Source of the DNA: Synechococcus sp. RS9909
GTDB lineage: Bacteria; Cyanobacteriota; Cyanobacteriia; PCC-6307; Cyanobiaceae
Length of the DNA stretch: 64,000 nt
Assembly: GCF_014279595.1 (NCBI RefSeq)
Contig: NZ_CP047943.1
Location: forward strand, 1,116,001-1,180,000
Direction of reading: 5' to 3'
The position numbers were made by a program, and so were the translations under genes. How positions within the stretch are numbered: position 1 is the stretch's first letter; the number at the start of each line of letters is the position of its first letter. The notes under the pieces were generated by a model that was not told where the DNA came from, did no database searches, and saw nothing but the letters and a program-made list of their open reading frames with translations. This document shows, piece after piece, positions 1-64,000 of this stretch.

Positions 1-420
1 TGCCAGGTGCTCGAGGAGCGGCGCTTGCGCGGCGGCCACCTGCGCCTGAGCCTGCGCCAGGGTGAGGCCCGGTGCGAAGGAATCGCCTGGCGATGGGACT
101 CGCCCGGTCCCGTCCCCGAGCGCCTGGATCTCGCCTTTCGCGTCGGTCTGAACCGCTGGAACGGTGAGGAACGGTTGCAGTTGGAGATCCTGGCCTTGCG
201 CCAGCATCACGCCGAGATCCGTCTGCAACGCGCCAAGCAGATCTATGTCTGCCGGCGCTGTGGTGAGCAGCAACTGGAGCTACGCAACCCCTCGGGTGAT
301 CGGATCCGGGCCCATCGACGGCCGGATGGCGCCATCCGCAGCGATGACTGTCGAGCCGACCATGCCTATGTGGCCGGACTGCTACAAGATGCGGCCATCG
401 GACTCGGCCTTCAACCATGA
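1..420 (+). CDS. recJ: Single-stranded-DNA-specific exonuclease RecJ, C-terminal fragment
   Basis: The reading frame is open from base 1, so this is the 3' end of a gene that starts outside the window. The 139 visible residues resemble the C-terminal OB-like domain of cyanobacterial RecJ, including the run EGIAWRW followed by FRVGLNRWNG and then LEI. RecJ is a DHH-family 5'-3' exonuclease acting in recombination and mismatch repair. The DHH catalytic motifs lie upstream and cannot be checked. A short cysteine pair (CRRC) near the C-terminus is a local feature. Its TGA overlaps the ATG of the next gene, suggesting translational coupling. Confidence 0.7.
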   Translation, partial: CQVLEERRLRGGHLRLSLRQGEARCEGIAWRWDSPGPVPERLDLAFRVGLNRWNGEERLQLEILALRQHHAEIRLQRAKQIYVCRRCGEQQLELRNPSGDRIRAHRRPDGAIRSDDCRADHAYVAGLLQDAAIGLGLQP

Positions 421-1784
421 GCCTGGATACACGACGAAGCAAGGGGCTCTTCCCGGGCCTGATCGAGAGCCCCGCTTCGGCGCTTCCTTCGCTCATCCGT
501 CACCTGATCGGCCTGATCGTGGTGGGCCTGCTCATCGGCCTCGCCTGCTGGCCCCTCAATCTCACCGACACGGTGCAGGACCAGCTCTATCGCCTGTTTC
601 CCACCCGCCCCGATCGCCCCTGGAGCCTGGTGGGCGTGCTGTTCGCCCTGATGCCGATCGTGGTGATGCCCGTGCTGCTGCTGCTGCAGCGTGGCCCCTG
701 GAAGGACGGCGCCGGTTCAGGGATTCCCTCCACCATGAACGGCCTGGAGGACCCCAGCAAACTGCCGAAGGCGATGGCGGCGGCAGGAACGGTGCAGCGG
801 GGTGTGCTCTGGGGCATCGCCACCGTGGCCATGTTTCCGCTCGGTCGGGAAGGTCCGGTGGTGCAGTTCGGTGCCGCTGTGGCCCGCGCCGTTCACAAAC
901 GTCTGGCGGGTTGGTTGCCGAGCCTCACCGAGCGACAGATGGTGGCGATCGGCGGCGGTGCCGGCCTGGCCGGTGGTTTCAACACACCCTTGCTCGGGGC
1001 GGTGTTCGCCCTGGAGGAACTCACCGCCGACTATTCGATCGTCACGCTTTGGCCCGCCCTGGTGATCAGCGTCTCCGCTGCCGGTTTCAGCCACTGGGGC
1101 GGTGAACCGATCTTCGGTCTCGGTGTGATCAACGTGATGGTTCCAGAGGAGGAGCAGCTGTTGATCGCCCTGCCGGTGGGGCTGGTGGGCGGCCTGGTGG
1201 GCGGCTTCTTCAACAAGGGGCTGGTCTGGGCCACCAGCCGGTTGATGGAGGTGGTGAAGCGCCGGCCGATCCGCGTCGGTGTGCTGCTCGGCGGGGGGCT
1301 GGCGCTTCTGGCGCTGCTCAGCTGGGGCACCAGCAGCTCCGATGGCGAAGCGCTGATCCGTCAGCTGATGGATGAAGGACTCCCCAACGCCGATCCCGCC
1401 GGCGGACAGTTTGCGGCGGGCTTCACCAGCCTCTGGATCATCGTGGTGCGCGTGATCGCGCCGATGATCGCCCTGGCGCCAGGGGTGCCTGGCGGTCTGA
1501 TCGACCCCTCACTCACGTTCGGGGCTGTCGTGGGCTACACCGTCTGCGCCGTTCTCGGCGTCAGCCAGCATCTCGGTATTGCCCTCGGCATGGCAGCGGG
1601 GCTGGCGGGAGCGACCCAGCTGCCCTTGGTGTCGATTGTGTTTGCCTGGCGACTCACCGGCGACCAGCAGCTGTTTGCCGGTGTCGTCCTTGCCGCTGTG
1701 ATCGCTGCCTATGTGGGCCGGCTCGTAGCGCGCCAGCCCGTGTATCACGCCCTCGGCGCGCTTCAGAGGGCGCCGCGCCGGTAG
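417..1784 (+). CDS. clcA: ClC family chloride channel / H+-Cl- antiporter
   Basis: 455-residue polytopic membrane protein of the ClC family. The three family signatures are visible: GSGIP (residues ~100-104), GREGP (~143-147, with the gating glutamate at ~145), and the helix [19 protein letters not shown] (~179-197) followed by two glutamates where antiporters carry the proton glutamate. A later [13 protein letters not shown] segment corresponds to the anion-pore helix. There is no C-terminal CBS domain, so this is the short bacterial form. The start ATG overlaps the recJ stop (ATGA). The last 22 bp overlap psb30 on the other strand. Transport direction and substrate are inferred from the family. 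Confidence 0.9.
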
Positions 1785-1870
1785 AAGAGGATGAAGATCA
1801 CGGCGGGGCCTGCCAGCGTGATCAGGGCCAGGGCAGCGAAGTTGGCGATCAAGTGGAAATCGATTCCCAT
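1763..1870 (-). CDS. psb30: Photosystem II protein Psb30 (Ycf12)
   Basis: A 35-residue ORF starts at ATG 1870 and ends with TGA at 1763. It encodes one transmembrane helix: a short N-terminus ([11 protein letters not shown]), a hydrophobic core with [17 protein letters not shown], and a basic YRRGAL tail. This pattern matches Psb30/Ycf12, a single-helix subunit of the photosystem II core that stabilises the complex. Its 3' end overlaps the 3' end of clcA by 22 bp, convergently. Identification rests on length, helix placement and the LAGP motif. It is a small gene that automated callers easily miss. Confidence 0.8.
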
Positions 1871-1960
1871 GGGATGGCGCGGTGAGGCGGTGCAATCGTC
1901 GCATCAGGCTACGGGGCCTGCAGCCTCGAGCCAGCCCGCTCGGCCTGCCACTGTGATGGC

Positions 1961-2344
1961 TTGTCACAGCGACCGCTGATGCTCGATGGATCCGGCACCT
2001 GGCGCTGTCTCCACCAGTGCGGAGCGTGCTGCCGTCTCGCGCCGGAGGAACGGCCGGAGGCCCTGGAGGTCCTCGATGACGCCCAGCGTCAGCTCTATTT
2101 GGAGATGGCCGGTCCGGATGGCTGGTGCCGGCACTACGACAGCGGTGGACGTCGCTGTCGGATTTATGAGGAGCGCCCGGACTTCTGTCGCGTCAGCAAC
2201 CTCGCCGATCTCTTTGCGGTGGAGGCGAGCGACGCGGAGGCCTTTGCGATCGCCTGTTGCCGCCAGCAGATCCGCTCCGTCTATGGCGGCCGAAGCCTGG
2301 AACTGCGTAAGTTCAATCGATTGTTGCGAACAGGCGATGAGTGA
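1961..2344 (+). CDS. YkgJ-family cysteine-cluster protein
   Basis: 127-residue soluble protein starting at TTG 1961, with an in-frame ATG at 1979 as an alternative. It carries the cluster CLHQCGACC (residues ~16-24), then RCRIYEERPDFCRV and a later CC pair, the arrangement of YkgJ / UPF0153 zinc- or iron-chelating proteins. The molecular role of this family is not established. The 3' end overlaps the start of the next gene by 8 bases, so it probably belongs to a transcription unit with the two manganese exporter halves that follow. Confidence 0.75.
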   Translation: MSQRPLMLDGSGTWRCLHQCGACCRLAPEERPEALEVLDDAQRQLYLEMAGPDGWCRHYDSGGRRCRIYEERPDFCRVSNLADLFAVEASDAEAFAIACCRQQIRSVYGGRSLELRKFNRLLRTGDE

Positions 2345-2681
2345 GCCCTCCGTGTCCGCCGGCGACGAGGGGCTGTCGCTGAGCTTCACCGCTGTGATGC
2401 TCAGCACCTTCACCACCGTCTTTCTGGCGGAACTGGGTGACAAGACCCAGCTCGCCACCCTGTTGCTGTCGGCCCAATCCGGACAGCCCTGGCTCGTGTT
2501 CGTCGGAGCGGCCCTCGCCCTGATCAGTTCCAGCCTGGTGGGGGTGCTGGTGGGCCGTTGGCTCTCACGCATCCTGCCGCCGGAGCGGCTTGAGCAGATG
2601 GCCGGTCTGTTGATGGTGGGTCTCGGTCTGTGGCTGGGCGTGCAGGCGGTGCAATCGTTGCTGCAGGCGGAGGGCCTCTGA
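2337..2681 (+). CDS. GDT1/UPF0016 family half-transporter, probable manganese export subunit 1
   Basis: 114-residue membrane protein from ATG 2337. It has about three hydrophobic helices and the family signature ELGDKTQLAT near residue 32. Full-length GDT1/TMEM165 proteins contain two such repeats; here each repeat is a separate gene, as reported for cyanobacterial hemi manganese exchangers. The next ORF, 6 bp downstream, is the partner. By family knowledge the pair exports Mn2+ (possibly also Ca2+) across the thylakoid or plasma membrane to protect photosystem II assembly. Export activity is inferred from the family. Confidence 0.82.
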   Translation: MSEPSVSAGDEGLSLSFTAVMLSTFTTVFLAELGDKTQLATLLLSAQSGQPWLVFVGAALALISSSLVGVLVGRWLSRILPPERLEQMAGLLMVGLGLWLGVQAVQSLLQAEGL

Positions 2682-2687
2682 ATCGCC

Positions 2688-3014
2688 ATGGACATCACCC
2701 TGCTTCTCTCCACCTTCGTCACCGTGTTCCTGGCGGAGCTGGGCGACAAGACCCAGTTGGCCACCGTGGCGATCAGCGGCACCTCGAATCGCCCCGTCGC
2801 CGTCTTCATCGGCTCCGCCAGCGCCCTGGTGCTCGCCAGCCTGATCGGTGCAATCGCCGGCGGCTCGATGGCCAGTGTGATCCCGGCGGATCTGCTGCAA
2901 TTGCTCGCTTCGATCGGTTTTCTGGTGATCGGCCTGCGGTTGCTCTGGCCCCTCTTGCAGAACGTCACCAGTCCGGCCGCCCTGAGCGATGACGAGGCGT
3001 CCCCTAAAGTCTGA
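2688..3014 (+). CDS. GDT1/UPF0016 family half-transporter, probable manganese export subunit 2
   Basis: 108 residues from ATG 2688, only 6 bp after the first half-transporter. It repeats the signature (ELGDKTQLAT at residues ~17-26) and the three-helix layout, with a short polar tail. The two halves share the motif but diverge elsewhere, so they presumably form an antiparallel heterodimer equal to one full GDT1 transporter. The DNA stretches coding the two ELGDKTQLAT motifs are close to identical, consistent with origin by tandem duplication. Confidence 0.82.
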   Translation: MDITLLLSTFVTVFLAELGDKTQLATVAISGTSNRPVAVFIGSASALVLASLIGAIAGGSMASVIPADLLQLLASIGFLVIGLRLLWPLLQNVTSPAALSDDEASPKV

Positions 3015-3102
3015 GTTCACCAGGATGGCGCTGCATCGTCTCCGGACACGTCCCGGGTGATCGTTCCCCCGGCCCTGAAGGCCGGTAAGCCCACGTTCCA
3101 CG

Positions 3103-5364
3103 ATGAAATTCACGGTCGCTGACCTGCTCGACCAGCTCCCAGCCGAGGGATCCATCGACACCGGCACCCTGGAGAAGATCTTTCGCCTGAGCAACCGCTC
3201 CGAGAAAGACAGTCTCCAACTCGCCATCACTGGCCTGGAAAAGATCGGCGTGATCAGCCGCGCCGGCGACGCTGCTGTGCAGCGTTCGGAGGATGAGGGG
3301 TTGATCGAGGCCCGTCTGCGCTGCAGCAGCAAAGGCTTCTGCTTTGCCATCCGTGAAGACGGTGGCGAAGACATCTACATCCGTGATCACCAGCTCAACC
3401 ACGCCTGGAACGGCGACCGGGTGCTGGTGCGGATCACGCGGGAGGGCGGGCGACGTCGCTCACCGGAGGGTGGGGTGCAGTGCATCCTCGAGCGCCAGAC
3501 CACCAGCCTGTTGGCCCATCTCGATCAGCAGGACGATCGCTGGGTGGCGCTCCCCCTCGACGACCGCCTGCTGGCCACGATCGAAGTGCCGGAGGGCACA
3601 GAGGAGACCTCGGCGCTGGTGGAGGTCAAGGTCGACCGCTACCCCGTGGCCCAGTTCCCCGCCCGCGGCCATGTCGCGCGACCCTTGCCTCTCGATGCCG
3701 GCCCTGCCGGTGATCGCGATCTGCTGCTCACCAAGGCGAATCTGCATGAGCGACCCGAGGCCCCGCGCAGCAGCCTCAAGGCCCCCAATGCCAAGAAGCG
3801 CCACGATCTCACCGCCCAGCCGGCGCTGCTGTTGCGCAGCTGGCGCGCCGAATTGGCCCCGGACTTGCCCGCCGTGCACGTGGAACCCCATGACGGCGGC
3901 ACCCGGCTCTGGATTCACAGCCCCACCCTGGCGGAACGGCTTAGCCCAGGGAATGCCCTGGATCTCTGGCTGCGCGATCAGGCTGAAGCGATCTGCCTGG
4001 GTGATGTGTGGCAGCCCCTGCTCACCAGGGCGCTGATCGACGCTTCCCGCTTTGCGGTGGGTGAGGCCCAGGACGCGATCAGTGTGCGCCTCGATTGCTC
4101 CGCCGATGGTGAGCTGCGCGACTGGTCGTTCTGCCTCAGCCGCATCCAACCCGTGGCCTGCGTTGACGCTGAGGCGCTTCAGGCCCTGGCCGCCCGCAAG
4201 CCGAAGGCGCGCACGGTGCCCGCCGTGCTCAAACCGATCAAGGATCAGATCGGTCAGCTGGAGACGCTGCTGTTCTGCGCCCGTTCGCTGCAGGTGGATG
4301 CCCTCCGCCGTGGTGGCATCGAACTGGATCTGCCCGCCCCTGAGCTCGAGAGCCTTGGTGATCTGCGCGCTGCCTGGCCCGATGCCGGTCGCCACGCCTG
4401 GCTGCCCCCCCTCAATCCGGAGGATCCCCAGGCGATTCTCTCCCTGCTGCTGGAGGCCGCCGCACGGGCTTGGGCCCTGCATCGCCAGGACCTGAAGCTG
4501 CCTGGCTTGGAGCTGCGGCCCCCCGAGGCCGATGCCTCCAGTCTCACCGATGTGGCCAAAACCGCCGTCGCCCTGGAGCTTCCCCTGGAGCTGGATGACG
4601 AGGGCAGTCCCGCAGCTTCGGAGCTGGCGGAGGTCTTCCGCGACAGCCCCTTCCGGCGCGTGTTGGATCAGCAGCTGCGCCAGGCCCTCCCTGACCCACT
4701 GTTCACGCTCGCCCGCGGTGAGGAGGCCGAGGAGAGCGACGCGGTGGAGGCCGATGCGGTGGAGGCGGCCATCGCGCCCTGGTGTTGCCCCACCCTGCAG
4801 GTGGCCGATCTGATCAACCAGCAGGTGATCGCCAGCCTTCTTCTCGATGGCAAGGATCGTCCCACCGTGCGTCACAAAGACAAGGTGCCGCTGGGGGATC
4901 GTGGCGTCGGCGCTCGGATCGACTGGCCCTTGTTCACCCAGAGCCTGACCCAGAAGGTTCATGACTGGTTCAGCGATCGGCTGGTGCAGCGGCTGAATGC
5001 GCGCCGTCGTCAGGTGACGGATCTGCAGCGGGACGTGGTGGCGATGATGCAGGCCCGCAGCTGCGAAGCCCTGGTGGGCCAGGAGCACAGCGGCGTCATC
5101 AGCGGTGTGCAGAGCTATGGCTTTTTCGTTGAGATTCCGCCGTCGATGGTGGAGGGGCTCGTGCACGTGAGCTCCCTCAACGACGATTGGTACAAGTACC
5201 GCTCCCGTCAGAACCGCCTGGTCGGGCGCCGCCATCGGCGTCGCTTCCAACTGGGCGACACGGTGACGGTGCGGATCCTCAAAGTCGACGTGCTGCGCAA
5301 CCAGATCGATCTGGAGGTGGTGCCCGAATCCCTGCAGCCGCTCCCGGATGACGCTGACGTCTGA
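3103..5364 (+). CDS. RNase II / RNB-family protein, possibly catalytically degenerate
   Basis: 753-residue protein with the layout of RNase II/RNase R: an N-terminal winged-helix/cold-shock region (residues ~1-150, including FAIREDGGEDIYI), a central RNB-like region (~230-640) and a C-terminal S1 domain (~660-745, with GVISGVQSYGFFVEI). RNB exonucleases use a D-x5-D-x-D-D cluster at the start of the RNB domain. At the corresponding place (residues ~245-275, around PDLPAVHVEPHDGGTRLWIH) I do not see that cluster. Cyanobacteria often have a second divergent VacB/Zam-type protein in addition to an active RNase R, and this may be that paralogue. The 3' end overlaps the ubiX-like gene by 17 bp. 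Confidence 0.75.
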   Translation: MKFTVADLLDQLPAEGSIDTGTLEKIFRLSNRSEKDSLQLAITGLEKIGVISRAGDAAVQRSEDEGLIEARLRCSSKGFCFAIREDGGEDIYIRDHQLNHAWNGDRVLVRITREGGRRRSPEGGVQCILERQTTSLLAHLDQQDDRWVALPLDDRLLATIEVPEGTEETSALVEVKVDRYPVAQFPARGHVARPLPLDAGPAGDRDLLLTKANLHERPEAPRSSLKAPNAKKRHDLTAQPALLLRSWRAELAPDLPAVHVEPHDGGTRLWIHSPTLAERLSPGNALDLWLRDQAEAICLGDVWQPLLTRALIDASRFAVGEAQDAISVRLDCSADGELRDWSFCLSRIQPVACVDAEALQALAARKPKARTVPAVLKPIKDQIGQLETLLFCARSLQVDALRRGGIELDLPAPELESLGDLRAAWPDAGRHAWLPPLNPEDPQAILSLLLEAAARAWALHRQDLKLPGLELRPPEADASSLTDVAKTAVALELPLELDDEGSPAASELAEVFRDSPFRRVLDQQLRQALPDPLFTLARGEEAEESDAVEADAVEAAIAPWCCPTLQVADLINQQVIASLLLDGKDRPTVRHKDKVPLGDRGVGARIDWPLFTQSLTQKVHDWFSDRLVQRLNARRRQVTDLQRDVVAMMQARSCEALVGQEHSGVISGVQSYGFFVEIPPSMVEGLVHVSSLNDDWYKYRSRQNRLVGRRHRRRFQLGDTVTVRILKVDVLRNQIDLEVVPESLQPLPDDADV

Positions 5365-5986
5365 ATCCCGCCAGGACCCTCCTTATGTGCTGGCGGTGAC
5401 CGGGGCCTCGGCCCAGCCGCTGGCCGAGCGCTCCCTGCAGCTGTTGTTGCGCAAGGGCCGCCAGGTGCATCTGATTCTGAGTCGCGGTGCCCATGAGGTG
5501 TGGACTGCGGAAACCGGGGTGAGCATTCCTGTCGATCCCGAGCAGCAGCAACGGTTCTGGCGTGAGCGTCTTGCCGTGGACACCGGCGCTCTCACCTGTC
5601 ATCGCTGGAACAACCAGGCCGCGAGTATTGCCAGCGGCAGCGTGCGCACCCGGGGCATGGTGATCGTGCCCTGCAGCATGGGAACGGTGGGCCGGATCGC
5701 CGCCGGGATCGCCACCGATTTGGTGGAACGCTGCGCTGATGTGCATCTCAAGGAGGGGCGCCCCCTGGTGATCGCCCCACGCGAGATGCCCTGGAATCTC
5801 ATCCATCTGCGCAATCTCACCACCCTGGCGGAGGCCGGGGCGAGGATTGCCCCACCGATCCCGGCCTGGTACACCCAACCGAAGAGCCTCGACGACATGG
5901 TGGATTTCCTGGTGGTGCGCCTGTTCGATGGGCTGGATGAGGATCTGGCGCCGCTGCAGCGCTGGGGCGACAGCGACCCGCGATGA
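5348..5986 (+). CDS. ubiX: UbiX-family flavin prenyltransferase
   Basis: 212 residues from ATG 5348. The N-terminal Rossmann start YVLAVTGASAQPLAERSL, the central IVPCSMGTVGRIAAGIATDL segment and the REMPWNLIHLRN loop are typical of UbiX/Pad1 proteins. These join dimethylallyl phosphate to FMN to make the prenylated flavin cofactor of UbiD-type decarboxylases. In cyanobacteria this serves decarboxylation in the plastoquinone pathway, by inference. The start lies inside the end of the RNase II-like gene, and the stop overlaps the next ATG, so three genes are translationally linked. Confidence 0.85.
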   Translation: MTLTSESRQDPPYVLAVTGASAQPLAERSLQLLLRKGRQVHLILSRGAHEVWTAETGVSIPVDPEQQQRFWRERLAVDTGALTCHRWNNQAASIASGSVRTRGMVIVPCSMGTVGRIAAGIATDLVERCADVHLKEGRPLVIAPREMPWNLIHLRNLTTLAEAGARIAPPIPAWYTQPKSLDDMVDFLVVRLFDGLDEDLAPLQRWGDSDPR

Positions 5987-6486
5987 CGGCATTGCAACGG
6001 CTGTTGCTGAGCGCTGGCCTGGCGCCGCTGCTGCTCATGGCCTTGGTGGCTGGGCTCAACCTGCGCCGGAGCGTGTCGTTGCGGGTGCTGGTGTGGCGTT
6101 CCCCCGCACTCCCGGTGGGGGCCTGGATCGCCATCGCCACCGGAGGTGGCTGTGCCCTGAGCTGTCTGGCGGGCCTGGCGTTGCAGCCTGGAACAGCGCC
6201 GCTGCAGCGGCAGGTGCATCGCCGCCAGGATGCCGATCGCCCTGAGGCTGGCTGGGCTGACATGCCCTGGCCGGGACCCGAGCCGCAGGCGAACCACCGC
6301 GCCACCCCTTTCCCGGAGCGCGACCTGCGTGATCCCGCTCCCACCGTTGCCGTGCCCTACCGGGTGATTCAGCGCGGAACGAAGCGCACCGCTGAAGCCA
6401 AAGCCGAATCGCCCACCGCGACGGCCGCCAGCGCTGCACCGCCTGATCACGACGACTGGTCTGCGGCATCCAGCGAAGACTGGTAA
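5983..6486 (+). CDS. Hypothetical membrane-anchored protein with proline/alanine-rich tail
   Basis: 167 residues starting in an ATGA overlap with the ubiX-like gene. Two hydrophobic helices are visible at residues ~5-25 and ~42-65, followed by a ~100-residue polar, probably disordered tail rich in P, A and E that ends in DDWSAASSEDW. I do not recognise a catalytic motif. The two-helix plus tail layout vaguely recalls LapA-domain proteins, but the similarity is not strong enough to name it. Coupling to ubiX suggests co-expression only. Confidence 0.55.
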   Translation: MTALQRLLLSAGLAPLLLMALVAGLNLRRSVSLRVLVWRSPALPVGAWIAIATGGGCALSCLAGLALQPGTAPLQRQVHRRQDADRPEAGWADMPWPGPEPQANHRATPFPERDLRDPAPTVAVPYRVIQRGTKRTAEAKAESPTATAASAAPPDHDDWSAASSEDW

Positions 6487-6531
6487 GGGGCTCCGCGCAC
6501 TGATTACAGTTCCGCCAGCGATGAGCTTCCG

Positions 6532-6936
6532 GTGAGCGACACTCCAGCAGCGGCCACGCCCAAGCCCAAGCCTCCGAAGCTGGAGGACAAGCCCTTCGCT
6601 GCGTTCATCGCTGAAGATTTTCTGCCTGGTTTGCGCAAGGGCCTCGCCGACCATGGCCTCACCCCCACCAGCCTCGATCTGATCGAGGGGGAACGCCCCG
6701 TGGTGGGCGGTTCCTGTTGGATGGTCTGTGGTGAACTTCCTCCCGGCCGGCGCTTCTGGCTTTGCTTCAACGAAGCGGCGATCCAGTCGGGGAAGACGAT
6801 CGCCCTGGCGGATCCCGGCACCGAACCGAGCCTGATCGAATCGTTTCTGATCGATGAGAAGCGCATCACCCTGCCTCTGCTGCTCTCGCGCCTGTTGCAG
6901 CGGCTGAATGGTCAGAAGTGGTTGGGAGGCAACTGA
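6532..6936 (+). CDS. DUF2996 domain protein
   Basis: 134 residues from a GTG start at 6532. After a K/P-rich N-terminus (PKPKPPKLEDKPF) comes a compact domain ending GQKWLGGN, with the GERPVVGGSCWMVCGELPPG segment typical of the cyanobacterial DUF2996 family. The family is small, soluble and of unknown function. It lies 45 bp after the hypothetical membrane protein and about 75 bp before acsF. I see no catalytic signature. Confidence 0.75.
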   Translation: MSDTPAAATPKPKPPKLEDKPFAAFIAEDFLPGLRKGLADHGLTPTSLDLIEGERPVVGGSCWMVCGELPPGRRFWLCFNEAAIQSGKTIALADPGTEPSLIESFLIDEKRITLPLLLSRLLQRLNGQKWLGGN

Positions 6937-7010
6937 ACAGTGACACGGCCCGGCGACGTCAACGTCAGGACGGCGCCACCTACGATGGCGCTCAGTGAAG
7001 ATCAGAGTCG

Positions 7011-8096
7011 ATGGTGCCTCCCACCGCTGTTTCGGAAGCCGCGCCCTCAGCCGATTCCGCCGTTGCCATCAAGGATCCGGTCAAGGACACGATCCTCACG
7101 CCCCGGTTCTACACCACCGACTTCGAGGCCATGGCCGCCATGGATCTCCGCCCCAATGAGGCGGAGCTCGAGGCGATCTGTGAAGAATTCCGCAAGGACT
7201 ACAACCGCCATCATTTCGTCCGCAACGACGACTTTGATGGCGCCGCCGACAAGCTGGATCCCGACACCCGCAAGGTGTTCGTGGAATTCCTGGAGCAGAG
7301 CTGCACTTCGGAATTCTCCGGATTTCTGCTCTACAAGGAGCTGAGCCGCCGGATCAAAACCAAGAACCCGCTGCTGGCGGAGTGCTTTGCCCACATGGCC
7401 CGGGATGAGGCCCGCCATGCCGGCTTCCTCAACAAAGCGATGAGCGATTTCGGGCTTCAGCTCGATCTCGGCTTTCTCACCGCCAACAAGAAGTACACCT
7501 TCTTCAAGCCGAAATTCATCTTCTACGCCACCTATCTCTCGGAGAAGATCGGCTACTGGCGTTACATCACCATCTTCCGCCACCTCGAGCAGAACCCCGA
7601 TAGCAAGATCTTCCCGATCTTCAATTTCTTCGAGAACTGGTGTCAGGACGAAAACCGTCACGGTGATTTCTTCGATGCCTTGATGAAGGCCCAGCCCGAC
7701 ACCGTGCGTGGGTTCACCGCCCGTCTCTGGTGCCGGTTCTTCCTGCTCGCCGTGTTCGCCACCATGTATGTGCGCGATGTGGCTCGCAAGGAGTTCTACG
7801 AAGCCCTTGGCCTTGATGCACGCACCTACGACCGTGTGGTGATCGACAAGACCAACGAAACCTCAGCACGGGTCTTCCCCGTGGTGCTCGACGTGAAGAA
7901 CCCCCGCTTCTGGGATGGCCTCGAAGCCCTCGTGAGCAACAACGCCGCCCTATCGGCCGTGGATGAAAGCGCTGCGCCTGCACCGCTGAAGCTGCTGCGC
8001 AAGCTGCCCCATTGGATCGCCAATGGTGTGCAGATGGCGTCGCTGTTCCTGATGGCACCGGTGCGTAGTGAGGCCTATCAGCCGGCTGTGCGCTGA
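7011..8096 (+). CDS. acsF: Mg-protoporphyrin IX monomethyl ester oxidative cyclase
   Basis: 361-residue aerobic cyclase that forms the isocyclic ring E of chlorophyll (Mg-protoporphyrin IX monomethyl ester to divinyl protochlorophyllide), using O2 and a di-iron centre. The iron-binding signatures are present: the [13 protein letters not shown] helix (residues ~92-104) and DEARH (~132-136), followed by QDENRH (~212-217). Length matches the family (about 350-370). The start at ATG 7011 is the first in frame after a 74-bp gap. The C-terminal part has hydrophobic helices consistent with thylakoid membrane association. Oxygenic phototrophy is directly implied. Confidence 0.95.
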
Positions 8097-8112
8097 TTCA
8101 GGCGGCTGTTCG

Positions 8113-8140
8113 CAGCGTCAGTTGCCCATAATTGACGCTG
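8113..8140 (+). promoter_or_regulatory. Inverted repeat with -10-like box between acsF and tldD
   Basis: CAGCGTCA (8113-8120) is perfectly repeated in inverse as TGACGCTG (8133-8140), with a 12-base spacer containing CATAAT (8126-8131), a good -10-like hexamer. It could be a weak terminator hairpin of acsF, an operator, or a promoter for tldD. If the -10 is real, the TTG at 8132 is too close to be the tldD start. Confidence 0.4.
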
Positions 8141-9601
8141 ACGCAGACGAGGGGCTTGGTCGCTACCCATCCCGCTCCACTCCAGGTGGTTGGCCTGGAT
8201 CCGCAACGCAGCCCGATTCAGGCCCAGCTCGAACACCTCCTCACCGAGGGGCGACGGGCTGGTGCTGATCTTGTTGAGGTGTTCCTCGAACGCACCGATC
8301 ACATCGGCGTTCTGGCAGAACAGGATCGGATCACCAGCGTCAGCCCCTCCTTTTCGATGGGGGCCGGAATCCGGGTCTTCAAGGGAGGTCGCGACGGATT
8401 CGTGAGCACCGACGATCTCGGCGACGTGGGTCTGCTCAAAGCGCTGGATCAGGCGCTGGCGATGTTGGGGCTCGAGCGTTCCGCTCTGGCCTCCGCTGCC
8501 AGGTTTGAAGGCCTCCAGCCCTTGCGTGATTTCGCTGCTGTCAAGCACGACTGGTTGCAGCGATCTCCCGATCTGCGCACGAGCACCGATCGCCTGCTCG
8601 AGGGCACCGCTTTGCTGGAGCGCCTCGGACAGCACCTGGAGGTGCGCCGCGGCAGTTACGCGCGCGACTGGCAGGAGGTGCTCGTCGCCGCCAGTGATGG
8701 CACCTTTGCCCGCGACATCCGCCTGCATCAGTCCAGTGGCCTGAGCGTGCTCGCCGCCGATGGCGACCATCGCGCCAGTATCGGTCGCCGTTATGGCTCT
8801 TCGGATCGGCCCGACGATCTGCGCGAGTGGGACCTGAAAGCTTCGGCTGCGGAGGTGTGTCAGAGCGCCGCCACGATGTTGCGCGCCGACTACGTCGACG
8901 GAGGCCAGATGCCTGTGGTCTTGGCCAATCGCTTCGGCGGCGTGATCTTCCATGAGGCCTGCGGCCACTTGCTCGAAACCACCCAGGTGGAGCGCGGCAC
9001 CACCCCCTTCGCAGACAAGGTGGGTGAGCTGATCGCCCACCCGGCTGTCACCGCGATCGATGAGGGCCTCAGTGCCGGCGCCTTCGGCTCCCTCTCCATG
9101 GATGACGAGGGGATGGAAGCGCAGCGCACCGTGTTGATTGAAAACGGGGTGTTGCAACGGTTCCTCAGTGACCGAGCCGGCGAGATGCGCACCGGCCATG
9201 CCCGCACCGGCAGTGGCAGGCGCCAGAACCACGGCTTTGCTGCCGCCAGCCGGATGCGCAACACCTACATCGCCGCCGGTCCCCACAAGCCTGAGGATCT
9301 GATCGCCTCGATCGACCAGGGGCTTTATTGCAAGTCGATGGGGGGCGGCAGCGTCGGCCCGACGGGCCAGTTCAATTTCTCTGTGGAGGAGGGTTACTTG
9401 ATTGAGAACGGCAAGCTGGGCAAGCCGGTGAAGGGGGCGACCCTGATCGGTGAGGCCAAGGAGGTGATGCCACGCATCTCCATGTGCGCCGATGATCTCG
9501 ATCTGGCGGCGGGATTCTGCGGCTCCGTGAGCGGCAGCATTTATGTCACCGTCGGTCAGCCCCACGTCAAGGTGGAGTCCATCACCGTCGGAGGCCGCTG
9601 A
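8132..9601 (+). CDS. tldD: TldD-type zinc metalloprotease
   Basis: Up to 489 residues, the larger active subunit of the TldD/TldE protease. The metal-binding HEACGH motif (HExxxH) is at residues ~274-279 after GGVIF. TldD/TldE process small modified peptides and act on some toxins. The longest start is TTG 8132, but this lies in the 3' arm of an inverted repeat and just after a -10-like box. TTG 8156 or GTG 8186 are alternatives, and ER...ADLVEVFLERTDHIGV is the first strongly family-like segment. Only one base separates its stop from the tldE start, so the two subunits are co-translated. Confidence 0.9.
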   Translation: MTLTQTRGLVATHPAPLQVVGLDPQRSPIQAQLEHLLTEGRRAGADLVEVFLERTDHIGVLAEQDRITSVSPSFSMGAGIRVFKGGRDGFVSTDDLGDVGLLKALDQALAMLGLERSALASAARFEGLQPLRDFAAVKHDWLQRSPDLRTSTDRLLEGTALLERLGQHLEVRRGSYARDWQEVLVAASDGTFARDIRLHQSSGLSVLAADGDHRASIGRRYGSSDRPDDLREWDLKASAAEVCQSAATMLRADYVDGGQMPVVLANRFGGVIFHEACGHLLETTQVERGTTPFADKVGELIAHPAVTAIDEGLSAGAFGSLSMDDEGMEAQRTVLIENGVLQRFLSDRAGEMRTGHARTGSGRRQNHGFAAASRMRNTYIAAGPHKPEDLIASIDQGLYCKSMGGGSVGPTGQFNFSVEEGYLIENGKLGKPVKGATLIGEAKEVMPRISMCADDLDLAAGFCGSVSGSIYVTVGQPHVKVESITVGGR

Positions 9602-9602
9602 G

Positions 9603-10994
9603 ATGACATCTTCAGCTCAGACCGCTCAGGCGGAGTTGCAACCGATTGATGTCGCCGCCCTGCGCGACCACCTGCAGAGCTACGCCAGCCGGGAGGGGAT
9701 TCGCCAATGGGATCTCGGCGCCAGTCGCAGCACCAGCGCCTCGGTGCAGGTGGATCGCGGTGAGGCCAAACAGCTCAAGGCGGCCCAGCGCAGTTCGATC
9801 ACGGTGCGGGTCTGGAACGACCAAGGCTTGGTCGGCATCACCAGCTGCACGGATCTGTCTCCCGCTGGGCTGGAACGGGCCCTCGCCGGCGCACGGGAGG
9901 CGAGCGCCTTCGGCAACAGCGAGGAGATTCCCGCCTTCTCCCCCCTCGCCAAGGCGCCCACGCCCGAGCTGGAGCGTCCGCTGCAACCGGCCCGCGGCAT
10001 TCAGTCGCTTCTGCACACGCTCAAGGATGCGGAACGGCAGCTGCTGGCGCGCCACAGCGCCATGGACACCGTTCCCTACAACGGCCTCAGTGAGGGGTGC
10101 AGCGAGCGCCTCTATCTCAACAGTGAGGGGGCCCTGCGTCAGATGCAGCGCACCCAGGCCAGCCTGTACCTCTATGCCCGGGCGGAGGAGGCTGGCCGCA
10201 AGCCGCGCAGCGGTGGTGCCGTGCGCCTCGCCCTCGGCAGCGATCAGCTCGATGTGGCCGGTTGCATCGATGAAGCGGCCAACCGCACCATCAGTCATCT
10301 CGCTTACCAACCGATCCCCACCGGCCGCTATCTGGTCTGTTTCACCCCTGAGGCTTTTCTGGATCTGCTCGGAGCCTTCAGCAGCATGCTCAATGCCCGG
10401 GCGGTGCTCGATGGTGTCAGTCTCAGCAAGGCGGAGTCGATCGGTGAGCAGGTGGCCGTGCCCTTTCTCTCCCTTCACGACAACGGGCTCCATCCCGGTC
10501 ATGTCGGTGCCGCCCCCTTCGATGGCGAGGGCACACCGACCCGGCGGCTCAGTCTGATCGAGCAAGGCCGCCTCGTCGGTTTTCTCCATTCCGAAGCGAC
10601 GGCGCGTCATTTCGGCGTCGCGCCCACCGGTCATGCCGGCCTGGGTGCCAAGGTTTCGGTCGGCCCGGATTGGTTCGAAGTGGGCACCAGCGATGGCATG
10701 AGCAGTGGCAACAGTCATCTGCATCACGCCCGCAGCACCGACACGTTCGTGTTGATCGAAGGCCTCAATGCCCTCCATGCCGGTGTCAAGGCCAGCCAGG
10801 GCGCCTTTTCCCTGCCCTTTGATGGTTGGTTGGTGCAGGGGGGCGAACGGATCTCGGTGGAATCGGCCACCGTGGCCGGTGACATCCGCGAGCTGCTCAA
10901 GGCGATCGTGCATCTGGAGGAGCCGGTGGTCACCCACCAGGGGGTCAGTCCCCATGTGTGGGTGGAGGGCCTCGCCATCACCGGTGATGCCTGA
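9603..10994 (+). CDS. tldE: TldE/PmbA-type protease subunit
   Basis: 463 residues from ATG 9603. It is homologous to TldD but, as expected for TldE/PmbA, has no HExxxH motif. Recognisable segments include the N-terminal AKQLKAAQRSSITVRVWN, the mid-region YNGLSEGCSERLYLNSEG and the C-terminal HHARSTDTFVLIEGLNALH followed by the GAFSLPFDGWLV segment. It forms a heterodimer with TldD encoded immediately upstream. The fmt gene begins 12 bp after the stop. Confidence 0.88.
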   Translation: MTSSAQTAQAELQPIDVAALRDHLQSYASREGIRQWDLGASRSTSASVQVDRGEAKQLKAAQRSSITVRVWNDQGLVGITSCTDLSPAGLERALAGAREASAFGNSEEIPAFSPLAKAPTPELERPLQPARGIQSLLHTLKDAERQLLARHSAMDTVPYNGLSEGCSERLYLNSEGALRQMQRTQASLYLYARAEEAGRKPRSGGAVRLALGSDQLDVAGCIDEAANRTISHLAYQPIPTGRYLVCFTPEAFLDLLGAFSSMLNARAVLDGVSLSKAESIGEQVAVPFLSLHDNGLHPGHVGAAPFDGEGTPTRRLSLIEQGRLVGFLHSEATARHFGVAPTGHAGLGAKVSVGPDWFEVGTSDGMSSGNSHLHHARSTDTFVLIEGLNALHAGVKASQGAFSLPFDGWLVQGGERISVESATVAGDIRELLKAIVHLEEPVVTHQGVSPHVWVEGLAITGDA

Positions 10995-11006
10995 GCGATT
11001 CCTCGC

Positions 11007-12020
11007 GTGAAGATCCTGTTCTGGGGAACGCCGCGCTACGCCGTTCCCAGCCTCGAGGCCTTGCATGCAGCCGGGCACACGATCGTGGCGGTGGTGACCC
11101 AGCCCGACCGCCGTCGCGGTCGGGGCAAGGCGTTGCAGCCCTCGCCTGTCAAGGAGAGGGCGTTGCAACTGGGTGTGCCCGTGTTCACGCCGGAGCGGAT
11201 CCGCCGCGATGCGGAGATGCAGCAGCAACTCGAAGCCCTCGGCGCTGATCTCTCCGTGGTGGTGGCGTTCGGCCAGATTCTGCCGCCTGAGATCCTGCAG
11301 CAACCGCCGCTGGGCTGTTGGAACGGCCATGGCTCCCTCCTGCCCCGCTGGCGCGGCGCCGGACCGATCCAGTGGTGTCTGCTCGAGGGCGACGCTGAAA
11401 CCGGCGTCGGCATCATGGCGATGGAGGAAGGCCTCGACACCGGTCCGGTGCTGTTGGAGCGTCGCCTCGGCATTGGGTTGCTGGAGAACGCCGAGCAACT
11501 GGCCATGCGCCTGAGCGTGCTGACGGCGGAGCTGATGGTGGAAGCGATGCCTCGCATTGAAGCGGCTGGACCCGGTCCGGAGTCTGAGCGCTGGCAGCGG
11601 CTGGGGCTGCGTCCCCAGGCCGCCGAGGGCATGACCTACGCCCGCATGCTCAGCAAGCAGGATGCCCAGATCGACTGGAGTGCCTCAGCTCTGGCGATTC
11701 ATCGCCAGGTGATGGGGCTGTATCCCAACGCGGTGAGCCAGTGGCAGGGCAAGCGCCTCAAGATTCTCCAGACCGAGCCCCTGATCGAGCGGCTCTCAGC
11801 CCAGCTCTCCAGCGATGCCCGGGAGTGGGTGGGGCGCTGGCCCACCGGGGGGCAAGCCCCGGGAACCGTGCTCGCCTGTCCACCCGGTCTTGGGGTGGTG
11901 GTCAGCAGCAGTGGCTGTCCGCTCCTGATTCGGGAAGCGCAGCTGGAGGGCAAAGCACGCTGTGGCGGGCAGGCTCTGATGCAGCAACTTCAGGCTCGGC
12001 CCGGTGACCGCCTCGGCTGA
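11007..12020 (+). CDS. fmt: Methionyl-tRNA formyltransferase
   Basis: 337-residue enzyme that formylates initiator Met-tRNA with 10-formyl-tetrahydrofolate. The N-terminal formyltransferase fold begins [19 protein letters not shown]. The catalytic signature [18 protein letters not shown] lies at residues ~108-125 and the conserved aspartate region [18 protein letters not shown] follows. The C-terminal OB-like domain binds tRNA. The start is GTG 11007 (GTGAAGATC). Its 3' end overlaps the DEAD-box helicase gene on the other strand by 31 bp. Confidence 0.93.
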
Positions 12021-13486
12021 TGACTGCTGCGCGACTGGCTGTTACGCGACTGGCTGTTACGCGACTGACTGTTGCGTCCCTGCCCATTGCGGCCCTGGGG
12101 GCTGCGGCGGCCCCGGCCACCACTGAGATCGAGCGGTGGGGCGCTGAGCACCGTCGGCTCGAAGCCCTGAATCTCCACCCGGGGCAGGGCCTCACCGGTG
12201 AGCCGTTCGATCGCTTTCAGCAGCAGGGCTTCCTCCGCAGCCACCAGAGAAATGGCATGGCCGCTTTCACCGGCGCGACCCGTGCGGCCGATTCGATGCA
12301 CATAGTCTTCCGCCACATTGGGCAGATCCAGGTTCACCACATGGGGGAGCTGTTGGATGTCGATGCCCCGCGCCGCGATGTCGGTGGCGACGAGCACGCG
12401 CACGGACCCGTCCTTGAACCCCTGAAGGGCCCTGGTGCGGGCGCCTTGACTTTTGTTGCCATGGATCGCCGCGGCGACCAGGCCCTCCTGGTTGAGTTGG
12501 TCGGCCACCTTGTTGGCACCGTGTTTCGTGCGTGAGAACACCAGCACCTGCTGCCAGTCTTCCGATCGAATCAGGTGTGTGAGCAGGGCGGCTTTGCGGC
12601 CCATGTCGCAGGGGTGCACCGTCTGTTCGACGGAGCGGGCGGTCTGGTTCGCCGGCGCCACCTGGATCTGGAGGGGGTGATGCAGCATCCCCTGCGCCAA
12701 TTTGCGAATCGGGGCGCTGAAGGTGGCGGAAAACAGCAGGGTCTGGCGCCGTTCGGGAAGGCGCGACAGCAGACGACGGATGTCGTGGATGAAGCCCATG
12801 TCGAGCATCCGGTCGGCCTCATCCAGCACCAGGCACTCCACCGCCTCAAAACGCACCGCCCCCTGCTGGTGCAGATCGAGCAGGCGCCCGGGGGTGGCGA
12901 CCAGCACATCGACTCCCTGGGCGAGGCGCTGGATCTGGGGATTGATCTTCACGCCACCGAACACCACCTCACTGCGCAGGGGCAGATGGCAGCTGTATTG
13001 CCGCACGTTGTCGAGCACCTGAGCCGCCAGTTCCCGGGTCGGCGTGAGCACCAGGGCGCGGATCTGGCGTCGCCCGGCGCGAGCGCCATGGCAGAGCCTC
13101 TCGAGCATGGGCAGGGTGAACCCGGCTGTTTTTCCCGTGCCTGTCTGCGCTGCCGCCATCACATCCCGGCCGCTGATCACCGCCGGAATCGCCTGCGCCT
13201 GGATCGGAGACGGGGAGCTGTATCCCTTGTCATTCAGGGCGCGGAGCAGCGGTTGGCTGAGCCCGAGGCTGTCAAAACCGCTGCTGCTGGCGGTGTCGGA
13301 CGCGCTTCTGTCGGCGGGCGTGGTGCGGGAGGCAGGGCTGGATGCAGTGATGATCGAATCGCGCTGGAACTTCAGCCTACGGGCGGGGCTCAGGGCTCTC
13401 CGTAGAGCTGCTTCGCCTGCTGCCAGACCCGCTCCAGATCGGCATCCGCCAGGGCCAGCGCTTCCGGATGCAGCGCCTGGAGCCAC
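11990..13486 (-). CDS. DEAD-box RNA helicase (RhlE-like)
   Basis: Protein of up to 498 residues with a complete set of helicase motifs: the Q-motif region ([14 protein letters not shown]), motif [26 protein letters not shown], the SAT motif in [14 protein letters not shown] and [10 protein letters not shown]. The ~45-residue basic C-terminus is rich in N, S, Q, R and G and is partly coded by 15-bp tandem repeats; such tails bind RNA. The only usual start codon upstream of the helicase core is GTG 13486, which overlaps the preceding gene by 97 bp. A rarer start nearer the core is possible, so the N-terminus is uncertain. Confidence 0.88.
12031..12075. repeat. Three tandem 15-bp repeats in the helicase C-terminus
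   Basis: GCGACTGGCTGTTAC at 12031-12045 and again at 12046-12060 is exact; GCGACTGACTGTTGC at 12061-12075 is the same unit with two changes. On the minus strand the unit encodes N-S-Q-S-R, repeated in the tail of the helicase. In-frame repeats of this kind can expand or contract without breaking the frame. Confidence 0.9.
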
Positions 13487-14058
13487 TGACGCCGCGCCGC
13501 TGGTGTGTCGTTGTTGAAGAAGCTCCCCTCCGCCGCCAGCACCCGGAACTTGAGAAACTCCAGCAAGCGGGCCCGCAGCCGCACGGCATCGAGCAGGCGC
13601 AGGCGAGCGCGGGGATCCCGCAGTTCCAGCGTTGCCCCTGGCTTCAGGCCCGGAATCCAGGCGGTGAGCAGTTCCACCGTGGTGGCAGGTTGCCAGTGCC
13701 GCTGTTTGGTTTCCGGATGGGGGTGGTAGATCCAGCCCATCTGCACCGTGCCGGTGATGCGTAGCTCCACCTGCCAGAAAGAGAAGGTCTCGGGGGGATG
13801 GCGATCGGTCCAGGTCACGGCCTGGAAGCAGTGATCCGGATCGCGCAGCTGCAGCTCCAGGGGCGCGAAGCTGAGGTTGAGCGTGCCCGGCCAGCAGCCG
13901 CTGAGATCCAGGCCGAGGCGCTCAAAGATCGGCCGTTGCATCGCGATCGTTCCCGCTGGATAGGGCGACGTGTCGCTGCGGCCGGAGGCGACACCATGCC
14001 CGGCGCTGATCCGCCCCTGCCACCAATCGGATGCCTTGTCGGCGATGTTGTGGGGCAT
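13390..14058 (-). CDS. Conserved hypothetical protein, DUF120-like core possible
   Basis: 222 residues from ATG 14058, chosen because it lies just after the stop of the upstream gene (14063); a longer start at 14103 would overlap it. The segment GHGVASGRS, then [21 protein letters not shown], resembles the arrangement in the DUF120 fold (archaeal CTP-dependent riboflavin kinase), with G-rich start and PGTLNL motif. This similarity is my inference and may be structural only. The C-terminal third is helical and R/L/A-rich. Part of a leftward run with a DUF6464-like protein and TerC. Confidence 0.6.
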
Positions 14059-14062
14059 CGCT

Positions 14063-14401
14063 TCAGCGCTCCAGGCGGTGGACGCACCGCTCACAGGGGC
14101 CATCGGGCATCACTGCACAGCGCAGCAGAGGGCTGAGGGCATTGAGCTTGCAGGTGGGGTCTCCGATCACCCAGCCATGCCGCCAGCGGCGGGCATCGGC
14201 CGGCCGGCGCTCGGGTTTCACCAGCAGCACCAGGCTGCTCAGCTGATAACGGCCGGAACGCAGGGTGTAGCGATGGCGCCGTTGCAACACCAGAAAGCTG
14301 CGCTCGCCATGCTCGAACCAGCGGCCGGGGTGGGGAGGTTCCTCCAGATCGAGCCGATCGATCAGTCGTTCCGACCCCGCCTGCTTCAGTTCCACCAGCA
14401 T
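14063..14401 (-). CDS. DUF6464-like cyanobacterial protein
   Basis: 112 residues. The C-terminal signature CKLNALSPLLRCAVMPDGPC followed by ERC resembles the conserved cysteine pattern of cyanobacterial DUF6464 proteins (C-x-N-x-x-SPLLRCAV-N-P-x-GPC-x-x-C). The four cysteines could bind a metal. Function is unknown. It starts 4 bp after the TerC-family gene's stop and is followed after 4 bp by the DUF120-like hypothetical. Confidence 0.6.
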   Translation of the reverse strand: MLVELKQAGSERLIDRLDLEEPPHPGRWFEHGERSFLVLQRRHRYTLRSGRYQLSSLVLLVKPERRPADARRWRHGWVIGDPTCKLNALSPLLRCAVMPDGPCERCVHRLER

Positions 14402-14405
14402 CGGC

Positions 14406-15161
14406 TCAGGGTTCCTCCACCAGGGCCATGGTGCGCCGGGAGAAGCCCCAGAGCACCAGGCTCGCCACCACCACCAGCGTGAACCATTCGGGCAGGGGCC
14501 AACCGGGCAGAAGCAGGCCCAGGATCAGTTTCAGCCCCACGAATCCCACGGCGGTGTAACCCGCCGTCTCCAGGCGGGGGTAGAGCTCGAGCCAGCGCAC
14601 GAACAGCCCGGCGGTGAAGCGCAGGGCGATCACACCGATCAGGGCACCACTGATCACCAGCAGCAGCTGGTCGCTGATCGCCACGGCGGCCGCAACACTG
14701 TCGATCGAGAAGGCCAGGTCGGTGAGGGCCAGGGCCAGCACGGTGCGGGCCATGCCCGGTGTGACCAGCCCTCCTGCGGCGCCGCTGCCAGGGCCTGGGC
14801 TTGCACTGGCCTGGCTGGTGATGAGTGGATCGCCGGAGTGGGTCTGGCGCCAGTGGCTGAAGAACAACCAGAGCAGGTAGGCCCCGGCCAGCCATTGCAG
14901 GGGCTGGAAGGCGAGCACCCATTGGGCCATCAGGATCAGACCGATGCGCAGCACAAAGGCGAGCGCGATGCCGATGTTCAGGGCCCGTTGTTCCCGATGC
15001 TGATCGTTCTGTTGCCTGGCGATCGCCGCCAGGGCAATGGCGTTGTCGGCCGAGAGAATCAGCTCCAGCGCCACGAGCACCGGGAGCAGGGGAAGCAGCT
15101 CTCCCCAGCGATCGACGCCATCGAGCAGGGGCGTGAGCGAGGGAAGGGCGGCGGAATCCAT
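14406..15161 (-). CDS. TerC-family integral membrane protein
   Basis: 251 residues from ATG 15161; a longer open frame upstream is low-complexity and unlikely to be coding. Seven or so hydrophobic helices are visible, and the family signatures ELILSADNAIALAAIAR (residues ~27-43) and DLAFSIDSVAAAVAIS (~145-160) carry the paired acidic residues of TerC/Alx proteins. Family members export manganese or protect secreted metalloproteins from mis-metallation. Together with the GDT1 pair, this gives the window two probable Mn-handling systems. Confidence 0.8.
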   Translation of the reverse strand: MDSAALPSLTPLLDGVDRWGELLPLLPVLVALELILSADNAIALAAIARQQNDQHREQRALNIGIALAFVLRIGLILMAQWVLAFQPLQWLAGAYLLWLFFSHWRQTHSGDPLITSQASASPGPGSGAAGGLVTPGMARTVLALALTDLAFSIDSVAAAVAISDQLLLVISGALIGVIALRFTAGLFVRWLELYPRLETAGYTAVGFVGLKLILGLLLPGWPLPEWFTLVVVASLVLWGFSRRTMALVEEP

Positions 15162-15199
15162 AAGGCCCAGCCTAGAAATGGGCAACTCCCAGCAGTGAG

Positions 15200-15970
15200 A
15201 TGCGCACCCAGGCCCGCCTCTGCCACATCGATGAGCGGCGCTGCGTCGTGGAGGTGATGCTGATCGGGGCGGAGGGGGTGATCGCCAGTGCCCTGGGGCA
15301 GGGGGCCGATGCGGAAAGCGCCGAGGACCGTGCCTTGAGCCGACTGCAGCAGCGTCTGGCTGCAACCCCTGCCCCTCCTGCGGCAACACCGTCTGCGGCA
15401 ACACCGCCAGCCGCGGTGCCCCCACCAGCTCCCGCACCTATCGCGGCCCCAGCGCCTGCAGCGTCACCTGCCCCTGCCCCTGCCCCTGCACCCGATCCGG
15501 AACCACCCAGTGAGGCCCCGACCGATCCGGAGGACTGGAGCGATGAACTGGCGGCGATCGATCTGGAGTTGCAGCGTCTCGGCTGGGATCGGCAACAGGA
15601 GCGTCTCTACCTCGAGCGGGCCTTCGGTCATGGCAGTCGCCATCGACTGACGCGCTACAACGATCTGGTGGCTTTTCTCAAACGCCTGCGCAGCCTCGAA
15701 CCGGGCATCAGCGCCGAGAGCGCCCCCGTGCCGCTGCGCCGCAGTGATCTGATCAGTCAGGGCGATCAGATGCTGCAGACCCTGCGCTGGAGCTCAGCCC
15801 AGGCCAGGGAGTTCCTGCAACAGCACCTGCAGGCCTCCTCCCGCCAACAACTGAGCGATGAACAGCTGCTGCAGTTCAACATGCTCCTCGAGGAACAGTT
15901 GCTGGCACTCACGCCGTCGCCTGGCTCCCCCTCCCCCCAGGCTGAAGCGGACCGGGCGGCGGCGGGCTGA
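15200..15970 (+). CDS. Conserved cyanobacterial hypothetical with Pro/Ala linker
   Basis: 256 residues from ATG 15200, divergent from terC with a 38-bp gap. Three parts are visible: an N-terminal ~50-residue domain (RTQARLCHIDERRCVVEVML), a ~60-residue low-complexity Pro/Ala linker (residues ~55-110), and a helical C-terminal domain with EDWSDELAAIDLELQRLGWD and YLERAFGHGSRHRLTRYNDL. The last part looks like a small fold used in cyanobacterial proteins of unknown role. Its 3' end overlaps the zinc-ribbon gene on the other strand by 62 bp. Confidence 0.6.
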   Translation: MRTQARLCHIDERRCVVEVMLIGAEGVIASALGQGADAESAEDRALSRLQQRLAATPAPPAATPSAATPPAAVPPPAPAPIAAPAPAASPAPAPAPAPDPEPPSEAPTDPEDWSDELAAIDLELQRLGWDRQQERLYLERAFGHGSRHRLTRYNDLVAFLKRLRSLEPGISAESAPVPLRRSDLISQGDQMLQTLRWSSAQAREFLQQHLQASSRQQLSDEQLLQFNMLLEEQLLALTPSPGSPSPQAEADRAAAG

Positions 15971-16160
15971 ACAGGGCCGGAAGCGACAGCGCCACCAGGG
16001 CCGATCCCACCGCCACGAGCACCAGCAAGGGAATCGGTCGCACCAACGGCTGCTTCTCGAGCACCGTGCCGCAGCGGGAGCAGATCGGCGTGGCACCACG
16101 GGGAGGGCGAAGCACGACGGCGGGCCCGCAACAGCATTCCGGACAGCGAAAACGCGGCAT
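15909..16160 (-). CDS. Small zinc-ribbon membrane protein
   Basis: 83 residues from ATG 16160. The N-terminus is a CxxC...CxxC zinc ribbon (RFRCPECCCG, then PICSRCGTVLE), followed by one transmembrane helix (PIPLLVLVAVGSALVALSL) and a short proline-rich tail. The layout fits small zinc-ribbon membrane proteins of cyanobacteria with no assigned role. It is divergent from mfd with a 76-bp gap and convergent-overlapping with the upstream hypothetical. Confidence 0.6.
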   Translation of the reverse strand: MPRFRCPECCCGPAVVLRPPRGATPICSRCGTVLEKQPLVRPIPLLVLVAVGSALVALSLPALFSPPPPGPLQPGGRGSQATA

Positions 16161-16236
16161 GGGCCCATCAACTGGATGACCCGCAGCGTCGGGCCATCGA
16201 TTGCGACAATCATGCGTTGCCATCTGCCGCATCGCC

Positions 16237-19200
16237 ATGCCCCTCAGCTCCCTGGTGCGTCTGCTGCAGAGTTCGGCGCTCACCGGAGAGTTGCTGGAAC
16301 GGCGCTGCCGAGATCAGCGTCTATTGCTCCGGGGTGGCCACAGGGCGGCGCGGGCCCTGGTGGCCACGGCCCTCGCCCGTCGCGCCGATCAGCCACTGCT
16401 TGTGGTGGTGCCGACCCTGGAGGAAGCCGGTCGCTGGACGGCGTTGCTGGAGCTGATGGGCTGGAGCAGCACCCAGCTCTATCCCACCAGCGAGGGATCG
16501 CCCTACGAACCGTTTGACCCCACCACGGAGATCACCTGGGGCCAGCTGCAGGTGCTCAGCGAACTGCAGAGCGGCAGCGACCGGCCGGATCTGGCGATCG
16601 TTGCCACCGAACGCTGCCTCCAGCCCCACCTGCCGCCACCGCAGGCGTTGGCCGAGCGCTGCCGCAGCCTGCGCAAGGGCGACACGGTCGACCTGGAAGA
16701 GCTGGCCTCCTGTCTGTCCCAACTGGGCTATGAGCGGGTGTCGAGCATCGACCAGGAGGGCACCTGGAGCCGTCGTGGCGACATCGTCGACATCTTTCCG
16801 GTGAGCAGTGAACTGCCGGTGCGGCTGGAGTTCTTTGGCGATGACCTCGACAAGCTGAGGGAATTCGACCCCGCCAGCCAGCGCTCCCTCGATGCGATCG
16901 AGAGCCTCCGTCTCACCCCCACCGGCTTCAGCCCCCTGATTGCCGAGCAGCTGCGCGAGCGGATGCCCGATGGCCTGGAGGGCCTGCTCAGCGAGCAGGC
17001 CTTGCAGGAGTTGCTTGAGGGCGGCACGCCGGAGGGGATGCGCCGCTTGATGGGCCTGGCCTGGGAAGCCCCTGCCTCCCTGCTCGACTACCTGCCCGCC
17101 CATTGCTGTGTAGCGATCGATGAACGGCGCCACGGTCGCGCCCATGGCCAGCAATGGCTTGATCACGCCGAAGAGCAGCACGGGGAGCTGGCCGCTGAGC
17201 TGAGCCAGCCCCTGCCGCTGCTGCACCGTCCGATCGAGGCGGCCATGGCCCTGGCGGAAGCCTTCGACGGGTTTGACCTGGCGGAGCTGCAGGAGAACGA
17301 CGGCCACGCCAATGCCTTTGATCTCACCAGTCGACCGGTGCCGGCCTACCCCAATCAGTTCGGGAAGCTCGGCGAGCTGGTGAAGGGCTATCAGGCCGAA
17401 AAGCAGTCGGTGTGGTTGCTTTCAGCCCAGCCCAGCCGCGCCGTCGCCCTGCTCGAGGAGCACGACTGCATCAGTCGGTTTGTGCCCAATGCCGCCGATG
17501 CGCCGGCGATTGAACGGCTGGTGGAGCAGGGCACCCCCGTGGCGCTGAAAACGAAGGGAACGGCGGAACTGGAGGGTCTGCAGCTACCCGCCTGGCGGGT
17601 GGTGTTGATCACCGACCGTGAATTCTTCGGGCAACACAACCTCGGCAGCAGCGGTTACGTGCGTCGACGGCGCAAGGCGGCCAGCCGCACGGTCGACCCC
17701 AACAAGATGCGCCCCGGTGACTACGTGGTGCATCGCAACCACGGCATCGGCCGTTTTCAAAAGCTGGAGAAACTGGCGATCAGCGGTGAGGTGCGCGACT
17801 ACCTCGTTGTGCAGTACGCCGATGGCCTCCTCCGGGTCGCCGCCGACCAGCTGGGCAGCCTGGGCCGCTTTCGCGCCAACAGCGACACTCCACCCCAACT
17901 CAGCAAGATGGGCGGCTCGGCCTGGGTGAAGGCGAAGGAGCGCGCCAGCAAGGCGGTGCGCAAGGTGGCGCTCGATCTTGTGAAGCTTTACGCCGAACGG
18001 CATCAGGCCCCGGGCTTTGCCTTTCCCGGCGATGGCCCCTGGCAGGAGGAACTCGAAGACTCCTTCCCCTATGAGCCCACGCCGGATCAGCTCAAGGCCA
18101 CGGCGGATGTGAAGCGCGACATGGAACAACCCCAGCCGATGGACCGGTTGGTGTGCGGCGATGTGGGCTTCGGCAAGACGGAGGTGGCGATCCGGGCCAT
18201 CTTCAAGGCGATCACCGCCGGCAAACAGGTGGCGATGCTCGCCCCCACCACCGTGCTTGCTCAGCAGCACTGGCGCACGTTGTCGGAACGCTTTGCCCCC
18301 TATCCGATCAAGGTGGCGCTGCTCAATCGTTTCCGCACCGCCAGCGAGCGCAAAGCCATTCTGGAGGGCCTCAAGCAGGGCACGATCGATGCGGTGGTCG
18401 GGACCCACCAGTTGCTGAGCAAGAGCACGAGCTTCGACAAGCTCGGCCTGCTGGTGGTGGATGAGGAACAGCGGTTCGGTGTGAATCAGAAGGAGAAGAT
18501 CAAGGCCCTGCGCAAGGACGTCGACGTGCTCACCCTGTCGGCGACACCGATTCCCCGCACGCTCTACATGAGCCTTTCCGGGGTGCGGGAAATGAGTCTG
18601 ATCACCACGCCGCCGCCGCTGCGTCGTCCGATCAAGACCCACCTGGCGGCCCTCGATGAGGAGGCGGTGCGCAGTGCGATCCGCCAGGAACTGGATCGCG
18701 GTGGTCAGGTGTTCTATGTGGTGCCCCGCGTGGAGGGCATCGAGGAGGTGGCAGCTCAGCTGCGCCAGATGTTGCCGGGGTTGAAGCTGCTCGTGGCCCA
18801 TGGCCAGATGGCCGAGGGAGAGCTGGAGAGCGCCATGGTGGCGTTCAACGGCGGTGAGGCGGATGTGATGCTCTGCACCACGATCGTGGAGAGCGGCCTC
18901 GACATCCCCCGGGTGAACACGATCCTGATCGAGGACGCCCATCGCTTCGGCCTGGCCCAGCTCTATCAGCTGCGCGGACGGGTGGGCCGCAGCGGCATCC
19001 AGGCCCATGCCTGGCTGTTTTACCCCGGCGATGCCTCCCTCAGCGATGCCGCCCGCCAGCGCCTGCGGGCGATCCAGGAATTCGCCCAGCTCGGCAGTGG
19101 CTATCAGCTCGCCATGCGCGACATGGAGATCCGCGGCGTTGGCAATCTGCTCGGTGTGGAGCAGAGCGGCCAGATGGAGGCGATCGGCTTCGACCTTTAC

Positions 19201-19791
19201 ATGGAGATGCTGCAGGAATCGCTGGCTGAGATCCAGGGGCAGGACATTCCGGCGGTGGACGACACCCAGGTGGACCTTCAGGTGACCGCCTTCCTCCCGG
19301 CCGACTGGATCACCGACTCCGACGAGAAGATGGCGGCCTATCGCGCTGCGGCTGAATGCACCAGCGCCGAAGCACTGGTGGATCTGGCGGCCACCTGGGC
19401 GGACCGCTATGGCGCCCTGCCTGGTCCGGTGCAGTCGTTGCTGCAGCTGATGGACCTCAAGCTGCTCGCCAAGCGCTGTGGTTTTTCCCGGATTCGCCCC
19501 GAGAAACCGAACATCGCCTTGGAAACCCCGATGGAGGAGCCGGCCTTCCGTCTGTTGCGCCAGGGGCTGCCCCAGCACCTGCATGGCCGACTGGTGTATC
19601 AGGCCGGCACGGGCACCAGCGCCAAGGTGCTCGCCCGCGGCCTCGGGGTGTTGCCGATGGAGAAACAGCTGGAGGAGCTCAAAGGCTGGCTGGAGCTGAT
19701 GGCGGCCCAGATTCCTGACGCTGAAGGTTTCACCGCCGAGCAGCGACAGGAGCAGGACAAGGCCCGCAATGAGGCGGTGCTGTCGGTGTGA
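16237..19791 (+). CDS. mfd: Transcription-repair coupling factor Mfd
   Basis: 1184-residue SF2 translocase that releases stalled RNA polymerase and recruits UvrA. The start is ATG 16237, before the conserved MPLSSLVRLLQSS; longer upstream extensions are unlikely. Visible parts: UvrB-like N-terminus with EGSPYEPFDPTTE, the RNAP-interacting region around DYVVHRNHGIGRF, Walker A GDVGFGKT (residues ~641-648), DEEQRFG (~742-748), LSATPIPRTLYMS, and the helicase motif RGRVGRS, followed by a C-terminal D7-like domain. Length is normal for the family (about 1150-1200). Confidence 0.96.
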   Translation: MPLSSLVRLLQSSALTGELLERRCRDQRLLLRGGHRAARALVATALARRADQPLLVVVPTLEEAGRWTALLELMGWSSTQLYPTSEGSPYEPFDPTTEITWGQLQVLSELQSGSDRPDLAIVATERCLQPHLPPPQALAERCRSLRKGDTVDLEELASCLSQLGYERVSSIDQEGTWSRRGDIVDIFPVSSELPVRLEFFGDDLDKLREFDPASQRSLDAIESLRLTPTGFSPLIAEQLRERMPDGLEGLLSEQALQELLEGGTPEGMRRLMGLAWEAPASLLDYLPAHCCVAIDERRHGRAHGQQWLDHAEEQHGELAAELSQPLPLLHRPIEAAMALAEAFDGFDLAELQENDGHANAFDLTSRPVPAYPNQFGKLGELVKGYQAEKQSVWLLSAQPSRAVALLEEHDCISRFVPNAADAPAIERLVEQGTPVALKTKGTAELEGLQLPAWRVVLITDREFFGQHNLGSSGYVRRRRKAASRTVDPNKMRPGDYVVHRNHGIGRFQKLEKLAISGEVRDYLVVQYADGLLRVAADQLGSLGRFRANSDTPPQLSKMGGSAWVKAKERASKAVRKVALDLVKLYAERHQAPGFAFPGDGPWQEELEDSFPYEPTPDQLKATADVKRDMEQPQPMDRLVCGDVGFGKTEVAIRAIFKAITAGKQVAMLAPTTVLAQQHWRTLSERFAPYPIKVALLNRFRTASERKAILEGLKQGTIDAVVGTHQLLSKSTSFDKLGLLVVDEEQRFGVNQKEKIKALRKDVDVLTLSATPIPRTLYMSLSGVREMSLITTPPPLRRPIKTHLAALDEEAVRSAIRQELDRGGQVFYVVPRVEGIEEVAAQLRQMLPGLKLLVAHGQMAEGELESAMVAFNGGEADVMLCTTIVESGLDIPRVNTILIEDAHRFGLAQLYQLRGRVGRSGIQAHAWLFYPGDASLSDAARQRLRAIQEFAQLGSGYQLAMRDMEIRGVGNLLGVEQSGQMEAIGFDLYMEMLQESLAEIQGQDIPAVDDTQVDLQVTAFLPADWITDSDEKMAAYRAAAECTSAEALVDLAATWADRYGALPGPVQSLLQLMDLKLLAKRCGFSRIRPEKPNIALETPMEEPAFRLLRQGLPQHLHGRLVYQAGTGTSAKVLARGLGVLPMEKQLEELKGWLELMAAQIPDAEGFTAEQRQEQDKARNEAVLSV

Positions 19792-19883
19792 TGCGCCTGG
19801 CCAGGTCGTGACCCGCAAAAATGAGAAGCGTCCGACACATTGCGCAATTCTTCGTTACAGTTCGCGGAGTACGCGGAGCCGTC

Positions 19884-20048
19884 GTGGGTGAGTTCATCGA
19901 TCCGATCAGCAGCGCAGGATCCATGGGCCTCTTCGGCAGCCTGATCGGCGCTGTCGCCCTCGGCGTCTATGCCCTCTGGCAGGACGACACCCAGAACGAC
20001 GACGATGATTCCACCCCCGGCGGTGGACTGATGCAACCGGTGGCCTGA
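19884..20048 (+). CDS. Small single-helix membrane protein, hypothetical
   Basis: 54 residues from GTG 19884, with a longer possible start at ATG 19821. A single hydrophobic helix (GLFGSLIGAVALGVYALW) is followed by an acidic tail with NDDDDS. I prefer the GTG because TTACAGT (19854-19860) upstream looks like a -10 region that would exclude the ATG. Such tiny membrane proteins are common near photosynthesis genes, but I cannot name this one. It ends 54 bp before the convergent protease gene. Confidence 0.45.
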   Translation: MGEFIDPISSAGSMGLFGSLIGAVALGVYALWQDDTQNDDDDSTPGGGLMQPVA

Positions 20049-20102
20049 TCGGTCATGGTGCGGCAGCAGCTTCAGTGAGCGCGAAGGTTTCGGGCTGGCG
20101 CC

Positions 20103-21458
20103 CTATCGCTGAACCGCCGACTTGAGATTGGCGGAGCCGGGCTTGTAGGCCCGGCCGCTGCTGGGGGCCGCCAGGGCTTTGATCAGGGTTGTTTCGGCAA
20201 CGCGATACTGGCTGTCTTTGTTAGTGCCGAGGTCTTCCAGCTTGAGCGATTGGATTTCCTCCTCGCTCATCTCCACCTTCACATCCGGCTTGATGCCGTT
20301 TTTGTGAATGTCGGTGCCACTGGGCGTCAGATATTTGGCGATGGTCACCGTCATGCCGGACCCATCCGCCAGGCCGCGCACGGATTGCACCAGGCCTTTG
20401 CCGAAGGTTTTCTGGCCCACCAACTGGGCCCGGTGGTTGTCCTGCAGGGCACCGGAGAGGATCTCGCTGGCACTGGCGGAACCTTCATTCACCAGCACCA
20501 CCACAGGACGCTGGGTCAAAGCACTGCCAGTGGCCCGCCGCACATCCTGAATGCCATCGCGGGTCTTGGTGCTGACGATTTTGCCCTCATCGAGCCACTG
20601 GCGGGCGATGTCCACGCTTGCTTCCAGCAAGCCGCCGGGATTGCTGCGCAGATCGAGCACGTAGCCATCCACGCCTTGCTCCTCCAGGCTGCGGATTGCC
20701 GCCCGCATCTCCTTGGCAGCGTTGGCATTGAATTGCTTGAGGCGGATGTACCCCACCTTCCGACCGTTGGGGGCGTTGTTGATCTGGCTGCTCACCGAGT
20801 GGATTTCGATGCGGGCCCGCACGAGGGGCACCTGCAGCACCTGGCCCTTGCGACGCAGGCCGAGGGTCACCTGGGTCCCTTCCTTGCCGCGGATCAATTT
20901 CACCGCGTCTTCGGTGGTCATCCCCTTGGTGGAGGAGCCATCGATCGACACGATCACGTCCTTCGGCTGCACCCCGGCGCGTGAGGCCGGGGTGCCTTCG
21001 ATCGGCGACACCACCACGATGTCTTTGGTTTCCTTGTCGAGTGAGATCTGAATGCCCACCCCGGTGAGTTCACCGGAGGTGTCGATCTGCATCTCCTTGA
21101 ATTCCTTCGGATCCAGGAAGCGGGTGTAGGGATCATCGAGGCTGGCGAGCATGCCCCGGATCGCTTCATAGGACTCTTCCGTGCCGTTGTAAGGCTTGGC
21201 GAGCAGGTTGCGGCGCAGGCTCTGCCAACGCTCCGGGTTGTATTCGCCGGTGGAGTCGAGGTAGTCGCGATAGACGATCTGCCAGACCTGATCGATCACC
21301 TCCTTCGGGCTGTCGGTGATCGCCGAGGACGTGCTGCTCGGGAGCCCCAGGCCGGGCGAGGCCACCGCCACGGCCGCTGAAACGCCGCCCACTCCCAGAA
21401 GCACCATCCAGGTGCTGCGGCGATCACGCAGGGAACGGCGGTGCTGGGAGGAGGGCAT
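20103..21458 (-). CDS. Carboxyl-terminal processing protease (Ctp, S41A family)
   Basis: 451 residues with an N-terminal signal/anchor helix (~16-34), a PDZ domain (~125-210) and the S41 protease core. The catalytic dyad is S329 in NEGSASASEI and K354 in TFGKGLVQ, aligned on Tsp spacing. Ctp proteases act in the lumen or periplasm; CtpA matures the D1 protein of photosystem II, and cyanobacteria have related paralogues. Which paralogue this is cannot be decided from sequence alone. The gene lies 41 bp downstream of ispG on the same strand. Confidence 0.9.
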   Translation of the reverse strand: MPSSQHRRSLRDRRSTWMVLLGVGGVSAAVAVASPGLGLPSSTSSAITDSPKEVIDQVWQIVYRDYLDSTGEYNPERWQSLRRNLLAKPYNGTEESYEAIRGMLASLDDPYTRFLDPKEFKEMQIDTSGELTGVGIQISLDKETKDIVVVSPIEGTPASRAGVQPKDVIVSIDGSSTKGMTTEDAVKLIRGKEGTQVTLGLRRKGQVLQVPLVRARIEIHSVSSQINNAPNGRKVGYIRLKQFNANAAKEMRAAIRSLEEQGVDGYVLDLRSNPGGLLEASVDIARQWLDEGKIVSTKTRDGIQDVRRATGSALTQRPVVVLVNEGSASASEILSGALQDNHRAQLVGQKTFGKGLVQSVRGLADGSGMTVTIAKYLTPSGTDIHKNGIKPDVKVEMSEEEIQSLKLEDLGTNKDSQYRVAETTLIKALAAPSSGRAYKPGSANLKSAVQR

Positions 21459-21499
21459 GGAAAACGTCCCGTCAGGACTGATCCTTCACCCTAACGAGT

Positions 21500-22711
21500 T
21501 CAGGCGGGTTCCACCCAGCGACCGTCGTCTTTGATCAGCTGAATCAGGGCCTCCACCCCTTCGGATTCCGGCACCTTGCGGATCTCGTCCCGTCCGCGAT
21601 AGAGGGAGATCACCCCGGGGGTCTTGCCCACGTAACCGTAGTCAGCATCGGCCATCTCACCCGGTCCGTTGACGATGCAGCCCATCACGGCGATGTCGAG
21701 TCCGGTGAGGTGGGAGGTGGCGGACCGCACCTGATGCAGCACCTCCTCGAGATTAAACAAAGTGCGACCGCAGCTCGGGCAGGCCACGTATTCGACCATC
21801 GTCTTGCGCAGCCCCAGGGCCTGGAGGATGGAGAAGCAGACGGGAATCTCCTTCTCCGGTGCTTCGGTGAGGGAGACGCGGATCGTGTCGCCCAGGCCCT
21901 CCGCCAGCAGGGTGGCGATCCCGGCGGTGCTTTTGATTCGGCCGTAGTCACCATCGCCCGCCTCGGTGACGCCGAGATGGAGGGGGTAGCGGAACCCCTC
22001 CGCATCCATGGTGTCGGCCATCAGCCGGTAAGCCGCCAGCATCACCGGCGCCCGCGAGGCTTTCATCGAAATCACGATGTTGTGGAAGTCGAGCGCATCG
22101 CAGAGCCGCACGAATTCCATCGCCGACTCCACCATCCCTTTCGGGGTGTCGCCATAGGTGAACAGCATCCGTTCGGCGAGGGAGCCGTGGTTCACGCCGA
22201 TGCGCAGGGCCTTGTTCTGCGCTTTGAGCACTTCAACCAGCGGGGCGAAGTCATCGCGGATGCGCGCGCCGATCGCATCGAACTCCGCCTGCGTGAACTC
22301 CTGACGGCTGGGGTCGGGCTTGTCGAACACAAACAGCCCGGGGTTGATCCGCACCTTGTCGACGTGGTTCGCCACTTCCAGGGCGATACGAATGCCGTTG
22401 TGGTGCACATCCGCCACCAGGGGCACCCCACAGCCCTGGCTGCGCAGCGCCGCGCGGATCTCCTTCATCGCCTTGGCATGCGCCATCGAGGGGGTGGTGA
22501 CCCGCACGATCTCGCAGCCCGCATCGGCCAGGCGACGAATGCCGGCCACAGCCGCCTCGATGTCGAGCGTGTCCTCGTTGATCATCGATTGCACCACCAC
22601 CGGGTGCTCACTGCCGATCGGCACATCGCCCACCATCACGGTGCGGGTGACGCGGCGATGGATCTGGGTGTCGTACCGACGGGACGAGCCGACAGAAGAG
22701 GTGGCGGTCAA
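21500..22711 (-). CDS. ispG: 4-hydroxy-3-methylbut-2-enyl-diphosphate synthase
   Basis: 403-residue Fe-S enzyme of the MEP isoprenoid pathway, converting MEcPP to HMBPP. The N-terminal TIM-barrel core contains [20 protein letters not shown]. The 4Fe-4S cysteines are in [15 protein letters not shown] and [17 protein letters not shown] near the C-terminus. The start is TTG 22711, which overlaps the stop of the upstream VOC-UDG fusion (TTGA). In cyanobacteria ferredoxin is the usual reductant. It supplies carotenoid and phytol chains. Confidence 0.95.
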
Positions 22712-23733
22712 GGGGATGGAGCGCCGAAAGCGGACTCACCCTGACACAGACGCTCCCTGATCTGACGTAGATCCGAGCGGGTCAGGTCGAGCGGTCGTCC
22801 GGGCTGCGTCGAGGGATTGCGCAGCAGATAGGAGGGATGGAACAGGGGCATCCAGGCCCGCCCATCCCGCTCGATCCACTGGCCACGCAGACCCGTGATC
22901 GGCCCGCGTTCCTCCAGCACCGCCGCCAATGCCGTGGACCCCAGCAACGCCACCACGGCCGGATTGACCAAGGCGATCTGTTGCTCCAACCAGGGGCGAC
23001 AGGCGGCGAGCTCCTGGCGTTTCGGTTTGCGGTTGCCGGGTGGCCGGCACTTCACGGCATTGCAGATGTACAGGTCATGGTCCGGGTTGAAGCCCGTCTC
23101 GCGCAGCAATTGATCGAGCAGGCGTCCGGAGCGCCCCACGAAGGGGCGCCCCTCCGCATCTTCTGACGCGCCCGGCGCTTCGCCGATCAACATCAGCGGT
23201 GCCGCAGCCGAACCACGGCTGATCACCACCTGGCGGCGACTGCCGGCCAGGTCACAGGCCTGGCATTGGCGGCAGGCCGTGGCGAGCGTGGTGTCGTTGG
23301 TGGTGTCGTCGTTGCTGTGTGCCTTGGTGGCGGACGCGGCTGTGCTCAGGAGGAGCAGCCGATTCCCCTCCGGATCCGCCAGCCAGCATTCGGCACCGAA
23401 GGGCTCCTGCCGAGCCGGTTCAACCACCGTGGCGCCGAGTTGGCGCGCGGCATCCACCATGGCGTGGAGTGGCTCCAGCGGGTCTCCTGCCCTGCCGCCC
23501 ACCTGGTGCTGCAGACAAGGCGCCAGAGCCTGAGCGGCAGCCGGCATGGCGCGTGTGCGGGACGGGCGATAGAGCTGCAGAACCCCACCGCCAGGGAGGT
23601 CCACCAGCCAGTGCTGCGCCGCGACGCCTGGGCGAGGGGCCGTCTGAAACAGAGCGCCGTAAAAGCGGGCCAGGGCCTCGGGTTGCTGGGCGGCCAGGAC
23701 CCAACTGAGGCTGGTGGTGGGGAGGGCCGTCAT
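22708..23733 (-). CDS. Fusion of a VOC/glyoxalase-like domain to a family 4 uracil-DNA glycosylase
   Basis: 341 residues from ATG 23733. Residues ~1-132 form a VOC (glyoxalase/bleomycin-resistance) domain: [19 protein letters not shown] at the start and [16 protein letters not shown] at the end. A short polar linker (~133-150) leads to a type 4 UDG with 4Fe-4S cysteines C157, C160, C229 and C245, the active-site loop [17 protein letters not shown] (184-200) and HPSYLLR (299-305). Type 4 UDGs remove uracil from DNA. The frame is continuous, so the fusion is real in this sequence; the role of the VOC part is unknown. Confidence 0.87.
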
Positions 23734-23745
23734 CGCAGCGCTGCG

Positions 23746-23774
23746 GGTGCTCCAGTCTGGTTGTCTGGAACACC
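23746..23774. promoter_or_regulatory. Dyad in the divergent UDG/aspC intergenic region
   Basis: GGTGCTCCAG (23746-23755) and CTGGAACACC (23765-23774) form a 10-bp inverted repeat with one mismatch and a 9-base spacer, inside the 94-bp gap between two divergent genes. The spacing fits a dimeric regulator site or a small hairpin. No regulator can be assigned. Confidence 0.4.
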
Positions 23775-23827
23775 AGATCAGGCAGGATGGATCATCCCTG
23801 CGCACCCGCTGGAGGAGTGCCGCGTTG

Positions 23828-25012
23828 ATGTCAAGCCCGTCAGTTCTCTCCCATCGGGCTGTGGCCCTGAAGCCGTCACTGACGCTTGCGATCAGCGCCC
23901 GTGCTCAGGCTTTGAAGGAGGCGGGCCGCGACATCTGCAGCCTCAGCGCCGGTGAACCGGATTTCGACACGCCCGAGTTCATTGTCGAAGCGACACTGAA
24001 GGCGCTCCGCGATGGAATCACCCGCTATGGCCCCGCCGCCGGCGATCCCCAGTTACGCGACGCGATCGCCGGCAAACTCAGCAACGAGAACCGGGTGCCC
24101 ACCGACGCCGCCCAGGTGCTCGTCACCAATGGCGGCAAGCAGGCGATTTACAACCTCTTCCAGGTGCTGCTCAATCCGGGCGATCAGGTGCTCATCCCGG
24201 CGCCCTACTGGTTGAGCTATCCCGAGATGGCTCGACTGGCGGGTGCGGAACCGGTGGTGGTGCCTTCGTCTGCTGCGACGGGGTTTCAGTTGGATCTGGA
24301 GGCACTCGAGGCGGTGCTCACCCCGCGCAGCCGGCTGCTCGTGCTCAACACACCGAGCAACCCCACCGGCCGGGTGATGCAGCGCACTGAGCTCGAGGTC
24401 CTGGCGGCATGGCTGCGCCGCCACCCCGATCTGCTCGTGATGTGCGACGAGATCTATGAGTTCCTGCTGGCCGAGGACGAAAGCCATCACAGCTTGGCGG
24501 CCCTGGCTCCCGATCTGGCAGAGCGCATCTTCATTGTCAATGGCTTCGCCAAAGGCTGGGCGATGACCGGCTGGCGCCTGGGCTATCTGGCCGGGCGCGT
24601 GGAGGTGATCAAGGCAGCGGCGGCGCTGCAGAGTCAGAGCACCAGCAATGTCTGCAGTTTTGCCCAGCGCGGAGCCCTGGCTGCCCTGGAGGGCTCACGC
24701 AGCTGCGTCAGTGCGATGGCGGCGAGTTACACCGAACGCCGTCAGCAGATGATTGCCGGTCTGCAGGCGATCGATGGGTTGACGCTGGTGCCGCCGCGAG
24801 GTGCCTTCTATGCCTTTCCCCAGCTTCCCGACGACACCATCGAGTCGGTGGAGTTCTGTCGTCTCGCCCTGGAAGAGGAGGGTCTGGCCTTGGTGCCCGG
24901 TGAACCGTTCGGGGATCGGCGTTGCGTCCGGCTGTCCTGCGCTGTGGCCCGTGAGACGATTGCGGATGGTCTTGAGCGCCTGCAGCGATTGCTCGATCGC
25001 CTCAGGAGCTGA
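23828..25012 (+). CDS. Aspartate-type aminotransferase (class I, PLP-dependent)
   Basis: 394 residues from ATG 23828, with a GGAGG-like Shine-Dalgarno sequence ending about 12 bp upstream. Signatures of class I aminotransferases: LSAGEPDFDTPEFI, NGGKQAIYNLFQ, NTPSNPTGRV, CDEIYEFLL and the PLP-lysine segment NGFAKGWAMTGWRLGY. It most resembles AspC-type aspartate/prephenate aminotransferases of cyanobacteria, which transfer amino groups between aspartate or glutamate and 2-oxo acids. Exact specificity is not decidable here. Confidence 0.9.
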   Translation: MSSPSVLSHRAVALKPSLTLAISARAQALKEAGRDICSLSAGEPDFDTPEFIVEATLKALRDGITRYGPAAGDPQLRDAIAGKLSNENRVPTDAAQVLVTNGGKQAIYNLFQVLLNPGDQVLIPAPYWLSYPEMARLAGAEPVVVPSSAATGFQLDLEALEAVLTPRSRLLVLNTPSNPTGRVMQRTELEVLAAWLRRHPDLLVMCDEIYEFLLAEDESHHSLAALAPDLAERIFIVNGFAKGWAMTGWRLGYLAGRVEVIKAAAALQSQSTSNVCSFAQRGALAALEGSRSCVSAMAASYTERRQQMIAGLQAIDGLTLVPPRGAFYAFPQLPDDTIESVEFCRLALEEEGLALVPGEPFGDRRCVRLSCAVARETIADGLERLQRLLDRLRS

Positions 25013-25055
25013 TGCCACACCTCACTGTTCACCACAACGCATTCCCCCACAACCC

Positions 25056-25964
25056 ATGTCCGCCATGCCCGCACGAGAACGCAGGGCCGTCGTGTGCCTT
25101 GGCCTGCTGGTCAGCCTCGTCACGACGGCCCTTCCCACCTGGGCGCAGCAGGTGCTGCGCATCGGTGCCATCCCGGATCAGAACCCGGAGCGCCTCAATC
25201 GTCTGTACGGCGTCCTGGCGAAGCAGCTCAGCAGTGACCTGAAGGTTCCGGTCCGCTACGTCCCCGTCAGCAACTACCCCGCCGCCGTGACGGCTTTCCG
25301 CACCGGCAGCCTCGATCTGGTTTGGTTCGGTGGTCTCACCGGCGTTCAGGCCCGTCTGCAGACGCCCGGCGCCAAGGTGCTGGCCCAACGGGATATCGAC
25401 GCCAAGTTCCGCAGCGTCTTCATCGCCAACACCGCCAGTGGCCTGAAGCCGATCAGCAGTCAGAAGCAACTCACCACCCTGCGCGGCAAGCGGTTCACTT
25501 TCGGTTCGGAAAGCTCCACTTCCGGCCGTCTGATGCCCCAATACTTCCTGCAGCAGGCTGGCGTGTTGCCCAGTCAGTTCGCCGGTGGTCGGCCTGGATT
25601 CAGCAAGAGTCACGACGCCACCATCGCGCTGGTGCAGAGCGGTTCCTACCAGGCCGGCGCCCTGAATGAACAGGTGTGGACGTCTGCTGTGAAAGAGGGC
25701 CGCGTCGATCCGAGCAAGGTGCGCGTGATCTGGAGAACACCCACCTATGTGGATTACCACTGGGTGGTGCGTCCGGGCCTGGATCAACGCTTCGGCAAGG
25801 GCTTCACCACCCGTCTGCAGAAGGCCCTGCTCAGCATCGATCGCACCACCGCCAACGGCAAAACGATCCTCGAACTGTTTGCCGCCGGGTCGTTCATCCC
25901 CGCCAAAGACAGTCAATACCAGTCGATCGAACAGGTGGGCCGGCAGCTGGGCAAGATCCGTTGA
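25056..25964 (+). CDS. phnD: Phosphonate/phosphite-type ABC transporter, substrate-binding protein
   Basis: 302 residues from ATG 25056 with an N-terminal signal peptide (hydrophobic segment CLGLLVSLVTTALPTWAQQ). The mature protein has PhnD-family features: IGAIPDQNPERLNRLYG, YPAAVTAFRTGSLDLVWFGG and the FGSESSTSGRLMPQYFL loop that binds the phosphorus oxyanion. It would sit in the periplasm and deliver substrate to the ATPase and permease encoded next. Substrate could be phosphonate, phosphite or phosphate. The stop overlaps the ATPase start (TTGA). Confidence 0.88.
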   Translation: MSAMPARERRAVVCLGLLVSLVTTALPTWAQQVLRIGAIPDQNPERLNRLYGVLAKQLSSDLKVPVRYVPVSNYPAAVTAFRTGSLDLVWFGGLTGVQARLQTPGAKVLAQRDIDAKFRSVFIANTASGLKPISSQKQLTTLRGKRFTFGSESSTSGRLMPQYFLQQAGVLPSQFAGGRPGFSKSHDATIALVQSGSYQAGALNEQVWTSAVKEGRVDPSKVRVIWRTPTYVDYHWVVRPGLDQRFGKGFTTRLQKALLSIDRTTANGKTILELFAAGSFIPAKDSQYQSIEQVGRQLGKIR

Positions 25965-26671
25965 GCGCTGTGCTCGCCCTGGATCGGGTGTCCGTTGTCG
26001 GCCGTGATCTACCGCGTCTCGATGCGGTCTCCCTGGTGTTGCAGCAGGGAGAACGGGTCGCCCTGCTCGGTCCGAGTGGTGCCGGCAAAAGCACCCTGAT
26101 CGCCGTGGCCAACGGCAGCCTGCGTCCCGATCGGGGCCAGGTGGTCTGGCCGTGGCAGGGACAGGGGCGGAGGCAACGGCGGGCGATCGGCACCCTCTGG
26201 CAGGACCTGCGCCTGGTGGAGGAGCTCTCGGTGCAGCAGAACGTCAACGCCGGCGCCCTCGGTCGCCGTTCGCTGGGCTGGGCCCTGCTCAATCTGCTGT
26301 TGCCTCTCGACACGGCCGCCTGCAGCCGCTGTCTGGAGTCGGCAGGGTTGGATCCTGGCTTGCTTGAGCAGCCCGTCTCCCGTCTCTCCGGGGGCCAGCG
26401 TCAGCGGGTGGCCATCGCCCGTCTGCTTCGTCAGGAACCGGAGTTGCTCCTGGCCGATGAGCCGCTGGCCAGCCTCGACCCCGCCCTGGTGGACGACATC
26501 CTCCAGCGCCTGCTGCACCAGAGCGCGGCCACGGTGCTGATCAGTCTCCATCGCCCCGATCTGGTCGATCGCTTCGATCGGGTCGTGGGTCTCCGCGCCG
26601 GATCGGTGTGTCTGGATGCGGCTCCAGCTGAGCTCAGCCCGGAGCAACTGGAGCGTTTGTATCGCCCATGA
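25961..26671 (+). CDS. phnC: Phosphonate/phosphite-type ABC transporter, ATP-binding protein
   Basis: 236 residues. Walker A GPSGAGKST (near residue 36), signature motif LSGGQRQRVAIARLL, and Walker B ELLLADEPLASLDP are all intact. The start is TTG 25961 overlapping the phnD stop, or GTG 25970. It couples ATP hydrolysis to the permease encoded next, with which it shares a 4-base ATGA overlap. The gene order binding protein, ATPase, permease is typical for PhnDCE systems. Confidence 0.9.
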   Translation: MSAVLALDRVSVVGRDLPRLDAVSLVLQQGERVALLGPSGAGKSTLIAVANGSLRPDRGQVVWPWQGQGRRQRRAIGTLWQDLRLVEELSVQQNVNAGALGRRSLGWALLNLLLPLDTAACSRCLESAGLDPGLLEQPVSRLSGGQRQRVAIARLLRQEPELLLADEPLASLDPALVDDILQRLLHQSAATVLISLHRPDLVDRFDRVVGLRAGSVCLDAAPAELSPEQLERLYRP

Positions 26672-28239
26672 AACTGCATTGGCCGAGTGCGCCCCTGCTC
26701 TGTCTGCTACCGGCCCTGGCCCTCGTTCCGGTGCTGGTGGTGGTGGTGCCTGCCCTCCATGCCGGTGGCCTCGCCACCTGGGGGGCCTTCCTGCTGGGCG
26801 CTCTGAGGCCCAGCCTGGAGCCGGCGGTGCTCAACGCCGTGCTCCACGGCCTTCAGGTGACGCTCGCCACCGCCTTGCTGAGCTGGGCACTGAGTGTGCT
26901 GATCGGTGCGGTTCTGGCCCTGATCAGCGCCGATGTGCTCTGGCTCAGCCAGGGCGGCTCGCCCTGGCCTGGCCGGGCCTTGCGTGTTGTTCTGGCCCTG
27001 CCCCGTTCGATCCACGAGCTGATCTGGGGGGTGTTGTTGCTGCAGGTCTTCGGGCTTCACCCCTGGGTGGCCGTGCTCGCGATTGTGATTCCCTACAGCG
27101 CTCTGGTCGCGCGGGTCTGGCGTGATCAGCTCGACAGCCTCGATCGACGCCGTCTCATCGCCCTGCTCCAGGGCGGCGCCGGCGCCCCTGCCGCCCTGCT
27201 CACCGCGATGGCACCGGTGATGGCGCCGAGCCTGTTCAGCTACGGCGGCTATCGGCTCGAATGTGCGTTGCGCAGCGCCACCCTGCTGGGGGTGTTCGGC
27301 CTGGGTGGTCTGGGCACCGAACTGCAGCTGAGTCTTCAGTCGCTCCGATTTGAGGAGTTCTGGACCGCCCTCTGGCCCCTTGTGCTGGTGAGTGTGGCCC
27401 TGGAGCAACTGCTCCGTCTCTGGCGCCTGCGCCGCGGTGGTGCGGATCGTTTTGTTGAACAGCGCCAGCAACTCTGGTGTGTGGTGGGTCTGGTTGTCGC
27501 CGTCATCGGCGGCGCGCTCTGGATGCAGCAGCTGTTCCCGCCCCAGGAGGGCGCCCTGCCCTGGCAATGGCCGCCCCTGCCGGATCGGGCGGCCCTGATC
27601 GCCGCTGCCGGCGAGCTTCCCTGGCTCGCCCTGATGGGAGACACCCTGCTCCTCACCGTTCTGGCCGCCGGTTTGGCCATCGGCCTGCCGCCCCTGGGTC
27701 TGCTGCTCTGGCATCGCGGCGGTGGCACCACGCTGCAGAGCCTGATCTGGACCGCGTTGCGGCTGCTTCCCCCACCCTTGACCCTGCTCTTGTTGTTGCT
27801 CGCCAATCAACCGAGCCTGGCGCTCGCCGCCCTCGCCCTCGGGCTTCAGAACGCCGGGGTGCTCGGTCGGTTGCTGCTGGAGGGCCTGGAGCAGCAACCC
27901 GCTGAGCGGCGCATCGCGATCGAGGCCACCGCTGCGCCGCCGGCCGCCAGCTGGCTCTACGGATCCCTCAGCGGCCAGAGCCATGCCTACCTGGCCTACG
28001 CCGCCTACCGCAGTGATGTGATCCTCCGGGAGACGGTGGTGGTGGGCCTGGTGGGGGGCACGGGACTGGGCTGGGCCCTGATCGAAGCCCTGAGCTCATT
28101 CCATTGGGCTGCCATCGCCCTGCTGATTGCCGCATTCGCTGGGATCACCCTGGTGGGGGAGTGGCTCAGCGAGCGCCAACGGGCCCACTGGCTGGAGGGC
28201 TCCTCACCGCGGGGCCCCGAAGTCCTGCTGCAAAGTTGA
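26668..28239 (+). CDS. phnE: Phosphonate/phosphite-type ABC permease, two fused permease units
   Basis: 523 residues, about twice the length of a single PhnE (~260). Two permease units are visible: the first (~1-265) with an EAA-like loop around LIALLQGGAGAPAALLTAM, and the second (~290-515) with ERRIAIEATAAPPAASWLYG. About twelve hydrophobic helices. A fused double permease acts as a pseudo-dimer. No C-P lyase or phosphite dehydrogenase gene is next to it in this window, so the substrate stays open. Confidence 0.87.
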   Translation: MKLHWPSAPLLCLLPALALVPVLVVVVPALHAGGLATWGAFLLGALRPSLEPAVLNAVLHGLQVTLATALLSWALSVLIGAVLALISADVLWLSQGGSPWPGRALRVVLALPRSIHELIWGVLLLQVFGLHPWVAVLAIVIPYSALVARVWRDQLDSLDRRRLIALLQGGAGAPAALLTAMAPVMAPSLFSYGGYRLECALRSATLLGVFGLGGLGTELQLSLQSLRFEEFWTALWPLVLVSVALEQLLRLWRLRRGGADRFVEQRQQLWCVVGLVVAVIGGALWMQQLFPPQEGALPWQWPPLPDRAALIAAAGELPWLALMGDTLLLTVLAAGLAIGLPPLGLLLWHRGGGTTLQSLIWTALRLLPPPLTLLLLLLANQPSLALAALALGLQNAGVLGRLLLEGLEQQPAERRIAIEATAAPPAASWLYGSLSGQSHAYLAYAAYRSDVILRETVVVGLVGGTGLGWALIEALSSFHWAAIALLIAAFAGITLVGEWLSERQRAHWLEGSSPRGPEVLLQS

Positions 28240-28289
28240 GTTCATCTCTCAAAGCCCATCTCTCCCCGCTTCCCTGAACGTTCGCCCCT

Positions 28290-28967
28290 ATGGAGGTCCG
28301 TCCCCGTCAACTGATCGTGATCGGCGATAGCGGTGTCTATGGCTGGGGCGATCGGGAGGGGGGCGGTTGGTGTGAGCGACTGCGCCGCGACTGGATGGGC
28401 AGTCCGCTCGCGCCGGTGCTCTATCCCCTCGGTGTGCGCGGCGATGGCCTGGAGAAGGTGGCGGAGCGCTGGCAACGGGAATGGGCCTGCCGGGGGGAAT
28501 TGCGCCGTCAGCTGCCTGAAGGTGTGCTTCTGGCGGTGGGCCTCAATGACACCGCCCGGGTCGGGCGTGTCGATGGGCGCCCGCAGCTGTCGCTGGAGGC
28601 CTATCGCTTCGGCTGCGAACAGCTCCTGCGTGCCATCGCGCAGCGAACCGATGTGATGGTGCTGGGCTTGAGTGCCGTGGATGAGGCGGTGATGCCCTTT
28701 GCTGGTTGCCTCTGGTATGCCAACGACGCGGTGGCGGACTATGAAGCGGCTCTGGAGGAGGCCTGCCTGGAGGTGGATGTTCCTTTTCTGTCGGTTCACG
28801 CCGCCATGCGGACCGAACCGAGCTGGTTGCGCTGGCTGGAGCCCGATGGCATCCATCTCAACGCTGCGGGGCACCACTGGCTGCACCAGCGGTTGATGCA
28901 CTGGCCGGCGTTGCAGCGTTGGGCAGGCTTCGTGCCGCTGCGTCAGGGCACCCCGCTCGCGCCCTGA
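28290..28967 (+). CDS. GDSL/SGNH-type hydrolase
   Basis: 225 residues starting MEVRPRQLIVIGDSGVYGWG. The catalytic serine is in GDSGVYG (block I), the block III asparagine in VGLNDTARV, and the C-terminal aspartate-histidine pair in PDGIHLNAAGHHWLHQ (block V DxxH). This is the SGNH hydrolase set of Ser, Gly, Asn and His. No signal peptide, so it is likely cytoplasmic. The substrate (ester, acyl or sugar ester) is unknown. It follows the transporter by 50 bp and may be co-transcribed. Confidence 0.8.
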   Translation: MEVRPRQLIVIGDSGVYGWGDREGGGWCERLRRDWMGSPLAPVLYPLGVRGDGLEKVAERWQREWACRGELRRQLPEGVLLAVGLNDTARVGRVDGRPQLSLEAYRFGCEQLLRAIAQRTDVMVLGLSAVDEAVMPFAGCLWYANDAVADYEAALEEACLEVDVPFLSVHAAMRTEPSWLRWLEPDGIHLNAAGHHWLHQRLMHWPALQRWAGFVPLRQGTPLAP

Positions 28968-28983
28968 TCGCGCTCTGATGCAT

Positions 28984-29034
28984 CCGATCGGGTGAGTGCC
29001 AATCCTCCCTTTCCTCCGATCGGCTGACTGCTAA
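28984..29034. repeat. Pair of 19-bp imperfect direct repeats upstream of the sigma factor gene
   Basis: CCGATCGGGTGAGTGCCAA (28984-29002) and CCGATCGGCTGACTGCTAA (29016-29034) match at 16 of 19 bases and are 32 bp apart, close to three helical turns, so they face the same side of DNA. They lie in the 125-bp gap before the sigma factor gene and may be tandem regulator sites. Confidence 0.5.
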
Positions 29035-29073
29035 CCCCTCGCTCCGGGGAGGGCTGGGGTGTGGATTTCACGG

Positions 29074-29094
29074 ACGGTGAAGAGAGTTCACCGT
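29074..29094 (+). promoter_or_regulatory. Perfect hairpin at the sigma factor start codon
   Basis: ACGGTGAA (29074-29081) and TTCACCGT (29087-29094) are a perfect 8-bp inverted repeat with a 5-base loop (GAGAG). The stem ends on the GTG/ATG start region (29093/29096) and sequesters the position where a ribosome binding site should be. It could act as a translational switch or an operator. Confidence 0.5.
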
Positions 29095-29095
29095 G

Positions 29096-29890
29096 ATGTC
29101 CATGACCCAGCAGGCACCCACCGCCAAGATCCGCTGCGGGCGCATCCGCCGCGAATGGCGGCGTTCACTTCCGGAGGCCATTCGCCATCGCAACGGCGAG
29201 ATCATCAGCCATCTCGGCCTGGCCCATCACGTTGCCGGGCGTCAGTCGACGCGTGGCCATGGCGACTGGGATGACCTGGTGCAGGAGGCGAGCCTGGGAT
29301 TGATCGCCGCGGTGGAGGGCTTTGACAGCAGCCGTGGTCACCAGCTCAGCAGTTATGCCGTGAGCCGAGCCCATGGCCAGATTCTCCATTTCCGCCGCGA
29401 TCGGCAGTCCACGATCCGCATCCCCTGGCGACTGCGGTCGTTGTATGGCCGCGGCATGCGTCTGCAGGAGCAGCAGTGGCAGGCCCATGGCGCTCCCCTC
29501 AGCGAGGAGGCCCTGATCGCAATGCTTGAGGTGAGCCGGGAGCGTTGGCGGCAGGCCGTTCAGGCCCATGCGCAGGAGGAGGTGCTCAGCCTCGATGGGC
29601 CGGGTGTTGAGCCCGGCGAAGCGTTCGGGGAGGTCGCGGCAGAGGATCCGCAGCGGCAGTGGTTGCATCAGGCCTTGCCCCAGTTGCAACCGGAGCAACG
29701 GCGCTGGTTGCTGGCCCACTGGGTGGAGGGCGTGTCGCTGCGGGCCCTGGCGCGCCGGGAAGGGGTGCATCCGGCCATGCTCAAGCGTGTGCTGGCGACG
29801 GCCCTCGAGCAATTGCGGAGCCTGGCTCAGGTGGAGGCTGAGCCAAGCAGGCCGAGCCCCATTGCCAACAGGGCGGCTAGTGCCGTCTGA
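29096..29890 (+). CDS. Alternative sigma-70-family sigma factor
   Basis: 264 residues from ATG 29096 (GTG 29093 and ATG 29102 are alternatives). Region 2 is clear: WDDLVQEASLGLIAAVEGFD and then SSYAVSRAHGQILHFRRDR. Region 3 is weak, and a region 4-like helix-turn-helix follows (LQPEQRRWLLAHWVEGVSLR, then ALARREGVHPAMLKRVL). It lacks the N-terminal region of primary sigma factors, so it is a type III-like alternative factor. The start region is preceded by two direct repeats and a hairpin, pointing to tight control. Its 3' end overlaps a DUF92 gene on the other strand by 64 bp. Confidence 0.82.
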   Translation: MSMTQQAPTAKIRCGRIRREWRRSLPEAIRHRNGEIISHLGLAHHVAGRQSTRGHGDWDDLVQEASLGLIAAVEGFDSSRGHQLSSYAVSRAHGQILHFRRDRQSTIRIPWRLRSLYGRGMRLQEQQWQAHGAPLSEEALIAMLEVSRERWRQAVQAHAQEEVLSLDGPGVEPGEAFGEVAAEDPQRQWLHQALPQLQPEQRRWLLAHWVEGVSLRALARREGVHPAMLKRVLATALEQLRSLAQVEAEPSRPSPIANRAASAV

Positions 29891-30549
29891 ATCCCGTTCA
29901 CCATCTCATTGCTGAGCCAGGCCACCCGCCCCTGGACGAGCGCCCCGAGCACGCTCTCCAAGAGGGTGGCCACGACGCCCACGCTCGCCACCAGGGCCGC
30001 GACAGCCGGGGAGGCGATCAGACCGAGCGCCAGCACCACGACCGTCATCAGGGCACTGCCCACCACGCTGGCCAGGGTGCCCTCGAGGCTGATGGCGCCT
30101 TCAGTGCCCGCAGGCACGCGATGCAGGTTGGTGATCAGCACCGTGGTGCGTCCCCAGCGCTTGCCGATCTCACTGCCGAAGGTGTCCGCCAGCTTGGCGG
30201 CGAAACTGGCGGCGAAACCGATCAGCAGCAGCCTTTCGCTGCCCACCCCCATCCCGATCAGCAGGGCGAGAACCGCACCGGTGAGCGCCGACCCCCACAC
30301 GTTCGCTGGCCCCCGCTGCCCGCCTCGCGCCTCGGCCAGGCCAGCGGCTTGTTTCTGGGCGAATCCCAGCTTGGTCACAAGCGAGCCCAGGGCGAGATAA
30401 AGCACCACCGCCAGCCAGCCCCGCCAGCCCAGGCATCCCCAGAGGATGGTGCCCAGAGCACCGGCATGGATCCAGCCGTTGCGCGTCAGCAGGGGCAGGC
30501 GTTGGGCCAGAGCGATCAGCAGGGTGTTGATCAGCAGGGCTGTCAGCAT
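29827..30549 (-). CDS. DUF92/TIGR00297 family membrane protein (phytyl-phosphate kinase-like)
   Basis: 240 residues from ATG 30549 (ATG 30564 is also possible). About six hydrophobic helices and the family signatures NGWIHAGALGTILWG and SFAAKLADTFGSEIGKRWG, with a following GTEGAISLEGTLASVVGS. Plant VTE6, of the same family, phosphorylates phytyl phosphate in tocopherol and chlorophyll-phytol recycling. A similar prenyl-phosphate kinase role here is inference from the family. Confidence 0.8.
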   Translation of the reverse strand: MLTALLINTLLIALAQRLPLLTRNGWIHAGALGTILWGCLGWRGWLAVVLYLALGSLVTKLGFAQKQAAGLAEARGGQRGPANVWGSALTGAVLALLIGMGVGSERLLLIGFAASFAAKLADTFGSEIGKRWGRTTVLITNLHRVPAGTEGAISLEGTLASVVGSALMTVVVLALGLIASPAVAALVASVGVVATLLESVLGALVQGRVAWLSNEMVNGIQTALAALLAMGLGLLGSAST

Positions 30550-30634
30550 CGCTCTGTGTTGCACTGCCCTAAGGATCGACCGTCAGGGGCCCGGTGCAGC
30601 GGATAATCGAGCCACCCCCGGTTCCGATCCAGGC

Positions 30635-31036
30635 ATGGTGCTGAAGCGCAAAGGGTTCTTCCTGAACCTCGAGGAGTCCGCCGATGCCGGCTCCACTCCG
30701 CCGGTTCAGGTGGCACCGGTGAAGGCCCCAGTCGCCAAAGACAGCAGCGGCAGCAAGTCATCTGAAGCCAAGGCCGTGCTGACCTCATCGGTCCCTGCCA
30801 CAGGCGCATCGGATCCGGCGCCTGCTGCTGAGACCGGAAGCAAGCCCGCCCTCACCACCGCCGAAGCGATTGCTGCCGAACTCGCCGCCGCCGAAGCGGC
30901 CCGTCCGGCGATGACGATCGCCACCTATGCCCCCGAGGCGCTGCGGCCTGATCAGGCACTGCGCCCCCAACGCCGCCGTCCCGGTGCCAACCTCAAGGGT
31001 TTCCGCAGCATGGCCGCCGATCTGTTCAAGAGCTGA
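30635..31036 (+). CDS. Conserved cyanobacterial hypothetical, low-complexity
   Basis: 133 residues from ATG 30635; GATAAT at 30602-30607 is a plausible -10 box. The N-terminus VLKRKGFFLNLEESA and the C-terminal PGANLKGFRSMAADLFKS look conserved, while the middle is a disordered A/P/S/T-rich stretch. I do not recognise a domain. Divergent from the DUF92 gene and convergent with rsmE. Confidence 0.55.
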   Translation: MVLKRKGFFLNLEESADAGSTPPVQVAPVKAPVAKDSSGSKSSEAKAVLTSSVPATGASDPAPAAETGSKPALTTAEAIAAELAAAEAARPAMTIATYAPEALRPDQALRPQRRRPGANLKGFRSMAADLFKS

Positions 31037-31057
31037 GCCCAGTCGGCTTGAACCCCT

Positions 31058-31804
31058 TCAGCCGCGCTGATCACGCCAGCTCGCCATCTGGGCGACGGCA
31101 CTCACCGCAGCGGTGGAGGTGCGCAGGATCGATGGGCCGCAGCTGACGGGCGTCCACCCTTTCGCTTCCGCAGCCCGTTCCTCGTCGGCTGTCCAGCCCG
31201 CCTCCGGACCGATCGCCACCCAGACCATTCCAGCCTGATCGGGTTGTTGGTTCAGCCACTGTTGCAGGGAGGGCAGCCCGTCCCGGCGTGTGGTCGCCAG
31301 GGCTTTCACCGCATCGCTCGATAGCTCACCCCACCAGTCGTCGACGTGGCGACAGGGCAGCAGGCTGGGTTGCCAGAGGCGCTCACACTGCTCCACGGCC
31401 TCATCGAGAATCAGTTGCCAGCGTTGCGGTCGCTCCTCGGCCTGCACCGTGCGCCAGTTTGAGCGCAGCGGCTGGATCCGATCGACGCCGAGCTCGCAGG
31501 CCATGCGCATCAGCTCATCCATGCCGCGTCGCACCCCCACCACGGCCAGTCCCAGCAGAGGGGATGGCGCTGGTGCCGGGTCGGAGGCCGCCATCGGATC
31601 GAGCGCCAGCTCCGCTGGAGAGCAGAGGCCAGCGGTCCACAGCCCACCTTCTCCATCCACCACGGCGACAGCATCGCCGGGCCTGAGCCGGAGAACGCGG
31701 CGCAGGTAGTGGCCTTCCCTTTCGTTGAGGGCCAGCCGTCGGTCGCTGTTCAGGCAAGGCTCCAGCCGGGAGCGCTGGATCAGCAGCCGACGCAACTCCG
31801 CCAA
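31058..31804 (-). CDS. rsmE: 16S rRNA (uracil-1498-N3)-methyltransferase
   Basis: 248 residues. The N-terminal PUA-like part has LNEREGHYLRRVLRLRPGDA. The SPOUT methyltransferase part has ELGVDRIQPL, WVAIGPEAGWTADEE and a C-terminal VSCGPSILRTSTAAVSAVAQ knot, the RsmE pattern. It methylates U1498 of 16S rRNA with SAM. It follows the DUF3531 gene by 9 bp on the same strand. Confidence 0.92.
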   Translation of the reverse strand: MAELRRLLIQRSRLEPCLNSDRRLALNEREGHYLRRVLRLRPGDAVAVVDGEGGLWTAGLCSPAELALDPMAASDPAPAPSPLLGLAVVGVRRGMDELMRMACELGVDRIQPLRSNWRTVQAEERPQRWQLILDEAVEQCERLWQPSLLPCRHVDDWWGELSSDAVKALATTRRDGLPSLQQWLNQQPDQAGMVWVAIGPEAGWTADEERAAEAKGWTPVSCGPSILRTSTAAVSAVAQMASWRDQRG

Positions 31805-31813
31805 GGTCTGGGC

Positions 31814-32263
31814 TCAGTTGAACGAGGGGAAGATGCTGTCGGGGTGCTCTTCCACCGGCCAGTCTTCGTTCTCGCCGCCAATGAGCAGTTCTTCCAGCTG
31901 CACCACATCGCTGTCGAGCTGGCGCAGGGCGTTGATCAGCACATCGAGGCCAAGGGCATCGCTGGTGCCCAGATCGACCCAGCAACGGGCCCAGTCCTGG
32001 TGGTATTCCAGCTGGCTCATGTTGTGCATCAAGGCCGGCATCGCCGAGGTGGCCTCATCGTTGTCGTAGGCCATCCAGCTGAGTTCATCCCCCTCTTCGT
32101 GCGCCTGGAGGTTCTCGGCATTGAAGCCGCCAAGGCGGCCGATCACATACCAGCTGTCGAAGATGCCATCCACGTAGTTGCGCTCGCCCTGGCTGGGCAC
32201 ATCGGCGAAGCGCAGCCACAGCCAGCAGTTGAAGGGATCCACTTCGCGGAATCGGACGTGCAT
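31814..32263 (-). CDS. DUF3531 family protein
   Basis: 149 residues, acidic. The run FREVDPFNCWLWLRF followed by DGIFDSWYVIGRLGGFNAEN and SWMAYD is characteristic of cyanobacterial/plastid DUF3531 proteins. Function is unknown. It is upstream of rsmE with a 9-bp gap, so the two are likely one unit. Confidence 0.8.
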   Translation of the reverse strand: MHVRFREVDPFNCWLWLRFADVPSQGERNYVDGIFDSWYVIGRLGGFNAENLQAHEEGDELSWMAYDNDEATSAMPALMHNMSQLEYHQDWARCWVDLGTSDALGLDVLINALRQLDSDVVQLEELLIGGENEDWPVEEHPDSIFPSFN

Positions 32264-32357
32264 GGCCAGGCTGCAACCTCACCATCATCGCTGCCCCGAC
32301 CGGTGATCGACCAAGCTGTGCCCAGAATCCTGCACAGAGCGGGGCTGGCCGGGCACC

Positions 32358-33014
32358 ATGCTGGAGCTGAAGGATGTGGTGTACAGGCCGGCCACGGCGG
32401 AAAGCGCCGTGCTTCAGGGCATCGATCTGCAGGTGTGCGGCGGCCAACCGCTCTTGATCTCCGGCGCCAGTGGCAGTGGCAAAACGAGCCTGTTGGAGGT
32501 GATCAGTGGCTTGAGTGGGCAGCGCCGGGGCCAGGTGCTCTGGAATGAATCCGCCCTGAACCAGCGGCAGCGACGTTGGCTCTGCGGTGTGGTGTTTCAG
32601 TTCCCCGAGCGTCATTTCCTCGGACTCACCGTGGCGCAGGAGCTCAAGTTGGGTCATCGCCGTCTTGCCGGCGAGGCCCTGGATCGGGTCTTGGCCCAGG
32701 TGGGGCTGCGCGGCATCGATCAACGTCAGGCACCGGAACGCCTCAGTGGTGGGCAGCAGCGTCGTCTCGCCCTGGCGGTGCAGTTGCTGCGTCAACCGAA
32801 GGTGCTCCTGCTCGATGAACCCACCGCCGGCCTCGACTGGTCGGTGCGGCAGGAGGTGTTGGCGTTGCTCCACGGTCTGGCCCGGGATCGGGTGCTGGTG
32901 GTGGTGACCCATGAACCGGGGCTGTTCGCCGATTGGGGCTGGGCCCACCTGCAGCTCCACAACGGCCGGCTGCGCCCTCTGGCACCATTGCCCCCAGCTG
33001 CAGCATCGCCATGA
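32358..33014 (+). CDS. ABC transporter ATP-binding protein (ECF/CbiO-like)
   Basis: 218 residues with Walker [11 protein letters not shown] (residues ~35-44), signature [16 protein letters not shown], and Walker [14 protein letters not shown]. The Q-loop [12 protein letters not shown] resembles CbiO/EcfA-type ATPases of cobalt and vitamin transporters and the plastid ABCI11/NAP14 group. No permease gene is adjacent. Its stop overlaps the hslO start in an ATGA junction. Confidence 0.85.
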
Positions 33015-33928
33015 GCGATCGCCTCGTTCGGGCCACCGCCGCGGCTGGAGGCATCCGTCTGGTGGCCGTGACCACCACCGAAGCCACCCGGACCGCCCGC
33101 GAGCGCCATGGCCTCTCGTATCTCACCACCGTGATGCTTGGTCGGGCGATGGGGGCGGGTCTGCTGCTCGCCAGTTCGATGAAGGTGGCCCACGGGCGGG
33201 TGAATCTGCGGGTGGGGTCCGATGGCCCCCTCAAGGGTCTGATGGTGGATGCCGGTCGCGATGGCACGGTGCGTGGCTACGTGGGCAACCCGCAGCTGGA
33301 GCTGGATCCCATTGCCGATGGCGAGGGGCATTACAGCTTTGATTTCGCCGCCGCCGCTGGCACCGGCTATCTGCATGTGGTGCGCGATGAGGGCAAGGGG
33401 GAGCCGTTCAGCAGCACAGTGGAACTGGTGCGCGGCGGAATCGGCGAGGATGTGGCTTCGTATCTGCTCCATTCCGAGCAGACCCCATCGGCTGTGTTCG
33501 TGGGTGAGCGCATCAACCGCGACGGCCTGCAGTGCAGCGGTGGCCTGCTGGTGCAGGTGTTGCCGAAGGCGGCTGAGGAGCCGGCGTTGGTGGCGCTGCT
33601 CGAGGAGCGTTGCCGGGAGATCGAGAATTTCAATGCCCGGCTCGACGCCTGTCAGACCAATCTGGAAGCCCTGCTTCAGGATGTATTTCCGGATCTCGAT
33701 CCCCGGCCGATCCCGGCCGGAGAACCGAGCCAGAGCGTGCACTTCCATTGCCCTTGCAGCCGCTCCCGCAGCCTCGGGGCTCTGAAGCTGCTCGGGGCCG
33801 ATGAGCTCACCACCATGCTGGCCGAGGATGGCGGCGCCGAGCTCACCTGCCACTTCTGCAATGCGGTGTATCAGCTTGACGCCGGCGAGCTGCGCCAGCT
33901 GATCCAGGAACTGGAGACGGTCGCCTGA
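33011..33928 (+). CDS. hslO: Redox-regulated chaperone Hsp33
   Basis: 305 residues from ATG 33011, overlapping the ABC ATPase stop. The N-terminus [18 protein letters not shown] and [14 protein letters not shown] match Hsp33. The C-terminal zinc switch is intact: CPCSRSRS (C-x-C) and CHFC (C-x-x-C) near residues ~248 and ~280. Under oxidative stress the zinc is released and the protein becomes a holdase chaperone in the cytosol. Confidence 0.95.
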
Positions 33929-33940
33929 TCGCGGCCTGAT

Positions 33941-34633
33941 TCAGGCCAGCAGCAGGGCCCCGGCCCAGAGCAGGAGCGCGGCCGGCAGGGCCTGGATCTG
34001 CTCTGGGCTGAGCCAACCGATCGTGGCGGCACCGGGCACCAGCGCAAGCAGGCTCGCACCGAGCAGCAGCCCCACGCTGAGCAGGAGCACGCTCCAGCCG
34101 AGAGCGGCGAGGGGGCGCCGGCCGCGGCGGATCTGGCTGAGAAACACACCGATGGTGCCGATCGACAACACCAGCTCAGCGCTGCCCACCGCAAACAGCA
34201 GCAGCCCCAGGCCGGCGGCCCCTGCCAGGCCCCGCACCATCAGCCCCTGCCCTTCCACCAGGCTCAGGTCCGGCATCCAGCTGCCCGCCTGGGTGGCGGA
34301 GCTGGGCAGGGAGAACTGGCGCAGGCGGGTGAGCAGAGCTCCAGGCACACCGCGATCCATCGGCGCGGCTGCCTCCACTTGTTGTTCCCGCTGGGAAGCG
34401 GTGGCTGCCGCTGAACTGACGCGGCCTGATTGGCGCTCGCGTAGACGCTCCATCAGCACGGCGTCGTAGGCGGCTTCAACCCGAGCCCGTGCCTGGGGAT
34501 CGTCGCCCGCAGCGGCGAGGGCTCGATCTCGGGCTTGCTGAACGCCCTCAAAACTGGCATCTCTTGAGATGCTCAGGCGCACGTAGGGATCCTGGGAGCT
34601 GGAATCGGAGCCGGAATCAGTCCCGGAAGCCAT
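33941..34633 (-). CDS. CPP1-like (chaperone-like protein of POR1) family membrane protein
   Basis: 230 residues. The N-terminal ~70 residues are a J-like helical domain (DPYVRLSISRDASFEGVQQA, then AAYDAVLMERLRER), and the C-terminal half holds about four hydrophobic helices. This layout matches CPP1-like proteins of plastids and cyanobacteria, which stabilise protochlorophyllide oxidoreductase; the cyanobacterial role is less certain. Convergent with hslO (12-bp gap). Confidence 0.7.
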   Translation of the reverse strand: MASGTDSGSDSSSQDPYVRLSISRDASFEGVQQARDRALAAAGDDPQARARVEAAYDAVLMERLRERQSGRVSSAAATASQREQQVEAAAPMDRGVPGALLTRLRQFSLPSSATQAGSWMPDLSLVEGQGLMVRGLAGAAGLGLLLFAVGSAELVLSIGTIGVFLSQIRRGRRPLAALGWSVLLLSVGLLLGASLLALVPGAATIGWLSPEQIQALPAALLLWAGALLLA

Positions 34634-34705
34634 GGGAGCGTTGGTCTCTACAAGGAGCGTATCGAGCCAATCGTGCCGCCGACGGTTTTGCCCCGAACTG
34701 GTTCA

Positions 34706-34930
34706 TCAGAACAGGGGTGGACCATTTCGGTAACCCTGGCGTTGTTCAAAATCGCGACGGCAGTCGCTCAACTGATCGCAGCCGATCCAGCGTCGTCGCT
34801 TCAGCAGGGGCATCTGGGGGGGGAGATGGTGCCCCTCCAGCAGTTCGATCTGCCCCTTCTGGGGATGGCGGAAGCAGATGTAATCGATGCCCCCATCCCG
34901 GCCGGGGCGATGCAGCCAGATGTTGTCCAC
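34706..34930 (-). CDS. Small conserved hypothetical protein
   Basis: 74 residues from GTG 34930. The sequence is polar and compact (DNIWLHRPGRDGGIDYICFR, then CDQLSDCRRDFEQRQGY). I recognise no family, but codon use and an unbroken frame between two leftward genes make it a likely real small protein. It lies 58 bp downstream of prfC. Confidence 0.5.
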   Translation of the reverse strand: MDNIWLHRPGRDGGIDYICFRHPQKGQIELLEGHHLPPQMPLLKRRRWIGCDQLSDCRRDFEQRQGYRNGPPLF

Positions 34931-34988
34931 GATGGCGGAGCGGACGATGACCTGATTCTGGCGAGCGCGGCATGGCGCTGCGAGGCGT

Positions 34989-36644
34989 TCAGAGGCTGAT
35001 CGGTTCGACCCCGCTCACCACCGGCGCGACGGCGCTGAGTTCGAGGGCCGGATGCTCCTCCTGCAATTGGTTGAGGTTCCAGCTGTTCTTGAACAGCAGC
35101 ACGGGCCGTGACCAGGCGTCCTGCACGGTTTTGCAATTGAAGATCCGACCCACCGTCTCCAGGGCCGGCCAGCCACCACTGACCCAACGGGCCACCTGGT
35201 AGCCCATTGGTTCGAGCCGGGTGGCGACACCGTATTCATGCTCAAGGCGGTGCTGCACCACCTCCAGCTGCAGTTGACCCACCGCTGCCAGGATTGGGTC
35301 TCGGCGGCTCTGATCGGTGTCGTAGAGGATCTGCACGGCCCCCTCTTCCCGCAGCTCGTTGACGCCTTTGCGGAAGTTCTTGAACGCCGAGGGATTGGGG
35401 TTGCGCAGCCAGCTGAAGATTTCCGGACTGAAGCAGGGAATCCCTTCAAATTCCACCTTTGAGCCGGTGTACAGCGTGTCGCCGATGGCGAACATTCCCG
35501 GGTTGTTGAGGCCGATCACGTCGCCGGGGTAGGCATCGTCCACCACGGCACGATCCTGTCCGAACAGCTTCTGGGGTCGCGACAGCCGGATCGTTTTGCC
35601 GGTGCGGGCATGGCGCACGGTCATGTCTTTTTCGAAGCGGCCGCTGCAGACCCGCACGAAGGCGACCCGATCGCGATGGCGCGGATCCATGTTGGCCTGC
35701 AGTTTGAACACGAAGCCACTGAATTCCGGGCGCAGTGGATCGATCAGGCCATCGTGGCCACGCCCATCCAGCCCACTGCGGGCCGTCGGTTTCTGTGCCA
35801 TCTCCAGAAAGGCATCCAGAAACGGCCTCACACCGAAGTTGGTCATGGCCGAACCGAAGAACACCGGTGTGAGTTCGCCGGCATGCACCAGTTCAAGGTC
35901 GAGCTCCGCTCCGGCGGCTTCCAGCAGCTCCATTTCCTCCACCGCCTGCTCCAGCAGCTCCGGTTCCACCAGCTCCGCCAGCTCCGGATCGTCGAGCTGC
36001 AACAGGCGTTCCTCTGACTGGCGCCCCCGCTCGGCCCGGCTGAACAGCACCACATCACGACTGCGCCGGTCGATCACCCCGCGGAACTGTTCACCGCTGC
36101 CGATCGGCCAGTTCACGGCCCAGGGGGTGAGGCCGAGTTCGGCTTCGATTTCATCGAGCAGGGCCAGGGGCTCCCGCCCGGGCCGGTCCATCTTGTTGAT
36201 GAAGGTGAAGATCGGGATCTGGCGCATGCGACAGACCTCGAACAGCTTGCGCGTCTGGGGTTCGAGCCCCTTGGCGGCGTCCTCGAGCATGACGGCGTTG
36301 TCGGCGGCCGCCAGGGTGCGGTAGGTGTCTTCTGAGAAATCCTGGTGCCCCGGGGTGTCGAGCAGGTTGATCGTGTTGGGGCCGTAGTCGAACTGCAGCA
36401 CCGTGGAGGTGATCGAGATGCCCCGCTGTTTTTCCAGTTCCATCCAGTCGGAGGTCACCTTGCGCTGCTCCCCGCGCGCTTTCACCGCACCGGCCTGCTG
36501 GATCGCACCGCCGTAGAGCAGCAGTTTCTCGGTCAGGGTGGTTTTCCCCGCATCCGGGTGGGAAATGATCGCGAAATTGCGACGACGCTCCACCGCCTGG
36601 GCCAGATCCTCGCTGGCGGTGTTGGTGGCGGGAACCGTGGTCAT
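34989..36644 (-). CDS. prfC: Peptide chain release factor 3
   Basis: 551-residue translational GTPase that recycles RF1/RF2 after termination. G-motifs: G1 [17 protein letters not shown]3 [14 protein letters not shown] and G4 [11 protein letters not shown]. The C-terminal region [20 protein letters not shown]-like is replaced here by [20 protein letters not shown] and ends with the RF3-specific [12 protein letters not shown] domain. It starts 58 bp downstream of the methyltransferase gene's stop. Confidence 0.94.
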
Positions 36645-36702
36645 GGGCCTCAGGTGCTGAGCACAGCCTGGCAGCCGATGGGGCCTCGGGTGGCCCTGCG
36701 GC

Positions 36703-37386
36703 TCAGCCGAGCCTGCCCCGCACCTCCAGATAGCGATCCTCCAGCTCCACCACCTTCAACGTCTGCAGTCCGGCGTTGACCAGTTGCTCCCGCACCTCCC
36801 CGGCGGTGAAAGCGGCGTGCAGGGAGTTGAGGTAGTCCTGTTGCAGGACAGCCGGCGCGTCGGAACAATGGCGCTCGCGCAGGGCCAGCGCTTGCTCCGG
36901 GCTGTTCGGGCGGCGCAGGTCCCGGTGCAGCACGAGGGCACCGGCGCTGCCGTGGCGTTGATGCAACCGCCAGAGATCCTGGGGGTCGTGGAGATGGTGC
37001 AGGAGGCTGTTGCTCACGATCACCGTGGCCTCCAGGCTCGGAGCGCGGCTGAGATCCTGCAAGGACCAGGCCTGATAACGCAGTCGCTGCAGTCGGGGCT
37101 GATCCTGCTGACGGCGTTGCTCCGCAAGCGCGAGCATGCGGGCTGCCGCATCGACGCCGATCACGTCGGTGTTGGGCCATTGCCGTGCCAGCCGCTCGCT
37201 GATGTTGCCTGGCCCGCAGCCCAGATCGAGCAGGCGGTCGTCAGGACCGAGGTTGCGGTCGTTGGCCAGGCAGAGCTGCTGAAGTGCCTCGATCAGGGCC
37301 GCATCGCTGCGACTGAAATCGGCGGCTCCATAGGCGGAGACCTGCTCGAGGTCGTCCATCAGCTCCGGTTCGGGGGTGCGTTGCAT
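36703..37386 (-). CDS. SAM-dependent class I methyltransferase
   Basis: 227 residues from ATG 37386 (ATG 37356 is an alternative). Rossmann methyltransferase motifs: [16 protein letters not shown] (motif I, residues ~50-65), [14 protein letters not shown] and the later [17 protein letters not shown]. The substrate is unknown. The start overlaps the stop of the upstream MscS gene by one base (TGATG), so the two are translated together. It resembles methyltransferase-type-11/25 proteins, with no closer assignment possible. Confidence 0.8.
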
Positions 37387-39587
37387 CAGCTCGTGTGCAG
37401 CATCAGGGTCTGGGTGGGGAAGGGGATGTCGATGCCCTCTGCCTCCAGGGTGCTGATCACACGCCGGTTGAGGTCGTGGAGGCTGTCTTCGAAGGCATCG
37501 TGGTTGGTGTGGCTGGAGCTGAACTCGAGCACGTGGTCGTAGCTGAAGGCGGCAATCCGCTCCAGCCGGCAGGCGCCATAGCGCAGCTGGGGGTCCTGCT
37601 CCACGGCGGCTTTCATCAGCTCGGGCACGCGCGCCAGTTGGTCGGCGGCGGTGCCGTAGGCGATCCCGATGGGGATTTCGGAGAGCTGGGCCCGCTCCAC
37701 CACTTCCTCCAGTTGCAACAGCAAGGCCTCGCGCTTCTGCAGGTAGGCGGGCCAGCCGTGCAGCTCCACCATTGCAAACACCACCAGCACCGGTGACGAC
37801 TCGCTGGGCCGCTCGAGGCTGACCAGAGGGTCTGCCAGCCCGGCGAAGGCGGCCAGGGTGCGGCGGGCCTGGTGGAGCACTTCCTCCAGTTGGAACGGTG
37901 ACCATTCCCCCTCCAGATCGAGGCGGAGTTCCAGCCCCTGCATCGGGGAGCTGTTGCCGGGCAAACCCCGGCGGGAGAAGTTGATGATCGTTGCCTCATC
38001 CACCACCGAGTTGGGGATGGTGACGCGACTTTCGAGCGTTTCCAGTTCGAGCGAGCGCAGACCGATCCGGGTCACGAAGCCCAGGTTGTCGCCCACCCGG
38101 CAGAACTCACCGACCCGCAGGGGCCGGTCGGTCTGAATCGAGAGGCCGGCGAACAGATTGCCGAGCAGCTTCGAGGCGCCCAGACCGATGGCCAGACCGG
38201 GTACGGCCGAGAAGGCGAGCACGGTGCTCGAAGGCAGTCCGAGAAGCAGCAGCAAGCGGTAGACCAACACCACGGCCACCAGGCCGCCGATGGCGCGGCA
38301 GAGGGGCATCACCAGATTGCTGACCCGTTGCAGCTGCAGCGGGGTGCCGCCACCCCTCAGCTTCACCAGCCACTCCGAGCCGGTGCGCCCCACCGCCTCG
38401 AACACGAAGAACATGAACACCCCAGCCGTGAGATACCAGATCACGTAGAGGGCATAGGTGATCACCACCAGGGGCAGGCCGGTGAAGTTGACGACATCGT
38501 CGATGAACACCTCGGTGAAGCGGGTGAGGGGCAGGATCGGCAGCATGATCAACACCCGCCTCCAGGCCATTCGGTCCTGGTTCCAGGGATCCCCTTCCGG
38601 TGCCTGGCTGGCCCGCTCTCTGTAGGTCTGCAGCATGAAGCTGCCGAGCCAGGCGAGAAGGAGGAGATACAACACGATGGCCAGAGCGGCACAGGCGATC
38701 TGGAACAGGGTCTGATCGGTGATCGGCACTTCGATCAGGTCGCGCACGTTCCTGGGCAGGGCCAGATACCAGGCGGGCGGCACCAGATAGCCCGGGGTGT
38801 GCACGAAATCCCGGTAGAACTCGGGCGTGGCAAACGGTTGATCCACCACCGGGACGTCGCGGATTTCCTGATACATCTCCGAGATCGCCGCCACGGTGTT
38901 GGCGGAAAACAGGTAGTTGTAGTTCCCGGAGTCGTTGCTGACCTCGGTGGTCAGGGTGATCGCAGTCCCGGGGATCCGCCAGACATCGGCGGGTTTGGTG
39001 CGTTTGTCGTTGATCGTCTTCATGCCGGCGGCATCGGGAATGACGATCGGCTGATGGCTGTGGGTGAAGACGTAATCGAGCACGTGTTTGAGCTGAATCG
39101 CCGCCTCATCCGCCATGTCGTTGCGCACGCTCTCAGGAAACACGGACGCATCCAGCGCTTTCACCGCGAGTTGGAAGAGAAGCGAGGTGTCGTCGATCTG
39201 CTCGCGCCGTTCCAGGGCCTGGGCATCGGTGGTGGACAGGGACGCCACACGTCCAAGCCGATCCGCTCGCCGGCCCACCTCGGCCATGACCGCATAGAAG
39301 TTCAGCAGCGTCGCCCTGGGGCTGTCGCCCACCACCTGGTCGAGCACCACATCCGACCAGCCCGCAGCGATGGCTTCGAGTTCGGGAAAGAACGGTTGCT
39401 CCTCAATCGGGATCAGCCGGCCTTCACCCGGGCGCTGGTTGCTCACGGCGGGGCGACCAGCGCCGGCCGGCGCTGCCTGCAGGGCGCCCCCCATCTGCAC
39501 CACCAGCAGCAGCGTGGTGGCGAGCAGGATCACGTGGGAGCGCAGACGCCTCAGGCGATTCCGCTGCATCGTTGACCCCGGAAACAC
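37386..39587 (-). CDS. MscS-family mechanosensitive channel, large form
   Basis: 733 residues from ATG 39587 (ATG 39569 also possible) with an N-terminal signal (HVILLATTLLLVVQMGGALQA). A ~280-residue periplasmic domain precedes four to five membrane helices (~285-470). The MscS core follows: pore helix with PGLAIGLGASKLLGNLFAGL (~467-487), then FCRVGDNLGFVTRIGLRSLE and TIPNSVVDEATIINFSR. The C-terminal cytosolic beta/alpha domain is present. It would open on membrane tension during osmotic downshock. Confidence 0.88.
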   Translation of the reverse strand: MFPGSTMQRNRLRRLRSHVILLATTLLLVVQMGGALQAAPAGAGRPAVSNQRPGEGRLIPIEEQPFFPELEAIAAGWSDVVLDQVVGDSPRATLLNFYAVMAEVGRRADRLGRVASLSTTDAQALERREQIDDTSLLFQLAVKALDASVFPESVRNDMADEAAIQLKHVLDYVFTHSHQPIVIPDAAGMKTINDKRTKPADVWRIPGTAITLTTEVSNDSGNYNYLFSANTVAAISEMYQEIRDVPVVDQPFATPEFYRDFVHTPGYLVPPAWYLALPRNVRDLIEVPITDQTLFQIACAALAIVLYLLLLAWLGSFMLQTYRERASQAPEGDPWNQDRMAWRRVLIMLPILPLTRFTEVFIDDVVNFTGLPLVVITYALYVIWYLTAGVFMFFVFEAVGRTGSEWLVKLRGGGTPLQLQRVSNLVMPLCRAIGGLVAVVLVYRLLLLLGLPSSTVLAFSAVPGLAIGLGASKLLGNLFAGLSIQTDRPLRVGEFCRVGDNLGFVTRIGLRSLELETLESRVTIPNSVVDEATIINFSRRGLPGNSSPMQGLELRLDLEGEWSPFQLEEVLHQARRTLAAFAGLADPLVSLERPSESSPVLVVFAMVELHGWPAYLQKREALLLQLEEVVERAQLSEIPIGIAYGTAADQLARVPELMKAAVEQDPQLRYGACRLERIAAFSYDHVLEFSSSHTNHDAFEDSLHDLNRRVISTLEAEGIDIPFPTQTLMLHTS

Positions 39588-39631
39588 AATGCATGCTGGC
39601 AGCTGATCTCACCCGGCGCTGGCACTGCTAG

Positions 39632-39661
39632 TGGTGGTGGCGCCCCTTGCTGCCACCACCA
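39632..39661 (+). other. Hairpin between mscS and nrdJ
   Basis: TGGTGGTGGC (39632-39641) and GCCACCACCA (39652-39661) make a perfect 10-bp stem with a 10-base loop in the 111-bp divergent gap, 38 bp before the nrdJ start. No T-run follows on either side. It could be a 5'-leader structure of nrdJ or an operator. I see no recognisable cobalamin riboswitch in so short a leader. Confidence 0.45.
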
Positions 39662-39698
39662 GTGGCGTTAGGGTGCGGGAACGCTTAATCGATCACCT

Positions 39699-42059
39699 GT
39701 GACCCTCAGCCCCAGCCGAACGGAGGCCGGCTCCATCGAGACCTCCAGCGACACCGCGATCAGCATCGGCAACGGTTTGTCGAGTGATTTCCCCCTGACG
39801 GCACCCGCTGCCAATCCGGTCTTCTATCGCACTTACAGCCGTCGCACGGCTTCCGGTCGGGAGAGTTGGAGCGAGGTGGGCGCTCGCAACCTCGGTGGCC
39901 TTCAGAAGCTCGGTCAGCTCAGTCCGGAGGAGGTGGCGTTGCTGGCGCGGATGCAGGCTGAGAAAAAGGCGCTGCCCTCCGGCCGCTGGCTCTGGATCGG
40001 CGGCACGCCCTGGATCGAGCAGCCTGAAAATTTCTCCGGTGCCTACAACTGCACCTCCACCAACCTGGTGGATTGGCAGGCCTTCGGCCTGATGATGGAT
40101 CTGGCGATGATGGGCTGCGGCACCGGCGCCATCATCGAGCCCCATCTGATCGAGCGGTTGCCGCAGGTGCGCAATCCGATCGAGGTGGTGTCGGTGACCG
40201 ACATCGGCCTGACGCCGGCGGGGCAGCGTCAGGAGCACACCAGCCACAGCATCAACGGCGACCGGGTGGCGATCAAGGTGGGCGACACCCGTCGCGGCTG
40301 GGTCGACAGTTATCAGTTGCTGCTCGAGCTGAGCAGCGATGCCCGCTTCGAGGGACGCACCGTGCAGGTGGAGGTGGATCTCTCCGATGTGCGGCCGGTG
40401 GGCGAAACCCTCAAGGGCTTTGGCGGGATGGCCAATCCCGTGAAGTTGAAGGATCTCTACGGCCGTGTCGCCCGTCTGCTCGGCAAGGCCGTGGGGCGTC
40501 GCCTCAATTCCGTCGAGTGTTGTTTGCTGATCGACGAAGCGGCGGTCACGATCGTGGCGGGCAACATCCGTCGCAGCGCCGGCATGCGTCAGTTCGCAGC
40601 CGATGATCACGCCGCTGCTGGCGCCAAGGACAACCTCTGGCAGCAGGATGCGGAGGGCAATTGGCGCATCGATCCGGAGCGGGACGCGTTGCGGATGGCT
40701 AATCACACCCGCGTGTATCACACCAGACCCAGTCGTGAGGTGCTGCTGGAGGCGGTCACCAAGCAGTTCCACAGCGGTGAGGGCGCGATTCAGTTCGCCC
40801 CCGAAGCGATCGCCCGCTCCAATGCCGATCTGCTCACCACCCCGGAGTTGCGCAAGGAATTCATCGACATCTACTGCGATCAGGGCCGCCAGGAGGCCGG
40901 ACGCTGGTTGAGCCTCAACCATGGTCCGATGGCTGCCGATGAGCTGGAGCACCGATTGGGTCGCTACGGACTCAACCCCTGTGGCGAGATCCTCGGGGCT
41001 GATTTCCACTGCAACCTGGCTGAGATCCATCTCAACCAGATCGATCCCAGTGACGAGGAGGGCCAGCGCGATGCCTTCCGCGCCGGCGCCCTGTCGGTGG
41101 CCTGTCTGCTCAACCACCGCTTCGAGGTGGAGCGTTACCGCCAGAGCCGCGCCTGGGATCCGATCGTGGGGGTGAGCTTCACGGGGCTGTTCGATTTCTT
41201 TGTGCATGCCTTCGGCACCCCCTGGCTGCGCTGGTGGGAGGCCGGTCGCCCCGACAGCGAGGAGGGTCACGCTTTCAAGCAACAGGAGGCGGCCTACCTG
41301 AGCCGCTGGAAGCGCATCGTCAACGAGACCGTCTGGGACTACTGCGATCGCCATGGTCTGCGTCGTCCTAACCGCTGCACCACGGTGCAACCGGCAGGCA
41401 CCAAGAGCCTGCTCACCGGTGCCGCGCCGGGCTGGCATCCGCCCAAGGCACAGCGCTTCATCCGCCGGATCACCTTCCGCAAGAATGATCCTGTGGCGAT
41501 GGCCTGCATGGACTACGGCTACACCGTGGTGCCGTCCCAGTCGGACAAGGACGAGCAGGGCCGTCTGCTCGACGATCCCTTTGATCCCCGTTGCACCGAG
41601 TGGTTGGTGGAGATTCCCACGGAAGTGAGCTGGGCCAACCTGCCCGGAGCTGATGCGGTGGACATCAACGCCTTTTCGGCGATGGCCCAGTTCGATTTCT
41701 ACATGCAGGTGCAGACGCACTACACCGCCCACAACACCTCGGCCACGATCGAGTTCCGCGAGCACGAGATCGAACCGCTCACCGACGCCCTGCACCAGAC
41801 GATCGAGCGCGGTGACGGCTACATCTCCGCGGCGTTGTTGGCCCGTTTTGATGCCAACGCCACTTTCCCCCGCCTGCCCTTCGAGCCGATCGATGCCGCC
41901 ACCTATGAGCGGATGCAGGAGGAGGTGATCCAGCGGCGTGTGAGCCAGAACTTCTTTGAAGCGCTGCAGCGCTATGACGGTGGTGAGCTCAGCGAGGCCG
42001 GCCCGGCCGGTTGCGATTCCGACAAATGCCTGCTGCCGCTGGCCAAGCCCCAGGGCTGA
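39699..42059 (+). CDS. nrdJ: Adenosylcobalamin-dependent ribonucleoside-triphosphate reductase (class II)
   Basis: 786 residues from GTG 39699. The enzyme makes deoxyribonucleotides using coenzyme B12 to generate the thiyl radical, so it needs no oxygen-sensitive iron centre. Visible signatures: the substrate-site cysteine segment AYNCTSTNL (residues ~116), MMGCGTGAIIE, NPCGEILG with the catalytic cysteine, PAGTKSLLTGA, and a C-terminal redox pair in CDSDKCLLPL. Monomeric class II length is normal. tRNA-Ser follows 58 bp later. Confidence 0.95.
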   Translation: MTLSPSRTEAGSIETSSDTAISIGNGLSSDFPLTAPAANPVFYRTYSRRTASGRESWSEVGARNLGGLQKLGQLSPEEVALLARMQAEKKALPSGRWLWIGGTPWIEQPENFSGAYNCTSTNLVDWQAFGLMMDLAMMGCGTGAIIEPHLIERLPQVRNPIEVVSVTDIGLTPAGQRQEHTSHSINGDRVAIKVGDTRRGWVDSYQLLLELSSDARFEGRTVQVEVDLSDVRPVGETLKGFGGMANPVKLKDLYGRVARLLGKAVGRRLNSVECCLLIDEAAVTIVAGNIRRSAGMRQFAADDHAAAGAKDNLWQQDAEGNWRIDPERDALRMANHTRVYHTRPSREVLLEAVTKQFHSGEGAIQFAPEAIARSNADLLTTPELRKEFIDIYCDQGRQEAGRWLSLNHGPMAADELEHRLGRYGLNPCGEILGADFHCNLAEIHLNQIDPSDEEGQRDAFRAGALSVACLLNHRFEVERYRQSRAWDPIVGVSFTGLFDFFVHAFGTPWLRWWEAGRPDSEEGHAFKQQEAAYLSRWKRIVNETVWDYCDRHGLRRPNRCTTVQPAGTKSLLTGAAPGWHPPKAQRFIRRITFRKNDPVAMACMDYGYTVVPSQSDKDEQGRLLDDPFDPRCTEWLVEIPTEVSWANLPGADAVDINAFSAMAQFDFYMQVQTHYTAHNTSATIEFREHEIEPLTDALHQTIERGDGYISAALLARFDANATFPRLPFEPIDAATYERMQEEVIQRRVSQNFFEALQRYDGGELSEAGPAGCDSDKCLLPLAKPQG

Positions 42060-42089
42060 ATGGCGGCAGTGCGCCGCTTAAACTGTTCG

Positions 42090-42112
42090 CCTGCCTGGTT
42101 GGACCGGGCAGG
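42090..42112 (+). terminator. Possible nrdJ terminator hairpin
   Basis: CCTGCC (42090-42095) pairs with GGCAGG (42107-42112) around an 11-base loop that itself contains a GG/CC pair. It lies between the nrdJ stop and tRNA-Ser. There is no T-run, so this is a weak call and could equally be a leader structure of the tRNA. Confidence 0.3.
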
Positions 42113-42117
42113 TGCAG

Positions 42118-42202
42118 GGAGAGGTGGTCGAGTGGTTGATGGCTCTGGTCTTGAAAACCAGCGAGGTGCAAGCCTCCGTGGGTTCGAATCCCACCCTCTC
42201 CG
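42118..42202 (+). tRNA. tRNA-Ser (anticodon UGA)
   Basis: Acceptor stem GGAGAGG (42118-42124) pairs with CCTCTCC (42195-42201), with discriminator G at 42202. Anticodon stem CTGGT/ACCAG encloses loop CTTGAAA with anticodon TGA at 42152-42154. A long variable arm (GCGAGGTGCAAGCCTCCGT) marks it as a class II tRNA for serine, and the T-loop is GGGTTCGAATCCC. CCA is not encoded. The 3' end is the likely phage attachment site, as an integrase gene starts 223 bp on. Confidence 0.95.
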
Positions 42203-42425
42203 TTTTCACAGGATCCGAAGGGATCCGCAGAAATCCCAAAACCACTGCAGCACAGTCGATCTGCCCTTTTGGCTCGTCCGGGTAGATCCGGGGGAAACCG
42301 GTTACTGCCGCTGCGGATGGCGGTATTTTTGGCGGTATAGCCAGCCGGGTGCGGACTTATACCGTCACCCTGCTTGCTAAACCGCCGACATCCTCTCCCG
42401 CGCCAGCGTTTCGGCGCTGTCCGCC
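42203..42425. promoter_or_regulatory. Attachment-site flank with repeated TGGCGGTAT sites before the integrase
   Basis: This 223-bp non-coding gap lies between tRNA-Ser and the integrase. TGGCGGTAT occurs at 42318-42326 and 42330-42338, 12 bp apart, with ATACCG in inverse at 42359-42364. GGATCCGAAG / GGATCCGCAG is a second direct repeat close to the tRNA end. Such clusters next to an integrase often serve as arm-type integrase or excisionase sites or as its promoter. This assignment is inference. Confidence 0.5.
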
Positions 42426-43706
42426 ATGCTCAGTGACAAGGCGATCCAGGCCCTGCGGCCCGACCCGGACCGGCCGGGCACCAAGCACCACGACCGTGAC
42501 GGTCTCTATCTCTGGGTGGCGCGCTCCGGCTCCAAGACCTGGCGCAAGGACTACCGCTGGCAGGGAGCACGCCGCACCTTCACCATCGGCCCTTACCCGG
42601 CCGTGCGGCTCGCCGATGCCCGCAAGCAGGCCCTGGAGCTGAACACCTGGATCAAAGCTGGCATCGATCCGCGCACCCAGGTCCCAACGCAGCAGCGCAA
42701 CCAGGCCGAAAGCAGCAGCCGTCCCTTCGTCCAGATCGCCCAGGCCTGGTTCGAGCACCACAGCGCCAGCTGGAGCCCCCGCTATTGCAGAGATATGCGG
42801 GAGAAACTTAATCACTTCGTGATCCCGGCACTCGGTCAACTGGATATCGAGGCGATCAGCCGCAGCGACATTGAAACCCAGCTGCTCGCGCCCATCCTCG
42901 CCAGAGGTGCCAATGAACAAGCCCGCCGCTGCAATGACGTCACCCGTCGCGTGATTGAGCACGCCGTTGATCTCGAACTGCGGCAGGACAACCCCGCCGT
43001 CAAAGCCCGCAAGGTCATCGCCGCCACCCGCGTCACCCACTACCACCGCATCAGCTGGGTGGAACTTCCCGAGCTCTTGGAGGTGATCGATCGCTTTGAG
43101 CGTCAACGACTGGCCGAGCGCAGCAGCCTCATCGCTCTGCGCCTGATGATGCTCACCCTGGTGCGGCCCAGTGAACTGCGGGAAGCCCGTTGGAGCGAAG
43201 TGGATACCGAGGGTCGTCAGTGGATCATTCCCGCTGAACGCATGAAGACCCGTGTTCGGCACATCGTGCCGCTCTCATCACAGGCGCGGCACCTATTCGA
43301 CATGCAGCGGCCGATCACCGGCCACACCGATCTGGTCTTTCACACCCCCAACCACCGCGGCAGCGGCGAGCTTCGGGTGATGAGCAATGGCTGCCTCTCG
43401 ATGCTTTTGCGGCGCATGGGCTTCCAGGGGCGGCAGACACCCCATGGCTTCAGGGGCTTCGGGCAGACCAACTGCATCGAGCAGCTCAAGATCCCCAGGG
43501 TGGTCACTGAAAAGCAGCTGGCCCATGCCGATGGCAACAGCGTTAGCCGCGCCTACGACTGGGCCGAATACCTCGAGGAGCGCTCCGACATGCTGCAGCG
43601 CTGGGCCGATCTACTCGATCAGGTGGCCGTCGCTGCCGGTCTGGCTCCCGTCTCAGAGCTGAGCGCAGCGATGGCTGGACATCCATCAGCGCTGCAGGCG
43701 GCCTGA
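42426..43706 (+). CDS. int: Tyrosine-type phage integrase (DUF4102 N-terminal domain)
   Basis: 426 residues. N-terminal P4-integrase-type domain (LSDKAIQALRPD, then GLYLWVARSGSKTWRKDYRW), a SAM-like core-binding domain (~100-190) and the catalytic domain: arginine in LTLVRPSELREARW, HGFRGFGQT with H and R, and the tyrosine in SRAYDWAEYLEERS. All expected catalytic residues are present. It would recombine the phage with the tRNA-Ser 3' end. Its last 88 bp overlap the AlpA gene on the other strand. Confidence 0.93.
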   Translation: MLSDKAIQALRPDPDRPGTKHHDRDGLYLWVARSGSKTWRKDYRWQGARRTFTIGPYPAVRLADARKQALELNTWIKAGIDPRTQVPTQQRNQAESSSRPFVQIAQAWFEHHSASWSPRYCRDMREKLNHFVIPALGQLDIEAISRSDIETQLLAPILARGANEQARRCNDVTRRVIEHAVDLELRQDNPAVKARKVIAATRVTHYHRISWVELPELLEVIDRFERQRLAERSSLIALRLMMLTLVRPSELREARWSEVDTEGRQWIIPAERMKTRVRHIVPLSSQARHLFDMQRPITGHTDLVFHTPNHRGSGELRVMSNGCLSMLLRRMGFQGRQTPHGFRGFGQTNCIEQLKIPRVVTEKQLAHADGNSVSRAYDWAEYLEERSDMLQRWADLLDQVAVAAGLAPVSELSAAMAGHPSALQAA

Positions 43707-43885
43707 CGCTTGGAGGTGATCCAGTCCTCCAGCTCCTGCTGGGACCAGGCCACCGCCCGTGGGCCAATCACGATTTGCCTGGGGAACTCGCCTGTGGCGA
43801 TCAGGCTGTAGATCGTGGTGCGTGAGAGGCCGACCCGGTGGATCACCTCCGGGAGCCGCAGCAGTCGATCGGTTGCGGATGTCAT
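43619..43885 (-). CDS. AlpA-family phage regulator / excisionase-like protein
   Basis: 88 residues. An AlpA/MerR-like winged helix is clear: LLRLPEVIHRVGLSRTTIYS, then GEFPRQIVIGPRAVAWSQQE and ELEDWI. AlpA proteins activate integrase expression or help excision in P4-like elements. The last ~28 residues are an alanine-rich extension coded by DNA that also encodes the integrase C-terminus; this convergent overlap could couple integration and excision. Confidence 0.8.
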   Translation of the reverse strand: MTSATDRLLRLPEVIHRVGLSRTTIYSLIATGEFPRQIVIGPRAVAWSQQELEDWITSKRQAACSADGCPAIAALSSETGARPAATAT

Positions 43886-43935
43886 GGCTGATGGTCTGGG
43901 TCTCAGGTGTGTGTCTTGGATTGGTTTGTTGCCTT

Positions 43936-44703
43936 TCAGTTGGTCTGGTGCAGCAACGCCACCACGGCCGGATCCCAGAGGATCTGCTGGCGGCGCTCTA
44001 CCCGACTGCAGAGCGGCAGGGCGACACCCCAGTCACGCCCGGCTTCTGTGAGCTGCCAGTCGTCGTCCTCGTTGCGCTGCTGCAATCCGGCGGTAGCGAG
44101 CCGCTGGTTGGTGTGGCGGAGCGTTCCCTCCAGACGGTCCGCTACCTGATTAGCCGTCAACCAGACCACCGCTGCACGCTGCGAGACGCGTTGCTTCAGG
44201 TCAGACGCGGCGGGACTGCTGTGGGCCTGGATCTCCTCCAGAACGCTGAGCAGGGCCTCGGCATGGGACACCCCGGTGAGTTGGATGATCTCGTCGGCGC
44301 CGCGCAGCACCTCCGCTGCGGTCTGCCTGCGGATCGCCTCGATGCTGCGTCGTGGCAGCTCTCCGTTGCCCTCTTGGCGGCGCTGCAGGGAGGGCAACAG
44401 GTCATGGGTGAGCCAGCGCCGCATCCGCCGTGCGCTGGCGTTGTCGCTGTTCAGCAGCCTGCGCAGCAGCGTGGCCTCATGGATCAGCGCCAGGGTGAAA
44501 CCATCGGCGCCGGGGCCCTCTTCTGAATGGAGGCAGTGCTCCTCCTCGTCTCGCCTGTTCGCCATGGCCCAGGCCATCGGGCTCTCCGCCAGCGCAGCGC
44601 AGGCATCGGCGACGACGATCCAGGCTTCTCCCTGCTGATCGGTGCTCACCCGGATGCGGTGCCCCTCGAACAGGTAGGGCACCAGAGCGGACGTGCTGCT
44701 CAT
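43936..44703 (-). CDS. BRO-N type phage antirepressor
   Basis: 255 residues from ATG 44703. The N-terminal ~95 residues form a BRO-N domain: PYLFEGHRIRVSTDQQGEAW, VVADACAALAES, FTLALIHEATLLRRLLNSDN and ARRMRRWLTHDLLPSLQ. The C-terminal part is helical and different from common antirepressors (QTAAEVLRGADEIIQLTGVS, then EDDDWQLTEAGRDWG). Antirepressors relieve prophage repression on induction. The start overlaps the small membrane protein's stop (ATGA). Confidence 0.8.
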   Translation of the reverse strand: MSSTSALVPYLFEGHRIRVSTDQQGEAWIVVADACAALAESPMAWAMANRRDEEEHCLHSEEGPGADGFTLALIHEATLLRRLLNSDNASARRMRRWLTHDLLPSLQRRQEGNGELPRRSIEAIRRQTAAEVLRGADEIIQLTGVSHAEALLSVLEEIQAHSSPAASDLKQRVSQRAAVVWLTANQVADRLEGTLRHTNQRLATAGLQQRNEDDDWQLTEAGRDWGVALPLCSRVERRQQILWDPAVVALLHQTN

Positions 44704-44897
44704 GGCTGGGAAGGTGAGAGGACCAGCAGCACCGTGCTCAGTTGCAGGGCCAGCACCAGCCACAGCAGCCACTGCAGTTGCCGCAGGTCGCCCAGTCGCA
44801 CGGTGGTGGTGATGGGCCGGCGTGTGCGGCAAAAGGCCGGCAATTGCGGCTGGGCCATGGGCCGCGGCGTGCGGCCAGGGTGTTGGGGGTAGGCCAT
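44700..44897 (-). CDS. Small phage membrane protein, hypothetical
   Basis: 65 residues from ATG 44897. A basic, proline-rich N-terminal half is followed by one hydrophobic helix (WLLWLVLALQLSTVLLVL) near the C-terminus. No family recognised. It is linked by a one-base overlap (TGATG) to the SSB-like gene upstream and by an ATGA overlap to the antirepressor downstream, so it is translated as part of the same operon. Confidence 0.45.
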   Translation of the reverse strand: MAYPQHPGRTPRPMAQPQLPAFCRTRRPITTTVRLGDLRQLQWLLWLVLALQLSTVLLVLSPSQP

Positions 44898-45550
44898 CAG
44901 AACGGCACCTCCTCATCAGCGAACTCATCGCCGTAGTCCTCCCCGTCCGCCAGGGGAATCGCCTGCTGCTGGCGGGCGGCGGCTTCATCAGCCTTGTAGG
45001 CCTGCTCCGCCGCTTCGATCCAGGCGGGATCGGTGCCCTCGCGGATGCTCAGCGGCCCGTAGAAACCGATCGTGACGTTGCGCGGCACCGCATCGGCCGC
45101 CGCCTGGTCTTCGATCTTGGGGCCCTTGGGGTTGCCGGCCTGGTCGTACTGCTGGGCCCAGCGGGTCTCCAGCACCAGCACATCCCCCACGTTCAGCCGG
45201 CCGCGGCGGTGCTGGCGGCGCGCTTCGATCCACTCGCCAAAACCCTTGGCCTTGAGGATCAGCCGCACCCGATCCCCTGGTGCCGGGACCCCGCCCTCAT
45301 CACCGATGCGCGCCTCCATCGTCGTGCCGGGCATGGCGATCGCATGGACCACCATTTCCTGCTTGACCTTGGGCCGGCCCTGGCGGTCGCTGCCGTTGGG
45401 GATCGGCTCCATCGCGCCGCTGCTGAGGTTCTTGCGCAAGCGGTCGCGCTGCTCCGGGCGCACGATCGCCAGATAGGCCACCTCACCGAGGCGCTGTTGA
45501 CGGATCACCGGCGCCGCACTGCGGCTGCCGTCGTTGAGTTCAATCGCCAT
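44897..45550 (-). CDS. Putative single-stranded DNA-binding protein with acidic C-terminal tail
   Basis: 217 residues. The central ~100 residues are rich in predicted strands (DRVRLILKAKGFGEWIEARR, VGDVLVLETRWAQQYD, NVTIGFYGPLSIRE) and could form an OB fold. The protein ends DGEDYGDEFADEEVPF. An acidic tail ending in a hydrophobic-Pro-Phe is the hallmark by which SSB proteins recruit repair and replication enzymes. I do not see strong similarity to standard SSB, so the call rests on the tail, size and location in a phage early operon. Confidence 0.5.
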   Translation of the reverse strand: MAIELNDGSRSAAPVIRQQRLGEVAYLAIVRPEQRDRLRKNLSSGAMEPIPNGSDRQGRPKVKQEMVVHAIAMPGTTMEARIGDEGGVPAPGDRVRLILKAKGFGEWIEARRQHRRGRLNVGDVLVLETRWAQQYDQAGNPKGPKIEDQAAADAVPRNVTIGFYGPLSIREGTDPAWIEAAEQAYKADEAAARQQQAIPLADGEDYGDEFADEEVPF

Positions 45551-45779
45551 GGGACTTGCTGTTCAGGTTGGAAGAGGAAGAGGACAGGGGCAGCAGGGGC
45601 TCCAGGCCGGCACCCAGCCGCAACAGGTGATGGGCGGCACCGGAAAGAGACAGCTGGTGCTCGGCCGACAGCTGCTTCACCTGCCGGTAGACATCGCTGT
45701 GCACGCAGACGCACAGGGTGTGACGGCCGTGCTGCGACCGCGGCTGGGGCCTGGCGTAGGCGCGGCGGCAGACACTCAT
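45540..45779 (-). CDS. Small ribbon-helix-helix-like protein
   Basis: 79 residues from ATG 45779, overlapping the upstream gene's stop (ATGA) and the SSB-like gene by 11 bp. The middle HTLCVCVHSDVYRQVKQLSA followed by EHQLSLSGAAHHLLRLG matches the strand-helix-helix pattern of CopG/Arc-type DNA-binding proteins. The C-terminus is serine-rich. A regulator role in the early operon is inference. Confidence 0.5.
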   Translation of the reverse strand: MSVCRRAYARPQPRSQHGRHTLCVCVHSDVYRQVKQLSAEHQLSLSGAAHHLLRLGAGLEPLLPLSSSSSNLNSKSHGD

Positions 45780-46564
45780 GGCGTTCCCCCCGCCAGTTCG
45801 CGCTCGAACACGTCGATGAAGTCCTTGTGGCGTCGCTGGGTGATGCGGTCCTTGATCGTCCGCACCTCCCGAGGCACCTGGAAGTGGTGGCGGAACTCGA
45901 TCGTGAAGCGCTTGCGCGCCTCCTGGGGCATCGCCCCGAGGAACTTGTGCAGCGTGGCGATCTCGTCTGCAGTCAGGGGCTCCAGGCCGGAGTCGCCGGC
46001 TTCCGGCCCATCCGGAGCGCCGGTGTCCCACTCGTCGTCTGCGGCGTCAGGGTCGTCCTCAGAGGGGGAGGGTGCGGCGGTTGCGGTGCCGACGCTTGAA
46101 GCGCTCGCACCAGGGGCACCTGGCTGCGACGGCTGTGGCTGCGGTCGCACCTGATCCGGCTCGATAGTTCGAGGATAATTGCCCACTGGAATGCCCAGCA
46201 GGCCCGCCAACAGGGAAGCGGTCAGCGCATGCCAGGCCGTGCTGCCATCCTGGGGCGCCTGGGCCTCGCTGAACTCCTCGGCGCCGCCGCGGTGCCGCAG
46301 GGTCACTCGCAGCACTTCATGCTCCTCGTTGATCAGCTTCTGGGCGCTGAAGGAGAAGCCCAGGGCAAAGGCTGGCGCCGCCGCCTGCACGACCTCCTGC
46401 ATGGAGGTGTCGGCGATGGCGGCCATCTGGGACTGGAACTGGGCCAAGCCCTCGGCCCACTGGGCGCGGGCCTGCTCGCGGCTCTGCAACAGGGCCTGGT
46501 TGAGATCAAAGGCGGCGGTGGGACCTGGCGTCGGCTCCATCCGCCCGCAAGGGGTGGTGGTCAT
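45776..46564 (-). CDS. Phage early-operon hypothetical protein
   Basis: 262 residues from ATG 46564, the first gene of the leftward operon that runs to the AlpA gene. The N-terminal ~120 residues are helical (FDLNQALLQSREQARAQWAE), a central acidic D/P/E-rich linker (~165-200) follows, and the C-terminal ~60 residues form a basic helical domain (LHKFLGAMPQEARKRFTIEF, RTIKDRITQRRHKDFIDVFE). No family recognised. The promoter region upstream contains two perfect inverted repeats. Confidence 0.5.
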   Translation of the reverse strand: MTTTPCGRMEPTPGPTAAFDLNQALLQSREQARAQWAEGLAQFQSQMAAIADTSMQEVVQAAAPAFALGFSFSAQKLINEEHEVLRVTLRHRGGAEEFSEAQAPQDGSTAWHALTASLLAGLLGIPVGNYPRTIEPDQVRPQPQPSQPGAPGASASSVGTATAAPSPSEDDPDAADDEWDTGAPDGPEAGDSGLEPLTADEIATLHKFLGAMPQEARKRFTIEFRHHFQVPREVRTIKDRITQRRHKDFIDVFERELAGGTP

Positions 46565-46602
46565 CGAAGGCACTGCGGGACCGGCGCCCGCTTGTCCAGG
46601 AT

Positions 46603-46619
46603 ATTAGCGGCTCGCTAAT
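46603..46619. promoter_or_regulatory. Operator-like palindrome ATTAGCG-GCT-CGCTAAT (copy 1)
   Basis: A perfect 7-bp inverted repeat with a 3-bp spacer, 39 bp upstream of the start of the early operon (46564). On the minus strand it reads GATTAGCGAGCC followed by GCTAAT. The same core recurs at 47394 and 48270, each in a phage promoter region. TCCGAATCTG is also repeated nearby (46619-46628 and 46658-46667). Confidence 0.65.
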
Positions 46620-46631
46620 CCGAATCTGTAT

Positions 46632-46646
46632 CTTGCGCCACGCAAG
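46632..46646. promoter_or_regulatory. Perfect dyad CTTGCG-CCA-CGCAAG
   Basis: A 6-bp perfect inverted repeat with a 3-bp spacer, 12 bp from operator copy 1 and between the two TCCGAATCTG repeats. The spacing is like that of the ATTAGCG dyad but the half-site differs, suggesting a second regulator at this promoter. Confidence 0.5.
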
Positions 46647-46691
46647 ACATGGCGTACTCCGAATCTGCTCCGGGAGGTGTGCGTGCCTGCC

Positions 46692-47375
46692 TCAGTTGGC
46701 GCCCGTCTTGGTGGACCATTCCTCCAGCCAGCGCTGCGGCAGCCATGCCTCTCCGTCCCACATGCCCTGCAGCTGCTTGGCGGAATACGGCTCAAAGCCG
46801 GCCAGCATCGCCTGGAAGGCCTGCCGCTGTTTGGCTGGCGCTGCCTTGGCAGCCGAACTCAGGGCCTCCATCACGCCAATACCGTGTTGCTTGGCGGTCT
46901 GCACCAACTGGCCGCGCCACTGCTCGCTCAGCTTTTCCGCTTCTGCGGCATCGACCTCTGGCTGGGCCGGCAGCACGGGCGCCTGGTAGGCGCTCGGCAC
47001 CGGCAGCAGGCCCAGGTGGCAGCTCCAGAACTCCGCCGGCCCCCACACCCGCTTCTCGTCATCCATCAGGGGTTTGGCCTGGCTGATCAGGTCCTTGAGG
47101 GCCCGGGTGCGCACGCCGTTGAAATCCCTGGCGGCCAGCCGGCGGTTGACCTCGGCGAGGGCAAAGAAACTCTCCGGCCTGGGCTTGGGCGCCTTGCCGT
47201 TTTCGAACATGCTCAAGGTGCTCGGCGCCATCACCTCAAAGCCGGCCTCCTTGGCCCACTTATAGGCCGTGTACTGGGTCCAGTTGTTGAGCTCCCGCCA
47301 GCGCCTGAGCATCCGGCCGAACTGCTGGCCGGCCTCGAGCTGCTTGGCCTCGATGTACCGGTACTCAGAGCTCAT
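46692..47375 (-). CDS. XRE-type helix-turn-helix regulator, candidate prophage repressor
   Basis: 227 residues. The N-terminal ~75 residues hold an extended HTH: FGRMLRRWRELNNWTQYTAY, KWAKEAGFEVMAPSTLSMFE and NGKAPKPRPESFFALAEVNR, the pattern of Cro/CI-type domains. The C-terminal ~150 residues are helical with WGPAEFWSCHLGLLPVP and have no recognised domain; no LexA-like Ser-Lys protease is seen, which fits control by a separate antirepressor. Its own promoter region carries an ATTAGCG-type site, as do the two other early promoters. Confidence 0.72.
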   Translation of the reverse strand: MSSEYRYIEAKQLEAGQQFGRMLRRWRELNNWTQYTAYKWAKEAGFEVMAPSTLSMFENGKAPKPRPESFFALAEVNRRLAARDFNGVRTRALKDLISQAKPLMDDEKRVWGPAEFWSCHLGLLPVPSAYQAPVLPAQPEVDAAEAEKLSEQWRGQLVQTAKQHGIGVMEALSSAAKAAPAKQRQAFQAMLAGFEPYSAKQLQGMWDGEAWLPQRWLEEWSTKTGAN

Positions 47376-47393
47376 CAGGACTCGAATCTGGCC

Positions 47394-47410
47394 ATTAGCG
47401 AGAGGCTAAG
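47394..47410. promoter_or_regulatory. Operator-like site ATTAGCGAGAGGCTAAG (copy 2)
   Basis: TTAGC (47395-47399) and GCTAA (47405-47409) are inverted with a 5-bp spacer. The first nine bases ATTAGCGAG match copies 1 and 3. CGAATCTG lies just before (47383-47390), as at copy 1. The site is 19 bp upstream of the XRE gene start, suited to autoregulation. Confidence 0.6.
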
Positions 47411-47981
47411 GCTTCTGGCGCCGATTGGAATCGGCAGCACCGTGATGCCAGCGGCCATGGGGCCTGGCCCGCTGGCGGCAGTGCCGGCCCTTGCCGCGCC
47501 GAGCTTCAGGCTTCACCAGGCCACAGAAAACGGCTTGATCAGGCCGGAACAGCGGCGCAGGCCAGCAGATGGCCTGCTGCAGCAACCGCTCCAGCTGCTG
47601 GCGCTGCTCCGGCTCCAGCAACGCCACGGGCTCGACGATGCGGCTGTCGGGCCCCAGGGTCCAGTCATCGCGTTGACAGCCGTACTCCCAGTCGCGCCCA
47701 TCAGGGGATCGAGCCCACGTGAGTGCCCCAAGCTGTTCGCGCTCGATCGCGATCTCCAGCTGCCAGCCGCTGGTCAGATCGAGCCGCATCCGGCCCCACC
47801 AGATCTCACTCCAGGGCCTATCTGCCAGGAAGGCCTCACCCGCCAGCAGCGCCCGCAAGGCCTGCTGGATCTCGGCGGCACAACAGCGGCTCAGGGAGTG
47901 CAGAGCGGGTGACGCAAGCCATTGCCAGGGCACCAGAGCGCCCACTCCCCGAGGGCGATCGGCTTGCCGCAGCAGCGGCAA
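47406..47981 (-). CDS. Phage hypothetical protein
   Basis: Up to 191 residues. The core looks genuine: GEAFLADRPWSEIWWGRMRL, then LTSGWQLEIAIEREQLGALT and WARSPDGRDWEYGCQRDDW. The tail is basic (RRGKGRHCRQRARPHGRWHH). No family recognised. The longest start (47981) overlaps the zinc-finger gene upstream by 91 bp, so a later start is likely; none with a clear ribosome binding site is obvious. Confidence 0.45.
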   Translation of the reverse strand: MPLLRQADRPRGVGALVPWQWLASPALHSLSRCCAAEIQQALRALLAGEAFLADRPWSEIWWGRMRLDLTSGWQLEIAIEREQLGALTWARSPDGRDWEYGCQRDDWTLGPDSRIVEPVALLEPEQRQQLERLLQQAICWPAPLFRPDQAVFCGLVKPEARRGKGRHCRQRARPHGRWHHGAADSNRRQKP

Positions 47982-48247
47982 TGGCCGGGATGGCGGACGC
48001 GGATGCGGCGAAAGCCATGGGGTTCGGCTGTGGGCTGCCTGTGGTGCACCCCTGCCGTCGGCACTCCAGGCGCTGACGCTGCAGAGGGAGGGTGCCCGCT
48101 GACCCGCAGGTCGTGCGCGCGGATCAGGCGACAGGCCAGGAAGGCGCTGGTGACGATGAGCGCCTCACCCCACCTGGAGGAGGCGCTCATCGCCACCAGC
48201 TTGCGGACCTTCTCCGCTGCCCGATCCGCCGCCGCGCTGTCAACCAT
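47891..48247 (-). CDS. Small phage protein with C-terminal zinc-finger motif
   Basis: 118 residues. The N-terminal half is helical (ADRAAEKVRKLVAMSASSRW, then LACRLIRAHDLRVSG). The C-terminal part has CRCCGKPIALGEWALWCPG followed by NGLRHPLC, a possible four-cysteine/histidine zinc site. It starts at GTG/ATG-region 48247, divergent from the RHH gene, and the 43-bp gap holds operator copy 3. Confidence 0.45.
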   Translation of the reverse strand: MVDSAAADRAAEKVRKLVAMSASSRWGEALIVTSAFLACRLIRAHDLRVSGHPPSAASAPGVPTAGVHHRQPTAEPHGFRRIRVRHPGHCRCCGKPIALGEWALWCPGNGLRHPLCTP

Positions 48248-48269
48248 GCCCTATTCGTCAATGGAATCA

Positions 48270-48281
48270 GATTAGCGAGCC
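48270..48281. promoter_or_regulatory. Operator-like half-site GATTAGCGAGCC (copy 3)
   Basis: Twelve bases identical to the minus-strand reading of copy 1 (46609-46620 region), lying in the 43-bp divergent gap between the zinc-finger gene and the RHH gene that heads the replication operon. Only one half-site is well conserved here; the other arm (CTGTG) is degenerate. Confidence 0.55.
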
Positions 48282-48290
48282 TGTGCCAGC

Positions 48291-48512
48291 ATGAATAAAC
48301 TGATTCGACATGCCGAGGTTCCCATGCCCTCGATGATGACCCCGCTCTCCGTGCAGTTCACGCTTGAGCAGCGGGACTGGCTGGATGCGCGCACCCGTGG
48401 CGGTGTGCTCTCGCGTTCCTCGGTGATCCGCCTCATCGTGGCCGAGGCCATGGAACGCGAGCAGCTTGCCAGCAAGCCCCGCCAGCGCCAGGGGCTCGAT
48501 GGCCAGCGCTGA
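48291..48512 (+). CDS. Small ribbon-helix-helix-type DNA-binding protein
   Basis: 73 residues from ATG 48291. The stretch TPLSVQFTLEQRDWLDARTR followed by GGVLSRSSVIRLIVAEAMER is a strand-helix-helix fold of the CopG/Arc type. A short basic tail follows. It heads the rightward replication operon and overlaps the primase-helicase start by 14 bp. Likely a copy or transcription regulator. Confidence 0.65.
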   Translation: MNKLIRHAEVPMPSMMTPLSVQFTLEQRDWLDARTRGGVLSRSSVIRLIVAEAMEREQLASKPRQRQGLDGQR

Positions 48513-51006
48513 AGCGGCCACCAGTCCCACTCAGGCCTGTATCAACCGCACTGCCGCCGAGCAGTTCCTCTCCCTGCTGGGCAAGGACCAGGCCAGCGCC
48601 CGGCTGCGCGCCTTCCCCCACCGCGCCAACCCAGCCAAGGCGGTGATCGGTGCCCGCAAAGGCCCGTTTGACCTTGATGCGGCCGAGCAGTGGCAGCGAG
48701 AAGGCCGGGGCATCTACCTGGTGATCAACGACGGCGGCGACCGCAAATGCGAGATCACGGCCTGCAGGGCGTTCTTCGTGGAGTGGGACGACCGGCCGAT
48801 CGCCTGGCAGCTGAATGCCTGGAAGGAGCTGGGGCTGCCGGAGCCCTCGCTGATCGTGCTCAGCGGCGGCAAGTCGGCCCACTGCTACTGGCTACTCGAC
48901 ACACCGATCCCGCCGCAGGAGTGGGCACCGCTGCAGGCGGAGCTGATCGCCTACGCCGGCGGTGATCCCCACTGCAAGGACGCCTCACGCGTGTTGCGGC
49001 TGCCGGGCTGCTGGTACATCGATGCCGGCGGGCAGCCCACCGCCCTGGTGGAGCTGGTGCACGTGAGCGGCCAGCGCTACGCGCCGGAGGACATCGCCCT
49101 GGCGCTGCTGCCCGATGAGTTTGCCGAACCGGTTGCAGATGCCGCACCGCAACCAGAGATTCCCCTGCAGCAGCCCTACGAGGTTCCAGGCACTGGCATT
49201 CCGCTGCCTGAGCTGGGCGATGAGGACTTTGGCCCGCCACGGCCGTTGGAGCAGATCCGCGCCGCCCTGGCGGCCATCCCCCGCCGCGTGGCGGGCAGCA
49301 ACACCTACGCCGACTACCGCAACCTCCTCTGGGGCCTAATCCAGGCCTGCGAGCAGGCCGGCCACGACCGCGAGCTGGCGATCGCCCTGATGGAGGCCCA
49401 CAGCCCCTCAGCCAGCTGCGGCTGGGACATCCGCCAGGTGGCCAGCTCCGGCGGTGAGCAGATCAACGCTGCCACCTTCTGGTTCCATGCCCGTCAACAC
49501 GGCTGGTTGCCACCGGAGTCGGCTCATACCCCCAGGCCCCCTGGGGTACAGGCGACAGGCAGCCGCCGACATCAGAGCGACACCGGCGGTCGCCATCCCG
49601 GCGGCAAGGGCGGCGAGCGCAGCAGCAATGCCAGGGGCACCAAGGGTTCCGGGCCTGGCCCGCAGCGTTTCTCCCCCAGACCCGACACCCGGGTGTGCTG
49701 GGGAAAGGTGCACCTGCCATTCAATCGACGCTTTAACGCCCTGGAACACTGCATCCGCTCCCTGGTGGCTCGGGAGCGCAACAGCCTGCGCCGCAGTGCC
49801 CGCGTGCGAGAGGCCCACGCTGCTCTGCAACTCAAGAACGCCTTGCGGCTGCAGGAGATAGGCCAGCTCACCCTCGAGGCCCTCGATCTGCGCAACGGCA
49901 ATCGCTTCCACCCCCTTACGGAAGACGAACGGGCTGCCATGCCCCCACCGGCGGTGCAGTGGGAGATTCCGCTCTGCATCCCTCGCGCCGATCTGACGAT
50001 CATTGGAGGGCGGGCCAAGGTGGGCAAGACGCGGCTGGTGCATGCTCTCGCCCGCTGCCTGCTCTGCGCCGAGGATTTTCTTGGCTTTGGGGCACCGGAG
50101 GAACCGCGGCCGGTGATCCTTGTGACTGACGATCAGGGCGACGGCGATACCGCCCAGATGCTTCAGCAGCTGGGGATCTGGGATCACCCCTTGCTGCTGT
50201 GGTCACGCCGGTTCAGGGTCACCGAGGCCAACCTCGACGCACTTCTGAGTTGCCTGGCCGAACACCGCGGGGCGGTGCTGATTCTTGATTCGTTGCGCTC
50301 GATCACCCGCAGCTGCTGCTTTGGCGAGAACGACCCGGAGATGGGCTCGCTGATCTACGACCTCAAGCACCAGGTCACCGACGCCGGCGGCACCATGCTG
50401 CTGATCCACCACTGCAACAAGGCCAACGACACCACCGGCACCGAGGCCCTCTCGGGTCACAACGCCATCGCCGGTGCGGCCAACACAATCCTCACCCTGC
50501 ACTACCTGGCCAAGGGCAACCGGCTGATCAAGGATTCACCCCAGCGTCGGCTCGTGCGTGAGGCCCGCTCTGGCCCGCCAGCGGATCTGGTGGTGTCCAT
50601 CGACGGCAACACCGGCTCGTTCGCGCGACTCGGCACCTACGACGCGCTGCAGGAGCAGCAGGAGCAGGAGAGCGATTTGGATCGCGCCGCCCAGCGGGTG
50701 CGTAAGGCCAGCGAGAAGCAGAAGCAGGCGCTGCGTTATCTCCAGGCCCTGCATACCAATGGACTGGCTGGTGTTGGACTGCTGGAGCTGGTGCAGGCGA
50801 TCGGCGCGGCGCCTGCAGAAGCGCGCCTGAAACGGGATCTGGAGGGAGAGGCGCTGAGCATCTACAACGCCCTCGGCCGTTTCCTCAGCAACCTGGACGG
50901 CCTGGTCATGGCCACCCGTGTGGGCACCAGCGGCCAGAGCTACTACCTGCGCTACGGCCTCAGCGATGCAGGCGCGGAGTGGCTGTCGCGTGAGTTCGAT
51001 CTGTAG
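48499..51006 (+). CDS. Phage primase-helicase (RepB-like primase plus RecA-like ATPase)
   Basis: 835 residues from ATG 48499. The N-terminal ~200 residues look like a RepB/AEP-type primase: FFVEWDD (92-98) with paired aspartates, LSGGKSAHCYWLLD (121-134) and DASRVLRLPGCW (161-172). A central linker is G/S/R-rich (~355-410). The C-terminal helicase/ATPase has Walker A GGRAKVGKT (503-511) and Walker B VLILD (593-597), then LLIHHCNKAND and a DnaB/RepA-like GAANTILTL. It would start and unwind phage DNA replication. The C-terminal ~130 residues resemble a winged helix. Confidence 0.8.
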   Translation: MASAEAATSPTQACINRTAAEQFLSLLGKDQASARLRAFPHRANPAKAVIGARKGPFDLDAAEQWQREGRGIYLVINDGGDRKCEITACRAFFVEWDDRPIAWQLNAWKELGLPEPSLIVLSGGKSAHCYWLLDTPIPPQEWAPLQAELIAYAGGDPHCKDASRVLRLPGCWYIDAGGQPTALVELVHVSGQRYAPEDIALALLPDEFAEPVADAAPQPEIPLQQPYEVPGTGIPLPELGDEDFGPPRPLEQIRAALAAIPRRVAGSNTYADYRNLLWGLIQACEQAGHDRELAIALMEAHSPSASCGWDIRQVASSGGEQINAATFWFHARQHGWLPPESAHTPRPPGVQATGSRRHQSDTGGRHPGGKGGERSSNARGTKGSGPGPQRFSPRPDTRVCWGKVHLPFNRRFNALEHCIRSLVARERNSLRRSARVREAHAALQLKNALRLQEIGQLTLEALDLRNGNRFHPLTEDERAAMPPPAVQWEIPLCIPRADLTIIGGRAKVGKTRLVHALARCLLCAEDFLGFGAPEEPRPVILVTDDQGDGDTAQMLQQLGIWDHPLLLWSRRFRVTEANLDALLSCLAEHRGAVLILDSLRSITRSCCFGENDPEMGSLIYDLKHQVTDAGGTMLLIHHCNKANDTTGTEALSGHNAIAGAANTILTLHYLAKGNRLIKDSPQRRLVREARSGPPADLVVSIDGNTGSFARLGTYDALQEQQEQESDLDRAAQRVRKASEKQKQALRYLQALHTNGLAGVGLLELVQAIGAAPAEARLKRDLEGEALSIYNALGRFLSNLDGLVMATRVGTSGQSYYLRYGLSDAGAEWLSREFDL

Positions 51007-51397
51007 GGGGTGCTTCTTTGAATTCTTTGCACTCCCCTGCACTGCAACCGATCTGGCCGGGTCTGCGGCGTGCGATCTGCCCTGCATGCTTTCGATTCTT
51101 TGCTGCCATCCCACGGCCTGAGCAACGCAGCGCCTTTGGTCCCGACGCTCACCAGATCAGGGCTGAATTCATCGTTTTCTTTCCCCTCCACTGCGCTGCA
51201 GGCGGTCTGAGTGATTTTTGGGGTGTGATTTCTTGGCCATTCTTTGTGTTCTTTCAGGGCCTGGGCCTGTGGCCTCCTGGGGGCCAAAGAATGTCCAAGA
51301 ATCGAAAGAATTCGCCGCGCCCAGACCACCCCAGATCAACTGCGCCAGAAGGGAATACAAAGAAAAGAACGAATTTAGTGTTTCATGTGAGGCTGCG
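51007..51397. repeat. Non-coding, repeat-rich gap after the primase-helicase; candidate origin
   Basis: A 391-bp stretch with no convincing gene. ATTCTTT-type words recur on both strands: GAATTCTTTGCAC (~51019), GATTCTTTGCTG (~51091), CATTCTTTGTGTTCTTT (~51237), and on the minus strand in the run AAAGAATG / AAGAATCG / AAAGAATTCG (~51289-51310) and AAAGAAAAGAACG (~51358). The + and - copies can pair over short distances. It is more AT-rich than its surroundings. Position after the primase-helicase fits an iteron-like origin, but a regulatory region is also possible. Confidence 0.45.
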
Positions 51398-52108
51398 GTG
51401 ATCAGGTGTTCTCTCCCCACAGCCAGCTCTGCTGTTGCTGACCCCAGCAACTGGCTGGCACCGATCCCAGGCCTGCGGCGCACTGACCCCGAGCACCGCT
51501 ACTGGCTGGGGGATCACCTCTTCGCAGTGTCCGTCACCGGCGTGGTCGGCTCAGCCAAGAGCGACTGGGCGATGGCCCGCATCGAGGCCACCCGCCACGT
51601 CTGGGAGCCGCGGGGCCACATCGTGCACCTGGCGCTGGAGGCGCTGCTGCACAGCCGCTTCCATCCCCTGCCCCAGCAACGCCAGCAGGCCAGCCGCCAG
51701 CTGGAAAACCTGCGCTCTGGCAACTACCGGGACTGGATCGAGCCGCTGCTGGCCCACCCCCACTGGCAGCAGGTGACGGTGATCGCTTCCGAGCGGCCCA
51801 CCTGCTGCCTGATCCGCAACCTGGCCGGCACCTACGACACCGGCTACATCCAGCACGCCGATGGCCTGCGGGTGCTCGCTGACCTCAAGACCCTCTCGCG
51901 GCCTGGATCGGGCAGCTACTGCACCCGCGCCCAGCTGGGCGGCTACATGGTGCTGGAAGCCACCTGGGGCGTGCACTACGACGCCGGCCAGACGATCTGG
52001 GCCCGGCCGGGGGAGACCCGCTTCTCGCCGCTGTATTCCCGCGAGGAATGCCTGGCGGCCTGGGCATCAGCGTGGGCGGGCTACGTGGGCCGCTCTCGGC
52101 CCTGGTGA
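51398..52108 (+). CDS. RecB/Cas4-like PD-(D/E)XK nuclease
   Basis: 236 residues from GTG 51398; the frame is open further upstream but crosses the repeat-rich gap. The nuclease signature is clear: GTYDTGYIQHADGLRVLADL followed by KT (D...D-x-K) and then QLGGYMVLEATW (Q-x-x-x-Y). An upstream glutamate/histidine region HIVHLALEALLHSRF matches motif I of this family. In phages such RecB-like exonucleases act in recombination or replication end-processing. It follows the candidate origin. Confidence 0.72.
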   Translation: MIRCSLPTASSAVADPSNWLAPIPGLRRTDPEHRYWLGDHLFAVSVTGVVGSAKSDWAMARIEATRHVWEPRGHIVHLALEALLHSRFHPLPQQRQQASRQLENLRSGNYRDWIEPLLAHPHWQQVTVIASERPTCCLIRNLAGTYDTGYIQHADGLRVLADLKTLSRPGSGSYCTRAQLGGYMVLEATWGVHYDAGQTIWARPGETRFSPLYSREECLAAWASAWAGYVGRSRPW

Positions 52109-52142
52109 GCCAGCCGCCAACCAACGCAGCAGGCTCGTTGTA

Positions 52143-52160
52143 CCGAATCAGTGCATTCGG
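52143..52160. promoter_or_regulatory. Inverted repeat CCGAAT-N6-ATTCGG
   Basis: CCGAAT (52143-52148) and ATTCGG (52155-52160) are a perfect 6-bp dyad with a 6-base loop in the 121-bp gap before the next gene. It may be a hairpin ending the nuclease transcript or an operator for the packaging operon. Half-site CGAAT is also part of the CGAATCTG words in the early region. Confidence 0.4.
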
Positions 52161-52229
52161 ACTATCGAGCCGCTATGGTTTGTTGCAGGTCGATTACTCG
52201 CGTCTCTTTGTCCCTCGCTGGCTCTGCTG

Positions 52230-52577
52230 ATGGCTGCCACCACCGCCAGCTCTTCCTCAATGGCTAGCGCTGCCCTCGACGCGTTGCTTGATCGCATCAC
52301 GGTCCTCAAGCTGCAGCAAAAAAGCATCGACGCCGAGCTCTCCTCGCTGCTGGAGCAGCTCAGCGGGGCCCTGGAGGCCGGCGAGCTGGATGCCAACTTC
52401 TCCCACAACGGCTGCAGCTTCTCCTGGTCGGCCGGGCGCACCAGCTACGCCTACCCCGAGCCACTGAAACAGCAGGAGCAGGCCCTCAAGGAGGCCCAGC
52501 GGCTGGCTGTTGCCACCGGCGCCGCCACGGAGAAACAGGGCAAGGCGTTCTGGACGATCAAGCCGGGCCGGAGCTGA
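52230..52577 (+). CDS. Phage hypothetical protein with coiled-coil segment
   Basis: 115 residues from ATG 52230. An A/S-rich start is followed by a heptad-like helix (ALLDRITVLKLQQKSIDAEL, SSLLEQLSGALEAGEL), then a C-terminal domain with CSFSWSAGRTSYAYPEPLKQ and GKAFWTIKPGRS. I recognise no named family. It heads the rightward resolvase-terminase operon (3-bp gap to the next gene). Confidence 0.5.
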   Translation: MAATTASSSSMASAALDALLDRITVLKLQQKSIDAELSSLLEQLSGALEAGELDANFSHNGCSFSWSAGRTSYAYPEPLKQQEQALKEAQRLAVATGAATEKQGKAFWTIKPGRS

Positions 52578-52580
52578 ACG

Positions 52581-52985
52581 ATGGCCAATCCCCAGAAGCG
52601 CAAGGGGGATGCGGCCGAGCGGGAAGCGGCCCAGCTGCTGAGTGATCTCTTGGGCCTGGTGGTGCGCCGCAAGCTCGGGGCCGGCCGCACCACCACGGCC
52701 GGCGGTGACACCGGCGACCTCGATGGCGTGCCGGCCCATGTGATCCAGGTGGCCAGCTGGGCCAACACCGCCGCCGCGGCCCGCCTCAAGCCAGACGAGG
52801 CCGCCCTGCAGGCCGAGCACGCCGCCGTGCCGTTCGCGGCGACATTGGTACGTTTCCGCGGCGGCACCTGGCGGGTGGTGCTCACCCCTGAGCAGTGGGC
52901 CGCCTATGTGCGGCTGATCCTGAGGCAGTCCCCCCAGGGGACGGCGCTCCCTGCTCTGCCGCCCAGTCGTGGAGGGGGAGCATGA
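52581..52985 (+). CDS. Holliday-junction-resolvase-like PD-(D/E)XK protein with altered active site
   Basis: 134 residues. The N-terminus KRKGDAAEREAAQLLSDLLG and then RRKLGAGRTTTAGGDTGDLD follow phage Hjc-type resolvases (first glutamate, then GDLxG). The next catalytic motif, usually E-V-K, is read here as VIQVASW, so the glutamate and lysine are missing. It may be an inactive binding protein or use other residues. The stop overlaps terS in an ATGA junction. Confidence 0.55.
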   Translation: MANPQKRKGDAAEREAAQLLSDLLGLVVRRKLGAGRTTTAGGDTGDLDGVPAHVIQVASWANTAAAARLKPDEAALQAEHAAVPFAATLVRFRGGTWRVVLTPEQWAAYVRLILRQSPQGTALPALPPSRGGGA

Positions 52986-53515
52986 GCCCCGAGCAGCCAC
53001 CGACAGCGGTCGCTGGCTCAGAACCAGGCACTGAGTCGCTGGATGAGCTGCGTGCTGCCCCGACCCAGCAGGACGACGACGGCAACCCGATCTGGCCGGC
53101 CGCCGACCCCAGCCGGCCAGTCGGCAAGGGCAATCCGCCCCGGGGCCGCCGCAACCCGATCCACAAACCGCGCGCCACCCACATGGAGGTGGAGACCCGC
53201 ATCGCCGAGGCGCAGCTGTGGATCGCCCAGCGGCTGCCACTTGCACAGATCAGGGAAAAAGCAGCCCAGAACTGGGGAATCACCAACATCAAAACGATCA
53301 GCCGCTATTTGGCGCTGGCGCGACAGCGAATGGTGGAAGAGCTGCTCACCGACCGGCGCCGTCACCAGGCCGAGCAGATCTTTGCCCTCAATGACTGCGC
53401 CCGCCGGGCGATGGACGCGGGCCAGTTCAACGCTGCCGTCGGCGCCTTCCGGGTGATCGCTGAGATCGGCGGGCTGCTGCGAGCCCCCATCAAGCCGCCG
53501 GAGCCACGGGCATGA
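52982..53515 (+). CDS. terS: Terminase small subunit-like protein
   Basis: 177 residues from ATG 52982. A disordered P-rich N-terminus (~1-65) is followed by a helical DNA-binding part: RIAEAQLWIAQRLPLAQIRE, KAAQNWGITNIKTISRYLAL and ARQRMVEELLTDRRRHQAEQ. Position just before terL, with an ATGA overlap, supports the small-subunit role of recognising phage DNA for packaging. The assignment is based on context more than strong motifs. Confidence 0.65.
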   Translation: MSPEQPPTAVAGSEPGTESLDELRAAPTQQDDDGNPIWPAADPSRPVGKGNPPRGRRNPIHKPRATHMEVETRIAEAQLWIAQRLPLAQIREKAAQNWGITNIKTISRYLALARQRMVEELLTDRRRHQAEQIFALNDCARRAMDAGQFNAAVGAFRVIAEIGGLLRAPIKPPEPRA

Positions 53516-55155
53516 GGACAGCTCCGGCCACAAGGGGACTACCATCGGTGCCCCTGCCCCAAACCTCTGCCGCTGCAGAGGGTGGCTTGCTGCCGGAGCT
53601 CGACCCCTGGGGCGACGCCGGCCTGCTGCACCTCCCCACAACCACCACAGCCAAGCCAGCGGAACCCCAGAGCCTGCGCAGCTTCATCGCCGAGGCCTAC
53701 CCCCGCTACGGCTTCCACCGCTGGGCCGGGCTTCTGATCGAGCTGCTGCAGGCCGTCGCCGATGGCCAGCTGGGCCGCTTGATCGTCACCTGTCCGCCCC
53801 GGCTGGGGAAGAGCCTCTTGGTCTCAAAGCTGTTCCCGGCCTACTTCCTGCAGCGCTACCCGCATCTCTTCGCGGCGATCGCGTCGTACTCGGCGGAGCT
53901 GGCCTATGCCCACTCCCGAGAGGCGCGCCACTTCTACCGGGTGACCGGCCACCTGCTGGCCCGCGATTCGGCGGCGGTGGGCAACTGGCTCACCCGGCAG
54001 CGCGGAGGCTGCATCGCTGCTGGTGTGGATGGCCCGTTCACGGGCAAGGGCTACAGCCTCGGGATCATCGACGACCCCTACAAGGGCCCTGGCGATGCCG
54101 CCAGCCCGGCGCTGCGGCAGAAGCTGATCGACTGGCTGCGCTCGGTGTGGCTCACCCGCGCCGAACCGGCCTCAGTGCTCGGGCCGGACGGCAGCACTCA
54201 GCCGAACCTCTCGGCGCAGGTGGTGGTCCTCACCCGCTGGGACCACCAGGACGTGATCGGCTGGCTGCTGGAGCAGGAGCTGGGGGAAGCCCCGCAGCAC
54301 TGGACCGTGCTGGACCTGCCGGCCATCGCTGAGGACCCGACCGATCGCCCCCAGCTGCCGCCCACCTGCACCCTGATCCCCGACTGGCGGCAGCCGGGAG
54401 AAGCCCTGTGCCCGGAGCGGTTCCCCCTGCCGGAACTGCTCAAGATCAGGGCCCGTCTCGGGGCCTACTGGTGGGCGGCGCTTTATCAGCAGCGGCCCAG
54501 CCCGGCGTCTGGATCCATCTTCCTGAGGCAGTGGATCCGGCCGCCCTTCCCCCGAGAGGGCGGCAGCCAGCGCCACTACGCCCTGCTGGCGCTTTCGTGT
54601 GACCTGAGCTTCAAGGGGGAGGCGGAGAGCGACTACTGCGGCTTCTGCCTGGCTGGCCTGCTGGCGCCACCGGCTTGGAATGCCATCCCCCGATCGGGTG
54701 AACCCCAGGGGCAGATGGCGCCAGCGGCACTTGAGATCGAGGTGCTCTGGGCCGCTCGGCACCGCTTTGGCCTGCCGGAGGTGATCCGTTTCCTGCTGGG
54801 CTGTCTGGAGGCGCTTGAGCAGCAGGGGCTGCGCCCCAATGCCGTGCTGATCGAGGACGCCGCCAACGGGCCGGCGGTGCTGCAGTCCCTGCGGCGGCGG
54901 GTGCCGGGGATGCTGCCGATCACTGCGAGAGGCAGCAAGGAAACCCGCGCCCATGCCGTCGCCCCCCTGGTGGAGTCGGGACAGATCCGCTTTCACCACC
55001 GCGCCCAGCCGCTGGTGGAGGAAGCCATTCGCTTCCCCAAGGGCAGCAAGGACCTGGTGGATGCCTTCTGCCACGGTGCCCTGTGGCTGGAGGGCCGCTA
55101 CTGGAAGGCCCAGGGCATCCAGCCGGTGGTGACACCGCTTCTGGTGAGCCGGTGA
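53512..55155 (+). CDS. terL: Terminase large subunit
   Basis: 547 residues. Packaging ATPase: Walker A CPPRLGKS (residues 94-101) and Walker B LGIIDD (183-188). The RNase H-like nuclease domain (~355-535) carries acidic residues in LSCDLSFKG (D364), LIEDAANGPAV (D449) and KDLVDAF (D517). This order is diagnostic for TerL, the motor that translocates DNA into proheads. The stop overlaps the phage sigma factor start (GTGA). Confidence 0.9.
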   Translation: MRTAPATRGLPSVPLPQTSAAAEGGLLPELDPWGDAGLLHLPTTTTAKPAEPQSLRSFIAEAYPRYGFHRWAGLLIELLQAVADGQLGRLIVTCPPRLGKSLLVSKLFPAYFLQRYPHLFAAIASYSAELAYAHSREARHFYRVTGHLLARDSAAVGNWLTRQRGGCIAAGVDGPFTGKGYSLGIIDDPYKGPGDAASPALRQKLIDWLRSVWLTRAEPASVLGPDGSTQPNLSAQVVVLTRWDHQDVIGWLLEQELGEAPQHWTVLDLPAIAEDPTDRPQLPPTCTLIPDWRQPGEALCPERFPLPELLKIRARLGAYWWAALYQQRPSPASGSIFLRQWIRPPFPREGGSQRHYALLALSCDLSFKGEAESDYCGFCLAGLLAPPAWNAIPRSGEPQGQMAPAALEIEVLWAARHRFGLPEVIRFLLGCLEALEQQGLRPNAVLIEDAANGPAVLQSLRRRVPGMLPITARGSKETRAHAVAPLVESGQIRFHHRAQPLVEEAIRFPKGSKDLVDAFCHGALWLEGRYWKAQGIQPVVTPLLVSR

Positions 55156-55853
55156 GCATGCCGATGGTGTCCGCAGTGCGGGAACATCCCAAGCCTTCCG
55201 CAGTGGAGAGCCCACGCCCTGCCGTGCTAACTCCTGCTGCTGTGCAGCTGGTGCTGCCGCTCATGGTGGTGTTGGTGGGCGATGCCGCCGGGGCGGAGCG
55301 GATGCTGCGGCGACGGCGCTATCGCAGGCCGGCGTGCCATGCCCGTGCGCAGCAGCTGGAGATCAACCTCCATGCTCCAGTGCGACACCACCCCGGAGCC
55401 CAGGGTCAGCGGCCTCAGCGCTGCAGGCCCCGGCGAGAGCGGCCGGTGCGGCCCCATGCCGCTGCCGATGCCCTGGCGCTGCAGCACAGGGACCTGGCGG
55501 AGAAGGTCGCCGGCAACTTTGCCCGCCGCACTGTCCACCCCAAGGAAGACCTGCTGCAGCTGGCGATGATCGGCTTGATCAAGGCGGCTCGACGGTATGA
55601 CCCTTCACGGGGACCGTTTCGGCCCTATGGCCGCACCTACGCCAATGGAGAAATCACCCACTTTCTGCGGGACAACGGGTTCCTGCTGAAGGTGCCGCCC
55701 ACCTGGCGGGAGATTCATGCGCGAGGGCAGCGGTTACTCACCTCAGGAGTTGGTGTCGGCGAGATGCTGGAGCAAATAGGGCTTAGCCGCGAGCAGTGGG
55801 TTCAGATTGCTGAGGCCTGCTCAGTGCGGGTGGTTGCCTTCCCTGTTGATTGA
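55152..55853 (+). CDS. Phage-encoded sigma-70 region 2 protein
   Basis: 233 residues from GTG 55152 (ATG 55158 alternative). After a basic ~100-residue N-terminus comes sigma region 2: LAEKVAGNFARRTVHPKEDL, LQLAMIGLIKAARRYDPSRG and PFRPYGRTYANGEITHFLRD, including the RNAP-core-binding and -10-melting helices. The C-terminal ~50 residues contain a possible HTH (GVGEMLEQIGLSREQWVQIA), but a standard region 4 is not obvious. It is translationally coupled to terL and may direct late transcription. Confidence 0.75.
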   Translation: MSMPMVSAVREHPKPSAVESPRPAVLTPAAVQLVLPLMVVLVGDAAGAERMLRRRRYRRPACHARAQQLEINLHAPVRHHPGAQGQRPQRCRPRRERPVRPHAAADALALQHRDLAEKVAGNFARRTVHPKEDLLQLAMIGLIKAARRYDPSRGPFRPYGRTYANGEITHFLRDNGFLLKVPPTWREIHARGQRLLTSGVGVGEMLEQIGLSREQWVQIAEACSVRVVAFPVD

Positions 55854-55938
55854 ATGCTCCTGATCAGCGGTGGGAAGTAGCTAGGTAGACACATCAGAAG
55901 CCTTTGGCCCCATCCGCTGGATCTGGATGTTGGGTGGC

Positions 55939-57246
55939 CTAAGCAACTTTCTCTGCTTCGTCCTGCGCATACTTCACGAGCCATCCCTTAGGGGTTACTT
56001 GAATTGTCTTTCGTCGCTTATCTCCTTCATCTTGTGTGCTAACCAGTAATCCAGCATCCTCTAAGTCTTTGACATGCGGACGCAAGGCCATGGAACTATT
56101 GAATTCAAACTCTTGAAAATCACTAGGAGAGAAGACGCCACCAAGGCTTACTGCGACTGAGAAGACCTCCCATGCCCGAGGTTTCAACGTTGACTGTGCA
56201 GCATTGAGTGCCGCAGACGCCTCTGCATGTAACCACTCGCTAAAGACACTGCGCTTTTCATCAAGAGTTTCTGGGAGATCACGTTCAGCCACCCATTGGC
56301 AAAAGTTATCCGCCCTTCCCAGTGTGCTACGGAGATTGCGATGCAAAATATGGTACAAGACCTCAAAGTCCTCTAAGCACAGCGGCAAATACACGCCTTG
56401 GGACTCTGGCGCGGCATAAGCAGTAAGACGTGAGCGATAGATCTCTGCAGACAAGGTGTTATCAACGCCGTCAACTTCTATTGGCGTATGCAAGAATCCT
56501 TCAAGTCGTGGGGAGGAAACTGTGCCCAGGACGATCCCGAGAGCGCCACACAAAACCCAGCGAAGACCAGGTATTACAAGAAGTCTGTCCCTGAGTTTCT
56601 CAAGAAGCTGCCGCACAGTGTCTGAAGTCTGCAATAGCTCCAAGTTGTCGATTACGCAGATAACTCCGCCATCGTTCTGAGTGGGAAACAACTGCTTCAG
56701 CCAGAGCTCAACTTCTTTGCGAAAACCACTTCGCTCAAAGCCGGACGAGGTGTTTGTTTCTGAACTTTCCCCTATGTTTGCACCATTGCCTACGATTGAG
56801 AAGCCTCCCTGCATTCCGCTGATCTGTGGCGAGTTCAGCCATTTATCGATTGGCCCTGTTTTAATTGAGTCACATAGACCTTGAATTGCCTTGGCACGAT
56901 CGATCAGAGTTTGCGCCACTGCCATTAAGACCTCGTCAATAAAGTCATCGGCATCCTTGCTTGTGTCCAACTGAAAGACCTTGTTGCATGGTATTAACAG
57001 AGGACCATTCCATCCCGAGAGACAATCTCGATACGCCTTAAACGCAGCAACATTGACCAGGCTTGTCTTTCCGACGCCATTCAGCCCTTCAATGGTCGCT
57101 ATCTTGGGCGGATTGAACAGTTTTCTTTTGAGACTGGCAAGTTCTCTTTCTCTCCCAATAAGGAGTTGCTCTCCTAGCTCAGAGGGCGGCAATGGAGTCA
57201 CCTGAAATGGGGAATCGTCAAATCTCCATTCTTGATAGATATTCAT
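55939..57246 (-). CDS. AAA/STAND-like ATPase with C-terminal winged helix; reversed cargo gene
   Basis: 435 residues on the opposite strand to all neighbours. An N-terminal IGRERELASLKRKLF box (30-44) precedes Walker A GLNGVGKT (54-61) and Walker B GGVICVIDN (193-201). The middle and C-terminal parts are helical, with a MarR-like winged helix at ~350-425 (RAWEVFSVAVSLGGVFSPSD, VKDLEDAGLLVS). The gene is clearly more AT-rich than the phage and host around it, so it was acquired separately. It sits between the phage sigma gene and the portal. The architecture of regulatory or defence ATPases fits, but no known system can be named. Confidence 0.7.
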   Translation of the reverse strand: MNIYQEWRFDDSPFQVTPLPPSELGEQLLIGRERELASLKRKLFNPPKIATIEGLNGVGKTSLVNVAAFKAYRDCLSGWNGPLLIPCNKVFQLDTSKDADDFIDEVLMAVAQTLIDRAKAIQGLCDSIKTGPIDKWLNSPQISGMQGGFSIVGNGANIGESSETNTSSGFERSGFRKEVELWLKQLFPTQNDGGVICVIDNLELLQTSDTVRQLLEKLRDRLLVIPGLRWVLCGALGIVLGTVSSPRLEGFLHTPIEVDGVDNTLSAEIYRSRLTAYAAPESQGVYLPLCLEDFEVLYHILHRNLRSTLGRADNFCQWVAERDLPETLDEKRSVFSEWLHAEASAALNAAQSTLKPRAWEVFSVAVSLGGVFSPSDFQEFEFNSSMALRPHVKDLEDAGLLVSTQDEGDKRRKTIQVTPKGWLVKYAQDEAEKVA

Positions 57247-57615
57247 GACTCCTATGATTGTTAATGGCCTGTGTGCGAGACTCTAGCTAAGATTTTGGCT
57301 TTGCCAAGCGCCTCTAGGCAGTCCTCCTAACGCTATATGAGCGGATCCTCGGTAAAAAATAGCCAGGCCCCTGTTGATCCGTATAAGAACTCGAAGTCAT
57401 TACCGGTTTAACCCTAAACCAACTGCGTAGTAATCACCCTCGGGCAGATGGCTCATCAAGCCTGGTTCATATGCGGACCCGCATATGAACCCTTGCCCCT
57501 CGTCCTGGCCGAGCCGCTTACCCGGATGATCTGACTGGAACCCTGCAGATTCTGCATAGCTTTCCCGGTTGCCAATCACGGCCTCTGGCAATGGCTTCGA
57601 CCCCACCAGCAGCCC
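57247..57615. other. AT-richer intergenic region between the AAA ATPase and portal genes
   Basis: 369 bp without a convincing gene. Its composition resembles the AAA ATPase gene at the left side and becomes GC-rich near the portal. The one striking element is the perfect dyad at 57464-57491. It should contain the AAA gene promoter (reading left) and may contain the portal operon promoter (reading right); TATATGAG (57335) and TAAAAAAT (57353) are AT-rich spots. Confidence 0.6.
57464..57491. repeat. Perfect 28-bp dyad GGTTCATATGCGG-AC-CCGCATATGAACC
   Basis: Two 13-bp arms are exact inverse complements with a 2-bp spacer. There is no T-run, so it is not a classical terminator. Its length and perfection suggest a protein-binding site, a recombination site or the footprint of the AAA gene insertion. 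It is 125 bp before the portal start. Confidence 0.75.
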
Positions 57616-59193
57616 GTGCCCACCACCCGCCGCCGCAGGACAACTACCCCCAGCAGCCCCTCCTCCCCACCAGCGCTGCAGCTCCAAGCCCCTGACCAGC
57701 CCCCCTGGCTGGAACACCCCACCCTCTCGGGTCTGAGGGACCGTCTCCAGCTGGTCTACGACTGCTGGACCCTGCTGGAGCTGCCTGACGGCACCAGCCG
57801 CCGGTCGGTGTATCTGCCCCGCGGCATCGAGGAGCCAGAGACCTGTTATCTCAAGCGCCTGGAAGCGGCCCGGCCCACCAGCTTCTACCGCGATGCCCTG
57901 CGCACCTACGCGGGGATGCTGTCGCGCCTGAGCTGGCAGGAGCTTCCTGATTCGCTAAGCCGGGTGGCCACCGACGTGGACGGCCAGGGCACGGATCTGG
58001 GGGTGTTCCTGTTCCTGGCCGACCTGCTCACCCTGCGGGATGGCGGCTGTCTGATCCTGCAGCTGCCGCCCCAGCACCACTGGCCTTCAGAAGGGGACCG
58101 GCTGGAAGCCCTCGCCAAGGGCGATCGGCTTTCGCTGCCGCGGCTGCAGCTGGTGCCCAGGGGCGACCTGCTCAACTGGCGCCTGCCCACCGATGGCACC
58201 AGCGGTGCGCCGGCATCGGGTCCGGTGGAGATCGTCTGGCGGGAGCCGCGCCGCCAGGCCCTGCCGCCCCGCTTCGCCACTGGCAATGCCGCCGTGGCCA
58301 CGGTCGTGCTCGATGCCCACGGCGGGCTGGTGCCGGACCCGCAGGCTTGGCTCTACCGCAGCCTGTCGCTGAGCGACGACGGCCTGGTGCTGCGCAGCTG
58401 GCAGGCCAACCCCAATCCCGGTGCTGCCGATGGCTACGACGTGGTGCCGGTGGGGGAGCCGGAACGGATGCCCCAGCGCTTTGACATACCGGCCCTCTGG
58501 TACTCGGTGGATGGCACCGCCTTTGGTGAGGGCGACCTTCCCCACCTGGGCCTGGCGCACCAGTACCTCAACCACTACCGCTGCCGCAGCGAATACGAAG
58601 ACCTTCTCTCCCGCACGGCCCTGCCGGTGGGTGTGCGCACGGGCCTGGTGGATGCCTACGGCTTCCGCCGCAGTGATGGCGCCCTCGGCTCTGGTGCAGG
58701 GACAGGGGGAACAGATGCCCAACGCCCCCAGCGGCTGGTGCTCTCCACCTCCTCCTTCATGGACTTGCCGGAGGGCGCCACGTTCCAGTGGGTCGAAATA
58801 GAAGCCCGGTCACTGGCAGAGCACCGGGCCTACCTGCAGCAGCTGGAGGAGGCCATGCGCCGCGACGCCCTGATCCCCGCCGGCGGCCACGGTCCAGCCC
58901 GCACCGAGCTGGAGATTTCCCTGACTGCCGGCCAGAGCTTTGCAGTGCTGCAGTCGCTGGCGGGCCAGAAGAGTTCGATGCTCAGCACCCTGCTGCGCCA
59001 GTGGACCCGCCTCACTGGCGAAAAGCTTGCGGACACGCCGGCCTGCAGCGTGGAGATCTGCCCGCTGGTGCCGCCGCAGCCACCGCGCAAACCCCAGCCC
59101 TCGGTGCAGGAGTGGCTGGTGCTGCATGAGCGGGGGGTGATCGACGGCGTGGAGCTGCGCCAGCAGCTGGGGATCGATGGCAACGCTGACTGA
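57616..59193 (+). CDS. Phage portal protein (DUF4055-like)
   Basis: 525 residues from GTG 57616. After a polar start, LSGLRDRLQLVYDCWTLLEL and RSVYLPRGIEEPETCYLKRL lead into the portal core (FYRDALRTYAGMLSRLSW). FLADLLTLRDGGCLILQLPP, LWYSVDGTAFGEGDLPHLGL, AHQYLNHYRCRSEYEDLLSR and the C-terminal stem/crown part fit DUF4055 portals of siphovirus-like phages. The portal is the dodecameric ring through which DNA enters the head. terL is nearby, separated by the sigma and AAA genes. Confidence 0.8.
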   Translation: MPTTRRRRTTTPSSPSSPPALQLQAPDQPPWLEHPTLSGLRDRLQLVYDCWTLLELPDGTSRRSVYLPRGIEEPETCYLKRLEAARPTSFYRDALRTYAGMLSRLSWQELPDSLSRVATDVDGQGTDLGVFLFLADLLTLRDGGCLILQLPPQHHWPSEGDRLEALAKGDRLSLPRLQLVPRGDLLNWRLPTDGTSGAPASGPVEIVWREPRRQALPPRFATGNAAVATVVLDAHGGLVPDPQAWLYRSLSLSDDGLVLRSWQANPNPGAADGYDVVPVGEPERMPQRFDIPALWYSVDGTAFGEGDLPHLGLAHQYLNHYRCRSEYEDLLSRTALPVGVRTGLVDAYGFRRSDGALGSGAGTGGTDAQRPQRLVLSTSSFMDLPEGATFQWVEIEARSLAEHRAYLQQLEEAMRRDALIPAGGHGPARTELEISLTAGQSFAVLQSLAGQKSSMLSTLLRQWTRLTGEKLADTPACSVEICPLVPPQPPRKPQPSVQEWLVLHERGVIDGVELRQQLGIDGNAD

Positions 59194-59230
59194 AGACCCG
59201 TGGCCTGGGACTGTTTGCGGCGGTGGCCGT

Positions 59231-59719
59231 TCACTCCCCACAGCGATCCAGCACGGCCTGGATCACCGCCGGTGCAATGCGGAAATCGCTGGCATGCAGT
59301 GCAGCGAACACGGCTCTGGCAGAGGCGATCAGGCCGCGTTGGCGGGCCAGGCCGATCACGGCAGCGGTGCCGGCCACGCTGAGGCCGAGCTCCTGGCCCA
59401 CCGCTCGACCGGCGCGCTCATCGATCAACAGCAGCACCGGCTCGCCGCAGCCCAGAGCCAGGCGGATGCTGGCCGCCTCCCCCTCGTCGAGATCGGGTAG
59501 CGCCGGCTCGCTGGTGTCAATCGCGGTGGCCTGCAACCAGCCCGCCGCGAGGGCCTGCTGGATCGGGGCTTCCGTATCTGGATAGCGGCCCGTGAGCACC
59601 TCAGCCAGCACCACATCGGTGACCACAACCTCGGTGAACAGCTGCTGCAGCCAGAGCAGCCCGTTCACCCGGGCCAGCGCGATCAGCGGGCTGGCGTCGC
59701 TGATGACGATTGCAGCCAC
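59231..59719 (-). CDS. DUF3368 PIN-like toxin
   Basis: 162 residues from GTG 59719. PIN-like acidic residues are visible: VISDASPLIALARV (first Asp), TDVVLAEVLTG (Glu), DLDEGEAASIRLAL and LLIDERAGRAVGQELGL. DUF3368 proteins are predicted RNase toxins paired with UPF0175 antitoxins. The gene is on the opposite strand to the portal and overlaps the antitoxin gene by 37 bp. Confidence 0.8.
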   Translation of the reverse strand: MAAIVISDASPLIALARVNGLLWLQQLFTEVVVTDVVLAEVLTGRYPDTEAPIQQALAAGWLQATAIDTSEPALPDLDEGEAASIRLALGCGEPVLLLIDERAGRAVGQELGLSVAGTAAVIGLARQRGLIASARAVFAALHASDFRIAPAVIQAVLDRCGE

Positions 59720-60045
59720 TGTTCCAGGGTGTCGAGATCGGCGTTGGTTTCAGCGGCCGTGAGCCGGATCGCAGGGATGCCCAGGCGGCCGAGGTGGGAG
59801 ATGAAACTGGCCACATCCATCTCGGCCACGCGGGCAGAGCGCACCAGCGACAGCTCACCATCGCGGAACAGGGCCGTCGCCAGCGCTGCCCGCACACCCG
59901 GCGCCTGCAGCACGCCCCCCTCTTCCAGGCCGATCAGCAACGCATCGGGATGGTCGCGGTTGAGCACCACGACCGGGCCGCTCCTGGCTTGACGTAGTGC
60001 CTCAGCGGGGTTGTGCTTGAGCCCGCTCATGCTCACCGCATGCAT
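59683..60045 (-). CDS. Phd-like/UPF0175-like antitoxin
   Basis: 120 residues from ATG 60045, with GGAGGG 9-14 bases upstream. The N-terminal ~45 residues resemble a Phd DNA-binding fold (SGLKHNPAEALRQARSGPVV, then VLNRDHPDALLIGLEE). The C-terminal half (SARVAEMDVASFISHLGRLG, then IPAIRLTAAETNADLDTLEQ) is UPF0175-like. It is the partner of the DUF3368 toxin downstream and would neutralise it and repress the operon. Confidence 0.75.
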   Translation of the reverse strand: MHAVSMSGLKHNPAEALRQARSGPVVVLNRDHPDALLIGLEEGGVLQAPGVRAALATALFRDGELSLVRSARVAEMDVASFISHLGRLGIPAIRLTAAETNADLDTLEQWLQSSSATPAR

Positions 60046-60139
60046 GGCCCATCCCTCCAGTGATGATCAGATGGGATCAAGCTAAGGGATAGAAGCTAGG
60101 GATGAACCAAGCCGAGGGGTTGAGCTGGCAAGGGTCGGC

Positions 60140-60637
60140 ATGACCCAGTCCTCCCTACCCAGCTGCAGCTGGCGCCCTGGCGACGCCGAGGCCCTGCGCA
60201 TTGCCCTGTCCATCCCCGTCACCAGTGCCGCCCTGGCGGCCCTGAACCGGGAGATGGCCCAGCTGCAGACCCATTACCCCACAGGGGTCTGCACCGCCCA
60301 GGGCTATCTCGATGCCATTGCGGCGCTGGATGAGCAGCTGGCCGCACTGACACCGGCAGAGGTGAACAGCCCGGTGCGCAGCCGGCGCAAGGGCGTGGCC
60401 GGTGGCGTGGTGCCCAACCCACTGCCATTGAGCAAGTTGGCGGTGGTGGAGTACGCCACCGAGCTGCTGCTGGAGGAAACCGAGAGCGAGTGGGACCCCG
60501 CGGGACCGTCGCCGGCGGTGGTGCTGGGGAAACAGCGCAGCCAACACATCGGCCAGCTGGCGCTGCTGCTGCCGCGGCTGGCCAACTGGCGCCAGTGCAA
60601 TCCCGACCCCTTCCGGGGATCGCTGCTGCGGGGCTGA
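60140..60637 (+). CDS. Phage late-operon hypothetical protein
   Basis: 165 residues from ATG 60140. Mostly helical, with ALRIALSIPVTSAALAALNR, GVCTAQGYLDAIAALDEQLA and LSKLAVVEYATELLLEETES. Position after the portal and 3 bp before the LysM gene suggests a head or head-tail role. I recognise no family. Confidence 0.5.
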   Translation: MTQSSLPSCSWRPGDAEALRIALSIPVTSAALAALNREMAQLQTHYPTGVCTAQGYLDAIAALDEQLAALTPAEVNSPVRSRRKGVAGGVVPNPLPLSKLAVVEYATELLLEETESEWDPAGPSPAVVLGKQRSQHIGQLALLLPRLANWRQCNPDPFRGSLLRG

Positions 60638-60640
60638 GCG

Positions 60641-61687
60641 ATGCAACTCCCCCTGTGGCTGGCGCTGCAGCCCTACTCCAATGCCCGCCTCTGCTTGTTC
60701 GAGGTGGACCGGCCCGAGAGCCGCAATCCGGTTCCGATCCGCCGGCATGTAATCGACTGCTTCCTCGAGCAGAGCGGCATCGTCAGCGGCTACAACGACA
60801 CCGCTCTCACCGACCCCGGCGATGTGCTGCTGCGCGGCTACCTCTGCCGGGCGGCGATCCTGCCGGTGAGCACCAGCAACACCTTCGATTGGTTGGCGGC
60901 CGAGCTCGATTGGGGCACACCGGGCTTCCGCGAGGAGGCGCCACTGCCCTGGGATCCAGAGCTGCTGGGCACGGTGCAGGCCCCCTGCCAGGGGGTGATG
61001 TGGCTGGGGGATCTGGCCCTGCTGAAACCCCAGGGCGGCCTGCCCAGTGGCGGCCGGGGTCAGTTCGCGGGATGTCTGGTGCAGCACTTCGGGGCGGACT
61101 ACGGCCCCGGTGGCATTGGTCTGCTGCTGGAGCCGTTGCTGGGGGAAGCGATCCAGCTGGTGCTCAGACCCCACAGCGTGCTGGTGCTGCGGGAGGGCGA
61201 CACCTTGACCCTGATCGCCGAGCGCTACGGCACCACCGTGGCCACGTTGCGGCGGATCAACCCCCAGCTGGAGAGCACCCAGACAATCACCGCCGTCGAG
61301 GGGGATTCGCTGGCGGTGCTGGCTGGCCGCCATGGCACCACCGAGACCAAGCTGCGCAGCCTCAACCCGGTGCTGCAGCAGAGCGAGGCCTACGTCACCG
61401 CAGAAGGGGACACGTTGAGCAGCGTGGCGGCTGAGCAGAATATCAGCCTCTCCCTGCTGCGCCAATTCAACCCGGAGCTGAGCAGCTGGCCCAGCACTGA
61501 GCCGTTGCCGGCTGGCACCACGCTGCTGCTGCCCGTCTACCGCTCCACCACTCCCATCCCGGCGGGGATGCAATTGCTTGTGCCGGGTTATCTGCCCTCC
61601 ACGCCGCTGCCAGCGGGGGAGTGGATCGACCTGCCGGCCCGGCGCTCTGCTCCTGTGCTGGAGGAGCTACCTGAGCAGGGCTTTTGA
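60641..61687 (+). CDS. Phage protein with three LysM domains
   Basis: 348 residues. The N-terminal ~175 residues have no recognised fold (WLALQPYSNARLCLFEVDRP). Three LysM repeats follow at ~180-215, ~217-250 and ~252-285: REGDTLTLIAERYGTTVATL, EGDSLAVLAGRHGTTETKL and EGDTLSSVAAEQNISLSLL. LysM binds N-acetylglucosamine polymers such as peptidoglycan; in phages it occurs in virion or baseplate-hub proteins. A late structural, wall-binding role is plausible. Confidence 0.75.
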   Translation: MQLPLWLALQPYSNARLCLFEVDRPESRNPVPIRRHVIDCFLEQSGIVSGYNDTALTDPGDVLLRGYLCRAAILPVSTSNTFDWLAAELDWGTPGFREEAPLPWDPELLGTVQAPCQGVMWLGDLALLKPQGGLPSGGRGQFAGCLVQHFGADYGPGGIGLLLEPLLGEAIQLVLRPHSVLVLREGDTLTLIAERYGTTVATLRRINPQLESTQTITAVEGDSLAVLAGRHGTTETKLRSLNPVLQQSEAYVTAEGDTLSSVAAEQNISLSLLRQFNPELSSWPSTEPLPAGTTLLLPVYRSTTPIPAGMQLLVPGYLPSTPLPAGEWIDLPARRSAPVLEELPEQGF

Positions 61688-61753
61688 GGAGCTGGCAACA
61701 GGGAGAGCGAGCGCAGCCCGGACGGGGCGCTCGCAGCACCACAGCCGTGATGG

Positions 61754-62677
61754 GTGATGCCCTCCTCCTTCTTTTCAGACTCCTTCCAGTTCCCTGGCCC
61801 TACTGCCCAATGGCAGACCTACGCCCAGCACCAGCAGCAGCCCAACCAGGGCCCTGCGAGCTCCATGCCGCCTGCCGCCGACCCCGACCTGCTCGACAGC
61901 GACGGCGCTGCTGAAGCGGGTTTGGATGCTGCCGACGATGACGACACCCTCGACCTTTCCCTGCCACAGGACTCCAGCCCCAGCGACAACGACGATCCTC
62001 CTGCTGCCACCACCAGCACTGCTGATCCCCTGCGGGCCGAACGCCGCCGCAGCAACCAGTTGGAGAAAGAACTGCGCAAGGCCCGTGCCCAGCTGTCGCG
62101 GTTCTCGGAGATCAACCCGGACGAGTACGCCCGCCTGCAGGACGCCGAGCGCAAGCGCGAGGAGTTTGAGCGCCAGGTGGGCGAGCGCGAACGCCAGCTC
62201 AACGAGGCCAACTTGCGCCGCGTGCGCAGCGTGGAGAAGGAACGGGACGAGGCCCGCTCCCAGGTGCAGAACCTGCGCAAGGAGCGCTTGATGGAGCGCC
62301 TCTTCTCAGAAGCGGAAGGCCGGGTGGGCGGCGATGAACGGGGGACGTTCTTTGACACCTTCGTGACGCTGTGCGGCGGGCACTTCCAGCTGGGGGATGT
62401 TGATGGCCGCGAGCGGCTGCTGCCAGTGGACGGCAAGGGCCAACCCCTCACCGCCGATGGTGTGGCCCTCAGCGACGGGGACTACATGGAGGAGCTGCGC
62501 CGCCACCCGGTGTACAGCTTCCTGTTCCAGCAGCGCAGTGGCCTCTATTCAGCTGCTGTGCCGGAGAGCGGTCACGAGCACGGGGGAGCGGTGAACCTGC
62601 AGACCTTGAGCACCGCCGAGCTGTATCTGGAGGCCGTGAAGGGCACCACGCCCAGGGCGGCCGCGCCACGGCGTTGA
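61754..62677 (+). CDS. Putative phage scaffolding protein
   Basis: 307 residues from GTG 61754 (ATG 61757 alternative). An acidic, disordered N-terminus (~40-95, with DDDDTLDLSL) is followed by a long coiled coil (~95-200: RSNQLEKELRKARAQLSRFS, KREEFERQVGERERQLNEAN) and a small C-terminal domain. This low-complexity plus coiled-coil layout between portal and the expected capsid gene is typical of scaffolds. The major capsid gene was not found in the window. Confidence 0.6.
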   Translation: MMPSSFFSDSFQFPGPTAQWQTYAQHQQQPNQGPASSMPPAADPDLLDSDGAAEAGLDAADDDDTLDLSLPQDSSPSDNDDPPAATTSTADPLRAERRRSNQLEKELRKARAQLSRFSEINPDEYARLQDAERKREEFERQVGERERQLNEANLRRVRSVEKERDEARSQVQNLRKERLMERLFSEAEGRVGGDERGTFFDTFVTLCGGHFQLGDVDGRERLLPVDGKGQPLTADGVALSDGDYMEELRRHPVYSFLFQQRSGLYSAAVPESGHEHGGAVNLQTLSTAELYLEAVKGTTPRAAAPRR

Positions 62678-62777
62678 TCACCCCGCCGTGATGGATCCAG
62701 CCCCCAGTTCGGCTCTGCTCGCTCCAAGGCCCGGGCCCGGCGGCAGCGGAGTGCCTACCGCCACTGGCTGTGACCTG

Positions 62778-62804
62778 CAGTGTAAGGCGAATCGCCTTAC
62801 ACTG
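62778..62804. promoter_or_regulatory. 27-bp palindromic operator before the AbrB antitoxin
   Basis: CAGTGTAAGGCGA (62778-62790) and TCGCCTTACACTG (62792-62804) are perfect 13-bp inverse complements with a 1-base spacer, ending 5 bp before the antitoxin ATG. Autoregulation of toxin-antitoxin operons by the antitoxin makes this the likely operator. It overlaps the expected promoter. Confidence 0.8.
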
Positions 62805-62809
62805 GACTC

Positions 62810-63055
62810 ATGGCCACTGTGACGCTCACCAGCAAAGGGCAGCTGACGATTCCGCGGCAGTTGCGAGACGCGCTCGGCCTGACGCCAGGGGCCAGGTTGC
62901 AGGCTTCCATCGATCGGAATGGCCGGTTGGTGCTGGTGCCCTCCAAGTACGAGCCTGAGGACCTGTTCCGGGACCGCCCCAAGGTGCATCGGGTGATGAC
63001 CACCGACGACATGGACCGGGCCATTGCCCGGGCGGTTGGCGGTGAGGACGCTTGA
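62810..63055 (+). CDS. AbrB/MazE-type antitoxin
   Basis: 81 residues from ATG 62810. SpoVT-AbrB fold at residues 1-45: ATVTLTSKGQLTIPRQLRDA, LGLTPGARLQASIDRNGRLV. The C-terminal ~30 residues (SKYEPEDLFRDRPKVHRVMT) bind the PIN toxin. The operator-like palindrome lies just upstream. Its stop overlaps the toxin start by 14 bp. Confidence 0.85.
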   Translation: MATVTLTSKGQLTIPRQLRDALGLTPGARLQASIDRNGRLVLVPSKYEPEDLFRDRPKVHRVMTTDDMDRAIARAVGGEDA

Positions 63056-63437
63056 TACCAACGTGGTGGTGCGGCTGCTGATCGGGGACGATCCGCAGCA
63101 GACCCCGATCGCCGAACAGGCCTTTCTTGATGCCATCGCCAGCGGCGGTGTGTACCTGCCGGATGTGGTGCTGGCTGAGGTGGCCTGGGTGCTGCGGGGC
63201 TACGACCTCGAGCGCGCAACCCGCTACCAACTGCTGGAGCGGCTGGTGCGCACCCGTGGCGTTGTGGTGGATGACATCGACGCGGTGATCGATGCCCTCG
63301 AGCAGTTCCGCCTGGGAGGAGATCTGGCCGATCAGCTGATCCTGGCCCGGGCCGCCGGCACCGGTGCCCTGCCGGTGCTCAGCTTTGACCGTCGGTTCGC
63401 CGCCTCAGAAGGTGTTGAGCTGCTCAGCCCAGGTTGA
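63042..63437 (+). CDS. PIN-domain (VapC-like) toxin
   Basis: 131 residues from GTG 63042 inside the antitoxin 3' end. PIN residues are present: LDTNVVVRLLIGDD (first Asp), LPDVVLAEVAWVL (Glu), GGDLADQLILARA (Asp) and LSFDRRFA (C-terminal Asp). Such toxins are RNases cutting tRNA or mRNA. With the AbrB antitoxin it can stabilise the prophage. Confidence 0.87.
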   Translation: MRTLDTNVVVRLLIGDDPQQTPIAEQAFLDAIASGGVYLPDVVLAEVAWVLRGYDLERATRYQLLERLVRTRGVVVDDIDAVIDALEQFRLGGDLADQLILARAAGTGALPVLSFDRRFAASEGVELLSPG

Positions 63438-63451
63438 GCGTCCCACGGAAA

Positions 63452-63477
63452 GCCCGGCCACCAACCGGCAGCCGGGC
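63452..63477. terminator. GC-rich hairpin after the PIN toxin
   Basis: GCCCGGC (63452-63458) and GCCGGGC (63471-63477) form a 7-bp stem with a 12-base loop, 15 bp after the toxin stop. There is no T-run, so it may be a Rho-independent-like weak terminator or a simple hairpin between convergent genes. Confidence 0.4.
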
Positions 63478-63491
63478 CAGAGCCCCCTGGC

Positions 63492-63710
63492 TCAGCAGAC
63501 CGAGACGGTGCAGCCGGGGGTGCCCTGCAGCTTGCGGGCAAAGGCGAAGGCCTTCTCGGCGGGGATCAGCCGCATTTTTTTGACGGGCTTGCCGCGGCGG
63601 CCAAAAAACGCGATCTCACAGGGGGCGGAGCCGAGCTTGCGGACCCCTGGCCCATAGCGGTGCACCAGGAGCAGGCGGACTTCGCAGACGGGGCCTTGGG
63701 GAATGGCCAT
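63492..63710 (-). CDS. Small basic hypothetical protein
   Basis: 72 residues from ATG 63710 (a longer start at 63815 has poor-looking extra sequence). Predicted strands: PVCEVRLLLVHRYGPGVRKL, CEIAFFGRRGKPVKKMRLIP and AFAFARKLQGTPGCTVSVC. No family recognised. It is convergent with the PIN toxin. Confidence 0.4.
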   Translation of the reverse strand: MAIPQGPVCEVRLLLVHRYGPGVRKLGSAPCEIAFFGRRGKPVKKMRLIPAEKAFAFARKLQGTPGCTVSVC

Positions 63711-63851
63711 GGCTGGGGTGGAGCGGAGAACACCGACCAGCCACCTCCCAGTGGCAACGGTGCAAGTGCCGTGCTGCCATCCCACCGCGCCCGGTGAACA
63801 GAGGTGCTGGCTCACCTGGGATCGAGGGCTGTCCCAGCTCCGTCACAGCTG

Positions 63852-64000
63852 ATGCGGCCCGCCGCGCAGCGGCGTTCTGGCTGCCCGCTCTGCAGCACCC
63901 CCGCCAGCGTTCATCTGTGCCCTGAGCATCGGTCCCGGCCTGGCTGGTGGCAGGGCCTTCCCTGGTGGTTGTCCCCTACTTGCGCTGTGGCCACCCTTGG
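63852..64000 (+). CDS. Possible start of a gene running out of the window
   Basis: An ATG at 63852 opens a frame that stays open to the last base (49 residues). It contains CPLC followed after a gap by HLCPEH, which might be a small zinc site. Too short to identify, and it may be non-coding. The 140 bp between 63711 and 63851 shows nothing else I can support. Confidence 0.25.
   Translation, partial: MRPAAQRRSGCPLCSTPASVHLCPEHRSRPGWWQGLPWWLSPTCAVATL

Follow-up and report, generated by a model that had tools for sequence, protein, structure and literature searches.

Phages carry hot spots for morons and other accessory genes, where variable cargo, often including defence genes, occupies one point of the genome. 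Integron cassettes reportedly encode anti-phage systems, going by the titles of Darracq 2025 and Kieffer 2025. Integron components have been catalogued within phage genomes: according to the main text of Qi et al. 2023 (PMC9892861), 10,705 phage genomes yielded 3 complete integrons, one In0 and 17 CALINs, and that main text contains 0 occurrences of "cyanobacteri" and of "Synechococcus". A passage of PMC8352920 indicates that attC models for cyanobacteria exist. Here we describe a reversed, AT-rich gene of Synechococcus sp. RS9909 which, judged from its sequence, is very probably an integron cassette put by an integron integrase (IntI) into an attI-like site between the sigma and portal genes of a prophage.

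A reversed AT-rich gene and its prophage surroundings

The window analysed, a stretch of 64,000 nucleotides, belongs to the RS9909 genome, which is one contig of 2.6 Mb. The gene lies among the following features:

53512–55155, plus strand: prophage terminase large subunit
55083–55853, plus strand: prophage sigma-70 region 2 ORF, with the crossover point one base beyond its stop codon
55939–57246, minus strand: cassette ORF of 435 aa, P-loop ATPase-like with a C-terminal MarR-like winged helix, all matches being weak
57280–57307, minus strand: TTGGCA-16-TAGAGT in the cassette leader, a possible promoter no commoner than chance would give (1 found, 1.3 expected)
57616–59193, plus strand: portal gene (PHROG 145, DUF4055), the other flank of the cassette site

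An earlier note on this DNA had described a gene of low GC running against the phage genes, and both points were borne out. The ORF is on the minus strand, opposite the plus-strand phage genes, with terminase and sigma on one side and the portal on the other; its GC content is 0.489 vs 0.660 for the window, and the dip extends from ~55.75 to 57.5 kb in 500-base windows. The ORF is more than a chance reading frame, given a homologue of 87% identity and a dN/dS of ~0.07 against that homologue (crude count), a ratio which also suggests that the protein is being kept. Scans for promoters and terminators gave results at chance level.

The element around the ORF looks like a prophage, because a tRNA-Ser gene (42118–42202) is followed by an ORF (42426–43706) which we take, from its sequence, to be tyrosine-integrase-like. 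A right end in the form of a tRNA repeat was sought in the window and in loci L049, L050 and L081, and was not found there. Two small gene pairs among the head genes, at 59231–60045 (minus strand) and 62810–63437 (plus strand), are presumably PIN-type toxin-antitoxin-like; the first recurs in L060 with 91 and 93% identity.

Cassette boundaries, attC and the attI-like site

Among 300 family genomes sampled, 10 contained a match to the 435-aa protein, and two of these matches were close: that of RS9909 itself and the 87%-identical homologue, which belongs to Cyanobium sp. Morenito 9A2. The Morenito gene is one of several consecutive ORFs, all on one strand, that follow an integron integrase gene (466 bits to TIGR02249, cut-off 265), outside any phage gene cluster seen. 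These ORFs are separated by 85–90-nt repeats with RYYYAAC-like and GCGTTRG-like ends, which we read as putative attC sites. Among the products of the cassettes past the homologue (L012, 9407–15480) are a DUF6988 protein, a TIR-TPR protein and, paired with a small partner, a GmrSD_N protein. When aligned, the window and Morenito cassettes were 78% identical (1166 of 1490 columns), and by eye this similarity spans the cassette and stops at its ends, the flanks being unrelated.

We built a covariance model (R1) from the eight attC sites of the Morenito array only. Across the window it returned a single match (E up to 1), at 55849–55935 on the minus strand, with 47.9 bits and an E-value of 1.8e-11, beginning three bases past the stop codon of the 435-aa gene. 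The locus is delimited as follows:

55855–57330, minus strand: gene cassette of 1476 nt, running from G^TTAGG (its first T at 57330) to the final attC base at 55855
55849–55935, minus strand: attC of the cassette, with core ATT instead of GTT, its last bases overlapping the sigma stop codon
57327–57348, minus strand: attI-like core and left cassette boundary, GGATCCGCTCATATAGCG^TTAG, with 1 mismatch to the integrase-side pattern
57349–57615, minus strand: remainder of the attI region on the phage side, reaching the portal start and conserved in some of the elements

In an alignment of 30 attC sites, which was fitted to the model and of which eight rows are the model's own training sites, 17 of 22 hairpin pairs were changed on both sides, a value as high being reached by 0 of 500 shuffles. 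The fold of the window attC by itself does not stand out (z −1.5, with 15 of 200 shuffles reaching as low a value), which counts against our reading. The window holds two features of an integron gene cassette: an ORF followed by an attC site (by model match and covariation), and a counterpart of this unit in an integron array, that of Morenito 9A2. It is neither a complete integron (intI, attI and attC), as it contains no intI, nor a CALIN (at least two attC without intI), as it contains one attC. The left cassette end reads GCG^TTAGG and the right, sigma-side junction GCA^TTCA; at or beside the sigma stop codon, 10 of 24 junctions read GCG^TTCA. Since the sigma-end core of the window is ATT, excision may be blocked and the cassette locked in.

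From the portal start, ~280 nt are common to the window and some relatives, ending in GGATCCGCYCATATAGCG^TTAG, after which the sequences diverge. An attI core pattern was derived from sites downstream of integrase genes in other family genomes, where the core is present at 10 of 31 integrase loci. It has one match in the window, with one mismatch, against 0.03 expected at up to three mismatches. The phage site hence resembles the attI of related integrons, and in the window it has no adjacent intI. Across 12 genomes, a related pattern matched 13 times, vs 3 for a reversed-pattern control; by position, six of the 13 lie near portals of the element family (five within 0.3 kb, one 2 kb away), four beside IntI genes or fragments and three elsewhere. 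Cores away from the listed portals and IntI genes lie at G062:C1:2762756, G102:C1:286503 and G102:C1:1767987.

Within six mismatches, the core was found in 13 of 31 elements, while 300 shuffled stretches had 7 to 11 mismatches to it; the 18 elements lacking it count against our reading. Among the 13, which were chosen for having the core, mean identity was 0.49 over the 41 nt that precede it, the core itself excluded, vs 0.25 after the crossover (78 pairs), and 0.56 over 60 nt before the crossover with the core included. That no empty site and no recombination were seen likewise counts against our reading.

A variable interval in one phage lineage

Portal relatives are present in 46 of 201 family genomes; 10 viral contigs also carry them, at 90–94% identity, and those of the isolated phages PSS2, S-CBS2 and S-CRES1-3 are distant (28–30%). 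The sigma-portal interval holds differing cargo of 0.7 to 7 kb in 29 elements, the window and 28 others, among which L054 and L076 are near-copies; L051 was excluded from interval counts, as sigma is absent from its stretch. Model R1 (E up to 0.1) placed attC in 15 of these 29 intervals, and of its 21 matches in 30 loci, 20 fall inside the interval, on the strand opposite the portal. With R2, trained with the R1 hits added, attC was found in 16 intervals, and 25 of 26 matches lay inside. The union of both models gives attC in 18 of 29 intervals; the 11 with none by either model count against the proposed origin. On the viral contig L078, an attC match at 16350–16434 falls outside the sigma-portal interval.

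In the RS9909 genome, R2 detected at least three attC sites: that of the window, one at 378742 and one at 1193730. Whole-genome searches scored 150 of 721 and, for this R2 search, 150 of 787 candidates, and sites may have been missed. The site at 378742 lies in the sigma-portal interval of a second element of this genome, and that at 1193730 beside a portal remnant. Around the latter, L081 14731–16080 (1193.7–1195.3 kb of the genome) comprises the portal remnant, an attI-like core with 4 mismatches and an attC match; L081 also carries, by eye, a reversed ParA-like ORF.

The same genome encodes one IntI over the cut-off, between the portal and sigma of the second element, plus three weaker partial matches elsewhere. 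This second element (L049, 14630–18834) contains an intact intI, a cassette ORF and an insertion-sequence-like ORF pair, and its attC match overlaps the end of sigma. IntI fragments occupy the sigma-portal place in L066. Coordinates put them there in G082, G137 and G163 too (less broken in the last), and inspection by eye does so in L065 and L068. We also considered whether intact integrase genes stand as a rule beside this portal, and rejected it, with 0 of 30 other integrase loci doing so (1.5-kb flanks), a result that also counts against our reading. The ten loci with the phage-type core all fall within one 14-row IntI clade; the RS9909 IntI belongs to a seven-row clade whose attI type differs from the phage site, which counts against its having served here. 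Because of this difference in clade, the matching integrase was probably supplied by another host or element. In viral contigs, IntI relatives were found at 5 loci, with at most 54% identity.

The earlier note had taken the gene for a moron at a late-gene junction. A foreign, exchangeable accessory gene it is, but that description overlooked that both of its ends resemble integron recombination sites. Were it an ordinary moron, a single foreign gene acquired by illegitimate recombination with only incidental likeness to attC and attI, one could point to the opposite strand, the low GC and the lone gene, to the single attC with an altered core in the window copy, and to the cargo of several relatives that has no attC. 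We consider this highly improbable, as the similarity to Morenito is cassette-wide and ends at the cassette ends, the attC match has an E-value of 1.8e-11, the attI-like core was expected 0.03 times, and attC recurs in 18 of 29 intervals. Nor are the homologues always fixed late genes, the close one residing in an integron and sibling phages carrying other genes at this place. Integrase-mediated entry could also have used a non-classical genomic (attG) site, a frequently used target rather than a true attI. Cassette insertion at attG is reportedly a described route (Loot et al. 2024), and the window site has no adjoining intI; the phage site, however, fits the core seen next to integrase genes, and some relatives have IntI, whole or in fragments, at the same place, making this very unlikely. 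The sequences themselves show the cassette boundaries, the attC, the attI-like core, the presence of this cassette in a true integron and the variable cargo of relatives, and integrase-mediated insertion at an attI-like site is the explanation we prefer.

Slot cargo, the 435-aa protein and known systems

To describe what the interval carries, we assembled a cargo set of 51 proteins of at least 120 aa, window protein included, which excludes portal-strand ORFs, the L049 IntI antisense and IS ORFs, and three L076 ORFs with lengths like those of L054. Forty of the 50 other proteins were scanned singly; the 10 smaller ones were left out, so that L059, L069 and L076 are unrepresented. PADLOC (E 1e-10 or better) matched 12 of the 40, in 8 of the 25 intervals represented, and left 28 without a match, vs none of 10 core proteins from the window prophage, core genes being a soft control for accessory ones. 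The matches were:

L053: PDC-S11/S14
L054 and L064: LmuAB
L055: PDC-S59
L057: IetAS
L062: AriA/OLD-like
L066: Mrr type IV
L074: HEC-06-like

Pfam additionally assigned cargo to ABC-three-component and HEPN families. By these profile matches, the sigma-portal place is one that collects putative defence genes. Only three of the eight PADLOC-matching intervals (L053, L066 and L074) have attC; L054 has none, though its near-copy L076 does, and L055, L057, L062 and L064 have neither attC nor core. Travel as cassettes is thus shown for some only of the defence genes found there, which counts against our reading.

The 435-aa protein has a complete Walker A motif, GLNGVGKTS. The earlier note had credited it with a complete Walker B as well, which holds only in part, since by eye the residue after the aspartate of the Walker B-like VICVID is N. 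Its putative C-terminal winged helix is echoed by HTH_27 (22.1 bits, cut-off 22.2) and MarR (16.5 vs 24.6), both below the Pfam cut-offs, as are AAA_16 (26.3 bits, gathering cut-off 32.6), nSTAND6 (14.8 vs 27.7) and nSTAND1 (13.3 vs 27.1). A seven-row profile gave weak matches at two places: the P-loop region resembled ClpB-type AAA proteins (best E 9e-5), and the C-terminus SlyA/MarR winged helices (3.5e-4). Structure prediction from two sequences gave a pLDDT of 37.8 and no usable model.

Two homologues are carried by plasmids: a full-length one (33%) in Curtobacterium, and a shorter one (37%) in Paraburkholderia that adjoins TniQ, TniB and Mu-transposase-like genes. With a four-row profile, 1 of 386 genomes of a phylum sample matched, RS9909 itself. 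Homologues in other phages, which the earlier note had proposed looking for, were not found in viral contigs (four queries) or in a phage collection. More distant homologues (19–25%) belong to a family 41–100% identical to one member, and their loci (3–4 kb) gave no attC match. This distant AAA plus winged-helix family (L082–L090; 24% to the window protein in L084) is chromosomal, and in two genomes lies between a helicase gene and purB.

What the protein does can be proposed only tentatively: from its context, it may be a sensor or switch that depends on ATP and binds DNA through one end, and it possibly protects the lysogen. A role in superinfection defence, with the sensor acting against other phages, is conceivable but doubtful. 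It would fit the LmuAB, IetAS, AriA/OLD-like, Mrr, HEC-06-like and PDC-S11/S14/S59 matches among sibling cargo, the TIR-TPR and GmrSD_N proteins of nearby Morenito cassettes, the sparse distribution and the homologues on plasmids. Against it stand the unusable structure model, the 28 of 40 cargo proteins without a PADLOC match, and the window protein itself, for which PADLOC 2.0.0 returned no profile match (best E 0.014, none at 1e-5); we further lowered our estimate because so few PADLOC-matching intervals have attC. The undescribed anti-phage system suspected earlier thus suits part of the sibling cargo, while the window protein gives no such match. The protein could instead be a transcription regulator, an ATPase-gated MarR-like repressor of phage or host genes with no part in defence. 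The weak MarR/SlyA match at the C-terminus and the chromosomal, in two genomes helicase-purB, setting of the distant family of like make-up speak for it; against it, one would hardly expect a regulator specific to the phage to reside in a mobile cassette. This too we regard as a guarded possibility.

For the slot as a whole, we posit that many members of the lineage would keep an attI-like site with no integrase gene alongside. An integrase from a host integron or another prophage would be supplied in trans and would join a circular cassette, through its folded attC, to the phage site, which would allow cassettes to be exchanged at one point just beyond the sigma stop codon. The cargo, including the ATPase with its DNA-binding end, would protect the lysogen from other phages. 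Insertion by IntI, its action in trans and the protective role of the cargo are all inferred here. Whether cyanobacterial temperate phages have in this way domesticated an integron attI slot, taking up anti-phage cassettes from host integrons via IntI in trans, seems to us evenly balanced, our estimate being held down by the three of eight intervals with known defence matches that have attC. If true, these phages would gain a sequence-defined port to the integron cassette pool, gene movement between chromosomal integrons and phages would be easier to explain, and the sigma-portal interval would be a simple place to find accessory, perhaps defence, genes in cyanobacterial phages.

Several described systems come close. 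Moron hot spots are alike in their variable cargo, but here the exchange points resemble integron recombination sites. The chromosomal integron of Morenito 9A2 holds the same cassette with the same attC type; it differs in that the window has a single prophage cassette with no adjoining intI. Compared with defence cassettes in integrons (Darracq 2025, Kieffer 2025), the platform here is itself part of a phage. The phage integrons and CALINs, as presented in the main text of PMC9892861, are alike in having attC, attI and IntI components within phage genomes, whereas here there is one recurrent site, in one phage lineage, mostly with no adjoining intI. Among the integron, phage and cyanobacteria papers listed, titles and opening lines of abstracts contained no description of a fixed, mostly integrase-less phage slot. 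Integron parts in phages are thus already known, and their arrangement as such a slot between sigma and portal is seemingly new.
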